Assembly (NCBI GenBank): GCA_011800805.1
Contig: MPNW01000127.1
Span: forward strand, 1-64,000
DNA: 64,000 nt
Source of the DNA: Hirudo medicinalis
Lineage: Eukaryota; Annelida; Clitellata; Hirudinida; Hirudinidae
Direction of reading: 5' to 3'
The position numbers and the translations under genes were made by a program. Positions 1-64,000 of the stretch are shown here, piece by piece. Position 1 is the stretch's first letter. Every line of letters begins with the position of its first letter. The notes under the pieces are model-generated. The model made no database searches, was not told the DNA's origin, and was given only the letters and a program-made list of their open reading frames with translations.

Positions 1-200
1 GATAATGATAGCGATAACGATAACGATAACGATAACGATAACGATAATGATATTAATAATAATATATTTTAGAATTATTATTATAATTATAATTATACAA
101 AACAAAAAATAAATTTTAAAATAATTACTCGATTACAATTAATAACTAGAGTAATTTAGTTGTAATATTTAATAAATAGATTTTAAAATTTATTAATTAG
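1..200. repeat. Intronic simple repeat (GATAAC/GATAAT)n and AT-rich DNA
   Basis: The first ~55 bases are an imperfect hexanucleotide repeat of GATAAC and GATAAT type, followed by AT-rich sequence up to the first visible KIF17 acceptor. I read it as intron of the KIF17 gene entering the window from the left. Confidence 0.7.
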
Positions 201-2037
201 ATTACAAGAACTGGAAGGCAATTTCGTTGGAGGAGAACAATCGAACAATGAAGAGGTGAAAGAAAGAAGAAGGAAGAAGAAGAAATATGCAGAGGAGAGA
301 AATAAGAAATTACAGGGTCATTAATTGAAACTTATTACTCATTATCTTTCATAACTTTCACTTATTTTATTATTAAACAATTAACTACGTTCGAAAGATT
401 CTTATGTACTCAGTCACAAATCATCATCTGTACTAGTTGGACTTTAGACTAAAGCATTGATTACCTTAAATAATACTAATATGTTAACATTGTTATTTAC
501 AAATTAAATGGAAAATATTTAAAGTAGAAGCCAAAAAAAGAAACTGTTTTAACAGAGGCCCTAGCCAACACAGACGGTGATGAGATTGTGGCGGGCATTT
601 TCAAGGATGTTCAGGATGAACTCAAGTACAAGCACAGACTTCTGGAGAAGGAAAGACAAAAGGTACTTTCAACTGACTCTTGCGAGTTAAACATTAGAAT
701 TAGAAGTAGAAAAAAGAACATTTCTTCTAGGACTGGAAACATTTTAATGTCAGAACTAATTTCGCGCTTTTACATTTAATATTTTAAATTTTAATTATTT
801 GTACTTTTTGTTTATCCGATCTTTTGAGCGTCTTGAGTTGACAATGATGACAATGGTATTGATGGTAATAATAGTATTAGATAGATAATAACTTTTCAAC
901 TTATCCGTATCATTAGATGGATAATAATATTACGTATCTATTAAGGTAACAGTATAATTATAACGATAAAAAACAGTAATCGTAATAAGACTTGTTGAAT
1001 TCACTCAGTCGGAGGTATTGAGATGCGAGATACTGGATCTCCAAGCAGAATTTGAACAGGATAGGAAGGACTACCTGGACTCTATTCGCAAACAGGAGCA
1101 GCAGTTGAAATATTACCAGGCTGTCATAGCTCGCATCCATCCACTCATCCGGAGAGACTGCAACTTCACCAACCTGGAGAGGATAAAGTCTCAATCAGAA
1201 TGGGATGAGATCAACAAGACGTGGGTCCTTCCAAAAGTCGTCATTGAGAAGAATCATCTTCCTTCGGCCAACACGCCGACCAGTAATTTCATCCATCAAA
1301 ACCTTCTTTTGTTGTTCGCGTGCATCGATAAGAATGTTGATATGTTTTGTGCTAACCACGCCAAACAACAGTTGCTTCGAAATGAGGCAGGTGTGGCTTT
1401 CCATCAATAACACACTTCATTGCGCATTCCTGCATGTGCATTATAATTAATATAATAATTTGTTTCTATAATTTTTAATTCAGATAATCAACCTCAACAC
1501 AAGGAAATTCACGATGATTTTGATTCATATGATGACCAAAGATTTATCCAGGTGTTTACAACCTTTTAGAATCTATTTATAATGTTGTATAAGCATTACG
1601 ATTTACGTCATAATTGTTTAATTCTACCCACTACTTACTCCTCCTTCATGTCGCAGAGGCTGCAAAACAGCGACGAGCAAGAAATTGCCAAAAATTACTT
1701 CAAAAACTCAAGGGCTGAAGAGATCTTAAGTTAGTCAGCCTAATAACTGAAAGATAATAATAATATTGATAACAATAAAAACATAAGTTAAATAATGCCA
1801 TAAGAATCAGAGTCGCTCGTACGTTGGTCCACATTTGTTAGATCGGCATTAACACCACCAGCCTTTCAACTTACCATTTCAATTCCAGATGCCACCATGC
1901 TAATGGAAAACAACGTCGGCCCAAGGATCAAGAAGTCCAATCCTCAAAGCCCCGAGAATGACGAGTCTCTGGTGAGAAAACCAGTCCGTTTGGAAGCTCT
2001 TCCATCGAAGGGAAAGCGGAGGCAGAACAAAAATTAA
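201..2037 (+). CDS. KIF17: Kinesin-like protein KIF17/OSM-3, C-terminal exons (5' part off window)
   Basis: Homodimeric kinesin-2 motor that carries cargo along ciliary and dendritic microtubules; only the coiled-coil and tail are present here. Exons: 201-316, 556-662, 1009-1282, 1484-1551, 1657-1729, 1889-2037 (stop TAA 2035-2037). All phases agree and give about 261 residues. KIF17 hallmarks are a VGGEQSNNEE segment in the first exon, YLDSIRKQEQQLKYYQ followed by HPLIRRDCNFTNLE and WDEINKTWVLPKVVI in the third, EQEIAKNYFKNSRAEEIL in the fifth, and a basic tail RKPVRLEALPSKGKRR at the end. The fifth exon would meet a TAG at 1732 if not spliced; the donor at 1730 (GTTAGT) joins it in frame to the last exon. 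A candidate AATAAA lies at 2265-2270. The motor domain is not in the window. Identification rests on remembered family similarity. Confidence 0.88.
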
Positions 2038-3332
2038 TTAGCGGACCATCGCAAGAGGGCTGTGATAGTTTATTTAAGAGCTTCGATATTTCCGCATCGT
2101 CGTCGTCATCATGTGAAATTCTTATCGGCATTTAAACTCCGCAAATTGTTCACTAGGCTTAATGACCAGTAGGCATCAATTGAGCAGTCATTTCTGGACC
2201 GGTTCACTTAACGCGTCGTTCGCGAAGATTTATTTTTGTCACCGAATTAGAAACTAATGACAATAATAAAAACTAAAATTAACAGCAACATCTTTGACTC
2301 GCAATTCAATAACTCCTCCGTATCAAGTTGGCGTGTCACTTTAAAACAAAGAGAGGACAGATAATGATAAAAAGATAAAAATCTCGTCGTCCACGATCTC
2401 AAAGGAAAATTGCACTGCATGTTTTGAAAGAATGAGGAGTTGGAAATAAGATGCGGAATGGAATCAAATTTCATGACTCAACACAGAAATGCCTCATTCC
2501 AGAATTTAGGAAGAATTCACAGATGCCATGTAAGGTGATGATGAGACCCGAATTGTTTGCATTTATTCTCAACACAAGCATTCTGAACTTCGATCTGTTC
2601 CTAAACGTTAGAAATGTTCTAAAAATAGGCAAATGATTCGCCAAGGGTAAAACATGCAGAATTCAGCGCACAAAAAAAACATACTGGACCTAAAGATCGG
2701 TCTGCGAGAAGAATGTAACACTAAAAGCGAGCCAGGTTTGGAGATTAATAGTTAGCTGATGATGTTCGGTGCAATCGATTAAGTAGTTATGACGTCTCTC
2801 AAACATTCTTGGTCTCTGGTCATTCTTGTCAATAATCCGCGAATTCTGCCAAATATGGTGTAGCTTCACTAGAACAATATTTCATTATAAATCCAATTAA
2901 GCTAAAGTAATTTTTGAAGACTAGCTAAATTAAGCCATCGTTTTATTTAAATAAATTACCTGGTTAATCGAGTGACCACCAGGATGATGAGGAAGATCAC
3001 TTTGTTGTGATGTCAGGAAGATGTCGTAATTACAGCATTGATAGCATTTCATTGATAACAACAGTAACCACTCACGCATGCTCATCAGTTGAGATTTTGG
3101 TCTGAAAATACTCACAGCAGGATTGTTGAATCCAGCACAGCAGCCTACATAGAGCTCCTACCTGGCTATATCAAGTCGCTCTCTTTGCAAGTCTGGCAGA
3201 CATTGAGGTTTGAGCGCCTGAGTTTCAAGCGATTCGGAAAACTGTGCAGTAGGTTTGCTATTGATTTATAATAAAAAATTGAATTTAGTGACCTGTTTAT
3301 AAATTCGACCGATTTTGTTTTTTGTCTGTCAG
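2038..3332. other. KIF17 3' flank and intergenic DNA
   Basis: This holds the KIF17 3' UTR with a polyadenylation hexamer at 2265-2270. An open stretch at 3089-3248 ends in a fair donor (GTAGGT at 3249) and could be a 5' untranslated exon of the next gene. I see no coding evidence otherwise. Confidence 0.5.
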
Positions 3333-3344
3333 ATAGCCAAAAAC

Positions 3345-5715
3345 ATGGAATACTTCGGACCTATAATTAGAACTCCAAGAGTCCTAAGAAGAGAGAGTTT
3401 TGTAAGGATATTTGCTTTAAAACCTAGCGTGGAAGTTGGACAAATTTTTCATCAACAAACGCTATTTTTTAGGTTCGTCGCTCGAGCAGCATTGCCCCAT
3501 TCATGGGCAGCAGACGATCTTTTGTATCAACTTTCCCGAGATCTCGATCCAGTTTTGGATACAGACTGTCTGACGTTGGAAGAGATGGATGCTTGGTGAC
3601 GAGACAAATTGAAACCAGTCCTTTGTTTTCGCCATCCTTCGGATTTTCCTCTTATTCAACTTCACCCCTGAGAAGCTCTTTCTACAAAAGAGGAAGATCC
3701 TTCTCTCTCGAGCCTACTGTAAGTGCTTTTATAATTTATTATCGTGTTGTTAGATTACAATTTACTATGAATACTAAGATGAAGAAGTAATATCTATCGA
3801 TTCTATTAGAAATGTTCAGTCAAATCCAAATGTACAGTTGGCAAATAATAACGTTCATTCATTTCAGTGGTGGCCACTGTCGACATTCGACTCTTGGGAT
3901 AGCTCCTTCTCGCCAATTCACACGAGAACCTCTTTCTCTCGCGTACCCTCCCTCCCTCGTTTGTCAAGATGGGATTCATTCAGTAAGCCATACTACACCG
4001 TCGCAGGCAGTAGCGCCGAAGGTGGCGAGCTCGTCATGAAAAGAACTTCTTTCCATCAGTCACCAGTAAGGACTCCACTCAGAAGTTTGTCCCTGACAAA
4101 CCAGTCTGCATCTGCTGAAGAAAAGGTCGTCGCTGAGAGCAACGTCGTCACAAAGAAGACATCTGCCCAAAAAGACGCCGTTGACAAAAAGGGAGAAGTA
4201 GAAGAAAAGACTTCGATTTATCGCCTGGAAACTCCACACGGAGTTCAGAAAACCCTCGACGAAACAGGAGAAGATGAGGAAAAAGCTTCATTCTTCCGTT
4301 TTGAAACTCCAGCCATGTCAGATCGCAACATGAACGTATTCAAGCGTTCCGAATTCGATAGGTGGGTCGCCCCCAATCGCAGAGAAGTTGCTTCCTACTG
4401 CTACAAATCGTCCTTCTCCGCTTCTCACCGTGGTTCATTAGCTTCCCTTCCTCCAGCGCCTGTGAGTAGAATATCCGTGATAAACAAGTCAACCACTGAA
4501 AATGGACCAAAGAGCTCAGTAGAGGTCGTAGAACTTGAGAAACCGAAAACTATCAAATCTACAGTTATTGAGGTTGGCCATAAAACTGCTTTTTTTTTTC
4601 ATTTTTTAAACAAATTCAGTTTCAAAAAAACCCACAATTATTATAATTTTAGACTAAAATCGAGGGAGAAACGTTCCCAGAACGCAGCGAACTATTCGAT
4701 GACCTTAGACATAGGACATTGGAAGCCAAGAATCTTCTGGGTAGACACAGAATCTTGCTGGATCGTTACCTGCCTGTCAAGTTGGGACCAGAACCAGAGG
4801 TTGCATTTGAGATCCAAAACAAATATGGAGAACTCGTAGAAAGGTAATTTAAATTAACTCATTAAAAATTTGAATATTGAAACAACATAAGTATTGGATA
4901 GTAAGTTTTAAAATTATACAAGATAAGAACTTGTCATTCAAGATTAGGTTTAAATATCAGTAATTGCTCTTCATACAACAGTGATGAAGCATAAAAATTA
5001 AATATTGAATTGAATGTATTTTGATTATATCATAGCTATAATTGTAGAAATTTCCTTAATCACAATTCACATTTTATGAATAGGCTGCCATTCATTGAGA
5101 GAAGAAGTAAAGTGGAAGTTCAAGCAGAAGAGAAGGAGAATAAGGACGAACAGGTTTCAGAGCACGTCACAGTTATCAAGCCTTATTCGCCAGCACAAAG
5201 CACTAGGTCCTACAGAGCTACGTACAGTTATCACGTGCCCGTAAGTATTTAATTGTGATTTTATTAATTTTTGATGGCTATGTTATTTATGTATATATAT
5301 ATATATAAACGGTACTTTGCATTGTATATCCCTATTGAATGTTAGGGCACTATAATCGCTCAGCCATTTATACATGCAGAGCATCGTCTTCCAAGAGTTC
5401 TCCCTTGCGTTGCAAGCTGGGGAAAGCGACTTATAACGACTGCTACTTTTTACCGTCTTAGGCGGGAATGCGACCTTCTGAGCTAACCAGTTCTTATAAT
5501 CAAAAAATGTTCCTGTTCCTTTATAACGTTTTTATAAAATGTTACGTTTTTCAATAACATATTACTTACCTCTGAAACGAAATAAAAAAAAAAATATTGA
5601 CACATTAGTTAATTTGCAGAGTTCTTTCACACCAACCATTTCGGAGACAAGGAGGAGAGCCAGAGAAGTCCTTTGCAAAGTCAAGAGAGATCCATTTTAC
5701 TTCTCTTTTAACTAA
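3345..5715 (+). CDS. Unrecognised Ser/Arg/Phe-rich protein, 483 aa, six exons
   Basis: I do not recognise this family. Exons: 3345-3401 (first exon opens at 3333 after an AG), 3473-3718, 3868-4572, 4653-4843, 5084-5240, 5620-5715. Every junction is GT-AG and phases agree (0,0,0,2,0). The N-terminal ~250 residues are rich in Ser, Arg, Phe and Trp with many RxS-type phosphorylatable sites (GRSFSLEPTWWPLSTF). There is an imperfect internal repeat (EEKTSIYRLETP and EEKASFFRFETP). The C-terminal third is more conventional (DDLRHRTLEAKNLLGRHRIL and RRRAREVLCKVKRDPFYFSF), probably helical. There is no signal peptide or membrane segment. Composition recalls muscle or cytoskeletal filament-associated proteins, but that is inference. 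Codon use and long frames inside well-placed splice sites support a real gene; the ATG choice is the first in the exon. Confidence 0.75.
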
Positions 5716-7315
5716 TTTTATTCCCTCCTTTAAAGCGACGCTGGAGCATTTTTTTAAATAGGCAATTTCAAAAGTAATGAGTAATTAGAGGTTCTTTTTG
5801 ATCATGATTCGTAATATTGATTTGCAGCTTTTAAGTGATTTTCTTTAGTTCTTGTTGCTATCTGCAGTTGGTTTTCGAAATTCATAATTTTCTCAGTGCG
5901 TAATCGTTTCTGGTAAATGTTTGATTCGCTTTTTATTGAAAATAAAACAATAAAAAAAAAGAAAAACTTGTTGCTTGTACATCTCAAAATTTATGATACA
6001 CAACTGATATACGTAATTACAATTCTACTTCCGACCGAATGCTAACCACACAACATTTCACTACAAAAGTGATGTGATACGTCGGACCAGGACCTAGAAA
6101 TTTCGGACCTAGAGTGGCCACAGGTCCTTAAACTATTTTTTTTTTCGAAAAAGTTTATAAAAGATGAGTCGTCATACAAATCATACTAATATAAGCTCAT
6201 ATTTGGTTGATATCGATAATATTTAAAAAAAAAAAACTGTTGTCAAATTAATGTAAAAACTGCGGTAATAATAATATTAATAATACAATTATTTCTCTAT
6301 TTTCTATGCAAGTATTTCTTTCGTAAGTTTTGTCATTGCAGTTGACTAGGTGACTAGGTAATATTACTATGTAGGCATAGTTCATTATAGTAGTTTAAGA
6401 CCCGAGCTGGTCCTATAAAATTGCCGGGCCCCTTCATTTGCCACCCCTTGAGGTGGACTTATGTCACTTGAGGAGCATGGTTACAAAGTGACTCCAATTT
6501 TTTTTTGCTTTATAATGTTAGGGAAATGCAATAATTCAACTTATTTTGAAATAAGTCTACGTTGTCTATTAGAAGTTGCCTGTTAGAGCAAGATTTACCG
6601 ATACTCAATGCATTTTTGTCATTCTCATCAGCTTTTTGTCAATTTCATTGTTATCGAACTATTATATTTAGTTCGTAGAAAATCATGGGCGAGGGTAAGA
6701 CAGAACAGGGGAGAAACAAATGCCATACACCCCATCCAAAGTAAGACCCTGGTTATTTGTAATAAAAATTACTATTAGCGGATATATACAATCCATTCCA
6801 AAAAGCAATCATATTTCGTTCGAGTCAAATTTATCTGTTCTACAACTAGTTTTACAACTAGTTGAAACTTTAGGACACTAATGTCATTTTCAATTAAGAC
6901 AATTATATAAATATACTTATTAACATTGAATCTATTTTCATTTCAAATTTTATCATAAGAAATCATATTCTTCAGGCTATCCTTATTTTTTTTTAATCTC
7001 TGGTGAACCTCCAAGTAATCAGCTAATATCATGTAATCTTCGCAAAATTTGAGAATTCAAGCTCTTGAATGTAATGAAATTAATTGGCATCAAAAGGACG
7101 CTTTCGTTTGATTAATTTTAGAGGTTTATCATACATTATCGAATGTCAATAAAAGGAAGCCTTCAGATTTTTCAACAGCTCCCTCAAAATGGTTCCTTCA
7201 AGTTCCATGTCTCACTTCATAAAGTCACAGATAAACCAGATCAGAGAAAAATTAGCGTCCTAAAGTTACTTATTATCTAAGTATGTACAAGTGTTTCAAT
7301 AATTCCATACATGAC
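5716..7315. other. Intergenic, AT-rich, no gene seen
   Basis: No frame is supported. Around 6390-6480 a locally GC-richer stretch (GCCGGGCCCC core) looks like a transposon remnant, but I cannot assign it. Poly-A and poly-T runs are scattered. Confidence 0.5.
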
Positions 7316-7319
7316 AAGT

Positions 7320-7784
7320 CTTAAAATCCTTGGCCTATGACCTTAAAGCACCGTAGACTGATTTTGGACCTCAGTTTGTGGTACAAGGGTACATGATGAC
7401 GAACCTTATAAACAATATCAACCCAGCCTCCTATTCTGGTACGAGAGGCCTTACTTATAAAATAAGACCAGTCTAGTATACTGTAAACGCAACCAAATAC
7501 TTCTTCTCCAACAGAATAGTCCGCGTCTGGAATTCACTACCAGATGACATTGTAACCTCTACATCCTAACATAACAATTATTTGCAGTGGTTAAGAAGAC
7601 TTTGAGATAACTAAGAGATAACATTGACTAACCTAACAGATGACTTAGGAAACCACCCATCCTTTTCTAATGTTTGGACTTTTTCCTGTCAGTTGGTATT
7701 TTCAATGTTCCTCATTTTCCGTGTGAGTGGCAAGGCATTGCTTGCTAATCGGTTTGTTTATTCGAATAATAAATAAATAAATAA
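7320..7784 (+). mobile_element. Decayed non-LTR retrotransposon, reverse-transcriptase C-terminal end and 3' tail
   Basis: Plus-strand frames contain KHRRLILDLSLWYKG, TRGLTYKIRPV and then NRIVRVWNSLPDDIV, the characteristic end of CR1/Jockey/RTE-like ORF2 proteins. The frame is broken by stops and a shift. The sequence ends in a short TAAA-type tail at 7766-7784, the usual 3' end of such elements. It is an inactive fragment. The relic at 35890-36900 shows a similar protein end and tail on the opposite strand. Confidence 0.75.
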
Positions 7785-8142
7785 GATTAATTTGAGAACC
7801 TTGTTTAAAATTTACGATGAATTATGCATGATAACGCTGCCAAATTGTATTTATTTTATTTAATAATTACAATTGCTTGCAACATTTTTTAAATTAAAAT
7901 AATTTATTTTAATGTAATTTACGTTGCGATATATTTGATCAATATATTTTTAATTATAAATACTTAATGTTATTTAAAACTATTTATTTAAAATTAATAA
8001 AAAATAAAGTTAAACTTTTGGTTTGTGAAACTTGTTAAATAAATATATCAAATCTATGAGGCGCATTTCTAAAAGCACGATTTTCAGTTTATTGTTGGAC
8101 TGAGTCTATTTTTTCGTTCATTGGGCAGGCACTTTTGAGAAA

Positions 8143-10465
<2,323 letters not shown>

Positions 10466-10510
10466 AGGCCATTCTCGCCAATGAACTTGTCACTCCAGCT
10501 CTTGTTGTAA

Positions 10511-10516
10511 AATAAA
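10511..10516 (+). terminator. Polyadenylation signal of PRMT1
   Basis: A canonical AATAAA lies 46 bases past the PRMT1 stop codon, followed by AT-rich sequence. The position is typical for a short 3' UTR. Confidence 0.75.
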
Positions 10517-10519
10517 GAA

Positions 10520-11190
10520 CAGTATTTTTTCAAATTTAGCAATTTTTGACCTACCTTTTTTGGACCTGGATGGCTATGTTTATTAGCATTTAGCAATGGC
10601 ATTGTTTAGAACAAATTGTCCTAGCATGAAGAAAATAACTCTAAATTCTTTGCTTCTACCTGCTCATTATGTGAGATTTATTTCTTTGTGTGAAACTGTT
10701 TGTGAAACTAATGGACTAGTGTTTGGGAGGGAAGTGATTGTAAAATTGCGAAACCGTTGCAAGGCGTTGGGCGTGATGCTGCTTGGGTTCAGGTCTACTT
10801 TTACTCCGACAGTAGATTTGCTGTGGGTTAAGACAGGTTTTGGTCGTTTGAACTGAGTGCAATCGTTCTGTTTAAAGCTACAGCCGTTTTTTAAAAGTTA
10901 AGCTGGCAAAAAAACATTTACCAGGATATGCGAATGACGTTGATGCCAATTATAAATGTAATTTTTAATTGTTTTTAATAAATAATTTAAACCACAAATG
11001 AAATTTTATTTGCTAATTTATTAGAGGCAGCTAAATTATATTAATAGGTTATATTATATTATTATCCACTCCCATTCAAGGTGAACCTTACCTATAATCT
11101 TTGAGCTATTCCTGTCTTTACATATTTTGACAACAATAACATAATAATAAGTGGTTTTTCTTTAGAACTTGTTCTTGTAAATCAGTAAAC
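10520..11190. other. Intergenic between PRMT1 and SYAP1
   Basis: About 670 bases. An open frame at 10596-10856 has no recognisable homology or splice context and is probably chance. The region presumably contains the SYAP1 promoter; I see no clear TATA box. Confidence 0.5.
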
Positions 11191-13341
11191 ATGACGTTTG
11201 TGTTTGGAAATGTGGCAAACTGGTTTTCAAACGTAGGCAAGGATGCAACAGTTGAAGAGTCGAATAATGAGCAAGAAATAAGACAAAGTGATGAAAAGTG
11301 CGACCAAGAAAACATAAGCACTAATGAGAACGAGAATAAAACAAATGACAACGAACAAAATCAGTCACTGGAGAAAGATTTAAAGGAAGTCTCACATTTG
11401 GCAATGAACGCAGCTAAGGATTTAGGAGGTACTTTTTATCCCTGGACTTCTTGAGTACATCTTGCTTTTTGTTTATAATTTTAAATTGTGTTAGTAATTG
11501 TTGAAAGGGGTTTTAAAAAAATTTTCTTACTAGGATATATCTTTAATCTTGGAAAGACCTACTCCATTCAAGTGGCAAAGACAGCAAAGCACCTGAAGGA
11601 AACAATTGAAGAAAATGTAAGTTCGTTTTTTGTATTCCATTCGAAACACTGATTATGTAATCTTAAGCAATGTTTGTTATTGCTTTGATTATGCGAATTA
11701 AATGTATTGGTTATCTCAGAATGATGGTTTTGACAGACCATCATTGGGGACTTTACAAAGGAACAGGAAAAGTTTTTGAATGTGAACCGTGAGAAGAAGA
11801 AGATGGCAGATGCTGCCGTGCCACCATGGGTTGGATACAATGAAGAGGAACTGATGAAAACTCAAATAATGGATCTGTCAAAGGTTTCCTTATTTTCAGA
11901 AATTATTGATTTTACGAAATTCATATTCCAAGTGCACTTATCTAACTTCTACCACTAATTATTCATCCATAAATAATTCAAATAACAAGTAATAATAGCC
12001 TATATTCCCTTATAAAATTTGTGGATTTATGTATTTTTCATAAATTAAGGTACAATTATTAAAATTCACAGGACAAGAGGAATGTCTTAAGGAATCCTCC
12101 CTCTGGAATTCAGTTCCACTTTGACTTTGAGAACAGTTTCCCGATTGCACTGGTGATGCTTGAGGAGGATGAACGCCTGAAAGCTTTGAGATTTGAACTC
12201 GTTCCCAAGCAGTTTGTCTTTCTTTTTATTTTACCATATTTAATCATGACAAAAGTATTAAATTGGCATTAAATACTCTTCTTTAATTCATTATCTTGGA
12301 CTTATGAAGTTTTCAGCTCTGACTAATCATGTTCATGTTAACTTAAAGCTTTGTTAAAATATTCTTTACCATATTGACAGCTTAATAATTTTGCTCATTA
12401 CTAACCTGCAAGAATAAAATTTATTTCAAGTTACAGTGCCAATATTAATATTTCTAATACATAAGGTAATAATAATAACACTTAATAATGGATTAATGCC
12501 ATCTTTAGAATCAAGGAAGAGATTTTTTGGAGAAACTACTTCTACAGAGTCTCTCTCATCAAGCAGTCCACCCAACTGACTTCACTCACGCATCAACAAG
12601 GTTTGCAGTTTCTTCACAACACTTTTCTATTCCATTGCATTCTTTTTACATTTCAATTTTCATTATTTTGATTTATAATTGTTTTACAGATCTTCCCAAA
12701 GACAAGGTATCAATAAAAGGTGATTTTTAAATGTCTTTGAAAGCATTGAAAAGCATACAGTGACCCTTTGCAGATGTGCAGATGTGTTGTATTGATTAAG
12801 AATTATGGTTCTTAAATATTATGGAGTTGGAACACCCATGTCTGTAACCAAAAGGCTACAGATAATACTTATTCCTTATTACTGCTTTATTTCTTACATC
12901 ATTACAAAAGATGAGGCTCTTCCTGAAGATCACCATCTTGATGCTGGCGATGACAAGGAACAGGTAAAGGTGGAGGAGTCAGAATTTGTCAGTGATGCTT
13001 TCATTCCAACCAATGTCCAGGACCCTGACCTGACCTCAGCCATGCAACAGCTTTCCACCAACTCAGCTACTGCAGCAGGTTTCAATAATGCTTATTATTT
13101 ATTATCGCATGATTACACATAGTTTAGGATGCAAATCCTCACTATTGTCAATGTGCTGAATAAATGTCTGCTGTTTATTTACTACTAACCAACTTTTCAT
13201 TCAGAGGTCTCTGATTGGGAGCAAGAGTTGCAGGCTGAACTTCAGGAATATGAAGTGGTTAGTGACGAGATTTCAGACGCTGCCCTTGAGCAAGAAATTC
13301 TGAGCCAACTGGAGGAGGAAGTGAGGCAGAAAGCAAACTGA
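11191..13341 (+). CDS. SYAP1: Synapse-associated protein 1 (BSD-domain protein), 338 aa
   Basis: Conserved animal protein with a BSD domain, linked in vertebrates and flies to AKT/mTORC2 signalling and synaptic function. Exons: 11191-11428, 11534-11616, 11737-11883, 12072-12211, 12509-12600, 12690-12706 (only 17 nt), 12916-13078, 13205-13341; phases agree. It opens with [13 protein letters not shown], typical of the family, then an acidic low-complexity linker, [19 protein letters not shown], and the BSD domain (about 160-225) with [19 protein letters not shown] and the hallmark [13 protein letters not shown]. Near the end come SEFVSDAF and [16 protein letters not shown]. Length is near the human protein (about 350). 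The acceptor of exon 7 (GATGAG before GCT) is weak and was chosen to keep frame. Confidence 0.93.
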
Positions 13342-13934
13342 AGCATTTACAAAATGCATCAATCAATGCCATGAACTTGTGGAAGCCAAGTAGTTTTCCA
13401 AATAAGACGTTGTTACTTTTGGTTATAAATGCAGGATCAGAACTTGAGCATGAATAACCAGCTTCCAGAAACTAATTCATTTCTTAAGCCTGCTTATCAG
13501 GTATTTCCAATGTTAGAGGGAGTTCCACATTTAGTGTTATTTTTCATTGCAATTTTTCTTGCTTGCATTATTTTGTTGTTTAATGCAATTTTATTCAAGA
13601 CAAACTTTTCTTGCACTTGCAAAATGATCCTTAAAATGTACTTACAATTTTAGGGGAATTTTAGCATTGCATTATAAACACATGCCTAAAATATCAACAT
13701 TCGAAATGCTCTTTCAGGATTATTAAAGGCAAAGATGAGTTGTGTATATTTCTTCAAAGATTACTGGTTTAATTGAGAAACAAAAGCAAATTTGGTTGTC
13801 TGTCTGTGTTTTGGTGCAAGAAACAGCAATTTATATGTTTTGTAGAAATTATCTCAAAAAGATACTGTTCTTTGAAACCATTAAGAGATAATAATATAAT
13901 ATTAAATATGATAGTAATATTAACAACAAGCTAC
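13342..13934. other. Convergent intergenic spacer SYAP1 / SUDS3
   Basis: About 590 bases between two tail-to-tail genes, holding both 3' UTRs. Small open frames here are not supported. No other feature is seen. Confidence 0.55.
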
Positions 13935-15966
13935 TTAGGAACGTTTCTTGAATGAGTAGAGGCCCCTTTGGAACTGTTGGAGAGTGACTTTAAATTTTGA
14001 GTTGTCTGAGTTCTTTTTCAAGGTAACCTGACAAAGATCACGTGTAATGTATATCGTTTAGTGCTACTCGGTTAATTATGTGAAATGATATGCTATAATT
14101 CAATACTAATTTCAATTTAAGTATAAGCGACTGACCTCTTCATGTCCAATGGATGTGATGATCGCAGCAAATCTTCCAAATTCCTTGGCATCCACACTCA
14201 CCTGTTGATCTCTGACATACCTGTGCAAAATAAGACCAAATTTGGTATTTTTTTTCAGAATAATCAGAACGCATTTTAAAGTAGTTTTTGTAGCAATGAG
14301 GAAATAAATTTTAATATAAGAACCATCTTTTGTCCAGACAAAGTCGTGAGTCTTCAATGTAGGCATCACAGTTCTGATTAGATGAATTGTTCGAAGAAGA
14401 GGTGCTCGAACTCTTCAGCTTGGAGAGTTTGGACAGATCATCATTCACGTCCTGTTCGTACAGAGCATTAGACAACTGAAGTTTGACTGTTGTCAAGGAA
14501 ACTTTTTCTAAAAATGAGGCTTTAGCAGTGACATAAATAATTATCTAAATTTTATGCAACAAAATATTAGCCTCTAAAGTTATTCATTTCTTAGGATGGG
14601 TTCAGGTCACCAAACTAGCAGCTATTGGTATGTGAAATTAAAATTGATGGAAAAGGATATCTGGTGATGGTTTAGAGCGTTTTTCAGGAGCTGGGAGGGG
14701 GTCGTTAGGTCTCCTCCGAAGCTTTCTCGTGGTGACAGGCTTGGCAGAGTTATTGTCTGAGATATCAATAACAATAAGGTAACATTTGAAGACATCATCA
14801 AAGCAGGATTTATCAAGCAACTTAATTAAATTATTAAATGTTTAATAAATTTATTTGGATTATAAATTTGAATATAAATAAGAATAACTACTCCACTCAC
14901 ATAACAAATAATGTCATGAAAGAGGCTTAACAAAATGGTGATAACCATGCAATAAATAAACATTAAGGTGCTCAGATAGCGTTAATTAGTCAAATATATA
15001 TTAAAAATAATAATAAAAAGATTTTTCACCTCCTGTAAGTTCCATTGTTTGCCTCTCACTTTCCATCATTTTCTTTTTGTGTTCCAATTCTTTTATCAAG
15101 TTCTCTTTCAACTCCTGCTTTCTCTCCTAGGTTTTCATTGGTTATGCATTATTTATAAATCTTGTAGCTAGAATGATATTAGGGTAATGTATGTAGAGAT
15201 AATAATTCACTAAAACGGCAATTCTAATACAATACTCGTATGATTTTAAAGTGGCATAAATAAATAAATACTATGTAGTTTAAGTAGCTAGGCTAGTAGT
15301 AAAGTAGCCATAAAAATGCTAAATATTGATGCTAAACCAATAAACTGTTTAACCTCAAATTCCTGGAGAGCAAGTTCTTTTTCCTTTTCGTAGTCCTCCT
15401 CTATGAGCTGGAGTTCATTCTTGACATAAATTTCATTCATTAAGAGCCTGTCATTGTGCATTTGCTCCAACTTCTTCAGTCGTTTGATGTAAGGGACAAA
15501 TGTTCCTTCCTTCAATTGCTGCAGCTGTCTCTTATACTGGTGAAGTTGATCTCTATATACTCTGAAAATATGATATCAAAGTATTTTTATATAATGTATA
15601 CAATAGAAAATTTAGCTAACAGTAAATTTTAGTCCATAGCGACCAGGCTAATTGTCTAGTTATGCAATCACATTTATGTGAGCTCATGCAAAAATAAATT
15701 ATACTGGTCTTTTATTCCAGTAAATTCTTCATCTTTTTTGTCTTCTGTTTCACTAGCATCTTCTGTATCTGCAACATAAATTTAAGGCTTATAATCAAGG
15801 GCTTAATTCAACACATCTAATATTTGCACAAATTAAACTCTTAAGAACATTTTACAACATAGCCTATAAATTAAGGCAAAGAACCTTCATCAGAGTCCCT
15901 ATTTAGGTTGAATTCTTGATCTTCTAAGTCATCTTGAAAATCCGCCTCGTTAGAACTTGACGCCAT
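13935..15966 (-). CDS. SUDS3: Sin3 histone deacetylase corepressor subunit SDS3, 293 aa
   Basis: Scaffold subunit of the nuclear Sin3-HDAC corepressor, where a coiled coil dimerises and binds SIN3. Exons on the minus strand, 5' to 3': 15966-15885, 15768-15705, 15561-15354, 15126-15030, 14756-14661, 14480-14324, 14220-14136, 14027-13935 (stop 13937-13935). All phases agree. Visible motifs are the acidic start ending [14 protein letters not shown], the coiled coil (about 50-150, [20 protein letters not shown], then [19 protein letters not shown]), the invariant [30 protein letters not shown], and the end [14 protein letters not shown]. The fifth intron can only be removed as an AT-AC (U12) intron; read through, it would hit a stop. 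Length and order match vertebrate SUDS3 (about 330) minus its N-terminal Ala/Pro extension; BRMS1-like paralogues fit less well. Confidence 0.93.
14481..14660 (-). other. U12-type AT-AC intron of SUDS3
   Basis: On the minus strand the intron opens with ATATCCTTTT, the consensus U12 AT-AC donor, and ends in AC. TTCCTTGAC, the U12 branch-point consensus, lies at 14500-14492; its A is 12 nt from the intron end, as expected. Removal gives a phase-1 join, KPSP-VQLSNAL, matching the order of vertebrate SUDS3. No GT donor is available before an in-frame stop. Confidence 0.9.
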
Positions 15967-16780
15967 TTACATGAAAATCGAAGCAATAATATAGAACAAA
16001 ATATAAAAAATATCTGCAAAAGTGAAAGGGGAACCCAGCAGAAAAAGCTGATCGGATCCTTGTTTGTTTACCAAAACAAGCGCATGAAATGCAAAAATTG
16101 AATTAAAAAAAAATAATAACATTTAAATTAGCGATAAAATTGTATTTATTGTATATACTTTACTTAATTTATTTGTTCAAATACATAAATTAAAGAGTAC
16201 ATTGACCACTAACACAAATTTGTATTCATTTATAAATAAGAATGATAATGAAATTGAATCTGATTATAATGGCTTTTGTTCCACAGAATTTCAAGACCAC
16301 TTCAAGAATGATGGTAAGTTTCCTTGAATATGAAAGTATATAAGGTGGTGTGAAATCCGGTCGTGTCAGTGTTCGAGTCTCTTCCAGATTTGAGGGTCAA
16401 CCACTTCGGTGGACTCGCCACCCAGCCTATTTTTCGTTGTTATATTATATACATAATATTATGTTATATTATATACATAATATAACTTATATCTTTATTG
16501 GGTGAATTTTTATCGATTTTGGTTAGCCGAATTGCAGTTTTACAGAATTTGAGTGCATTAAAAAAAACAAATTCAATGTAATCTTCTTCATATTTTCTTA
16601 AATTTTCTAAAATAAATAAATCATTAGCTGACAGTCGACAACCAGAAATTACTTATTAAAAACCAACATATATTATATTTTTATTATAAATTATACTTCA
16701 TATTTACGCCGCTAGGTGTATGGCGTAAAGAGTACTCGTCACGTTGCAAATATCCTCAGCTCACGGACTCCTGCCACAAC
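15967..16780. other. Intergenic upstream of SUDS3, with a possible tRNA-like SINE scrap
   Basis: Presumed SUDS3 promoter region. At 16371-16380 a GTTCGAGTCT stretch resembles a pol III B box, but I find no A box before it. At 16438-16488 is an AT palindrome built of repeated TATATTATATACATAATA units. No gene is seen. Confidence 0.4.
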
Positions 16781-16853
16781 ATTCTCGGACCACTTGCAAT
16801 TTGAAAACCACTGGGCAGGGTTGTTAATATCGCAGTATCGGTAATGTGGCGAT

Positions 16854-16927
16854 ACTTTTGGCCAACAGTATCGAAATGAGTGTAGCCGTTACTTTTGGCC
16901 AACAGTATCGAAATGAGTATAGCCGTT
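16854..16927 (+). repeat. Tandem duplication, two 37-bp units
   Basis: A 37-bp unit starting ACTTTTGGCCAACAGTATCG occurs twice in direct succession with one difference (GTGTAG against GTATAG). It lies just upstream of the hAT relic. Confidence 0.85.
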
Positions 16928-17089
16928 ACTTTTTGGAGCCAGATATCTTTTAAAATTACAAAAGTTTTAAATAATATTGTTAAAAATCAATAGCTTTTTC
17001 GTCATTGTGTTAAGCTTTGTTTGATATAACTTTCTCTCGCCACAAACATAGCATGCGCAGTCACTGACAGCGGGTCAAATTCATTTCAA

Positions 17090-17490
17090 ATGAAAGCATT
17101 CAAGCACTTTTCGTTTTATGAAACTGAACATTCACTGACTGATTTAGTTGAAGACGAATCAAAGAAAGTTTTTGTAAAGGAGTATGTGAAAGCAATGCGT
17201 CATGTAGCAAGCGGTCTGAACATTTTGCAAGGAGCTACAGTTTTGGAATATTTACTCCCAATTGGCAGTTGTTGTAAACCCGCTGAATGCTGTTGGAAGA
17301 CACTACAAATCCATCACCTCTGATTAATGGATTGAGAGCTGAAATAAAAGGAAGATTTTATGACATGAACAATAACACTGATGTTCGACTGATGGCAGCT
17401 GAAGTCCCCCCTCAATTCAAATTATACTGGCTTGGTGAAGTACAGAAAGAACGGCTTGTGAAGAAATTGAAGTCACGTATCGTTGAATAA
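17090..17490 (+). mobile_element. hAT-type transposase relic, frameshifted
   Basis: The first frame carries VKAMRHVASGLNILQGATV, and an overlapping second frame (from about 17290) carries PLINGLRAEIKGRFYDMNN and VPPQFKLYWL. These match in order the central part of ZBED/hAT transposases. A frame change and missing ends mark it as dead. A TTGAAAACCACTG sequence at 16801-16813 resembles a hAT terminus but is not proven to belong. Confidence 0.65.
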
Positions 17491-17494
17491 CTGA

Positions 17495-18833
17495 GGCGAT
17501 AGAAAAGAATCACGTTTCAAATAAACGTGCCACGTAAAATTCTCGAAGAATTTAAAAATCCCATTCAAATTATTACGAGCTTTCGAGAATGTTACGTAAT
17601 TAAAAAAAAGTGCCATATAAGGTAACTACTTACGGCATGGGCATGACATTAAAGGTCGAAGAAATTATTACATGACTACTACGAAATTATCTGCTTACTA
17701 TTATTATGTATTTATTATATCATTATTATTATGTAATTATTAATATTAAACTTATTTTTGCTTTTATTTAATTGCCTAACATCTGTTTCAAGCAGCAAGT
17801 TTCCTAATAATCCAATTTCTTAATTATATATAATGGAACACAATTTGATAAGCAACAATTTAACAACTTCATTTTCACATTCTGTTAATATGAAAGATCA
17901 TTGGAGCTGGTAATAATGAGCATTTACATTTCTTAATTAAATTTGTGATGAATCACCGAGTCACTAAACCTAGAATTCAAAATGCCTATGGTTCCGCCAA
18001 TTTAAATCTCAGAATTCTTAATAGGCTGGTACAACCTTGCCGCATGAATCAGGCAACGAAGTGTGAAGTTTTAGCTAAGGCTTGGCTGCCCAGTGCATTG
18101 AAATAAACCGTAAACTTACGGGGGTCCGTAAACTTGGGGAAGCTAACTAATAAGTTTATTGAGCAAGAATTCAGTTAATTGAACTGAATAATCGGGTTAA
18201 GTATTTGTGTGGATCTGAGATGCTACAGGATGCAGATGAGTATCTGGGATTCCTGGCTGTCTTGGCTCTATTCAGCTAGTATGAAACTGACGACTTAAGC
18301 GTTTATGCTTAAGCATAAACAAACTGAATATTTCCGTGGAACAATATAAATTTAATTATTCCCTAATTATTTAATTTGATTATATGCCCGGGTTATAAAA
18401 GTATTGTAATAAATGCCAAATTCTACCCTGAGTCATTGCTTACCATTAAGCATGTCAGACATGTCTTATTAAGGAATTAATTTGGAATTAAAAAAAATAC
18501 TAATATTTAACTTTGTCTTTTATACTCTTAGAATGGCACAAGATGTTGTTTCGTTAAATCATAGACCATTAATATTTCAAGGTTGTGTTTGCTCCAAAAT
18601 TGTTGTTATGTAATTAAATCTATCAAAGTTGTGTGAATATGGCATCGCTGTTTCAATCATTAAATTTGTTTCGATTTTCTAAATCATCCATCAACATTTC
18701 ACAATAACAAAAAAAGTATTACTAAGACGACAACAACAATGCCAATGATAAATGAGATTTAAAATTGTAATCATCGAACGAGGACATTTTGCTTGCAACT
18801 GCGCCTAAGTTCGACCTAACAACAATAAATTAA

Positions 18834-18879
<46 letters not shown>

Positions 18880-20330
18880 TACTGTTGAGACAATTTTATG
18901 ATCAGAAAATGATCGTAAGATTGCGATCCTCGAGTGTGCTCTTCTTTTGCAAAGTACAGAAAATTATGAATTTATTTGATCGTACATTTCGATTCATTGT
19001 GTTCAAATTAAAACTGAACAATATTGTGACTCAACGCCGTTGACGTTGTGAAATAATATTCATCAGAGGAAATTTACGTTATTTCCGTTGCGATGGCAAA
19101 TTATTCTGAATCTATAATTACTTCTGCGCAATTTTTAAAGGCAAAAAGTTGTAAACAATTATGCTAAAAATGATCACCAAGGATGTAATGCTAACATTTT
19201 AATGTAATGTACTCGTTGAACTTAGAATTATAATTTAGACATTTTTTTGTTATTTAATTTAATTTAATTATTAATTTTTAAATTAATTAATTATTTGACC
19301 AAGTGAATATAAAGTGAGTCGTAGCATGTTTCGTAGCATACCCTCATGGAAATTGGAACTGGTGATTGGCTTTCTAAAGTTCAATTGAACTTTTGAGAAT
19401 GTCACGAAGTTTCCAAGAAGCAAATTTATTACTTTCTGCGTGTTATTTTGACTTTCAAAGTAGGTCGGGAACATGTTTTGTAAAATTGTGAAAAGTTGAA
19501 TTCAAATTATTTCAAGTTGTTATTATGATAATTAACGTAATTATTTTGTGTGGCGAAATATTACTTGTCAAACCATCTGCAGTCCATATTTCAATAGAAA
19601 ACATCATGTGGAATTGGATGAATTGGGGTTGCTAATGAAAATTATTTGGGCTGCTTGTGAAACTCGCTATAAACTGCTATTTAAAGATATTGCACAACAA
19701 CATTTTGTTGAGCTGATGGAAAGTCTCTCATTGGATAATAAAACTAATATTCAGTCAATTGTTATAAAATGAAGACTCCAAAGCAATATGAGAAACCCAA
19801 TTAATGGGAAACATGAATTTGAAGAGATAGATAGAAATACATATAATTATGTTATTAACGTCTGTGATAAAAACTTTGGCGGGACATCATAATATAGAGG
19901 CTTAAAGCAATTTTAAATTCTCGGAATTATGTTTTGCAAATAAGTCTTAATATCTTAAAATTCACTTATATTTAGAGAGAAATGCTCTCTCGAATGAATA
20001 TTCAATGCATTCAAAAAACGTCATAACCTGCAGGATGTAGGAGGGGCATCTAACTAATAGAACATTTGTCAGTAATAGCATGAAAGAAGAGGAAGGAATG
20101 AACCAAAATTACCAAATCGTGACAAAATCATTGGAGCATGAATAGGGCAGCGACGATAAATATATTTAAGTCTCGAGCTATAACCATTTCTTACTTCACT
20201 AGCTTTCAAGTGGTTAGATTCCTAGATTATTTGATATCATTAACAATAGTATTTAACTTATTACAAACTGAAACATTAAGAATGTTGCTTCATCTGTTGA
20301 CATTGTTACCTTAATTGCAATGGTTATTTT
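17495..20330. other. Gene-poor interval
   Basis: AT-rich with no supported gene. It contains the GA microsatellite below and an open frame at 19548-19772 of unknown meaning, which could be a decayed element fragment. Confidence 0.45.
18835..18876. repeat. (GA)n microsatellite
   Basis: About 42 bases of uninterrupted AG dinucleotides, then GCGCT. Confidence 0.95.
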
Positions 20331-20389
20331 CAGATTTTATATTTTGAGTTTGGAATCAAAAAGATCCTTAGATCCTTATTAGTAAAAAA

Positions 20390-20940
20390 ATGAAGGCAAT
20401 TTTCGTCCTCGTTGTCTTGGCAGTTGTCGGTGAGGGTCGTTGTGAAGTGCATTTAAAAATGTTATTTAAAAAAATTGTGTTTAAGAATGTAATTTACGAA
20501 TATTATTAATGTTATTAGATATAACCGAATGTAATTTTATTAATCATGAAAGTTTTAACTTTAAGAATCGAAATTGTACTTTAAAGAGCTTCATTGTTTT
20601 AAATAGCATTGCAAAGTTTTACTGAGGCACAGATTGATACAAACATCACAACCACTTCCAACAGCATCATAACCACTTCCAACAACATCACAACAACAAC
20701 CAAAAACTTGTCCAATCCTTTACGAAACTGCGTGAGTTTTTGAAAAATTTCTGACATTATTAAAGGATATTAATTGTTAATGGTTGATGTCATTAGCTCG
20801 TTTAGTTTGCTGTTAGTTAGCTCATTATTATTTTTTAAGTTATCAACAAATTACTTGTTACTGAAAGTCACTTCTTGTTACAGGTTCCATGCATGTATTT
20901 GTTGACAAGTCTTTTTTCGGTGCTCCTCTTGCGTCGTTGA
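20390..20940 (+). CDS. Small secreted/membrane-tethered Thr/Asn-rich protein, member 1, 73 aa
   Basis: Unrecognised. Exons: 20390-20429 (signal peptide MKAIFVLVVLAVV), 20607-20731, 20884-20940. Phases are 1 then 0. Exon 2 encodes LQSFTEAQIDT and then repeated NITTTS-type runs with at least two N-glycosylation sequons. Exon 3 encodes a short hydrophobic tail (CMYLLTSLFSVLLL) ending in two Arg. The plan of signal, Thr-rich spacer and hydrophobic C-terminus split into three exons at the same phases recurs in the genes at 21841, 25855 and 29925. I infer a GPI-anchored or tail-anchored surface mini-mucin; the charged end slightly favours a membrane tail over GPI. A TATATTTT lies about 50 bases before the ATG. 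Confidence 0.65.
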
Positions 20941-21765
20941 GATGCTCTTAGAAACTGGAAACTGCGTAGTCAAATTAATTACATTTAGAATTGGTTTATA
21001 ACTTTTATTAAATAATTTCATGTGACGTTATGATTGTTTTTAATTTCTGTTATTTGTTAATTATTTACTGAAGCAGTAATAAAAAACATACGCTATGATT
21101 GGTTGTCCTCTGAAATAGTTGGTAAATACAAGGAGAAAGAACATTTTTTAATAATAATCATTGAAATGACGTCACACAGTCATTAAATCTAAATGCTTAA
21201 TTTATCGAGCAGAAGAATGTAAACTAATTTTGAAAAGATAAAAAAACTGCAAATTTATTTTAATTAGAAATGAAAGTTAATGATCATGTTCGGGCAACTC
21301 CCAATGTTTGGAAATAACTTCAAATCCGATTCAGGAAGTGAAACTTTCTCTGCGATGAAGCGTTATTATGGCTATTATTGCGGTGGATGGTAAAGCAAAC
21401 TCACAAAAGATTTGGTCCATTAAAGCATTTAAACTAAAATTATTCTTGAAACACTGTGTTTTTAAAACTGACAAAAACGCAGACTTGCATAAAACCCAAT
21501 GTTGATTCAACATCTCAAAATATTAAGATTATTGAATAAAATCTGAAAACTATGTTTTAAACGGTTTAAGGAATTAAAATCAATGAAATTATCATCATAA
21601 ATATTGAATAATATAATGCAACAACAGTAACGTTTGGAGACACAAATCATAAGTTTTATTGGCAGCAGATGTGGTTTCGTAATTTTTGTTTATTTGTTGT
21701 AATATTCATCCCTACTTCCTTCCTCCGACGATTATTCTGCAGCCAGACCTGATAATTAGTTCAGC

Positions 21766-21774
21766 TATATAAAA
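21766..21774 (+). promoter_or_regulatory. TATA box of the second small mucin-like gene
   Basis: TATATAAAA stands 67 bases before the ATG at 21841, which predicts a transcription start near 21795 and a 5' UTR of about 45 bases. Confidence 0.6.
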
Positions 21775-21840
21775 CTCAGCATCTTCCTGAATTTTAAAAT
21801 ATTCTTCGCTTCAACAATTATTGTTGGTTAAGTCAAAAGA

Positions 21841-22715
21841 ATGGCAAAGTGTTTCATCTTGTGTTCTGTTATTCTCTTTGCTTTTGCAGGTTGAAACTCC
21901 ATTATTTAGATGAGTTATTTTTTCCAATTTTTTATGAATTCCAACATTTTACGAATTTACAATTTTACATCGAGAATGGAAACTTTACATTAGATCATTT
22001 TTATGAAGTGATGCGAGTAAAAGAAAAGTAATTTTCCCCAAGCTTTTCGAGTGTTTTCAGATATTCACATATTAAATTACTTCAACAAATTATTATTTGA
22101 AAATGTTTCAGTGGTTTTACGGGCCGAGGCAGACCAAACCACTGTAAATGTAGATCGTCCACATCCTACAAGTACACCAGCTGTATCCACCAGTTCACTC
22201 CAAGTAAGTTTAAAAAGTCAATTATGATTCATAATTACTTTTCAAATAAAAAAAAAATCAAACCAGCAAGCTTATAATGAGATTAATGATAAATAATGAG
22301 ATCAATATTGCGACTGTTCTTGCTTGCGTTGACTTGACTTCTAGTAATTCGAATAGTAGTACTAGTAATTCGCAATTGAAATATAGGTTAGATGACATCT
22401 TCTGATAGTAATTTATTAAAAATTTATCTTAAAGTAATAAGTCTTCTACAATATTGCATTTATTTTATATCACAACAAATCCTCACATGTTTCTAACTTT
22501 ACTTTCGCTGTATATTGCTTTTATTAATATTATCGTATTTAATATCAAAGACATTGTTGCCAATAAAATTATATATCTATTGTTGTGTTTTTATGCGAAT
22601 AAAACTGCACTTATTTTTTTTTGTTATTTAATTTGCGATTGTCAAATTTCAGGTTGGATATTCTGCCACAGTTTTGATCGCCTGCATGGCTGCGATGGCT
22701 TTCCTGAAATGTTGA
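21841..22715 (+). CDS. Small secreted/membrane-tethered protein, member 2, 67 aa
   Basis: Same three-exon plan as its neighbours: 21841-21889 (signal MAKCFILCSVILFAFA), 22112-22203, 22653-22715. Phases are again 1 then 0. Exon 2 yields VLRAEADQTTVNVDRPHP and then a Thr/Ser/Pro stretch. Exon 3 encodes VGYSATVLIACMAAMAFLKC, a hydrophobic tail with no real cytoplasmic segment, as in GPI-attachment signals. The mature protein between signal and tail would be only about 25-30 residues. I do not recognise a family; by plan it resembles arabinogalactan-type peptides or short animal GPI mucins, but this is analogy only. Confidence 0.68.
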
Positions 22716-22719
22716 CCAA

Positions 22720-25700
22720 TGTTTCTGATGGCAACAAGATGAAACTTCTAGCCTTACTTTTAAACTGTCAATGATTAGATTTTTATAAATTTTTAAGGTT
22801 CAATTCGTCCATTTTAAGTTTTTGGTTTCAAATTTTATTCCGTTAAAAATGTCCATTCAGAAGTAAAGTTTTTGTGGAAATTCCGTTTTAATTCTTTAAT
22901 TTCCAGTAAAAGTTCAATTGTAAGTGTATTCTCTGAACTACTTATTTAAAATCACTTTCCGACATTTCCATTTTTCGTAATTAAAAGAATCACGAAATTT
23001 CAACTTTCTTGAGCGAATAAGAAAGGCTTGGATTAGTTTTGGTAACTATTTTCACGAGTTGATGGTCAGACTCAAAAATACCAAGATTGAATTGTTTTTC
23101 AATGTTTTCTTAAACATAATTTACTTTCGTATTTATAACAGTAAATAGTTCGCAGACGAGTATTCTTGACCCAAATAAGTTTACTATTTGAAAGACTTTG
23201 TTTGCCATCGTCGACTATTGAAAGACTTGAGTTGTTATTTTCTAAATAATTTACAACTCATAGCATAGCTAGCCAATAATCATTGACTGCACTGTCTCAT
23301 AAGATATTAGATATTATAGCCCATTCCTAAAGAAACCTGATCTTGCCTCAAAAAATCTTTTAAGCTAGAGAATAATTTGATGTATTTATAATTTCTCCAA
23401 GATTACTTTAGGTGCTTAGAAAATTTGATGTTATCATGCAAGTGCTATTCAGAACCTGCATAACTTCATACTCAAGAGGGTCTCTGGTAAAACGTTTGTT
23501 TCCCTCAGATCGTTTATCACATTATCAAGTTTTGAAAAGTACGCTGTAGTGGAGCGAAACTCAAGCACTCGGGAGAGGAGATGTGCAAAGTACTCTTTTT
23601 AATTCGTTGTTGAAGTTTCCAGTTGAACAACGCACCTCACCAATAACTCATGACATTGGACTAGTGTTTTTTGTTGGATGCCGGAATTCCACAAGATTTT
23701 AGTCTGTTCATTGTGCAATAAACGGTGTGTTTTCCTCCCCCATTGGAAATTTGATAGCCTAGTACTGAGTCTATCACTATGCGGTCGACAGTAATTTTTA
23801 TGTCTTAATTTCAACAACACACATAAGATCCGTTAGCGTGCCATGAATCTATTTCAAACTTGCACTTAGGATTTTCAAAACGTTGAAAAGCAAAGGATTA
23901 TATTATTATTATTAATATTAGTGCTATTTTTTTAATTATTAATATTACTATGGCATGTCAAGTTTTACTGAATATCTGAATATGAATTGACATACACTTC
24001 AGTCCAATGTAACCTTTCTCAACTGAGGAAACGTCTTGAATAGTGACACCCATTCATTTCCTTGCGCTGAAACAATGGTTTGCTTTATCAACCTCAGGAT
24101 GTCAAATTTTGCGTGAAAAACATATTAATTATAATCGAAAATAATCGAAATAAGCGAAAGAAATTCAAGAACACATGAATGTTAGATAAGATTAAAAATA
24201 ATTAAAATTAAAAAATGTTAAAATCAATTTGGTTAATAACTACTTCATTAGAATGAAACGTTGAACTGCAACCAGCCTGCACTTGTGTGAAAGTTTAGCA
24301 GTTGTGAGAAAATCAGCGAAGCATAAAATTTATTCAAAAATGCTGGATGATTATCTGCTTGATACCTGCATTGAAGGGTAAATAACTTGTTCATACAAAT
24401 TTATTCCTTTGCTGAGAAATGTTTCACTCCTCGGTAACAAATTTTGGTAGAAGTTTATGAATTAACTTTACAACTTATGAGAAGTTCTTGCCTTTTTATA
24501 AGTTAAGAGATCAATCAAGGAAACTAAGCCTTTTGACTTCTTGCATCATATACACTGCTTGTACACACTACTACGACGTTGATTATGACAAATTGCGAAT
24601 TAATACGATAATGTTACTCTACCTATTTGTGATGAAAGATACACGTGATTTGCATTTCAATTCATTCTTTTATTTATTTCGTAACATTTGAGGTCATGAA
24701 TAAATCCAAGTGCGACTAATGGGATTCCATTCAATATTACGATGAGGAATCTCACATTCTTGTTGCGTTTGAATGAATCGTCGATTGGTACCAGGCAGAT
24801 TCATACTCATAAGCATCTTCATAGCTTCATAGGAATTATTCTGAAAACTTGTGTTTTAAAATTTGTTCTTTTAAAAAGCTATCTCAAATTTTGAGGGCAA
24901 GATTTTCTATTTTATACAGTTTTATTAATTAAATTAATTAAAACACTGTTAACAATAATGAGGAAAGTATTTCCGAAACAACTTGCATATACAAATCTTA
25001 AGACGTTCCCCATGCAGTAGTATGTCATACATTTTCTTATTATCACAAGCATATCATATTTTAGAAATCCCTAATTACAATAAATTGACAATAGTAGCTT
25101 GAATGCTTTCGTCAATATGTAATGAAAGAATGAAATCTGTTCAGCCCAAAATGCTTGTAAAAGATGTTTATCAATAGGTTGTCCTTGCTTTGACGTGTTC
25201 TATGAAGGGCGTCTTCAGAATTTTTCAAGATAGAAGTTGTTGACGTGAGATATTTTATTATTTATTATGATAAGAATATAACAATTAATATTATGATTAA
25301 AATATTGTTGAAATAATATATCCGAATCAGTTACTTGTACAAATAATTCGCTTGATTCATGCACCCAACTCAACTTGCATAAAAGTAATATATTTGGGCA
25401 GGAAAAGCACCATTCAGGAATATTTCAATGAGACCTTATTGTATGCAAGCCACCAACTCTGCTCTGGTTTTGATCGATTAAAAATAATTAGAAAAAGAAA
25501 CTATATATATTCATTTGCCATTTAACCTCATGCAGTGCATTCAATCGAAAATCTACAAAAAAAGAAAGAAAAGAAAATGTTGATTAAAAAGAAGTTTACT
25601 CGGGTTAGAATGAATCGTCAACATTAGGAATTTTGCAATGCAATAAGTAGGCGTTCACAGCACTTTATTGGGTGTGGTCGAGTTTACCTAAGCTGCCTTT

Positions 25701-25850
25701 GGTACCAGAGAGAGTTGGTGTAACTTCCTCGAGCATGAATGCTTAGTAAAAGAATGGATCCTATTGCCTATATTAATGGCTCGGAAGGTAACCCAGTTGT
25801 TCAAGAGAGACTTGCAAACAGTGAAAGCCAAGAGTTAGAAAAGACTAAAG
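22720..25850. other. Gene-poor interval between members 2 and 3
   Basis: About 3.1 kb of AT-rich DNA. A minus-strand frame at 23599-23820 is unassigned and lies in a locally GC-richer patch that may be an old transposon. No other gene evidence is seen. Confidence 0.45.
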
Positions 25851-25854
25851 TAAA

Positions 25855-26405
25855 ATGAAGCTTTTCATTGCACTTCTTCTTGGTGAGTTACGAATGAGAC
25901 GTGAGGACTCATAATATCCATCGAAAAATGATTTAGTTCATAATTTTCTGGTCTTTCTTTGACAGTGATTGCGGCAGCAACTTGCCAAGCAACTACAACA
26001 AACACTCCGCCAACTGAAACCAAAACGTCTGCAGCTCCTTCGACTGCACCCACAACAACCGCTCCGGTTACAGCCACAACAGCCACAACAGCCACTCCTG
26101 TCGCAGCCACAACAGCCACTCCGGTTACAGCCACTACAGCCGCTCCGGTTACAGCCACAACAGCCGCTCCGGTCTCAGCCACAACAGCTGCTCCTCCGGT
26201 TCAAACTACAATGCCAAACTCCTTGAATAAAGCTACGAACCTCTCGATAGTGAGTGTGGCACATTAATAAATTATGAAGTTATTAACTTAATCAAATAAT
26301 TAATAGCATCGTCGATGGTGATGACGTCAATCGGAATTTTATTTTTTGTTTCAGCTGCCGGAAATGATCACTATGGGCTGCTTAGTGGCCTTTTTCTTTC
26401 ATTGA
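25855..26405 (+). CDS. Small mucin-like protein, member 3, 120 aa, Thr/Ala/Pro repeats
   Basis: Exons: 25855-25882 (MKLFIALLL), 25966-26249, 26355-26405; phases 1 then 0 as in the other members. The signal peptide finishes in exon 2 (VIAAATCQ). The rest of exon 2 is a mucin-type domain with imperfect repeats of the kind TTATPVTA and TTAAPVTA, then TTMPNSLNKATNLSI. Exon 3 encodes LPEMITMGCLVAFFFH, a hydrophobic tail. The repeats predict dense O-glycosylation. The repeat array is likely to vary in length between individuals. The long antisense frame over this exon is a by-product of the Thr/Ala codons. Confidence 0.75.
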
Positions 26406-26742
26406 ATTCTCCAACTGAATTTTTATCAACGATTATCAAAGATGCAAATGCAAATATATTTGAAGATGATTTTCTATTGCTAACAATTAGTGATTACATT
26501 AGTTTAATGCAATATTACAAGCAATTTTATATTTAGGCTATCACATGTCGAATGAATTCATGTAGTAGGAATAATCAAACGTCTTCCCAGTAGTTTTCCC
26601 CTGTGTTTGTATATTAATAAAAATATTTTTAATCCTTTTTGACTTTTTTTGCGAGAAAATGACATATGTCGAAATAAACAAATATAAATTAATAAAATAT
26701 AATTATAAATTAAGGTCTGGCAAATAAAATAATAAATCTCAA

Positions 26743-26780
<38 letters not shown>
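26743..26780. repeat. (AAT)n microsatellite
   Basis: About 38 bases of AAT units; a second, less pure AAT tract lies at 26957-27025. Confidence 0.9.
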
Positions 26781-26783
<3 letters not shown>

Positions 26784-27825
26784 GCAAGAACCATACAAGA
26801 AACCTAGAAAAGATTCCAGGGCAACCTCAGCGATGTCAAAAGATTGCACTACTTGGAACTGCTGGGATTTTAAGAAAAATACTTGGCTGAATCAACTTGA
26901 TCCCTGGCAGGGATCCAGATCCAACCAGTTTCGAACACTTTTACAGTGACGTAACATAATAATAATAATAGCAATAATAATAATAATAATAATAAAATAA
27001 TAAAATAATATTAATAATAATAATGGAATTATATTATTAATAATGAAAATAACATAATAAACTCTTCGTTCGAATTTCTTGAGATTCAAATAGATTCACC
27101 TGGAGTTTAACACAGCGTCTTGCCATTAATGAAACAGCATGTATTCAACTTTTATTAATATTAATAACAATGGCTTCTTTGAGTCCATATTTTAAAAACG
27201 AGTTCAAATCGTGTCCAAAAAGGTGTCGAAAATATTCACTCGAAGTATGTTCAGCTATGTAGACTGTTGCCTCCATGTCAGTGGGTAACACGTTTTAGCC
27301 TATTCTTAGTCTCCTTTTCTCATGTCGCTCCAGAAGTATAGATCAGATTCCCTTGTGCAGAGGATCCATAAAATATTCGATGTCCTCTAGAATGTTTTTA
27401 CATACCTTTAGAACATTTGAGTCAAAAGTTGAATCTTAAATCTTGAAGTTGTCTTCAATTGCTGGTTAGGCGTAAAATAACAAGTAACGTGTAATAGGTA
27501 CCAAATAACTAAAGTATTATTATTTAAAATCATGTATTTATGATATTAATTAATAGCAATTAGTTTTATAGCAACCTGTTTTATGTAATGCAATGTCAGT
27601 GCAATATTACATTTATTAAAAAAAAACTAAAAACTAAGCGAATTAAAGAATTGATGATAATAAAAATATAAGTCATAAAGCAGTTTTAAAACACGTCCCA
27701 TTATTATGTAATGCTTAAGTCGACAACGACTTGAATATTTTTAAGTTAATTGTTATTTTCTATTGTATTGCGATTGTAATTTTTATATTATTTATTATTT
27801 TTTTATTGTATTGTATTGTATTGTA

Positions 27826-28022
27826 TTTTTTGTGAGTATTTATCCGATCTTTTGAGTGACCTATGTATATGTGAAGGCACTTTCCAATCGTTCTACCATT
27901 TATATAGAGACCCTACCCGAGGGCGCTCTCTGGCGGTGCAGACTTGGTGCAGAACACGACACATTAGGACTGTAGCCATTACGACCGCATGCCGGAACGC
28001 ATCCCATTCGGCCAACCTACAT
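27826..28022 (+). repeat. Dispersed repeat family R1, copy 2 (fullest unit)
   Basis: GC-richer than its surroundings. Carries TTTATCCGATCTTTTGAGTG, TTCTACCATTTATATAGAG, ATTACGACCGCATGC and GGAACGCATCCCATTCGGCC, in the order shared with the copies at 8690 and 60960. The opening block also occurs at 811-836 in KIF17. No open frame or terminal repeat identifies the class; a SINE or short non-autonomous DNA element are both possible. Confidence 0.7.
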
Positions 28023-29924
28023 AATTACAATTAAAACAGCAAACATTTCTTTTCTGAGAGGATTGTCTAAAACGTGGGCCTCTTTGTTAGGTAAATTAAT
28101 ATTTTCCGGAACTTCATCGATATTCAAACTCGAAATAACGAATTGAGCAAATTTCCAAATCAAACAATAATCTGATGGGTGAAATTAAACTTTTTGATTT
28201 GATCCGTTTTAATAATGTTTTCTTTTAAGTGGATGGCTTGGTTTGACCTTTCAGTGTAATATTGTTATTATATTATTATATTGCTATTGTTTACCACATA
28301 TTAACTATTATTAACGTATTTAAATTATGTTGTGACATTCAATTAAATGATGTTATTGCTTCTTTGAAGAATTTAGTTTCATAGTAAACGATACATTATT
28401 GAGAGATTTAAGTTTTTAAGTAACAAAAACTTTTAATCAGCTTTGAAACTTATTTTGGTTCTCGAATGAATTTATGACATTCATCGCAAGCAAACAGGTT
28501 TAACCACCATGCCTGTTATTCATTCTAAGCCATAACAATATTGGGCATGAATTGCAGCAACTCGTGTCCACTGAAACCAAATACTTTTGCAATGGTATTT
28601 TTTTTAACCATCTACTTGGAGCAATACCACTACCCAATGAAGCAATATTAAAATCAGTAATTAAACTGCAGACATTAAATGAAAGTTCATGTAATAAAAA
28701 TTATAGCAATGCTATTGTCATTGGTGACAACTGGTGTCAAGTACACTCCCTCACCTTTTACGTGTGAGTCACAGCAGGCTTGGAATGCCGAGTAATCTAC
28801 CGCGTTTACCTCAAAGAAAACCAGTGAAGCATAGGAAAAGGGTGGGGCTGAACAATGGATGATCAGGATTTAATAAAGCAATTTGAAGGCTCACAAGCAG
28901 TAAACAATTTTCAGAGTCTACTGGTTCAGAATCAAGTTTGAGTGAGTTTAATGTTGTCAGCTCTCAAGTGCTTCAAGAATAACGTAGCTGTTGCTTTAAT
29001 TTGTCTGCAGGTATAATTATTTTGCATTATTGTGCAAACAGAGTATTTCTAGCAGGAATTATTTATATATTTTTTATTTAATGCTTCTTATCTTATGCAA
29101 ATCTTAAAACTTTCCGTGCCTAAAAATTCATAATTGCGATATCTTTGGTGATCTTCGGGGACAAACATACTATATGTTATCGTTAATTATTATTCAAATT
29201 TATTGTAAATCAATTAATTAATGTTTATTATACATAATTCAAATTTGAATGTTATTATATTTACCAGTTATTAGTAAATTTTTGATATTTCATGTAATAG
29301 AAAGACTTCCAATCGATTTCCAAATACAAATCATTTGAATCTCCTCCTTTTATAATAATAAATTTATTTATGCTTCAAGTTAATGTTGAACAAATTCAAA
29401 CATTCAGACTTTCATCGGAAGCTTTCTTTGTCTTCTTTCTTATTTCCATACAACTGACATTTGCGACTTTTGAATGCTAAATTCGTTTTAATTGCAATCC
29501 GTGCATGTTTAATGTGATTTTAATGTATTTCGTTTCGGCATTCGAGTTAGCTCAGAGGTTTGCGTTCCTATATGAGAAAACAAAGAAATGGTCGCCCTAT
29601 TGATTACGCAAATTTGACAAGTACGAATGGTCAAAAAACGTCTCTGATGGTATTCATATGGCGTTGAAAAAAATTGTTCTTTCATGAACGATTTCTTTGC
29701 AAATATTTTTTATATTTCAAAGCAAACGCTTTATATTTTTATTCACTTCGATTTAAAACAATAGAATTTTAAATTAATTTGACAGCCTTTCGTTTCAATT
29801 AATTTTATTTGTAAATTTTAATTTGGTCATAAAATTCAGTAGGAAATTATTGGAATACTCAAACGGACATTTAGTGTTTCATTTAATTAAATTCATTTGT
29901 TTCTCAGCAGATACAAATTTAAAG

Positions 29925-30973
29925 ATGCATCATCGATCGTTCATTTTGGCGGGAATCTTTCTCGGTTTGTTTGGCGCGGTTATTTCATTTTTTTACAAGT
30001 TAAAATAAACATTTACTGATTTAATTTATCAATTCAAATGTTAATTAATTATGTAACATTTTAAAAAATATAAAAATTAATGCTTATTTATTAAGGCTTA
30101 GTTATTCGTCTGATCAACCATTTGAATTTACAGAATTTCATATTTAAATCGACATAAAATATAAAAAATTGTAGATAGGAAATTTATTAAATAATGATTT
30201 ATGTATATTAATCATTTTATTAATAAATTGAATACAGGAGGAGTTTTGGTAGCTATTAATGCTATGACTGCAACCACAGTAGCACCTGGTATGACAATGG
30301 CAGCAACTACAGCTGCCCGTGCTCCTGTCACTATGGCTGGTGCTGCTGATCTCCACGTAAGCCTTATGTGTAATATTAGTTATTAGGATAACTATGTTAT
30401 TATAATTAAGTATAATATTAATACTTATAATTAACTACAATATAAAGTGTAATATAATTAATAATACTACTACTACTACATATACTCCGATTACTTACCT
30501 TACAGCTACTTTTAAAATAAATAAAGATTTAATAACGGTTAATTTTAGACACAAACTAACTTTTAAATCAGTAACTTTACAGAACTTACTAATTGAAGCC
30601 AAAATTATAAATTATTATTATTTATTAAGTGCGATGAATGGTCGTGCAATTGTATTAACACAGAATTTCAGTTGTAAATCATTAATACCAGTGCGTAAAT
30701 ATTACATGGAGTAAATACTTTCGTTGTACGATAGGTAGATTTTTTTTGTAGGTTTTTTTGGTTAAGTAAATTAAGCTTTGTTTTGAAATTGCACATTTGG
30801 AAGTTTTTTTATTAATTGAATTTCTTTATTGTTTTTTAAATAAAATAAATACATTCTGAATAAATTATGAATAAATTATAATTATTAAATAAATTATGAT
30901 GAAGTATTAAATTCATTTCCAGTTGTCCATTTTCTCCTTGGCTTGTGTCTTCATGAGTTACCTCCTGCACTGA
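29925..30973 (+). CDS. Small mucin-like protein, member 4, 69 aa
   Basis: Exons: 29925-29964 (MHHRSFILAGIFL), 30238-30356, 30923-30973; phases 1 then 0 exactly as in members 1-3. Exon 2 encodes GGVLVAINAMTATTVAPGM and a further Ala/Thr/Met-rich stretch ending AGAADLH. Exon 3 encodes LSIFSLACVFMSYLLH, a hydrophobic tail without a following charged segment. The small residues before the tail would suit a GPI attachment site. The first exon is 40 bases, the same length as in member 1. The antisense frame is a shadow. Confidence 0.66.
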
Positions 30974-30979
30974 GTTCCT

Positions 30980-32460
30980 TCCAAAAACAATTATTACATA
31001 CATTAGATACATGTAATTGTGGTTTTTTTGAATTGGTTGCTTAATTAAGATAATGTGTTAACGCATTTTTTTATGTTAAGTGATTTTTTTGTTATATTTA
31101 TTGATTTGTTTTTGATAATTAAAAAAAGAAAAAAATTGAATAGAGTTGCACTCGTCTCTTAAACGATTTGATTTGCATGTTATTTAGTAATTTACAATCA
31201 TTTCTTCATTTAACCCATTTAACCCGACAAAACATTTTTTAAAAATGATTTTTGTTGAAGGAGTGAATTGATAGAATTTATTTCAATTTAATGTGATCCT
31301 CCTTATTTAAAAATAATTCACCAGATGGTCATCAGATGGACTCAGCTCACTTTAACCTTCTGAATATATCAGCACAGTGTTGAATAGTGAATCTTGTAAT
31401 TTTTGCAGTCTGTCTCAAACTAGATCTATTATCAATTACTGATGCTGCTGCTTCTAACATTACTGCTTACCAAACATCTTTCAGTAGTTCTTTTGTAATT
31501 TCTCATGCTAAGGGTTAAAATAAATTACAAATTTAAAATAAAAATAGCTAATTTACAAAATTAATTTTCAAATAAAAATATTTTTATGCAAATAAGCCAT
31601 TGTGTAATCAATTTACTGAAAAAAAAGCTCAAGATTTGATATAAAATTGAACAGGCCGTATCTCACCAATATTTTGTATTTCCTCATGAAGCCATTGTCC
31701 ATGGTGTTAAAAAAGAAAATTTGTTGAGATACTTTAGCGGGATTTACTGAGTTTATTACTGAGTCACTGAGTGATCTGACATATGTATAATTTATAAACA
31801 AATAACATAAAAAAACGACTAAAATTCACCGGATAAAGTTATAACGATAAAATATATTTATTGATATTGCATATATTTTGCAGAAATTTAACTAAGTTTT
31901 ATATCTAAGATTTTATTTTTATTAATATTTTCAATAATATGATTTAATAATTTAATACTTATTTAATAATTTAATATTTGAGGTAGTTATATCTTTTCCA
32001 TACTTGAATTTTCTCGGCAGATAACATCAAGCCACTATTAAATTTATTTATTTTATAATTTAAAAGTTTGTTTGGTTCTGAAAATTAAAGAATTTTTCTG
32101 TCATTACGATGACCGCTAGTTTTCCATTTTTTCAAAGTTTGTATCTTTATTCAATGAAATTAATATCTTACCATAACTAATAGGCTTCTACTCGTCATAG
32201 CAATAATTACGATAATGGTATAAATATGACGCGTAGTACAAAAATTAAGATTACAAAGCTTGAGTGTCGCTGTAGCAGGCGCTTTACCCCATTTTACCTG
32301 AACGTTACTCAGTGGCGATTTTATGATTTGGTCATGAAGCAATGGAATTTAAAAGAACAGCAACAATTAAATCGGATCAGGCCAGATTCAGAAATATTTG
32401 GATTATGAACTGTTTCATTGTTGTCATTGTTAGTTGAGAACAATAAGTTATTAAACTTAA
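30980..32460. other. Gene-poor AT-rich interval
   Basis: About 1.5 kb with no supported gene, repeat array or RNA signal. Confidence 0.5.
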
Positions 32461-32510
32461 TTCTATAAATATGAGATTTTCTACTGTCACTTGGCTGCTT
32501 ACAGAGGAGA

Positions 32511-32713
32511 ATGGTAAGTGCAATGTCACATAGATCTTAACAATTTGAGGTTTAATAAATGTATTTAAATGAATAAATGAATAATATATTAATTGATAAA
32601 TTCAAATTTCTTTTTCCCAGAAATTCGGAGCAACACCATTTCTACTAGTTGCTTTTGTCCATCTATCGACACCAACTAAAGCCTGCCTATTTGCCTACTG
32701 GCAACCATCTTAA
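32511..32713 (+). CDS. Possible 31-residue hydrophobic peptide split after its ATG
   Basis: The ATG at 32511-32513 directly precedes a good donor (GTAAGTG). The acceptor at 32619-32620 follows a pyrimidine run, and the joined frame reads MKFGATPFLLVAFVHLSTPT with ten more residues to a TAA at 32711-32713. It looks like a lone signal peptide. A TATA-like CTATAAAT lies at 32463-32470. It could instead be the end of a longer transcript or a decayed relative of the small mucin-like genes. Confidence 0.25.
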
Positions 32714-32980
32714 ATTCACCTTCATTCAATCTTAAGCATTTGTTAGCCGTTATTTTTAAATTCTTCGTATTAATTTTTTTGACAATGACAATTTCTATTT
32801 GACGTAAATGTCCAATTTAAATTATCACTGCAAGCATGCATTATTTGCGATGTCCGAATAACATGAATCTCGTAATGTAATTAATAATGGCGAATAAAAT
32901 TAAAGTCTCATCTTTTCCTACTATTATTATTTTTCCTACTACTACTATTATTGTTGATATTACTATTGTTATTATTATTA

Positions 32981-33480
32981 TTTTTTTTTTTTTTTTTTAA
33001 TTAGGTTGATTCACATTGCACAACCTTAGCTGGAAAAACTAAGTATTTGAAGGCTAGCTTGGCAACAAGGCCAAGTGATGGTGCACATTTTCGCCACCAT
33101 TCCAATGGACACAAATCTTTGTCAATTTCTGGCTCTGCTCTGTAATTTGCTAAAGCTTTTCTCAGCTGCTGACACATCACAGAAACCCATCCTTGTCTTC
33201 GACAGGTGCCAAGGAAATCCTAGATCCCACAAGCATGATTAGATACCGTCCGCATACCATATCTTATGTCCGGGCGGGCTAACCCTTACGCAATACCTGC
33301 ATCATCCCCAAGAGAAGATTCATTCAAGTTTTATCAAAAAAAGTTGCTGATATCTTTGATCCTCCCAGAGTAATGATGGGTATCGAACTCCGAACATCAA
33401 ACCTCTTCCGGTGGCCATTCCCAAAGTCTCCGATTTTGGAAACGTTTTAGCACTACATATAAGAGACTGTGCTTCGAAAT
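32981..33480 (-). mobile_element. Probable tRNA-derived SINE
   Basis: On the minus strand a pol III B-box-like GTTCGATACCC (33388-33378) lies near the 5' end. The element runs about 400 bases of locally GC-richer sequence and ends in an A18 tail (T run 32981-32998 on the plus strand) followed by an AAT-type tract. That order of tRNA-like head, body and poly-A tail is that of a SINE. The A box is degenerate and I could not define target duplications. Confidence 0.5.
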
Positions 33481-34245
33481 TGACTTACCTGTGCTATTTA
33501 TGGCCATATATATGTTTATAAGCGCAATATAGCACGTTCGTTTTTTACAGAATAATAATGGCAGGAAACCAAAGAAATAGCAAGATATAAAAACAAAGAG
33601 TTGTAAAACATAAAATAGATGTAAATATATTATAAATTAATAAAATAATTTATTTAATATGTTTAAAAATTTAACGTTAATCTCGCGTTATTTATTTAAA
33701 CTGCAAAAAAATGTGTTAATCGCTCGCGTTAACGCAGATTAATTTGCAGCCCTAATAACTATAATTATAACAATAATGTTATTATTAATGTTGCTATATG
33801 TAATTAATAATATTAATAATATTAATATTAATGATTAATGATTTCTTTAACAATTAATCGTACGATAACTAACGACTAATTAATAGTTTAAAAAGATTAA
33901 ATTGTTAACAAAATGACAATCAAATTTTTTTACTAAGCCAGGAAAAACTAATAATTTTTTTTAAATTTAGAGAAATTTTATTCAACAAAATACCTTAAAA
34001 GCAAACATTAAAGCCACAAAAAAACTAAAATAAAATAACTCAATGGTCAGCCTTAAGGAAGCACACGCTTCCGCTATCAGACTGACCCTCATTAACAAGT
34101 TTCTATTAGGCACATCCAACAAAAAAAAACAATAACAAATGAACACATTAAAGAATACCGTGCAATATGTACAATTTACAAGATTTTTTTAAATAATAGA
34201 TAACAAATATTGAAGGGGCAGGATTGTAATTAATTTACTGTTATT

Positions 34246-34485
34246 TTATTTTATTTTATTTTTGATTAGTGATTCTCTTACCAATACTGGAAAAATGCTG
34301 ATTAAATTTATTAGCAACTTATCATCACATGATGTAAGCAACTGATCATTATCATCAAAAAATGATAAGGTATTATCTGTAGAACCTGCCTTACGATCTA
34401 TTAAAGACTTTATTAAATTCCATGTTTTATGCAAACTACATTTATTATTTATATTATATTTACTGTTATTGTTCGGTTCGCTCAT
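34246..34485 (-). mobile_element. LINE fragment, endonuclease to reverse-transcriptase linker
   Basis: The minus-strand frame carries CSLHKTWNLIKSLIDRK and LSFFDDNDQLLTSCDDKLL, the typical linker just before the reverse-transcriptase domain in CR1/Jockey-like ORF2 proteins. Only this short piece is left. Confidence 0.55.
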
Positions 34486-34499
34486 TCATTCCACAGATT

Positions 34500-34760
34500 T
34501 CGATCAATCTTTTAAGCGGACTAACTTCTTCTCACCGTCAGGAGTTAAAGATGCATGCGGTTTATTCACAATATAACCTGATGTATTGAATAGTCTCTCA
34601 CATGGTACCTATGTGGCTGGAATGCATGATGCCGTACTAAAGATGTCAAATTCGGAAAACGACAGACTTTAACTTTCCACCAAAGTAGAAGATCTTGTGA
34701 CTCCGGAATTTTTGGGTCTTCTCGGTACTTCTGCAATTCACTGTCAACAATGGCATCCAC
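34500..34760 (-). mobile_element. hAT transposase C-terminal (dimerisation) relic
   Basis: The minus strand reads ELQKYREDPKIPESQDLLLW and WKVKVCRFPNL; after a frame change at about 34610 it continues CERLFNTSGYIVNKPHASL. That is the hAT C-terminal domain in the right order. It ends at a stop near 34503. It is inactive because of the frame change and missing catalytic part. Confidence 0.78.
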
Positions 34761-34769
34761 TCATGTAGT

Positions 34770-35880
34770 CTTCAGACTCAGATTCTGAATCATTACAAGT
34801 CAGCATCAGTCGTGGTTTCTTTTATGGTGGCTCTGGCTCTGCACTTTGACTGTTATCCTCCCCATCGGTCTGCTTGTTATAATTCTGTTCAACTGCACAA
34901 CGAATAAACTTTAAACATCCTCTCTCGACTCTTTATTTAAAATTCACTCGTAATTGCAATTGCACTGGCTCTGTTGACATTCATTTTCAATTCAAGGCTT
35001 TTCTCTTGAAATATTCTAGCAATAAAGCTGTCTATGTTTTGTCTGGTGGGCTACATGCATTCATCATTCTGAAGTGCTACATGTGTCACCTGTTGAAGAC
35101 CAGAATCATTAACGATGGATATTTGACAATCCAATGGGCAATACTGTTTGTAACATCAGTTTAGAGATTGGCACTAACTAGCTTTTTACGACGCAATCCA
35201 AATTGGCTTAATGATGTTTGTTTCGAGTTTTCTGTCTGTCCACCAACACTCTTCGACAACAACGTGTTATATTTCGTATGCTGTAGATGATATGTTGTCA
35301 ATGTAATCGAGCTTCAAAAGACGAAGACTTTCTGATAGTGAAAAGAGTATACCTTCCCACCATCAATAACTTTATTATTATTGTCAATATAATACACTTT
35401 AAAACCAAAATGGACTCGCAATTTACCATTATCTGGTTTATAACCTTTGATTTGGAATTGGCCATTTTTTTGACAGTACAAAATAATAACGAATTAAAAT
35501 TTCCGGTGCAACTCAATATCGACATTACTTCAGAAAGTAATAGAAGAATTTAATCGAAATTTAATCGCCGTGGGATAAATTAATCGTTAAAAATTCTTAA
35601 GCGGAAGATTAATAGAAGATTAAATAAAAGGTTTTATTTAAAGGATTTATTTAAATTAATTATAAAAATTAAGGTGAAAAATGATTACGAGGACATCGCT
35701 CTCGAAGGTTTGAAGTTCACCATCAAGTGGGTCGGGGTATTCGAAGCACCGGTGAATGATAAAGTTTACGCTAGTTGCTTTTAGTAACTAATTACACAAT
35801 TATAATTTGAAAAGACAATAATTAAGATATTAAAAGAGTGCAGAATTTTGATTCCATTCAGTTGAGATGGTTAATTCTAC
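34770..35880. other. Gene-poor interval, probable decayed hAT upstream part and one exon-like stretch
   Basis: 34770-35280 may be the eroded upstream part of the hAT relic. At 35674-35784 an exon-like frame (preceded by TTAAG, ending TAG) reads VKNDYEDIALEGLKFTIKWV and FEAPVNDKVYASCF; it is GC-richer than its flanks and its origin is unknown. Confidence 0.35.
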
Positions 35881-35889
35881 TCTATTATT

Positions 35890-36900
35890 ATTATTCAACA
35901 AACTGAAGGGTCTTAAGACCACTAATACAAGCCTGTAAAATTTACATATAAAAGAGAACACAAGCCGCTCCGAATGGCAAGGATAATCAAGTATATGTTA
36001 AGTAACTATTAAAGTCAAAGTCGCGTATTAACGCATTAAAGCGAGAAACAGTATTTGAGTTAATTATTTCATTTGGCAGTGCATTCCATGGTTTAACAAT
36101 CCCAATGCAGAAAGAATATTTGGCAATGTCTGTCGAAAATTTATTGCATCGAAGTTTGAAATTATGCCGTCTAGTGCTGGCTAGGAGATACCTCAGGGGG
36201 GAGTCCGCAAAGCCATTTAGTAATTTGAAGCAGAATGTTAAGTCAGCCAGGAGGCGACGTTTCTCCAGGGTCACAAGTTTGAGAAGTCTTAGTCTTTCCT
36301 TGTAGAAATTGGCAACAGAATGTATTGATTTAGTGAATCTTTTTTGGATTTTTTCAATTCTATCAATTGGGTATTTGTGTCGAAGATTCCATACTGGTAA
36401 ACTATATTCAAGAATTTGCACGTGAGTGCAGAAGTCAAGTTTTAAGACATCCTGGTCTCTTGAAGAGAAAGATGCCCTGATCATCCATGAGACTGCTGCA
36501 GCTTTATGAGTAATGGCATCAATGTGGGTTGCAAACTTTAAGCCGGGGTCCATCATGATCCTGCTGGAGAGTCTGACCTCTGATGGGGTACTCATGACAC
36601 TCAGGATCATTTATTTTCTTTCTGCGACCCGCTGTAGAGAAAATCTCACATTTCTCTGGTGCGAGCTGCTTCCACTGAGCCACCTTGTCGAGAGCAGACT
36701 TCAGTTGGGTTTTGGACGAAGTTGGGAAGCAATAGAGCTTAACATCATCAGCAAATAGTTGCAAACAATACCAGTATCCTTGAATATGTTAGGAAGATCA
36801 TTCTATCATTGATGTACAATGAAAAGATTGTGGGGCCAAGCACACCGCTGGATACAGGAGCGATATTTGATGAAATTCCATCTACATTAACATCTGCCAT
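35890..36900 (-). mobile_element. CR1/Jockey-like LINE relic, reverse transcriptase C-terminal half
   Basis: On the minus strand the order is SGVLGPTIFSLYIND (RT motif B, about 36850-36805), LFADDVKLY (catalytic motif C) and APEKCEIFS. After a shift a long frame (36610-35987) runs from the RT thumb to KPWNALPNEIINSNTV and a stop. An AAT-type tail follows at about 35880-35900. The frame changes and loss of the 5' half make it inactive. Its end resembles the fragment at 7320-7784, so both may be one family. Confidence 0.85.
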
Positions 36901-36904
36901 TCAC

Positions 36905-37750
36905 AAATCCAAAAAGTTGATTCCTGTTTATTAATTTAAGTTGCATTAGATGTTACATAAGCAATTTGTTAATAATCCACTCCATTGCGATGGACCTGTT
37001 TAATTGTTAATTGTTTACATCTTAAAATAAGTAAGCAATCCAAAATAGTAAAGCGATTGAATTTTATTCAATCCTCTTTAATGTTTCTTCAGACCCACAG
37101 ATGTTCCATTCATTGAAAATTAAGATTCCAAGGTTGATAACCATACAATCGAAGTCTAACCTGTTTTTGAAAAACTGACAAAATGGGAAAAACAGAAAAG
37201 ACAAAAAGAAATGACAAACTTAAACTATAAATTATGACTATATAGTAATACTACCTGTATTCAGAAGGTGAGATTGATTTGAATTAAGGTTATAGTGATA
37301 AATTTTAATTTTTAAGCTGAAATGATTTCTGGTCCAATTGTTGATGTATAGCATAGATTTACATCAAATCCATGAATATAAAAATCTACTCATTCTTTTA
37401 TCTGACAATTCGCGTTTTTCTAATTACTGTTGCAACGATGATCCTAAGTTTTACTTGTGTTGAGATTAACTGGCTGCATGCGGAATATTAGGTGAAAAAG
37501 TTCTCTGAACTTCTGAAGGGATGGTTCATTACCTAGACAAAGGGTGATTGGTTATTAATAATAAGAAATAATAATAACAACAACAATAATAGTAAGGGTG
37601 ATTGGCTTACCTGTGAAAAGACGCTTAATTTAACAACAATGTCTTGTCCTCTTGGGTCTTGAGGATTATGAATTAATTGTACAAATTATTTAGTAATTAT
37701 CCTAATGCATAATGATAAATTAGCTTAATTGAATTGATGACAATCTACTT
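36905..37750. other. AT-rich interval, no gene seen
   Basis: No supported frame; an upstream exon of the cysteine-module locus could be hidden here but I cannot point to one. Confidence 0.45.
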
Positions 37751-37758
37751 ACCATCAG

Positions 37759-39043
37759 AACGCTGTATCAACGGTGACCGTCGGTAGTTCTACCACCCTT
37801 CGGACAGAAACACTTTATGCGAACAAGTCAATAAAAATAGATCTGTCTGCCACCTGTCTCCATATAAAGATCTACGCTGTGCTTCGTGTGCTGGCAAACG
37901 GAAATATGGAGGTAAAAGCTTTTAATAAAATATAATGAAATGACACTCCAAGTGACGATGACGATAATACTATTAATCTCTCCATTGGTATCATTGATTA
38001 ATAAAGTATAAAATGCTACTGATGACAATGTCAAGAAGTACTCCCTAGCTTTGAGAGCCATGTAATTATTAAGTGTTTTCGAATAATTTAATGACATTAA
38101 CTCTGGTTTTAGATGATAATCTACTTCCAAACCAAATATACAAAAGTTTATTCTTTTAAATTCAATATAATTTAATGAAGTCACAAGTGAATGCTCCAAT
38201 GCTCGAGCCGAGGGAATGCTACAGCAATTACAACAGCAACCACCTGCTGTAAAACCTGCAAGGCTCTCGACCAGAACCCATCACATGCGACCTGTCTTTA
38301 CGGAGACAAAGATGATTGTTGTGATGTTGTGATTTGAGGTGATGGTTGCTCGGACATAATACCTGGAGTGTGTAACCTCAACTCGAGGTTCTGCCGTCAA
38401 ACATGCGCTGCTTATTTATCATCAACAAATAGAACCTCTTCATTTCCGATTACGTTTTCAACATTACATTTCCTCTCGTGGCATTTCATAATCATTCCTG
38501 ATGCAATCAAAAGCTTTAAATTGTTTTTATATTCTTGTAGAAGAATATGGAAAGGCATTGGAATACATCTATGTCTGGGGCAGGGTTATATATTTAAACT
38601 GTACGCAGTTGGTTAAGCATGACTCCTTCCTTTGTCATTATGATGAAGTCCAGAGGTACTGCTGTGACTCTTGTGGATCTGTCGAGCTGGTCAAGGGTAA
38701 ATGCAAACACCTTTTCACTGATGTATTTTTTCTCAGTCGTTAAATAAAATTTGACAAATTTTTATAAATCACTCAAAACCTGGTTTATTAAGGACTTTTA
38801 TAATTGGTTTGGTAGAAAAAATGATAAAGACTTGAATGATGAAACTCTGATAAGCTATTCATGAGATAAATTCGATAAAATTTCCAATGTTATCAGATTA
38901 CTGCATCAACGGTGATTACAAGGGTTCGTTGACCTACCGTTCTAAGAAATTCAGTTGCAGAGAACTGGTGAAATACAATCCCAGTATGTGCGAGGATAAA
39001 GACTTAAAGAATCAATGCTGTCAATCGTGTGGTAACTTTACCT
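37759..39043 (+). pseudogene. Array of four six-cysteine modules (secreted protein, possibly decayed)
   Basis: Four exon-like blocks share the pattern C-x2-GD ... C-x6-9-C-x5-8-C(C)-x2-C. A 37759-37911 (CINGDRR, TAG at 37785-37787, then SVCHLSPYKDLRCASCAG). B from 38213 (TTCCKTC, TCLYGDKDDCCDVV, TGA at 38335-38337, then CNLNSRFCRQTC). C from about 38538 to the donor at 38697 (NCTQLVKHDSFLCHYDEVQ then CCDSCG). D 38909-39043 (YCINGDYKGSLTYRSKKFSC then CCQSCGNFT and stop TGA). A joins B and C joins D in matching phase. The pattern resembles cysteine-rich tails of ADAMTS/astacin-type secreted proteases and PLAC or ShKT modules, but I cannot assign it. Stops in A and B suggest a broken gene, or that only C-D is live. 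No protease domain or signal peptide was found. Confidence 0.5.
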
Positions 39044-39049
39044 GAATTG

Positions 39050-40280
39050 TCATCAGAGTAGATGCTCTCTTAGCTTTAATAAGTCGAGATGTTTTGATAG
39101 AAATCGTTTTTCTGAGAAAGCAAAATAATATTAATAAATAAGGGACAAAAACAAACTAATTTTAGAAAGAGTTTTCGATGGTTATAAAATCAAATTCCAA
39201 ATCGATTTCCTGTTAAGTGTAAGTTTATTAATAACTCTATGCTTAACTGGTTCTCAGTTTGAACCAGTAAATTTTATGATATACAATGTTTATTTGCTTG
39301 CACCAAGAATTTGACGATCAGTGTTGGTTTGCTTAAATTAAGCAGTCCCATCAGCGAACAATGTCACAGAATGACGATAATTGATAACTTTTCATTTTAA
39401 AATAGAAACGAAAAATCGCTGCAATTGTGTTCGTCGATTCTCCAAATATTCCACGTTCCTGATACAGAAACAAACATTTCTTAGCAGGTGTTTTTGACGA
39501 AGAGCCAACGAAAAGATTTGTCTTCGTTGATACTTAATAATAAAAGGATTGTTATTTTTTTTTTCAAAAAAATACTCTTATGTTATGAATCCTGCTTCTC
39601 GAATTAATCCATTAAATATCTACAAAAGTAAAAAAATTGAATAATGGATTTTTACCCCATGATCTGCAAAATGGGCAGACATCAAAATGAAGCCTAACGT
39701 TCCCTTTCATGTCACATTTCTCATGTTTTAATAATTTTCTAATTAACTACTTTATCATTTTGTTTGTTTGTGAGAATTCGTTAATTCGAATCGGAATGTT
39801 CTCATATTTGATGATCAAATCGGAATTAAATGGATTGATATGGGAATCAATTTATCAAATCTTTTTTTTTCTTGAATGGTGGTCCAATCAAATTTAAATT
39901 GTTGAATGTTGTTTAACCATGATCAAATTTGTAGTAAAATAAAATGAGAAGATTTGGTAATTGAAATTCCTTTGTAAGTTGTGCTTTTTTTTAACCTAAA
40001 TTCAAGCAAAGTAAATATATAGTAAGATTATAATGGTAATTATAAGGGTTATTATAAGTAAATAAAAGAAACCTCCTTTAATAACGCGAACAAGTCACGC
40101 GTGCAATAACATAACACAAGAAAATATTACCAAGCAACTCTCCAAAACTATTTCTCACCCGATCATTTCACTTTTCGTAGGTTGAGGTATCTTCTACTAT
40201 TATCAACACTGTTCTATCTTTCAACAACAACTTGTGTACATTTGAACAACATCCTGTTTGATGGAGATAATAACAGCATA
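39050..40280. other. AT-rich interval, no gene seen
   Basis: About 1.2 kb. The open frame at 39709-39897 is AT-driven and unsupported. Confidence 0.5.
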
Positions 40281-40287
40281 ATCATGA

Positions 40288-40297
40288 ATTTATAATA

Positions 40298-40337
<40 letters not shown>

Positions 40338-40388
40338 TAACAACAATAATAATAATAACAACAATAATAATAATAACNATTTATAATA

Positions 40389-40461
<73 letters not shown>

Positions 40462-40541
40462 TAACAACAATAATAATAATAACAACAATAATAATAATAA
40501 CAACAATAATAATAATAACAACAATAATAATAATAACAAAT
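40288..40541. repeat. (AAT/AAC)n microsatellite with an unresolved base
   Basis: A long AAT tract with interspersed AAC units. Position 40378 is N. The sequence TTTATAATAATAGTAATAAT starts both at about 40289 and just after the N, so the two sides may be the same piece joined wrongly. Confidence 0.95.
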
Positions 40542-40747
40542 AGATGATAAAATAATCACATTTAGTGGTTTGGCATATAAACAACCCCAATAATAATGAA
40601 CAAAGTGACTACATTGGATTCAATGAATTGCAAGCCTCCACAAGGAAGACAATATCATGTGCCCATCCAGTACATGTATAGTTCATTCCTCAAGTTATTA
40701 ATTTATGGTTCGGCGACTGAGATAATCATGGTGATGACGTTGCTAAT

Positions 40748-40832
40748 TGATGACGATGACGATGATGATGATGACGACGACGACGACGATGACGATGACG
40801 ATGACGATGCCTATGATGATGATGATTGCGAC
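40748..40832. repeat. (GAT/GAC)n trinucleotide repeat
   Basis: Imperfect GATGAC trinucleotides; the poly-Asp frame across it is a by-product. Confidence 0.92.
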
Positions 40833-40954
40833 GCTTTATGATTTAATGAGAACCTAGACAAAGCAATCTGAAAGTTCTCATTAAGTGTCCTGTCATACGT
40901 GAGGCAAGTTTTTATAAGCATCGAATTCCTGTGGATATTTGAGAATTGGCAATC

Positions 40955-41388
40955 ATGGCTGGTGTTGTTATCGTTGCTGCTGTTCTTGTTGTTGGCAAGT
41001 CTGAAGAAAAGTTAATATTTTACACTATTTAATATAATTATTATTAAACCATTTTAAAGTTTTATAAAATACATCTTTTGCTTTGCATAAGCATCATAAA
41101 TAGATTATAATCGTGACATTGCGATGTTCTAGAATAATGTAATTCATTGAAAAGAATATCATTTCTTGTTGTGATTGCACAACTATCCAATCTCAAGTGA
41201 TGTTTGCATCAGAGCAAGCAATCAGGCATGAGAATATTTTCCCCCTTCTCGTATCACGTTATTGCATCAATACATCAATTACATCAATCACTTCTAATCT
41301 TCTTAAAACAAATAATTTCACCATGTTCAATTGTAAGCAACCTGTTCTGAGAGATGACAAGCGTGTTATGCGATGTCTACTTTCGTGA
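40955..41388 (+). CDS. Possible small secreted peptide, 71 aa, two exons
   Basis: Exon 1 40955-40994 encodes MAGVVIVAAVLVV, 40 bases long and ending in phase 1, the same as the first exons of members 1 and 4 of the small mucin-like family. Its donor is GCAAGT, the usual form of a GC-AG intron. A frame from an AG at 41212 (exon 41213-41388) continues EQAIRHENIFPLLVSRYC and a Ser/Thr/Ile-rich part with three Cys in all. TATAAG lies at 40913-40918 and AATAAA at 41411-41416. The acceptor is weak. It may be a relative without the hydrophobic tail exon, or a chance assembly. Confidence 0.35.
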
Positions 41389-41682
41389 CACGATGTTTGT
41401 AAACTTAGAAAATAAAGAAATTTGTGTCGATGAAAGCCAAACAAATCAATTAAATAAGTGAAATCCGATTTGTTTTATTTATTCATTCGAGTCAGGAACA
41501 TTCATAGCGAGGATGAACGATGTAAGCATGCAGAATGAGATCTGAAATTTATTGGCAGAGGGTCATAAATGGTTGCCATTGGAGTTTATCGTCCCACGTA
41601 TCGATTCTTCCCACCAATCATCTGTCCGTCCGAGCAGAAACATTCCCAGACGCAGTTTATTTGTCTCCCTCCATTTGCCCTC

Positions 41683-43530
41683 CTATTTGTTGGAGTGAAT
41701 CTGTGCTGAAGAAATTGCGTTGGGGGCTGCAGTATTTTTCTGCGGGTGGACCTTTGAGGGGGTTCCATCGCCCGACGAAATCCTCGCCTCTAACAAACTC
41801 GAAGATTTGTTTCGATTTTCCTTGGTTTTCTTACAGCGAAAAACTTTGGACCAGAAATCTGTCAGCAGACGCCCCCAATTGATAAGCGTTTTTCTTGACC
41901 AAACCCAAACCGTGGTCGTTACGCCGACGGAGAGGGAAGCAAAAACCTGAACGAGATAAAGTTCTGTCGGGATGATGGACTTTTCCAGGCGGCAGTTTTG
42001 AGTTTCTTTTTCCCAGCCAGGAAGGCATGGTTTGTTTATCGATTCCTGAACCCATTCTTCTACCGATGCAAACTTGATGAAGTAGCAGGTTAACTGAGAA
42101 GTTGTAGTGGTTATGTAAAGCACCGAGAAGATTCCCATGCGAAAAATCAGTCTCTCGAGGCGAGTTGCGTCGTCCATGTTAAATGAAATTTTTAGTTGTT
42201 TTAAAATTTTGAACACTGAAACAAAACCAATGAAGGTGAAAAAGCTGCCAACGGCCAGGGCTGTGACCAAGGGCGAGATAGAGTACATTAGGATGGGGTT
42301 TGATCTTCGCGAGCTCACTCTGCACATTCCTAGGAGTTCATCTCCTTCCACATTCTTCGTTGCCACCATGGCACCAGCAGCAAAGCCGGGCACGACCCAA
42401 GCAATCAAATGGAAAAACAATCCGAGAGATGCTATGGCCTCCTGTCCCCATTTTCTCACCGCCGCCAAGAACCAGGAAATGCTGAGAAGGACCCACCACA
42501 CCAATCCTGCAATATCGAAGTAATACAGAACAACTGCAAACGAGGTGCACATCCAGTTAGAAACATCGGAAGTCATTAGCAGACGTCTGTCGCTGTTGCA
42601 ATGTGATTGATGCTCGTCCACCAACAGTCTGGCAGCGTAAGTGGCAGATTCAAACGCACAGCACATGGCCACATAAAGTGCAGGTTTTTCCGGGTACTTG
42701 AGGTCGCTGGCTTTCGATAAGTATGACAAAATTGTGAAGGCGCAGGAGAAGACAGAAACCATGGACCAGATTGTCAGCCATGTCTTGATGAATTCCTTGT
42801 CTTTGTGACTGAATAATACATCTGTGGAACACTTTGGCACGCACTCGCTGTCCTTTGTACTGCTGACTTCAACGTACCTCGGACTTTCGCACTTCGATTC
42901 TGGCGGAATCTTGCTTATTTGACCGAGCAACCAATCAAATTCCTTCAATACATCGCTTTCATCTTTTGTTTTCTTCCACAGAGTTTTTTCATCTTCAAAG
43001 AAATCGTGTTTTCTCAGCCTCTCATCATAATCGTGTTCGTTTGGCGGTTCGACGCAAACGTTGTAAGTGTCGCTGGAGACGGGCAGATTCTGACAGTCTA
43101 ACGAAGGTGGCCAATTGAAGCTGAGTTTTGCAAGAACAGGGGCACAACCAGCCTTCACTTGCATGCAGAACGACTTGCAAGGAGGAACTATGAAGGAGTC
43201 GCCATCTTGCTCTGAACAAATTGGAACAAACCTCGAGCAGAGAAAAAATCTCAGTAACTTCGAACATCCGACCCTGATGAGGGGCAGAAATTCATCGATT
43301 GCCTCCGCGGCTTCCCTCTGGTTGGAATGGCCGAAAGAATTTGGCATCCTTGTCATGTTATATCTCATCGTTTCGCACAGCGATATCTCGATCGGTTCGC
43401 ATCTCGCTTGTTTCGGACTGTACTTGTACGAAGAAACGAGATGTTTGCAAAATAGGACGAGAATCAAGAAGTAAATGCTCAATAAATTCTTCAAACTCGT
43501 CTTCTTCGAGATATCCATGACGCCGCACAA
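41683..43530 (-). CDS. Frizzled receptor, class 9/10 type, 615 aa, single exon
   Basis: Seven-pass Wnt receptor of the plasma membrane. Signal peptide is near residues 13-34 (SIYFLILVLF). The Frizzled cysteine-rich domain, about 44-165, has all ten cysteines and reads RYNMTRMPN, QREAAEAIDEF, LRFFLCSRFVPICSEQ, closest to Fz9/10 (Fz4 second). There follows a long acidic linker, then seven membrane segments with WWVLLSISWFLAAVRKWGQE (TM4 region). KTLINW (547-552) fits the KTxxxW Dishevelled-binding motif just after TM7. The 63-residue Ser/Lys tail ends HSNK with no PDZ ligand. The coding region has no introns although neighbours have many; several vertebrate Frizzled genes are also intronless. 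Met5 could be the start. The Fz9/10 label is by motif comparison and needs a tree. Confidence 0.93.
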   Translation of the reverse strand: MCGVMDISKKTSLKNLLSIYFLILVLFCKHLVSSYKYSPKQARCEPIEISLCETMRYNMTRMPNSFGHSNQREAAEAIDEFLPLIRVGCSKLLRFFLCSRFVPICSEQDGDSFIVPPCKSFCMQVKAGCAPVLAKLSFNWPPSLDCQNLPVSSDTYNVCVEPPNEHDYDERLRKHDFFEDEKTLWKKTKDESDVLKEFDWLLGQISKIPPESKCESPRYVEVSSTKDSECVPKCSTDVLFSHKDKEFIKTWLTIWSMVSVFSCAFTILSYLSKASDLKYPEKPALYVAMCCAFESATYAARLLVDEHQSHCNSDRRLLMTSDVSNWMCTSFAVVLYYFDIAGLVWWVLLSISWFLAAVRKWGQEAIASLGLFFHLIAWVVPGFAAGAMVATKNVEGDELLGMCRVSSRRSNPILMYSISPLVTALAVGSFFTFIGFVSVFKILKQLKISFNMDDATRLERLIFRMGIFSVLYITTTTSQLTCYFIKFASVEEWVQESINKPCLPGWEKETQNCRLEKSIIPTELYLVQVFASLSVGVTTTVWVWSRKTLINWGRLLTDFWSKVFRCKKTKENRNKSSSLLEARISSGDGTPSKVHPQKNTAAPNAISSAQIHSNK

Positions 43531-44569
43531 ATGTTGCTATGATACCAACATGGTAGCGATCCTCAAACTTCTACTTTCAAACTTCACGCGAGAGTTCTTC
43601 ACGGCTGACCGATTTTATCCTCGTTGCACCCCCACTTTTAAGGGGAAATCCATCTCCATGTATTCATGCGCGCTCACACTTCTAGGCATGTTACTCCCCG
43701 CATTCATCTGCTCTCCAATCAAAGCTCCTCTTATCTTGCTCACACTTCTTTTCATAATTATCTCATATTTTCCTTAAGATTCACCATCTATCACTCGCAG
43801 CTCCTCTCAACACATTCGAAAAATATCAGAATGTTTTCCTTGAATTTCGTGATGATCAGATAATTCTTTCAGTGGATCTTCAGTCTTGGTCTTCAATGTT
43901 TATTGAAATTCAGTTTTTAAGCTCTTGAGCTGTATTTCATTGGAAAGTGAACATCCACGAACATTGAACAATGGACGCCAATGATGCTGATAACGATTGT
44001 ACAATGATAATGTTTAAAATGATAATGATAATGATGTCAACTAAGACGACGATGCCGTTTGTGAGGGTGATGATGTTTAACAACATGTTGATTATTATGT
44101 TGTAATAATAATGTTATGAATGTAATAAATAATGTCGTGAATAATGTTGTAATGCTGAAGAATATGGGGATTCCTCAAAATCAACGTTGTCGTTTTTATT
44201 ACCTTCCATACTTAATAGCATTCGTTCACACAATATTTCCTGTTATTACCCTTTCGAAAGCATGGACAGCAAGAGGGATTGCCAAACCGATGTGCAACAC
44301 GTGAATGACGTCCATTTTCCATCCAGACATTAATAATAACTATTAATTATTTAACAAATATTAATGTATTAATGATAAAGTATTAATGATAAAATCAAAG
44401 AATATTTAAATAATTAATAAAATACTGTAATAACTGAATGACGATTATATACATGTTAATTATTAATGATTATTATCAGACATAGGGTACTTGGTACCTG
44501 TACTTATGTTCGAGTACCGATTTCAGGTACTTGTACTTGGACCTCAGAACTTGGTCCCACGTACATGAT

Positions 44570-44640
44570 TATTATTATTATTATTATTAATATTATTATT
44601 ATTATTATTATTAATATTATTGTTGTTGTTGTTGTTGTAG
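44570..44640. repeat. (TTA)n and (TTG)n compound repeat
   Basis: ATT/TTA units pass into GTT units, a compound trinucleotide microsatellite. Confidence 0.88.
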
Positions 44641-45772
44641 TAATTGTTAATTATCATTGATTATTATTATTAATACTAATTATTGCTATATTAATTCTTG
44701 TGCTAATTATTAATAATTAATAAATCAACTATTATGTTAATTATTATTATATCAATTGGTTTTTAAATAATTACTAATAATGGTCAACTCTTCAGTAACA
44801 ATCTTGAAGACTTTCTTAGTCAGAAGGACACAAAGAATGAAGGCAAGTTATGACTCGTTTTAGAATCGTGTAACCGATTTTTATCTTCCATGGAAACTTT
44901 CATCGCTTTCTTCTCCTTCATCTTCTCATCGTCGGTGTTCAGAAAATTTGTTCGGAGGGGAAATTATGATTTAAGCGGGAGTTCGTGAACCTCGGTTGAC
45001 CTCGATACGTCACGGTTGAACTGCTCGGTCAGGAATTGATTGATCCCGTGAAAAGCATGTCGACTGTGAGGCAAGCATCAACTTTATAAAGTTTGTTCAC
45101 AAATTAATTTCTTAATTAAATTAGCTTACCAAATGCTTTATTTGCAATGAAGTTAAACGATTTTAACCGACTGTTGATTACAGAATGAGGACTGTCAGAA
45201 AATTGAAAGGCAGACGAAATGAAATTGATGGGCAACTCCGAGTTGAAAGGTCAATTCAATGACGAGGTTCTTTGATGTTGCAGGTCAATGGATCGATTCT
45301 TTAAACTTTCTGATCAAGCAAAATTTAAGGGGAGTCATGATCAATGGTGGTTCACCATCACGATAACGATGTAGATGTGATGATGATGTGATAGTGGTGA
45401 TGACAGAGAAGATTATGATGGCGATGGTGATGATGATTATGATTACGGCAGTGATGAACCTTATGAACATTATGATAACGATTGCGATGATGATAATGAT
45501 AGAGATGCTCCCGTGACGTCTTAAGACATAAAAATAATCCTCAGACCAATCTTGAGCTTTTCCTTATCACGGCATTCATTTTATTGGAGCATCACAAACG
45601 CTATTTTAATGTTTCCCGCTGTTTGCCTTCCCTGAAGACATTTTTATGCTTTCCACAGTAACAACAATTTCCTTTTAAAGGGAAAATATCATTTGTTACA
45701 AACTTCAGAAGTTAAAATCATTGCTGACGTAACTAAAACTTTGAAGACCATATTTTTATGGGTGGCATGAAT

Positions 45773-45834
45773 GGACGGATGGATGGATGGACGGACGGAC
45801 GGACGGACGGACATTTGGATGGATGGAAAAGTAC
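45773..45834. repeat. (GGAC/GGAT)n tetranucleotide repeat
   Basis: Runs of GGAT flank a run of GGAC units. Confidence 0.92.
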
Positions 45835-47984
45835 AATGATGGCTGGATGAATGAATGGGTGGAAGAAGTAAAGGAGGGGAAGTTGTCTTCGTATTTAATG
45901 AAATGCAAGCCGAGTTTCCATAATTCCAAACATTTGCTACTTTTCAACGCAACTCTGAACGGGAGGTCCTGAAGTGGATTTGTAACTCCCGATGAGTGAA
46001 ACTTGGCTGTGAGGCTGAAACTTCTCAGTTTTCATTCAACATTTGAGGTTGGAAACAACATCCAGGAATTCATTAAAGCCTTGTAAATTAATTATCGGAG
46101 TTAATTTAATTAAATCAAATAAAAACAATGCATTTTTGGTGTGGGATATTTTGCAGAATTTGCATTTATTCACCGATTAATTTACCAATTATCAGTCAGC
46201 TAATCACAATTATTTAGTTAAGCCTATAATAAATCTATTGAAACTTAGTTGCATTAGCTATTTTTATTAAAAGGTCATAAAATGACGAGTTGAATCAAAA
46301 ATTGATGAAAAGTAAATTTACTTGCAAACCGAGTGAATAAATTAGAAATTCGGGATTCATAATTGGATATTCACTTTTACTGCCAGAAGATGACGATGTG
46401 TCCTCATTGAACGAAAATGAAACAAATTGACTCCATAAAAAAAATATTTTATAGAAAATATGCATGGGCGACCACTGTTTATATATTTATAAAAGATTAC
46501 TGGATGTTTTGACCGATCCGATTAGCAAGGACAGATAAGAAAATGATGTTTACATTGAGATTGGTACAAGAAATTGGAGATAAGAGGTGCTTGGTATAGA
46601 AGAATGAACAATTTCAACTCTTGTTTATGGTGCTTTCATAAGAAAACATCCGATGGTTGATTTCCTGACAATAAAATGTTATCAGTTGTTCTTGTGCTGA
46701 TCAAAGTGTTGTTACGGCTTCTTTTAACTTCAATGGTTGTTAATAACACAGAATGTTATTATTATTTATTTTAATAATTACTTGAAATAAGAAATAATAT
46801 TATTTGTGTTATTAGATTTTAATAATTATGTTTTTCCAATAGTAATTACTTCAAGTAATTGTTATATCTGTTAGAAATATTATTACATTTTAGAGGTCTT
46901 TTCACAAATTTGAAAGTTGAAAAAGTAGCGATTTTTAAACTTAGTTGGAAATAGTTGAGTAAAAAGTAAAATTACTTTCTTAAATTCTTTATTAATGAAA
47001 CAATTGCGAGACTCATTAGAATGACTAACATAATATTGTGTTTTTTGTATGCAGTCCTTACCAGAAGCGTGGATAAATATCTGTTTTTAATTCCTTGAAT
47101 TAAATTTATTTAAAACAAAAAGTTTAATTGAGGCCCTGTTATGCAGCTTTTTAATTCATATTTCATGTTTTTTAAAAGTCATAATATGCCAATGATGACC
47201 TATCTTGACCAAGTCTAAGTTGTGGGCTGTAGTTGATTGGTTAACTAATTGTGGACCTTTATTCAGCCTTGGCAATTAATAGTTTCCAAGGTGCATTGGT
47301 CGGTAAGAAATGTCTCACATTACATAAATGCATCATATAAGTAACTTTGTTTATGTTTGCATCCAGAAATTGTGAATTATAAAATAATGTATGTACGTAG
47401 CTCATATAATCATGCACATCTAATCACCACTTTCTACCATTATGTTCGATTCGACAATGTTGTGAGAAATAAATGTCGAACAGGAAATTGCAAGTTTAAT
47501 TATATGGTGAAGCCTGCCTCTCGTACTGCATTTGATAACACACATTAATCACGCTGCAATTTTATTAAATCAGCAATAATTAACAATAATTAGAGAAAAT
47601 AAGATCCCATAGTTTTGAGTTCATTTGTCGCAATTCGTCGAAGCCAACAAAACATCATTGAGACAACAAATTCACAACTTCAACAACTTGCCAGACTTTG
47701 AGCTGATGATTCCTTCAAGCTCTCACCACAGACACTTATGCTAATGGAATCTCCATCCAATGGGATGACGTTTATAAATAGCACCAGCCGAAACTTCAGC
47801 AATACTGTTGTGAGGTAAAGAAGTGTTGAGAAAGTGAACGGTATCATTAATAAGTCGTTTGTTTAGTTTTGCATTCTCCACGACATCCTTTCAGCGCGTG
47901 TCCTCATTTCGAAAACAAGACGCCTGCATTTAAGATCATAAGTTCACTCGTTACAGCTGTCGTAGGAAGTAGCTGTTCTCCTGC

Positions 47985-49381
47985 ATGGATGAGGAGTTTT
48001 CATTGATTCGCTGGAAATTAATCATTGCCGTAACTGTCGGACTGATATTTGCCGTGTTCGCGGCATTTCTTGTACTCGCCATCATGGTCTGCAGACAAAA
48101 ATCTAGGGTGGCTAAAAGGTTAGGACCGCAATCGAGACTAATTTTTCGATATCATCTTCTTGTTTATTAATTTTTGTTGATTTTGTTTGTCGCAAAATTC
48201 GCAAAAATAGGTCAGAGCTTGAAAATACTAACAGTATTGATCGGTTGATTGATGCAGGAGGAAAGAAATGTTAGCCGAACGTCTGAGTAGGAGACAATGG
48301 TTGATGGAACAGAACAGTAACCTGATCAGCCACTTGTTCAACCAATTTCAACCCGTCGATTCATCCATTCCCCTCCCTAGGACGTGTCCATCCGCTTTTC
48401 TCGACTCCAACACGGATGTAGAAAGCAGAAATTCCCAGAACAATTCGTCCCTTGCATCCAGGTGCCAAAGTTTTGTTGGAAACTCTAGCAAAACATAAAC
48501 TTGAGTCGCTCCAGAGTCTAGTCTTTCCTTCAGTTTTAATTGCGTAACTGAGAGTGTGGTCCCAATTAAACTTTCCGAAGTAGTCTTGTGAGTGGAATGC
48601 GGTGATAATTGTTTGGGAGCGTTAAGCCTCCTATGTTTGGTTCTGTGTGGAGTAGAGTTTAGTAATGAGTGTGCGATTGGCCCAGTTCAGCAATTGTATA
48701 CCTGGTAATAAATAGTTATAGCTATCATTAGCAACTAATATAGACATTATTGATAGGTAGGCTACATACTAATAGCTAAACGCAATCAAAATTCATTGTG
48801 GATTTGTGGATTTGTTTTTGACTTGAATTTTGAATTCTCTTATTCACACGACAAAACGGTCCTGCTTAACTAATCCACACTTTTTTAAATCAAAATTGAA
48901 AAATAACCGAAGGTTTGTCTTCAGTTTCAGCAACAGACCAACGTGTGCGGTTGATGGCAGATTTCAACGTTTCCAGCATCCCTGTAGCGCGAGAGAGGTG
49001 TCTTCAAAAGTTGCTTCCCAGCACAAGACCAGTGCCAAAAACAATGTCCAGTCAAAAAAAAGGTGTTACTTGGGATGGGGTGATGGTTCTTCTCAGTTTG
49101 ACAGCATAGGATCCACAACTCCGAGCTTGCACAGGATTCCAGAGAATTTTAAAGAATCGAACGAAAGGGGAACTCTATTTGAGGGTGATTCAGGATATTC
49201 TCACATGGAGTTGTCTGACGTCAACCATAACTCCAGCTTCACGGGAAGCGATTGGTCTCAGAGGTGTGCTCACAGTTCTGCTGCGAACCTCGATATCTCA
49301 CAGCAGAATGTGCCTCCAGTGTCTTTCTGTAGCAATCAAAAATTTCAGAGAATCAACCAGCACGTGTTTCCTGTTATTTGA
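47985..49381 (+). CDS. Unrecognised single-pass membrane protein, 262 aa, three exons
   Basis: Exons: 47985-48118, 48258-48461, 48931-49381; phases 2 and 2 agree. Without the second splice the frame stops at 48498, giving a 124-aa form, so both may occur. A very short N-terminus (MDEEFSLIRWK) is followed by one strong membrane helix (residues 12-36, LIIAVTVGLIFAVFAAFLVL) and then a basic juxtamembrane stretch (RQKSRVAKRRKEMLAERLSR), which predicts a type III topology with a cytoplasmic tail of about 220 residues. The tail is Ser/Asn/Gln-rich with no domain I know. Higher GC than the flanks and matched phases support it. An additional 5' exon could exist, since the ectodomain is only about 10 residues. 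I cannot name it. Confidence 0.65.
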
Positions 49382-49389
49382 GTTTATTG

Positions 49390-50800
49390 TTGTTTATATT
49401 TCACTTTATGATGCTGCTGTGCTAACGCTGTGATATGTAAAAATGAATCAAAAACTTCAGGTACTCAAAAACCAGAGTGCTTGTTGATGTTGTTATTTTG
49501 TTCATTAGGCAATGGATAAACTCCTTTTGTCAAAAAGACTAGCTGCAGAGCTATTTTGAGAGATTTTTTAACTTTATATCGACCATCAAAATGAATTAAA
49601 TCTATTGATGAACATTTCCTTCTGCTGTCACCTTCAGATCATCAACATGTTCTATTTCGTGATTGTCGTCGTGATCTTCACTCTCCACTTGACAGTGAAA
49701 CATTTGGGATTTTTTTTATTGAATCCTCAACAAAGGGAATAATTTTTAAATATAAGAATAATTTATGAAGACTTTTTCTCCGCATAAATACAACAGCCAC
49801 TTGACAGGCTTTGCAGATTGTCCTAGACATTAGTATTCCTAGTATTAGGAATTTACTAACGTACAATTAACAGTTTCTACGAATTATCTGAATGGAATAA
49901 TAATTTCAAAAATGCAAACCAGTTTTTTCAAAATTGGTCAAAGGGTGTCAATGTATATTTGTAGTGTCATACATTTTCTGCGCAAATACTGAAGGTCTTT
50001 GTAGCTAGAGACCGACCGAATTTCTGTTTTAGATTTCGAAAATTGCATTATGATCATTTTCGGCGTGGTTTCGGTTTCGGCAGAAAGGGATTTAGGCTTT
50101 AAACCAGACCGGCCGTCTACCAGAAGTCTAGCTATTGATACTGTTGTAACCCTGGTGACAAAACATTAAATAATTTTTATATTGATTGAGTTTATATTAT
50201 ATAAATATAATATATACAGCAGGTGTCGGCAAACTCAGGCCTACTATTCCAGTCCGGCTTAACGCCCCCTAGTTATTTATTGCTGCATCCGGCCTAATTG
50301 TACTGTCGTGAGGCAGAGCGAGTTTTGACTCAATATATTGTATCAATATATACTTGAATCTGTTGTGGGTGTCAGAGGTCAGGCTCATCGAGTTTCAAAA
50401 GGAACAACACCGAATCCAGGGGATGTTAAGTATCAACGTCCAATAAAAGGCCAGAATTCTACAGGACATATCTTTGATCATAGAAGTATAAATGCCCTTG
50501 ATGCATGGACTCTTCCTTGTTTCTCATTGTCTATGTTACCTCGAGCTCCTCAAGTTTACTCTTACTCTCCAGCTGGATATTGCGTGTTGTAGTGTTGCAT
50601 TTTATAAATAAAGTGTTTGTTGAATTTTTTATTGCATCGTTGTTTCATGACATAGTTTTTAAAACTTGTGATGGGCTTATATCTATCGGCTTCAGTTTCG
50701 GTTTCGGTCGAAAGTCATTTTTAACTTTCGGTTTGGTTTAGGTTTCGGTCGAAACAAAAAAATTCACATATGGGTCCACATTCGGTGGAAAAGAGAAATA
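49390..50800. other. Intergenic with hAT-like terminus and TTTCGG motifs
   Basis: At 50220 begins CAGGTGTCGGCAAACTCAGG, much like a hAT terminal inverted repeat; no partner end was found. Clusters of TTTCGGTTTCGG occur at about 50058-50080 and 50690-50755. No supported gene. Confidence 0.45.
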
Positions 50801-50810
50801 TACTCATAAT

Positions 50811-50956
50811 CAGTAACGGATTTAGGGGGATAGGGCATGCCGATTTTATTTTATTTGAATAATTTACGATTTTAGACGAAAATATTACCAGCTGTGCCCC
50901 CCACATAAATCCGCATGTGCGACCTTTCCCGCCAAAGTGTTCTAGATCAGCCCATG
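50811..50956. mobile_element. Short non-autonomous hAT element with 8-bp target duplication
   Basis: Begins CAGTAACGGATTTAGGGG and ends, reverse-complemented, CATGGGCTGATCTAGA. It is flanked by the identical octamer CTCATAAT at 50803-50810 and 50957-50964, the 8-bp duplication typical of hAT insertion. Both ends match hAT termini of the CAGGGGCKGATYTAG type; the right end also matches the terminus at 63521. Confidence 0.8.
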
Positions 50957-50964
50957 CTCATAAT

Positions 50965-52393
50965 GAATCCGTAATGATTATATAGGCTGCATAATAATCC
51001 GGAAATCTTATTAAAGATTAATGCTATTAAAGCATTAAAATTGTGTACCTGACTTTTATCGAAACGAGAAAACCGAATTGTCGGCGTGTTGTGGTGCAGA
51101 ATTTATCCATTTATAGAAAAGATTAGGACTCATAAGGCTATTAAAATATGTTGTTGTTTTTTTAGATGATGACACTTAATTAATTATTGGTTATCTTGCT
51201 TATGGGTAATTGTATATCTTTTTAGTTAAAGCGAATTAGCTTATTCTGGCAGTAATGATTTTGTCTCAAATTAGCAGAAATTGGCATGTTTTCTAAGAGA
51301 TGCCACGGACCGCTATGTTATGTCAATTTGGTAATGGAAAAGCAAAACAAAAAGGTTTTAAAAACCCGGGCGTGTCCCTGGGCACTTCCCCCTACTATAT
51401 AACAGTTACAAGCTAAATAAGTTGAATAAAAGCTTGTAAAAAAAGAAAAAACTGTGTAAGAGAGTATGATTGATACCAAGGTAATTTTTAAAGACACGAC
51501 TTCACAACGACAACAAGATATGTTTGAAATAAAGCCGGATTTTTATTATTCAAAAAATAAATTGTAACTAGTTTTAAAAACTTATTTTATAAAAAGTAAT
51601 CGTAAAGTTGTACAAATGTAAGTTTTTAATAATTATAGGAATTTATTTTTCACCTTATACGAATGGAGAGATTTCAAAATGATCAGCTAGACTTATTGTA
51701 TATGTATTTCCTTCTATTATTTTAAGCGTCATTGGATTTGTTTAATACAAATAAATAATTTAAGCAAAATTACACGTTAAACAAAAGTCTAACTTGTTCT
51801 TAATATCGATGATAGTTATTGAAAAGAAATTCTTCAAATTACAAATGTTATAAAAATTTTGGAAATGTTATTTAAATTTATTTAAATATTTCGTAAAAGT
51901 TAGTTTTCTTAATTTCGAACCGAAACGTTGTTGACTGTCATTGTACAATAGAATAATAATTGGTAATCGCTGGGCTTAAGTGTCGTGAATTGTCGGGTTT
52001 TGTTATTTAAATTTGATCTTACCATGGATTTGCTCTAAAATTTTAGATTTTTAATGATTGAGATTTTACTAAATCTACTTAACTTATCGGTTTACGATAT
52101 ATCGCTCCTCGTTGATCTACTCTAGCGCTGTTTCTGAATCGAATCTAAATTTGGCTAATTGGAATACCGTCCCAACTTTAAAATATATTTATTCTCGCGC
52201 GATTTGCCATTGATTAGGTAAACCTCATTGCAAAGTTGTCTTATTTAAAAAAAAATTATCTCATGTCAATTTCATAGGCACATATTTGATTTTGTGTAAA
52301 TGTTTAACGTGATCAGCTGTTAGAAGCATGATTCTCGCAATAACATCATTGAACTCTAACATTGTTGATGATTTTATTTCATTTTCTTTCTAG
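50965..52393. other. Region upstream of BRD10
   Basis: AT-rich, presumably promoter, 5' UTR and first intron of the BRD10-like gene. A donor at 52220 (ATTAG before GTAAAC) would join in phase to the first recognised exon, but its frame has no ATG. An ATG in frame at 52368 would give a start without an intron. Confidence 0.4.
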
Positions 52394-55300
52394 TTTAGGA
52401 CCTGAGGATCTAGATTTGTTAACAAGTGAGATTGTTTTGGATGTTATCATGATAGAACCAAAAAATTCATTGAAATATGACTTTGCTAAGACTTGTGATG
52501 CATCTGCTTCAGCTGGTCTTAGTTTGATTATGCAAGATAAGATCATCACAAATACCCCACTATCCATTGTGTCTGATGAAGCCACATCGGGTCAATTTTC
52601 TGATACCTCACTTTCAAAACAACAATTTTCTGCTCAGTCTCTTGATTACAAGAATCTCCCAAATGAAAATGTTCTTAAAGAATCATCAACTGACAACTGT
52701 GTTGCACAAAAGATTAAGGATTTGAGATGTAATTCTAAGGAATCTTGTTCAAATTTTACAAAAAGTGGAAATATAACAAGGAGTCAGTCTGCTAATTCTC
52801 GTAGCATTTCAAATTCCTTGGAGGATTGTGTTGAAGTTCAAGAATACTTTCAAGAGGAAGAGATAGGAGATGATAATATTAGTAAGGGCATTCTCAATAA
52901 AGACCAAAAGGATAGATGCACGTCACCGAATGGATCACAATCTCAAGAATTGCATCAAGGTTTCAGAATCTTGAATGAGATATTGAGCGACTCCAACAAA
53001 CATCTCAACTGGCCTTTCATTGAACCTGTTGACTCAACGCAGGATGGTTGCCAGGATTACTATGAGATGATTGAAACACCGATGTGGCTTTCAAAAAGTG
53101 AGTTGATATAACTTTTTCTTATTCATTTTTTAGTTCATTTGAATTATTACCATTTACAAGTTACTGTGTTATTGTGATACATGTATGTGAACGTATATTA
53201 TGGAGTCTTATTATAATAATTAATATTTGTAATTACTTGAGCCACTAACATCAATTAAAAAATAATGAGAGCAGAGGTTATGTTTTAAGTAAAAACTAAA
53301 TTATAAACTTCTGTGAATGAAAACAAAACTTAGATAAAAAAAAGATTATTGATTTATAAAAACAAATTTCACTTTTGAGAATTGTATGACCTTAAAGCTT
53401 ATAATTATCCATGATTTAGTGAAACTGTCATGGCATTTGCATCAAAAATTTTAATGCATATTGAATGAGAATGAACAGCACGTTTCATGTTATATCATAG
53501 CCTGTGTTGTATTCGTTTTGACTCACGTTCTTGTCTTCATTTGCGTCCCCAGTGAAAGACAAATTTCTGCGGAAGGAATACTCGGACATAACGGAGTTTG
53601 TCTCCGACATGAGGCTCATGATCGACAATTGCCTCGTGTTCAATGGCGAGGACCACTCGATATCGAAGAAAGCAAAGAAGCTCGAAACTGTCCTCAGCCA
53701 GAAAGTTGCTCTGCTGTCCAGGTTTGCAGAGTACTTGCTTATATTAAGAATTTTTTAATCAATCAAATTTTTTTCAACATCTTCATTAATGTTTAACTGG
53801 AATTACATTGCATGTGTTTAGGGATTTGAGAGACAGAATCAATGATGCAGTCCCTCCAAGAAATCCTCTTATTGCCACTGAGAGTGAGTGGTGTTCAAAT
53901 GCATCTGGTTCTTGCAATGGCATGAAAGAGTAAAATCATATTTTTTCTTACTTTGATTTACAGCCTTGGATCAGATGCAACCAAGAGTGACAAAGAAGGG
54001 AAAAGATTCACGAAGAAAGATGAGGGAGTTACAGAAACAGAGGATGCTGGAGAAGCAGCTCATGTTCGACCACTTCGTCAACACCCTCCAGTCGTGGGAT
54101 GAGAACCTATTTGATCATTTGACCAGATCCCAGATGAAGGCCATGTGGGAGGTTTCTGAACATTTAATTATCCTCATTCACTCAATAAATGGGTGGGGTT
54201 TACTACACCTAATGATCGGCTGGAATCGTAACCGAGGAATCGTAAATTATTAACGAGCACCCGGTATGCAACAATAATCATTCATTAATTAAACATTAAA
54301 TTTGCAGCTGCCCCAACTGGGACTCTTTCTGTTCTTATGTTCTCGTCCTCTGAACCTCAACATCTCACAATACGAACTCGAGAGATGCTTCGTCTTGTCG
54401 CGACAGAGTTCGGCCATGCAGCGACTGATGACGTCTCTCTTCAGTTCTGCAAATCAGCGATCAAAGTAATATAAGCATTGCATTCTAGGATTTCTTGTAG
54501 TTATTGATTTTCTATTGAAAACAGACTTCATCTGGGTGGAAATTTGATGACTAATAAAGTTTGGGAAGAAAAGATGAAGGACCACATCTCACCCTGGTTT
54601 AAGTCTCTGAGCGATTCGAACTATGACGTTGTTGGGGTTGGTCCATTTGAATATTGAGCCAAGTTAAAGATTTACTTGATGTCATGGTCATTCTATTTGT
54701 AACTAGGTATCTGAGAAGTTGGCAATTGATGAAAAATTCTTTAAAATCATGGGTGAGTTATAATTTTCTCTGCAGTAATGTTTTTTGATGTTTTAAATGT
54801 ATTTGTTTTCTTTAAAAAGGATATAATAATCCTCTGGTCACAAAATCATACCATGATTTGACATACTATCAAAAGGTCTGGGTTGTCAAGTCAGTTTGTG
54901 ACCATTTACTGGTTGGTTGAAACTCTTTTTAATCCCTCAGTAATTTACATTAGTGAGAGCTATTTGATTTAAAGTTTACAAATTGTAAATTTTTAGAATA
55001 TACAGAAATCTCTTTTGGATGCCATAGAAAAGCAGGATATTGTTGACTTGAGACCTAGAGAACTTGGGGTTGACAAGGAAGGAAATACTTTTTTTTATTT
55101 TTCACAATTCTGTGGAGATGATGTCAGAATATACAAGCAGAGTCCATTGCCCACTGTAGAAATAGGACCCATAGAGTTCAACTATGATGTCAGTTACAAG
55201 TCGAGGATTTTTTGAGTGGCCTAGAGTAATGAATTTATTGAGCAGTGTGGTGATTTGTATTATTATTCTTTTAGGATGATGTAAGTTGTTATTCAAAGAA

Positions 55301-58300
55301 GAGGACCAAGAAGCAATCAAAGAAAAGGCCAAGAAAGGTGATGATTGTTGAGGATGACTGTAAAACAAGAACAAGAGACAGCAGGCTTCGACAGGTAAGT
55401 GATGCTACATTATTAATCAGTTCTTTTGTTACTAAGTAACAATTACCATCTAAGCAACATTCTTCTGATTGCAGAATCCTAGGAAGTTACAAAATTATCG
55501 AGTTGATCAAAGTGAATCCAGTCATTCAGAATCAGAGAGCGACTCAGAAGATGAAAATGAGGCTGATGGTCATCTTCAGATAAAATCAAAAACCAATAAC
55601 ATTTCTCTGAATGAGAAGAATGTGAATGCAGATTATGTAAACAACATCAAGTCCAGAAAACCTACAAGAGGGGCATCGAATTTGGCTGATAAGTCGATAA
55701 CCTTAAGCTCGGAACAAGAGGAAAATTTGGAAAATGATTGGTCTTTTACAGCCACTATGCCCCGAAGGTCAGAAAGGAAAATTATAGAGGAATCTAAGAA
55801 AAATGCAACTCCTGTGAGCAAAAATAAAACTAATGAATCATCAGAAAACACTGACAAGTCCAACAAAAAGAGGAACAACAGAAATGACTGGAAAGATTTG
55901 GCACCATTTTTGCCAGAACGTAATCTTCGTAGCAAAAAACATCTCGATTCAGATGCCAAGCGGGCGGATGATCGGACCGACAAATTTTCCAATAAAAGCA
56001 GAAAAAACAGGAAGATGAAAGAGGAAAAATATGAAGATGAGGTGAAGACTACAATAGTAAATGATGATGGCCTTATGAAAGAAGTTCAAGATGTTTTGAG
56101 CACACCATCTGAAGCTGTATCATTAGATTCAAGTGAGTTAACAGAAATAAAAAATGATGACACTTCTGAAGAGGCTGACAATGATTCAAACAACGACTTT
56201 AAAGGCGAACCTGGCATTAAGTGTGAACTAGACAAAACAAAGATGGATGTTGATGAGGATAATCCCTGCATGAGTTTTGAACCAACCATATATGTACTTA
56301 CAGATTATTTTTCTTTTTTGCTATGTGAATGACTTTTAATTGAAAGAAATTGTTTGTGTTGCAGGGACCAAATTTGGAAGAATTCATATTGGTTGCTCAG
56401 AGCATCCAGGACATTAGGGATCTCATAGAGAATATTAAGAAGAGAGCAGAAAATGAAATTGATTTAAATGCCTCCTGCCAATCAAAGGTTTTCAAAACAT
56501 CATTGATTTTTATTTTGTTTATTATTTTCACCTACATACTTGGTTATTTAAGAATGGCATTAAGAAAAATTCAGAAAAAGTTTTGATGGAGAATTTGGAT
56601 TATCTACTGAAAGACTTGGAACCTCATGAAGCCAAACTCACTCAGGTCTTGAAAAAAGCAAGGATGCAAATGAGAAAGGAAGAAGAAGCCTATTATGAAG
56701 TCCCCGACACTGTGAGTGCTTTGGAAGAATGGCTATCGTGATCTGAACCAAATTAAGTATTAAAATTAAATTAAATATTGCCATTGCAGCCAGATGAAGA
56801 GACAATGGATGAAAGTTCTGCTAGGGAACCTTCCTCTCCTGGAGATTCTCATACCAATGAATTGAAATCTGAAGCAAAAACAGCTGAAAGCATGAATTCT
56901 CTGCACGATAAGCCAGAAACAAAAAAGAACATATTTGAAAATGACATTGATATGGCTCTGCTTCTTACTGAAGGAAGAGTCCTAAGGAAGCGCAACAACA
57001 TTCAGACTCAGCTTCCTCTGGCAACCACAAGGTCAAAGAGACTGCTCAACCGACCACAGAGATATAAATATGATGATTATTTGACCGATGATGCAATCAT
57101 GGCTTCTGCTTGCAGTGTCGATGGTCCATCAGTTGCAAAGAATTCAGAAGAATTTCTTCCAGCAGCCTCTTCAGGTACATTCAATTCTCACTTATTAGAG
57201 GACCCTAATCTACAGATTATGGATGACAGAATTGTGGCCATTTCATCTGTAAACCTGATTGAAATAACCGAACATAATGCGTTACCTTGCACTTCTATTA
57301 TCACAGAGTCCTTGGCCAGTTCGGCCAAAGTGAGCACAGTGTATTCATCTGGTCTGAAATCTCCACGTTTTCAAACATCCATTATTCCAAATACTGCAAG
57401 CAATATTAGAGGACCATCTCTTCATTCCCTGCCTGTCCTACCTCAGTCTGTAAGTGATATTTCCACACTTCTAACGCTTACAGACCAGGTGTCTTCAAAA
57501 ACCCTTGCAGCAGTGAAGTCAACGACAGCATCTTCTCTTCTATCTAACCTGGTGTTACCTATGCAGAATAACATAAAGAGTGCGCCGTCGACCAATGTGC
57601 CGAACGTGTTCATTCAAAAACCTGGGACCCAGCAGCTCGCCTATCTTCCGACCAGCTTCAATCCCAGCAAGGTTCTGAGCAACCCACACACTAGTCTTTC
57701 TCTTGTAAACTTATCCCCAGGGAATGCAGGTACCCCAGGCATGATAATTCTTCCAAAAAATGTGAGCCTTAGCCAATCGCCATTACAAAAGGCAATTTCC
57801 CAATCTTTCATACCGTCCACACCTGTCCAGAACTTGAGTGCGTCATCCAGCAACAAGTCAATGCAGATGTGCCCAATAACTTCCAACATGGTAATCAATT
57901 TCCAGAATGTTTTGCCAATTTCAAATTCCGGTATAAATATTAGCAATCACATTGTGAAGCCTCAAAATACTTTTGTGGCAATAAGTTCTGGTTCGCCATC
58001 CATAAAAACAAGCCGGTCTGTGAACATTTCATCCTTATCTCTTGCCTCGAGGGTCCTCATTCCTCTCAAGGCCCAAGTCTCAGGGAACTACGCTTCAGTC
58101 CACTCTGCACAACCCGGTCAACCGATACAAAAGATGGCTGGCTTGATACCAATTATGAATTCCCCTAGTACCAGCCATATTGCAGCCAACATGCAGGCAA
58201 ATATGAATCGTCTACCATTGCAAGTAGGCCAACTAAATTGTGAGAATGGACAGTCTATCCTCCTTCTTGCCAATAATTCCTTTACACAGATACCTGCCAA

Positions 58301-58676
58301 GCCTCAGCCAAAGACAGCTAATCCTTTTCAACTGCCTGCGTCAGTCAATTCAAACTTAATAAGTTACAACAGATCTTCCATAAACATCTCGGAGGCTCAA
58401 AGTCAAGATCGAAATGAGTCTATAGTTCATCAGCTCGTTTTTGACAGCCTATCCAACTCCAACATGCCACACCAACTTATAGGTCCTGGGTTGATACCGG
58501 TCTCACCTGCTCAAGCAAATTCCAGCATCAGAGTTCCTGCACCTCCGGCCAGTCTGGCAGTTACCAATAAAGGATTGGTGAACATCCCTATAATTTTGAA
58601 TAAAGAGGTACTAAGGGTGCTTGCTCAACCTCAGAAGCCCATACAACTCAACCAAGTCACCTCTCAGGGCAAATGA
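52394..58676 (+). CDS. BRD10: Bromodomain protein BRD10/KIAA2026-like, at least 1608 aa
   Basis: Nuclear protein; the bromodomain reads acetyl-lysine on chromatin. Exons: 52394-53097, 53553-53721, 53822-53883, 53964-54151, 54308-54465, 54525-54630 (or 54636), 54707-54752, 54820-54911, 54997-55188, 55275-55394, 55475-56293, 56365-56487, 56553-56711, 56790-58676; all phases agree. The bromodomain (about residues 200-290) has HQGFRILNEIL, WPFIEPVD, DYYEMIETPMWL, and NCLVFNGED with the acetyl-lysine-binding Asn. Then follow a basic region (KKGKDSRRKMRELQKQRML), a DDT-like helical block (HFVNTLQSWDENLFDHLTRS, LPQLGLFLFLCSRPLNLN), and DLRPRELGVDKEGNTFFYF, a WSD/WHIM motif. A long acidic, Lys-rich linker and a Ser/Thr/Pro-rich 629-residue last exon complete it. 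Bromodomain before the DDT-like part points to BRD10 rather than CECR2 or BAZ. The N-terminal exon is not resolved. Confidence 0.85.
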
Positions 58677-59465
58677 TGTCCTTTATAAATAGGGTTGACT
58701 GAAGACACTTGCATAGGATCTTACACGAAAAACAAAAATGACTGCTTCAAACGGTCCTTCGTTCGAACGTACTTGTTATCTTTATTAATTAAATGCTAAC
58801 TAAATTTATGGGAGTGTTGTATGCAATTTATTACCTACATGCTGACCTTTTATGAACCAACCCTTGTTGCCTTTTGGAAAGCAAGCATGATCAGTGGTTA
58901 ATTATTCACATCAATTCGATGTTTAGATGTCCAAATCATTGGGGAAAATAACAATTTTAAAACTCATTTCAACCCGTTTTATTTTATTGTGTTGCAACGG
59001 TTCAATGTCATGAATGTCACTAATACATAAAGATCATGACGTTTCAAATTATGCAAATTGGTTGATTTTTGTTCAGATAGGACCCCACCCCTCGTAAATA
59101 AAATTTATATTTACTGTAGAGTTGGTCTTGACATTATTTTTGGCATTCCAATCGATCATGGAAACATAACTCAAACAAAGGAAATAGTCTCTAATTCCAG
59201 ATGAATTATATTGTTTTATCACGACATCTTTAGTAGGCATACACTATTCCGCAATGCCATGTTTGTTTACGGTAAACGTCAAACTTCAAATTTACATACA
59301 TTTTTAATGCGTTTTAAATCACTAGAAGTGCCATTTTGGGCAGCCTCGGAATCCACGGCTCTGTCCAATAGCGTGCCTGGGCCATAAAGTGCAAGAATTA
59401 ATTACAATCAAAACAAAACTATTGTATATGCACAATATGACAAGAGGTAAATTTCAGTTGAGGGT
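58677..59465. other. Convergent spacer BRD10 / FDPS
   Basis: About 790 bases holding both 3' UTRs. AATAAA at about 59098-59103 could end the BRD10 transcript. No other gene. Confidence 0.5.
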
Positions 59466-62316
59466 TCATTTGCATCTTTTGTAGATTTTTGCAAGTAGGG
59501 TTAGAAACATTTCCTTGGGGAGTTCGGGAGAATTTATGTTGATCAGCTTCAAGAGTTCCTCGTAACTCTGAGCCTCGTATTCATTGTATGCCTCCTTTAA
59601 GCCGAGGTCCAGGTATATTTGCTTGATCTTTGCCACTTTTTCACTGTCTTTGTGGCCATAGTTGTTCTGAGTAGCAAAATAAAACTATTATGGAAACCAT
59701 TAAATAAATGTGACAAGATATTGAGTTACAAACTTTCAGCATAGATTCCTGGTTTTTGTTGCACCGTGACAGGGCTTGCATGATAAGCCATGAACATTTG
59801 TTCTCCTCGATATCTGTTCCAATTTTCCCTGTCACACTTGGATCTCCAAAGGCATCCAAATAATCATCCTGAAAAATCACATGTGAAAAGTAATGACAAA
59901 GTTAGAAACTTAGAATAGGTCATTTTTTCACATGCCTGTATTTGAAAGAATTCACCTATTTTCAACAGAATTGTTTTGGCTTCCTCATGAATCTTAGGAT
60001 CATTTATGCCTGCCTAAAGAAAAATATTTTGCTAAAATCTTAAATTTAATCATAAATTGTCGAATTGCCACCATGTATAATGCACAAGCCATTGGCAAGT
60101 GGAATGAATAGTAGGCTGTCTTGTACTTGATCGTTGCATTGTATCTTTCAGGAGTGAAGTTTTTAATGTCTGTATTTTTTGCAGACGTATCCAGATGTTG
60201 TCCAATTATTGTGTGTAATGTGGACTGCAATCATTAAAGAAATGTTCAAAATACATGGATAGGTTTCAATGGTTACAATAATGTTTGTAAGCTAGTCTAA
60301 ATTTGCTTATTTCAAACTAGTTCCTCTAAGCCCTAATTATCCATTACAAAATGGATGTTAATAAATAACAGTAATAATGATGATGACAACAACGTCGACA
60401 ATAATAATGGAGTCTCCAGGCTAGCAAAGCATGTTTAGTATTTCACTTACTTCATGAAAGAGATCAACAATGTCTGTGTAGTAATGTTTGTGCTTGAGAT
60501 GTTTCTTGAGTAGAAAGTAGAGAGCAGACTCTACATACAAGGAGTCATTGATGGCCTTGAGGCCTACATCTTTCTTTTAATGAAAAACATTTCTTATAAT
60601 AGTAATAATAAACGTTACAGTTAATTTAGATATGTGTATTTGTCATATATGCAAAATCAGGGGAACAGGTTATCAAATATTAAACGTATTTATAAGTCAA
60701 GTTTGCATATAATAAGTTAGTTATACTGAAAATGTCTTAAAATATATATTGCAGCATTAATACTTATTGTTTATATCCTCAATAAAATAAAGTTCTTAAA
60801 TTTAAAAAAATCTCAAACTTTATTATAGTGTCATTCAAAAAATATAACTTCATGAATTACTTAGATTTACACCTTAAATCCCAGATGAAATAGTAAGTTC
60901 AACAGCTTTCTAAACAGAGCAATAATCTTAAATGAAATTAATTTTTTTTTACTATGTTGCATTTAGCCAATCTTTTGAGTGCCTAATGTAATCCACACAG
61001 GATGCAGAGGCAGTTTTTAATTCCTCTACCACTGACATAGCTCCCCTGTCCAAGGTTGCTCCCCAGCAGTGCAAGATGGGCCGTGAACATGACTCATTGC
61101 AACTGCTGCCATTACCGCTGCATGCAGGAATGCAACCCATGGAGCTAATCTTCATGGTTTTATGACCACATAGAGCATCATGAATGTTGATTGTTTAGGT
61201 AACCTGAACTCCTTTAAAGTTATTGATTTCATCATGTGTGGCCTTTTATGAATTTCCCCTTATTATTATTTGGGTTATTCTTACACCATATTACATAATA
61301 ATGGAGCCAATTGAGCAATAAAAACTCAAATAATCGGATTTGAATTTTCAGCACTTACCAGCATGTACCAACAGGGTTGTCCTCTCCTGGAAAGAGAGCT
61401 GTCCATCATGTCATCAGCAACCAGAAAAAATGCTTGGAGCTAGATAAAAATAAAATCGATGACTTTTGAAATTTATAGATCTACTTTATTTTAAGAATTT
61501 ACTATTTTAATATGAATTTTAATGGAGATTTGAAATTAACATGAAATTACCAATTCTATGCACCATCCCAGTACTGATGCTATTTTCAAATCTTCTTCAT
61601 TGGTCTTTCCATTTGCCAGGCATTGATATGAAAACACAACACTTAGACCCCTGTTCTTTTTACCATGTGGAACATTGTACTCAAGTACCTGATAAAGTGA
61701 TTAATTGGAAAAATCATATTTTAAGATATGGGAATAATTAAAATAAAGAAAAATCTCACAAATTTAAAAAGCCTACATTAATTTGCCACATCATCATTTT
61801 GCTCTCAGACATTACAACTAATATTTAGAAACAACTGCAAGGTATTATAATATTGCAACATTGTAATGTAAAGGTATACTCGAATTCTTCGATACTTAGT
61901 AAATTCTTACCTTTTTAAACCAGCTCTTGGAATCCAAAGTATCAGGAGGAAGATGGCCAACTAAATCATCGACTAGTGAATAAAATACCTTGTTAAATTC
62001 TTTCTCAATATGCTGGACCTTATCGTCGTTTAAAATACTCGTCATAATTCTTTGTTGAGGAGAACTTAAAATAAAACAAAATAAGTATCGACAATCTCAA
62101 AAAAATTAAAGTAATCTTTAGATAAAAGTTCCTTAAAATGATTGTATGGTTCTTTAGTGCGACTTGTTAAACGTACCTCACGAAAATAAATCTGTTATCG
62201 CTACTGGCAAGTCTAAACTTCCTAAAACTTTCGCCTGTCGCAAAATTTCTGCGACCAAATAGAACACAAGCAGATCTTAAAAACAAACAGGATTCAACCA
62301 TAATTGTAGTTGCCAT
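59466..62316 (-). CDS. FDPS: Farnesyl diphosphate synthase with mitochondrial-type leader, 400 aa
   Basis: Condenses dimethylallyl and geranyl diphosphate with isopentenyl diphosphate to farnesyl diphosphate for sterols, ubiquinone and prenylation. Minus-strand exons 5' to 3': 62316-62177, 62064-61911, 61688-61551, 61439-61359, 60573-60451, 60224-60072, 60013-59936, 59868-59734, 59666-59466. All phases agree, and all but the first junction are phase 0. Motifs: [20 protein letters not shown] (first Asp-rich motif, DDMMD 153-157) with the Phe pair that sets chain length, [35 protein letters not shown] (second Asp-rich motif 290-294), [15 protein letters not shown], and the end KIYKRCK. The first exon encodes a basic Arg/Ser/Phe-rich leader ([20 protein letters not shown]), so a mitochondrial form is likely; Met at the MTSILNDDK position would give a cytosolic form. 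The intron after residue 289 uses a GC donor. Confidence 0.95.
60960..61152 (+). repeat. Dispersed repeat family R1, copy 3, inside FDPS intron 4
   Basis: Contains TTTAGCCAATCTTTTGAGTG, CTCTACCACTGACATAG, GAACATGACTCATTGCAACT and ATGCAGGAATGCAACCCAT. Its first half matches the inverted right half of copy 1 and its last block matches the left half of copy 1. Confidence 0.7.
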
Positions 62317-62319
62317 TCC

Positions 62320-63515
62320 ATAGCGGTATGTCACGTTTTTGTTGAATGTTTAATAACATGGGACGGAAAAGTTGACCAAGATTAAGGAGAAAATACTAAG
62401 AATATTCTGGAAAATACAACAACTTAAAAATCCTTCTTATCTAACTAAGAAATAAATGCGACTCACTTAGTTTATGAAAGCCTCAAAATATGTTACTGAT
62501 GCTAAACTTTTAAATGTCAACTACACCTAACGCTATTGGCCACTAAAATCACCATATCCCTCGCCTAAGTTGGTTAGCCATTAGAATTTCAATCTCCTCA
62601 TCGAAAAGTTGAATTTAAGGTTGAAAAGGGAGTAACTCAACACTTTTTTTCAAATTATAGAATGAAAAAACTTATGGTGCGGCTGCATGAAGCTGCCGAT
62701 TGGTGCAAATGTGTGCTCACAAATACACATCTTTAAGAGCGCTGTTATTTTCTATGATAACTTTTGACTGCATTATTTTTTCAAAGCCAAATTTTGGTGT
62801 GTTAACTGACATTAACTGACAGGAAATTTGTCAAGTTCGAAAATTTTTTTTATGCTCTAATGATAAATTTAGAGATGTGCGTTTAAAACGTTTTTTGCAT
62901 TTGTCATATATTTTAGTATTCTGTAATGTAATAAATGACAATAATATAGGTTCCGAATCATTTCATTACTTTAAATGAAGTGTCAATGATGTACTCTATC
63001 CCTTCTTTTCTACTATTTTAATACATCTTGATTTCAATTATCGCCACTTTCAACTCCATAACAGTTAAATGCTGTTTTTCATTGTGGTATACCTGCCTTG
63101 TAGAACATTTTCTATAAGATTTAAGTCCGGAGAATACGCTGGCCATTCCATGACACTCACTTCTTCCTGAAAAAAATACCATAGGTTCCTTTGAGGCGTG
63201 TCCTGATGAAAATAAAAGTAATTTTCATTGTGAATCTTAGCAAGGGGAGTGAGAATACTGGAGATGGTCTAGATGTATTTGTAGTGTCCTTCGTTTTTCC
63301 TTCAGAAAAGCTACTTACGTCTGACTGCGAGTTGAAACTCCTCCCAAGACCATCACTGAACCTCTCCGAATTATCCGCTTCAATAAACTCCTTACTACAT
63401 CTCTAAATCATGCGGCGATAGTGATGTTGAAAATAATTAGTTTTATAGCAATGTTACTTAAGGTCTGTGGTTCTTTGGCGTCTTCTGGTTTGTATAAAGT
63501 AGTTCTCGCTCGCAT
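62320..63515. other. FDPS 5' flank and intergenic DNA
   Basis: FDPS promoter region. On the FDPS strand an ATG eight bases upstream of the chosen start opens a short overlapping frame (MEWQLQLW...), a possible upstream ORF. Elsewhere only unsupported short frames. Confidence 0.45.
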
Positions 63516-63520
63516 GTATT

Positions 63521-64000
63521 CAGGGGCTGATCTAGACTAGATCGATTACTTTGGCGGGGGTGGGGGAGGGGGTGTGGCGCACACTGGAAACTAAACCCCT
63601 TATGGTCACCACTAAATCGCTTGCTGATGCAAAAATAAGCCGGCGGATATTTTACAGCCATTTTGCTTATTATTGCATTTTTGAACCTTTAAAAAATTAA
63701 TTTAAAAAAATATAATTTATTCAAAGTAATAGTTTCATAAAAAGGCAAGACGATGTGGACCTAATATACCAAAATTGTCAACTATTGTCTCTGCTGGTAT
63801 TTCAATACCTTGATTTAAGTTCATAAGGGATAGTCTGTCAGCTAGCATCATTGATCGAAGATAAGTTTTTAACCTTTTGAGAGTCGAAAAACTTCCCTCA
63901 TTGCTAGCTGTTATGGATGGTCAGATAGCGAAATGAATAAAATCATTGTCTGCCCAATGTAGAAGATCTACAAAGTTTGATATTGTTCGCGCAACATCTT
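63521..64000 (-). mobile_element. hAT transposon (ZMYM/TTF-type), 3' end with transposase C-terminus, runs off window
   Basis: Begins CAGGGGCTGATCTAGACTAG at 63521, a hAT terminal inverted repeat. From 63909 to about 63730 the minus strand encodes SNEGSFSTLKRLKTYLRSMM and DRLSLMNL, the C-terminal dimerisation domain of the hAT subgroup with a TTF-type finger. Stops upstream (between 63909 and 64000) suggest decay. A G-rich tract (63553-63572) lies inside the terminus. The rest is outside the window. Confidence 0.75.

Follow-up and report, generated by a model that had tools for sequence, protein, structure and literature searches.

The window examined here, a 64,000-nucleotide stretch of Hirudo medicinalis DNA (contig MPNW01000127.1, positions 1 to 64,000), contains four small three-exon gene models on the + strand between positions 20390 and 30973. 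Each model could be read exactly at the coordinates given below, and the predicted proteins are 73, 67, 120 and 69 residues long (genes 1, 2, 3 and 4, respectively). Each of the eight introns is of the GT-AG type, with the first intron of every gene in phase 1 and the second in phase 0. Intron 1 splits codon 14, 17, 10 or 14 within the predicted signal peptide, and intron 2 falls at the start of a hydrophobic tail of 18, 20, 16 or 16 residues, such that the four genes are alike in the number, phases and placement of their introns. A first-pass annotation had described a one-strand cluster of three-exon genes at 20390, 21841, 25855 and 29925, with common phases of 1 then 0, exons of 28-49, 92-284 and 51-63 bases, proteins of 67-120 residues, and a hydrophobic C-terminus encoded by the third exon. 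We recovered all four models as described, tightly clustered within 10.6 kb, and obtained the same values throughout.

Gene 1 opens with a 40-base exon for the start of the signal peptide (20390..20429), which is an open frame to its phase 1 end and its donor, TCG/GTGAGG. Its 125-base second exon (20607..20731; weak acceptor AAATAG/C, donor TGC/GTGAGT) encodes the end of the signal peptide and a Thr/Asn-rich core with three N-glycosylation sequons, and the 57-base third exon (20884..20940; acceptor TTACAG/G) encodes the hydrophobic C-terminal tail, ending in RR before the stop. The signal exon of gene 2 (21841..21889; 49 bases, phase 1 end) has a weak donor, CAG/GTTGAA. Some 75 bases upstream of this exon there is a TATATAAA box, and by the pattern used gene 2 is the only one of the four with a TATA box. 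Its short, weakly mucin-like Thr/Ser/Pro core is carried by 92 bases (22112..22203; acceptor TTTCAG/T, donor CAA/GTAAGT), and its hydrophobic C-terminal tail and stop by 63 (22653..22715; acceptor TTTCAG/G). In gene 3, a 28-base signal exon (25855..25882; phase 1 end, donor TTG/GTGAGT) precedes a 284-base exon (25966..26249) whose Thr/Ala/Pro repeat core is built on a 24-base tandem repeat, followed by a 51-base exon for the hydrophobic C-terminal tail and stop (26355..26405; acceptor TTTCAG/C). Gene 4 consists of a 40-base signal exon (29925..29964; phase 1 end, weak donor TCG/GTTTGT), a 119-base exon for an Ala/Thr/Met core (30238..30356; acceptor TACAG/G, donor CAC/GTAAGC), and a 51-base exon for the hydrophobic C-terminal tail and stop (30923..30973; acceptor TTCCAG/T). 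Poly(A)-like hexamers are common by chance in such AT-rich DNA, and TATA and poly(A) signals alike were dropped as gene evidence.

All four predicted proteins have a hydrophobic N-terminus and a cleavage site allowed under the simple -3,-1 rule. Three or four allowed sites occur per protein; one of these, at residue 18 to 23, has Ala at -1 and coincides with the start of the core in each case. Ser and Thr together make up 0.42, 0.36, 0.40 and 0.23 of the core in genes 1 to 4, and Thr runs of three or more occur in genes 1 and 3. The mucin-like Thr/Ser/Ala core proposed for all four genes is strong in genes 1 and 3 and only mild in genes 2 and 4. A plain search for Ser/Thr-rich stretches passed the core of gene 3, alone among the four, as one of 21 on the contig; 38 more were found in 16 sampled places elsewhere in the genome, and given this abundance composition alone was dropped as evidence.

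The hydrophobic cores of the tails span 12 to 15 residues and are followed by 1 or 2 further residues. In all four proteins, candidate omega/omega+2 pairs of small residues are present 4 to 14 residues upstream of the tail core. A GPI signal is described as having small residues at omega and omega+2, a spacer, and then about 20 hydrophobic residues at the C-terminus (PMC7125958); the leech tail cores are shorter. A gene for PIG-T/Gpi16, a subunit of the GPI transamidase, is present in the genome. The last residues are RR in gene 1 and KC in gene 2, whose tail has an uncharged run of 18 residues; such ends are atypical of a GPI signal. GPI or membrane tethering of the predicted products is plausible.

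To set the models against chance, we scanned for the plan itself: a signal exon, a Ser/Thr core and a hydrophobic tail exon joined in phases 1/0. The + strand of the contig (146,958 bases) held six such models, and the four genes were the top four, with scores of 23.7, 14.0, 6.6 and 5.3; the next model scored 1.0. One phase 1/0 model was found on the minus strand (score -2.7), and one (score 4.2) in the 16 other genome places (124,604 called bases, read on both strands), which were taken at regular contig numbers rather than at random, one being all N and several others partly N. Among phase 1/0 models, scores of at least 5.25 were reached by 2/15 in simulated Markov sequence (6000 strand-kb) and by 2/6 in reversed real sequence (about 542 called strand-kb); the latter two scored 12.4 and 11.7, both above genes 2 and 4. 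With free phases, the same level was reached by 4/14 models in the samples, 7/27 in reversed sequence and 24/136 in Markov sequence, and by a single model on the contig minus strand (score 7.8). These counts are partly post hoc, because once the four genes were known we relaxed the thresholds on trailing length and on Ser/Thr share. The splice scores used consensus values. At the strict setting the scan returned gene 3 only; genes 3 and 1 came top at the intermediate setting, a looser one added gene 2, and gene 4 was admitted only at the loosest. When introns of up to 2000 bases were allowed, the scan returned gene 3 together with hybrids of the others: the signal exon of gene 1 was joined to the core and tail of gene 2 (score 15.6) in preference to two separate genes, and the core and tail of gene 4 were given another first exon, upstream.

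Base composition provided a further measure. Exon G+C exceeds intron G+C in all four genes, by 0.17 to 0.28, and 20, 1, 6 and 0 of 5000 random placements matched the contrast of genes 1, 2, 3 and 4, respectively; Thr/Ala codons alone push G+C up, and in genes 2 and 3 the first exon lacks the G+C enrichment. The contrast was about 0.10 and 0.02 in the two strong models from reversed sequence, and negative in the two next-best models of the window. GC contrast separates the four genes from chance models better than the scan scores do. We find the gene 3 model convincing by itself and the gene 1 model good. The case for genes 2 and 4, whose splice sites are weaker, draws on GC contrast, common phases and clustering. 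We rejected a candidate fifth member at 28679-29107, which scored 1.0, for its weak donors and for having less G+C in its exons than in its introns.

We compared the four genes with one another and with the rest of the genome. No homology was detected among the proteins in any of six pairs measured against domain-wise shuffles (p = 0.06 to 0.72), in agreement with the earlier remark that the sequences barely resemble each other; among 18 single-domain comparisons, three fell under p = 0.05 (0.008, 0.028 and 0.034). The gene loci showed no DNA similarity to each other beyond chance, and each gene matched itself alone in the genome; a DNA match to gene 1 on contig C142 (5/6 matches) was dismissed as a low-complexity repeat rather than a paralog. 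One protein search found no ortholog in another species among the 7987 candidate proteins sharing most words. The sole relative found, P0161, an open-frame protein from a second assembly, agrees with a stretch of the gene 4 core at 21 of 22 residues and probably represents a different allele of that gene. Between the assemblies, the exon part of gene 4 has one change in 22 codons against 4/25 in the intron part, a difference that is not significant (p = 0.35). The first-pass annotation's picture of one tandemly expanded, rapidly evolving family is therefore a matter of structure and position, since pairwise homology was not detected, genome matches were to self, and the one relative, probably an allele, has a single replacement in the 22 codons compared. 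Common descent by tandem duplication is favoured on the identical phases and the position of the genes, not on their sequence. In side searches, Pfam RR cuticle proteins and nematode cuticle collagens had no match in the genome; because these searches also matched in no control genome, absence is not established. The EF-1-alpha gene is present. A Frizzled gene marks the genome as that of an animal, and a mitochondrial COX1 fragment, read with code 5 as chosen for it, is 70 to 72% identical to its best named relatives among the 120 of 2710 listed.

The closest precedent in gene structure comes from the glue genes of Drosophila. In two studies, Sgs1, Sgs3, Sgs7, Sgs8 and Eig71Ee have in common a phase 1 intron in the signal peptide, with sequence that is not alignable; intron position suggests the kinship of members that no longer align, and some members have Thr-rich repeat cores and are tightly clustered (PMC6352337, PMC10835880). 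The leech genes resemble them in each of these respects, the phase 1 intron lying inside the signal peptide in 4/4 genes. They differ in having three coding exons, against two in each of the four Sgs genes, and in ending with an exon for a hydrophobic tail where the glue proteins carry a conserved cysteine-containing C-terminal motif; moreover, the Drosophila products are described as secreted glue that is not anchored, whereas the leech products are predicted to be anchored. By eye, the four proteins contain no exact copy of the glue motif IRXC[L/V]C, the near miss being LRNCVPC in gene 1; with three exons and no exact motif, the four genes are not members of Sgs/Eig71Ee. The 'new glue' (ng) genes, the Pfam New_glue family, are described as encoding fewer than 180 residues with a signal peptide and an Ala-rich region with Thr runs (PMC10835880). 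Small size, a signal peptide, an Ala-rich region and, in genes 1 and 3, Thr runs recur in the leech; the ng genes, however, are intronless with an Arg/Lys-rich C-terminus, whereas all four leech genes have two introns and hydrophobic tails. Pfam New_glue matched gene 1 weakly (19.2 bits, under the cut-off of 31), a match that is probably compositional, and did not match genes 2, 3 or 4.

Small anchored glycopeptides are also known elsewhere. Plant AG peptides derive from tiny precursors with a signal peptide, a short Ala/Ser/Thr/Pro core and a GPI signal; they carry hydroxyproline arabinogalactan chemistry, and kinship with the leech genes is not expected. Apart from its signal peptide and GPI signal, the CD52 precursor contains little more than a short glycosylated peptide, and its gene structure differs from the three-exon plan. 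The four leech precursors, with signal peptide, short core and putative GPI signal, are likened to this mammalian protein by description, not by sequence. CD52 (CAMPATH-1) is given as the smallest mammalian GPI-anchored protein, at 12 residues (PMC7125958). The TcSMUG small surface mucins form a multigene family with a signal peptide, a short Thr-rich core and a GPI signal (PMC6544316). The leech genes follow this outline, several genes included, with a putative GPI signal, but the protist family has some 20 to 50 members and shows few polymorphisms, as opposed to four dissimilar single-copy genes with introns in an animal. TcSMUG genes are intronless. The literature searched on tandem, fast-evolving or mini GPI mucins yielded no named family with the exact three-exon plan, so that within this scope the claim of no named family holds for that plan; close precedents do exist in the Drosophila glue genes and CD52.

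Our preferred reading, which we consider reasonably probable, is that 20390-30973 holds four small one-strand genes for secreted or GPI-tethered, mucin-like glycopeptides that may serve as glycan carriers or coat molecules; the first-pass annotation had proposed a possible part in mucus, cuticle or an immune barrier. In its favour are the rank of the four as the best of six + strand models, their position within 10.6 kb, the GC contrast, the uniform intron placement, the allowed cleavage sites, the form of the tails, the PIG-T/Gpi16 gene and the matching open frame in the second assembly. Counting against it are the weak splice sites of genes 2 and 4 and the higher-scoring reversed models, the hybrid preferred with long introns, the negative homology and ortholog searches, the short tail cores, the RR and KC ends, the mild Ser/Thr content of genes 2 and 4, and the ordinary G+C of exon 1 in genes 2 and 3. 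The genes would probably be expressed, each encoding a secreted precursor. Exon 1 and the start of exon 2 would supply a signal peptide that is presumably cleaved; the rest of exon 2 would supply a short disordered Thr/Ser/Ala-rich core carrying O-linked sugars, in gene 1 alongside its three N-glycosylation sequons; and exon 3 would supply a hydrophobic tail, most likely a GPI-attachment signal that is cut off, with the small residues upstream of it as a possible attachment site. After processing, some 20 to 85 residues would remain as a glycopeptide tethered to the outer cell surface.

Because signal peptides are often interrupted by phase 1 introns, a common layout might arise in four real but unrelated genes, small secreted-protein genes that originated separately or were gathered here. 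We hold this to be possible, though clearly less probable than the preferred reading. It accords with proteins and loci that have no pairwise similarity beyond composition and with genes that each match themselves alone, but sits poorly with the agreement of the 1/0 phase pair and both intron placements in 4/4 genes on one strand in 10.6 kb; furthermore, the Drosophila studies argue for Eig71Ee and Sgs that alignable sequence can vanish while the intron stays (PMC6352337, PMC10835880). That chance alone assembled two or more of the models, genes 2 and 4 being the likeliest, from open frames in AT-rich DNA we regard as rather improbable. The high-scoring phase 1/0 models in reversed sequence would allow it, as would the 4/14 sampled and 7/27 reversed free-phase models that reach the gene 4 score, but the GC contrast of genes 2 and 4 recurred in just 1 and 0 of 5000 placements, and the chance models have little contrast or a negative one.

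The genes could also be real and the tail something other than a GPI signal, the products being either secreted, with intron 2 retained, or tiny type I membrane proteins; we think this unlikely. A retained intron 2 would add just 3, 7, 5 or 9 residues before a stop and so give a soluble form, but an early stop is expected anyway in an AT-rich genome. The RR and KC ends of genes 1 and 2, and the uncharged run in gene 2, suit stop-transfer; set against this, a membrane helix would normally be longer than the 12 to 15 residues of these cores, and the 1 or 2 residues past the core are as in GPI signals. That the products are processed antimicrobial or signalling peptides, with a propeptide core and an active tail, seems very improbable. 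The precursors are small and have a signal peptide, and gene 2 has a Penaeidin match below threshold (E = 0.059; 14.6 bits, where the cut-off is 25), but by eye there is no common cysteine pattern and no dibasic site ahead of the tail, and charged residues (K, R, D, E) are scarce, at 3 to 7 per protein.

If the preferred reading of a coat-glycopeptide cluster is correct, these genes are too short, too low-complexity and too divergent for homology searches, and hence hard to annotate and findable mainly through their exon plan. A common layout with almost no common sequence is familiar from glue and coat proteins that change fast; the Drosophila glue-gene pattern, in which intron position outlasts sequence similarity, would extend to another animal lineage, and the exon plan would provide a search template for tiny anchored glycoproteins overlooked in other genomes. 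A far more speculative extension, to which we attach very little probability, is that all four units are one family known only by its exon modules, with sequence identity erased. The signal, core and tail exons are all mutually phase-compatible, so the 10.6-kb locus could splice across units and might give mixed coat glycopeptides. The high-scoring long-intron join of the gene 1 signal exon to the gene 2 core and tail echoes this idea.

We re-read the four small genes on the plus strand exactly, and each has the exon number and the intron phases (1, then 0) that the first-pass annotation had given it. The exons lie at 20390-20429, 20607-20731 and 20884-20940 (gene 1), 21841-21889, 22112-22203 and 22653-22715 (gene 2), 25855-25882, 25966-26249 and 26355-26405 (gene 3), and 29925-29964, 30238-30356 and 30923-30973 (gene 4). 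All introns have GT-AG ends. Intron 1 splits codon 14, 17, 10 and 14 of genes 1 to 4, within the signal peptide, and intron 2 is followed by a tail of 18, 20, 16 and 16 residues. This anatomy is real. Upstream of gene 4 (28980-29920), a donor-like CTGCAG/GTATAA and an acceptor-like TTTCTCAG/CAG site suggest a possible 5' UTR intron.

All four encoded proteins start with a hydrophobic segment and an allowed cleavage site, continue as a low-complexity core and finish in a hydrophobic C-terminus. The 86-residue core of gene 3 consists of Thr, Ala and Pro and is built on a 24-base tandem repeat, and gene 1 carries Thr runs and three N-glycosylation sequons; the cores of genes 2 and 4 are less marked in composition. 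C-terminal ends in RR and KC, as found in genes 1 and 2, are atypical of GPI signals. The tails have hydrophobic cores of 12 to 15 residues with 1 or 2 residues beyond, and small-residue pairs sit 4 to 14 residues upstream of these cores; the uncharged run in the gene 2 tail is 18 residues. The hydrophobic stretch of a GPI signal is put at roughly 20 residues in a review (PMC7125958). Judged by sequence, the tails appear to resemble a GPI signal more than a membrane helix, even though they fall short of this length and two have atypical ends. PIG-T/Gpi16 is encoded in the same genome. If intron 2 were retained, each gene would yield a predicted soluble form that extends the exon 1+2 product by only 3 to 9 residues. 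Most likely, the four genes encode small glycan-carrying proteins, surface or secreted.

A strict scan for this plan returned gene 3 alone, and a looser scan ranked gene 3 first and gene 1 second. With introns of up to 2000 bases allowed, gene 3 was top, followed by a hybrid of the gene 1 first exon with the gene 2 core and tail (score 15.6, from splice sites and composition) and then by one using the gene 4 core and tail (1.2). The final scan used short introns, with thresholds relaxed to the point of admitting all four genes. The window covers the first 64 kb of contig C127 (146,958 bases), part of a 133 Mb animal genome in 1557 contigs. On the plus strand of C127 the scan found six models, the four genes being the best (23.7, 14.0, 6.6 and 5.3) and the others scoring 1.0 and 0.3. 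The minus strand gave one model (-2.7), as did 16 other places in the genome (4.2; 124,604 called bases, both strands). Third-order Markov sequence (6000 strand-kb) produced 15 models, two of them at 5.25 or above, about the score of gene 4; reversed real sequence (~542 called strand-kb) produced six, including two at 12.4 and 11.7. When phases were left free, scores of at least 5.25 were reached by 4 of 14 models in the sampled places, 7 of 27 in reversed sequence and 24 of 136 in Markov sequence, and the C127 minus strand held one model at 7.8. Because control sequences yield comparable models, genes 2 and 4 are unremarkable on splice and composition score alone.

What distinguishes all four genes is GC content, which runs from 0.36 to 0.55 in exons and from 0.18 to 0.35 in introns. 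When each gene's geometry was placed at random on C127 5000 times, its exon-minus-intron contrast was reached 20, 1, 6 and 0 times for genes 1, 2, 3 and 4, respectively. Exon GC was below intron GC in the two next-best models in the window, and the two high-scoring reversed-sequence models had contrasts of 0.10 and 0.02. Ranked by GC among local windows, exon 3 of every gene fell at about the top 5 to 10 percent, as did exon 1 of gene 1 (8 percent) and gene 4 (11 percent), but not exon 1 of gene 2 (31 percent) or gene 3 (39 percent). Thr and Ala codons on their own raise the GC of exon 2. The four models are probably genic.

The first-pass annotation had proposed a tandemly expanded, rapidly evolving family of tethered mini-mucins whose sequences barely resemble each other. 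The lack of resemblance held: none of the six protein pairs exceeded domain-wise shuffles in similarity (p = 0.19, 0.19, 0.26, 0.72, 0.25 and 0.06), single-domain comparisons gave p < 0.05 in 3 of 18, and DNA of the four loci showed no sharing beyond chance. The claim of one family rests on common gene structure and position, which favor it, whereas sequence homology was not detected among the six pairs. Genome searches with each gene, in which the best candidates alone were scored, returned only its own locus (exons 1 and 3 of gene 3 and exon 1 of gene 1 failed to recover even themselves). A four-gene profile compared with 5.8 billion proteins (7987 candidates scored) had a single match, P0161 (E = 1.8); since gene 4 itself scored just 27.7 bits when a comparable alignment was tried locally, this search would hardly detect a gene 4 relative unless very close. 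P0161 lies on a contig of 2,858,611 bases, a length shared by the contig bearing a near-identical copy of the window's Frizzled (below), so it probably belongs to another assembly of this species. It matches part of the gene 4 core at 21 of 22 residues, and its frame continues into gene 4 intron 2, with visible differences there in 4 of 25 codons. The match suggests that another allele preserves the gene 4 exon frame, but the difference between exon and intron was not significant (p = 0.35).

The Drosophila glue genes are the closest precedent. As two accounts describe (PMC6352337, PMC10835880), a phase 1 intron within the signal peptide is common to five of eight glue genes, Eig71Ee is grouped with the Sgs genes by that intron despite non-aligning sequence, and some glue genes are adjoined by short genes, called 'new glue', that contain Thr runs. 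Genes 1 to 4 lack defining features of both the glue and the 'new glue' families; gene 1 scored 19.2 bits against Pfam New_glue, under the threshold of 31. CD52, at 12 residues, demonstrates that so small a GPI-anchored peptide can be a genuine surface protein (PMC7125958), and the TcSMUG mucins are an example of Thr-rich, GPI-anchored minis that form a multigene family (PMC6544316).

Elsewhere in the window, one open frame on the minus strand (41683-43536) encodes a complete Frizzled receptor. Both the Fz and the Frizzled domain are present in its 617 aa, and the best named relatives share only about 35 to 37% identity with it. The other assembly has a copy identical at 608 of 611 residues (3 differ), on a contig of the same length as that of P0161 (2,858,611 bases). 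The database protein P0002 (895 residues) has a row of Fz cysteine-rich domains, an unusual tandem array, with no Frizzled membrane domain listed. A 207 aa minus-strand frame (35987-36610) resembles, on inspection by eye, the final part of a reverse transcriptase from a non-LTR retrotransposon; a Pfam search with it gave no match.

In the wider assembly, a 112-kb contig (C456) carries a COX1 fragment readable with the invertebrate mitochondrial code. This mitochondrial piece, partly repeated around an N at about 1486-2370 of locus L018 (C456:10702-14193), is either mitochondrial DNA inserted into the nuclear genome or a join introduced by the assembly. A second COX1-family frame (639 aa, no stops; locus L016, C459:19263-23699, in a 55.7-kb contig) is possibly bacterial, and the assembly may therefore contain contaminant or symbiont contigs. 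EF-1-alpha-type matches with equal spacing on contigs C326 and C568 suggest that the assembly includes two haplotypes of some loci.
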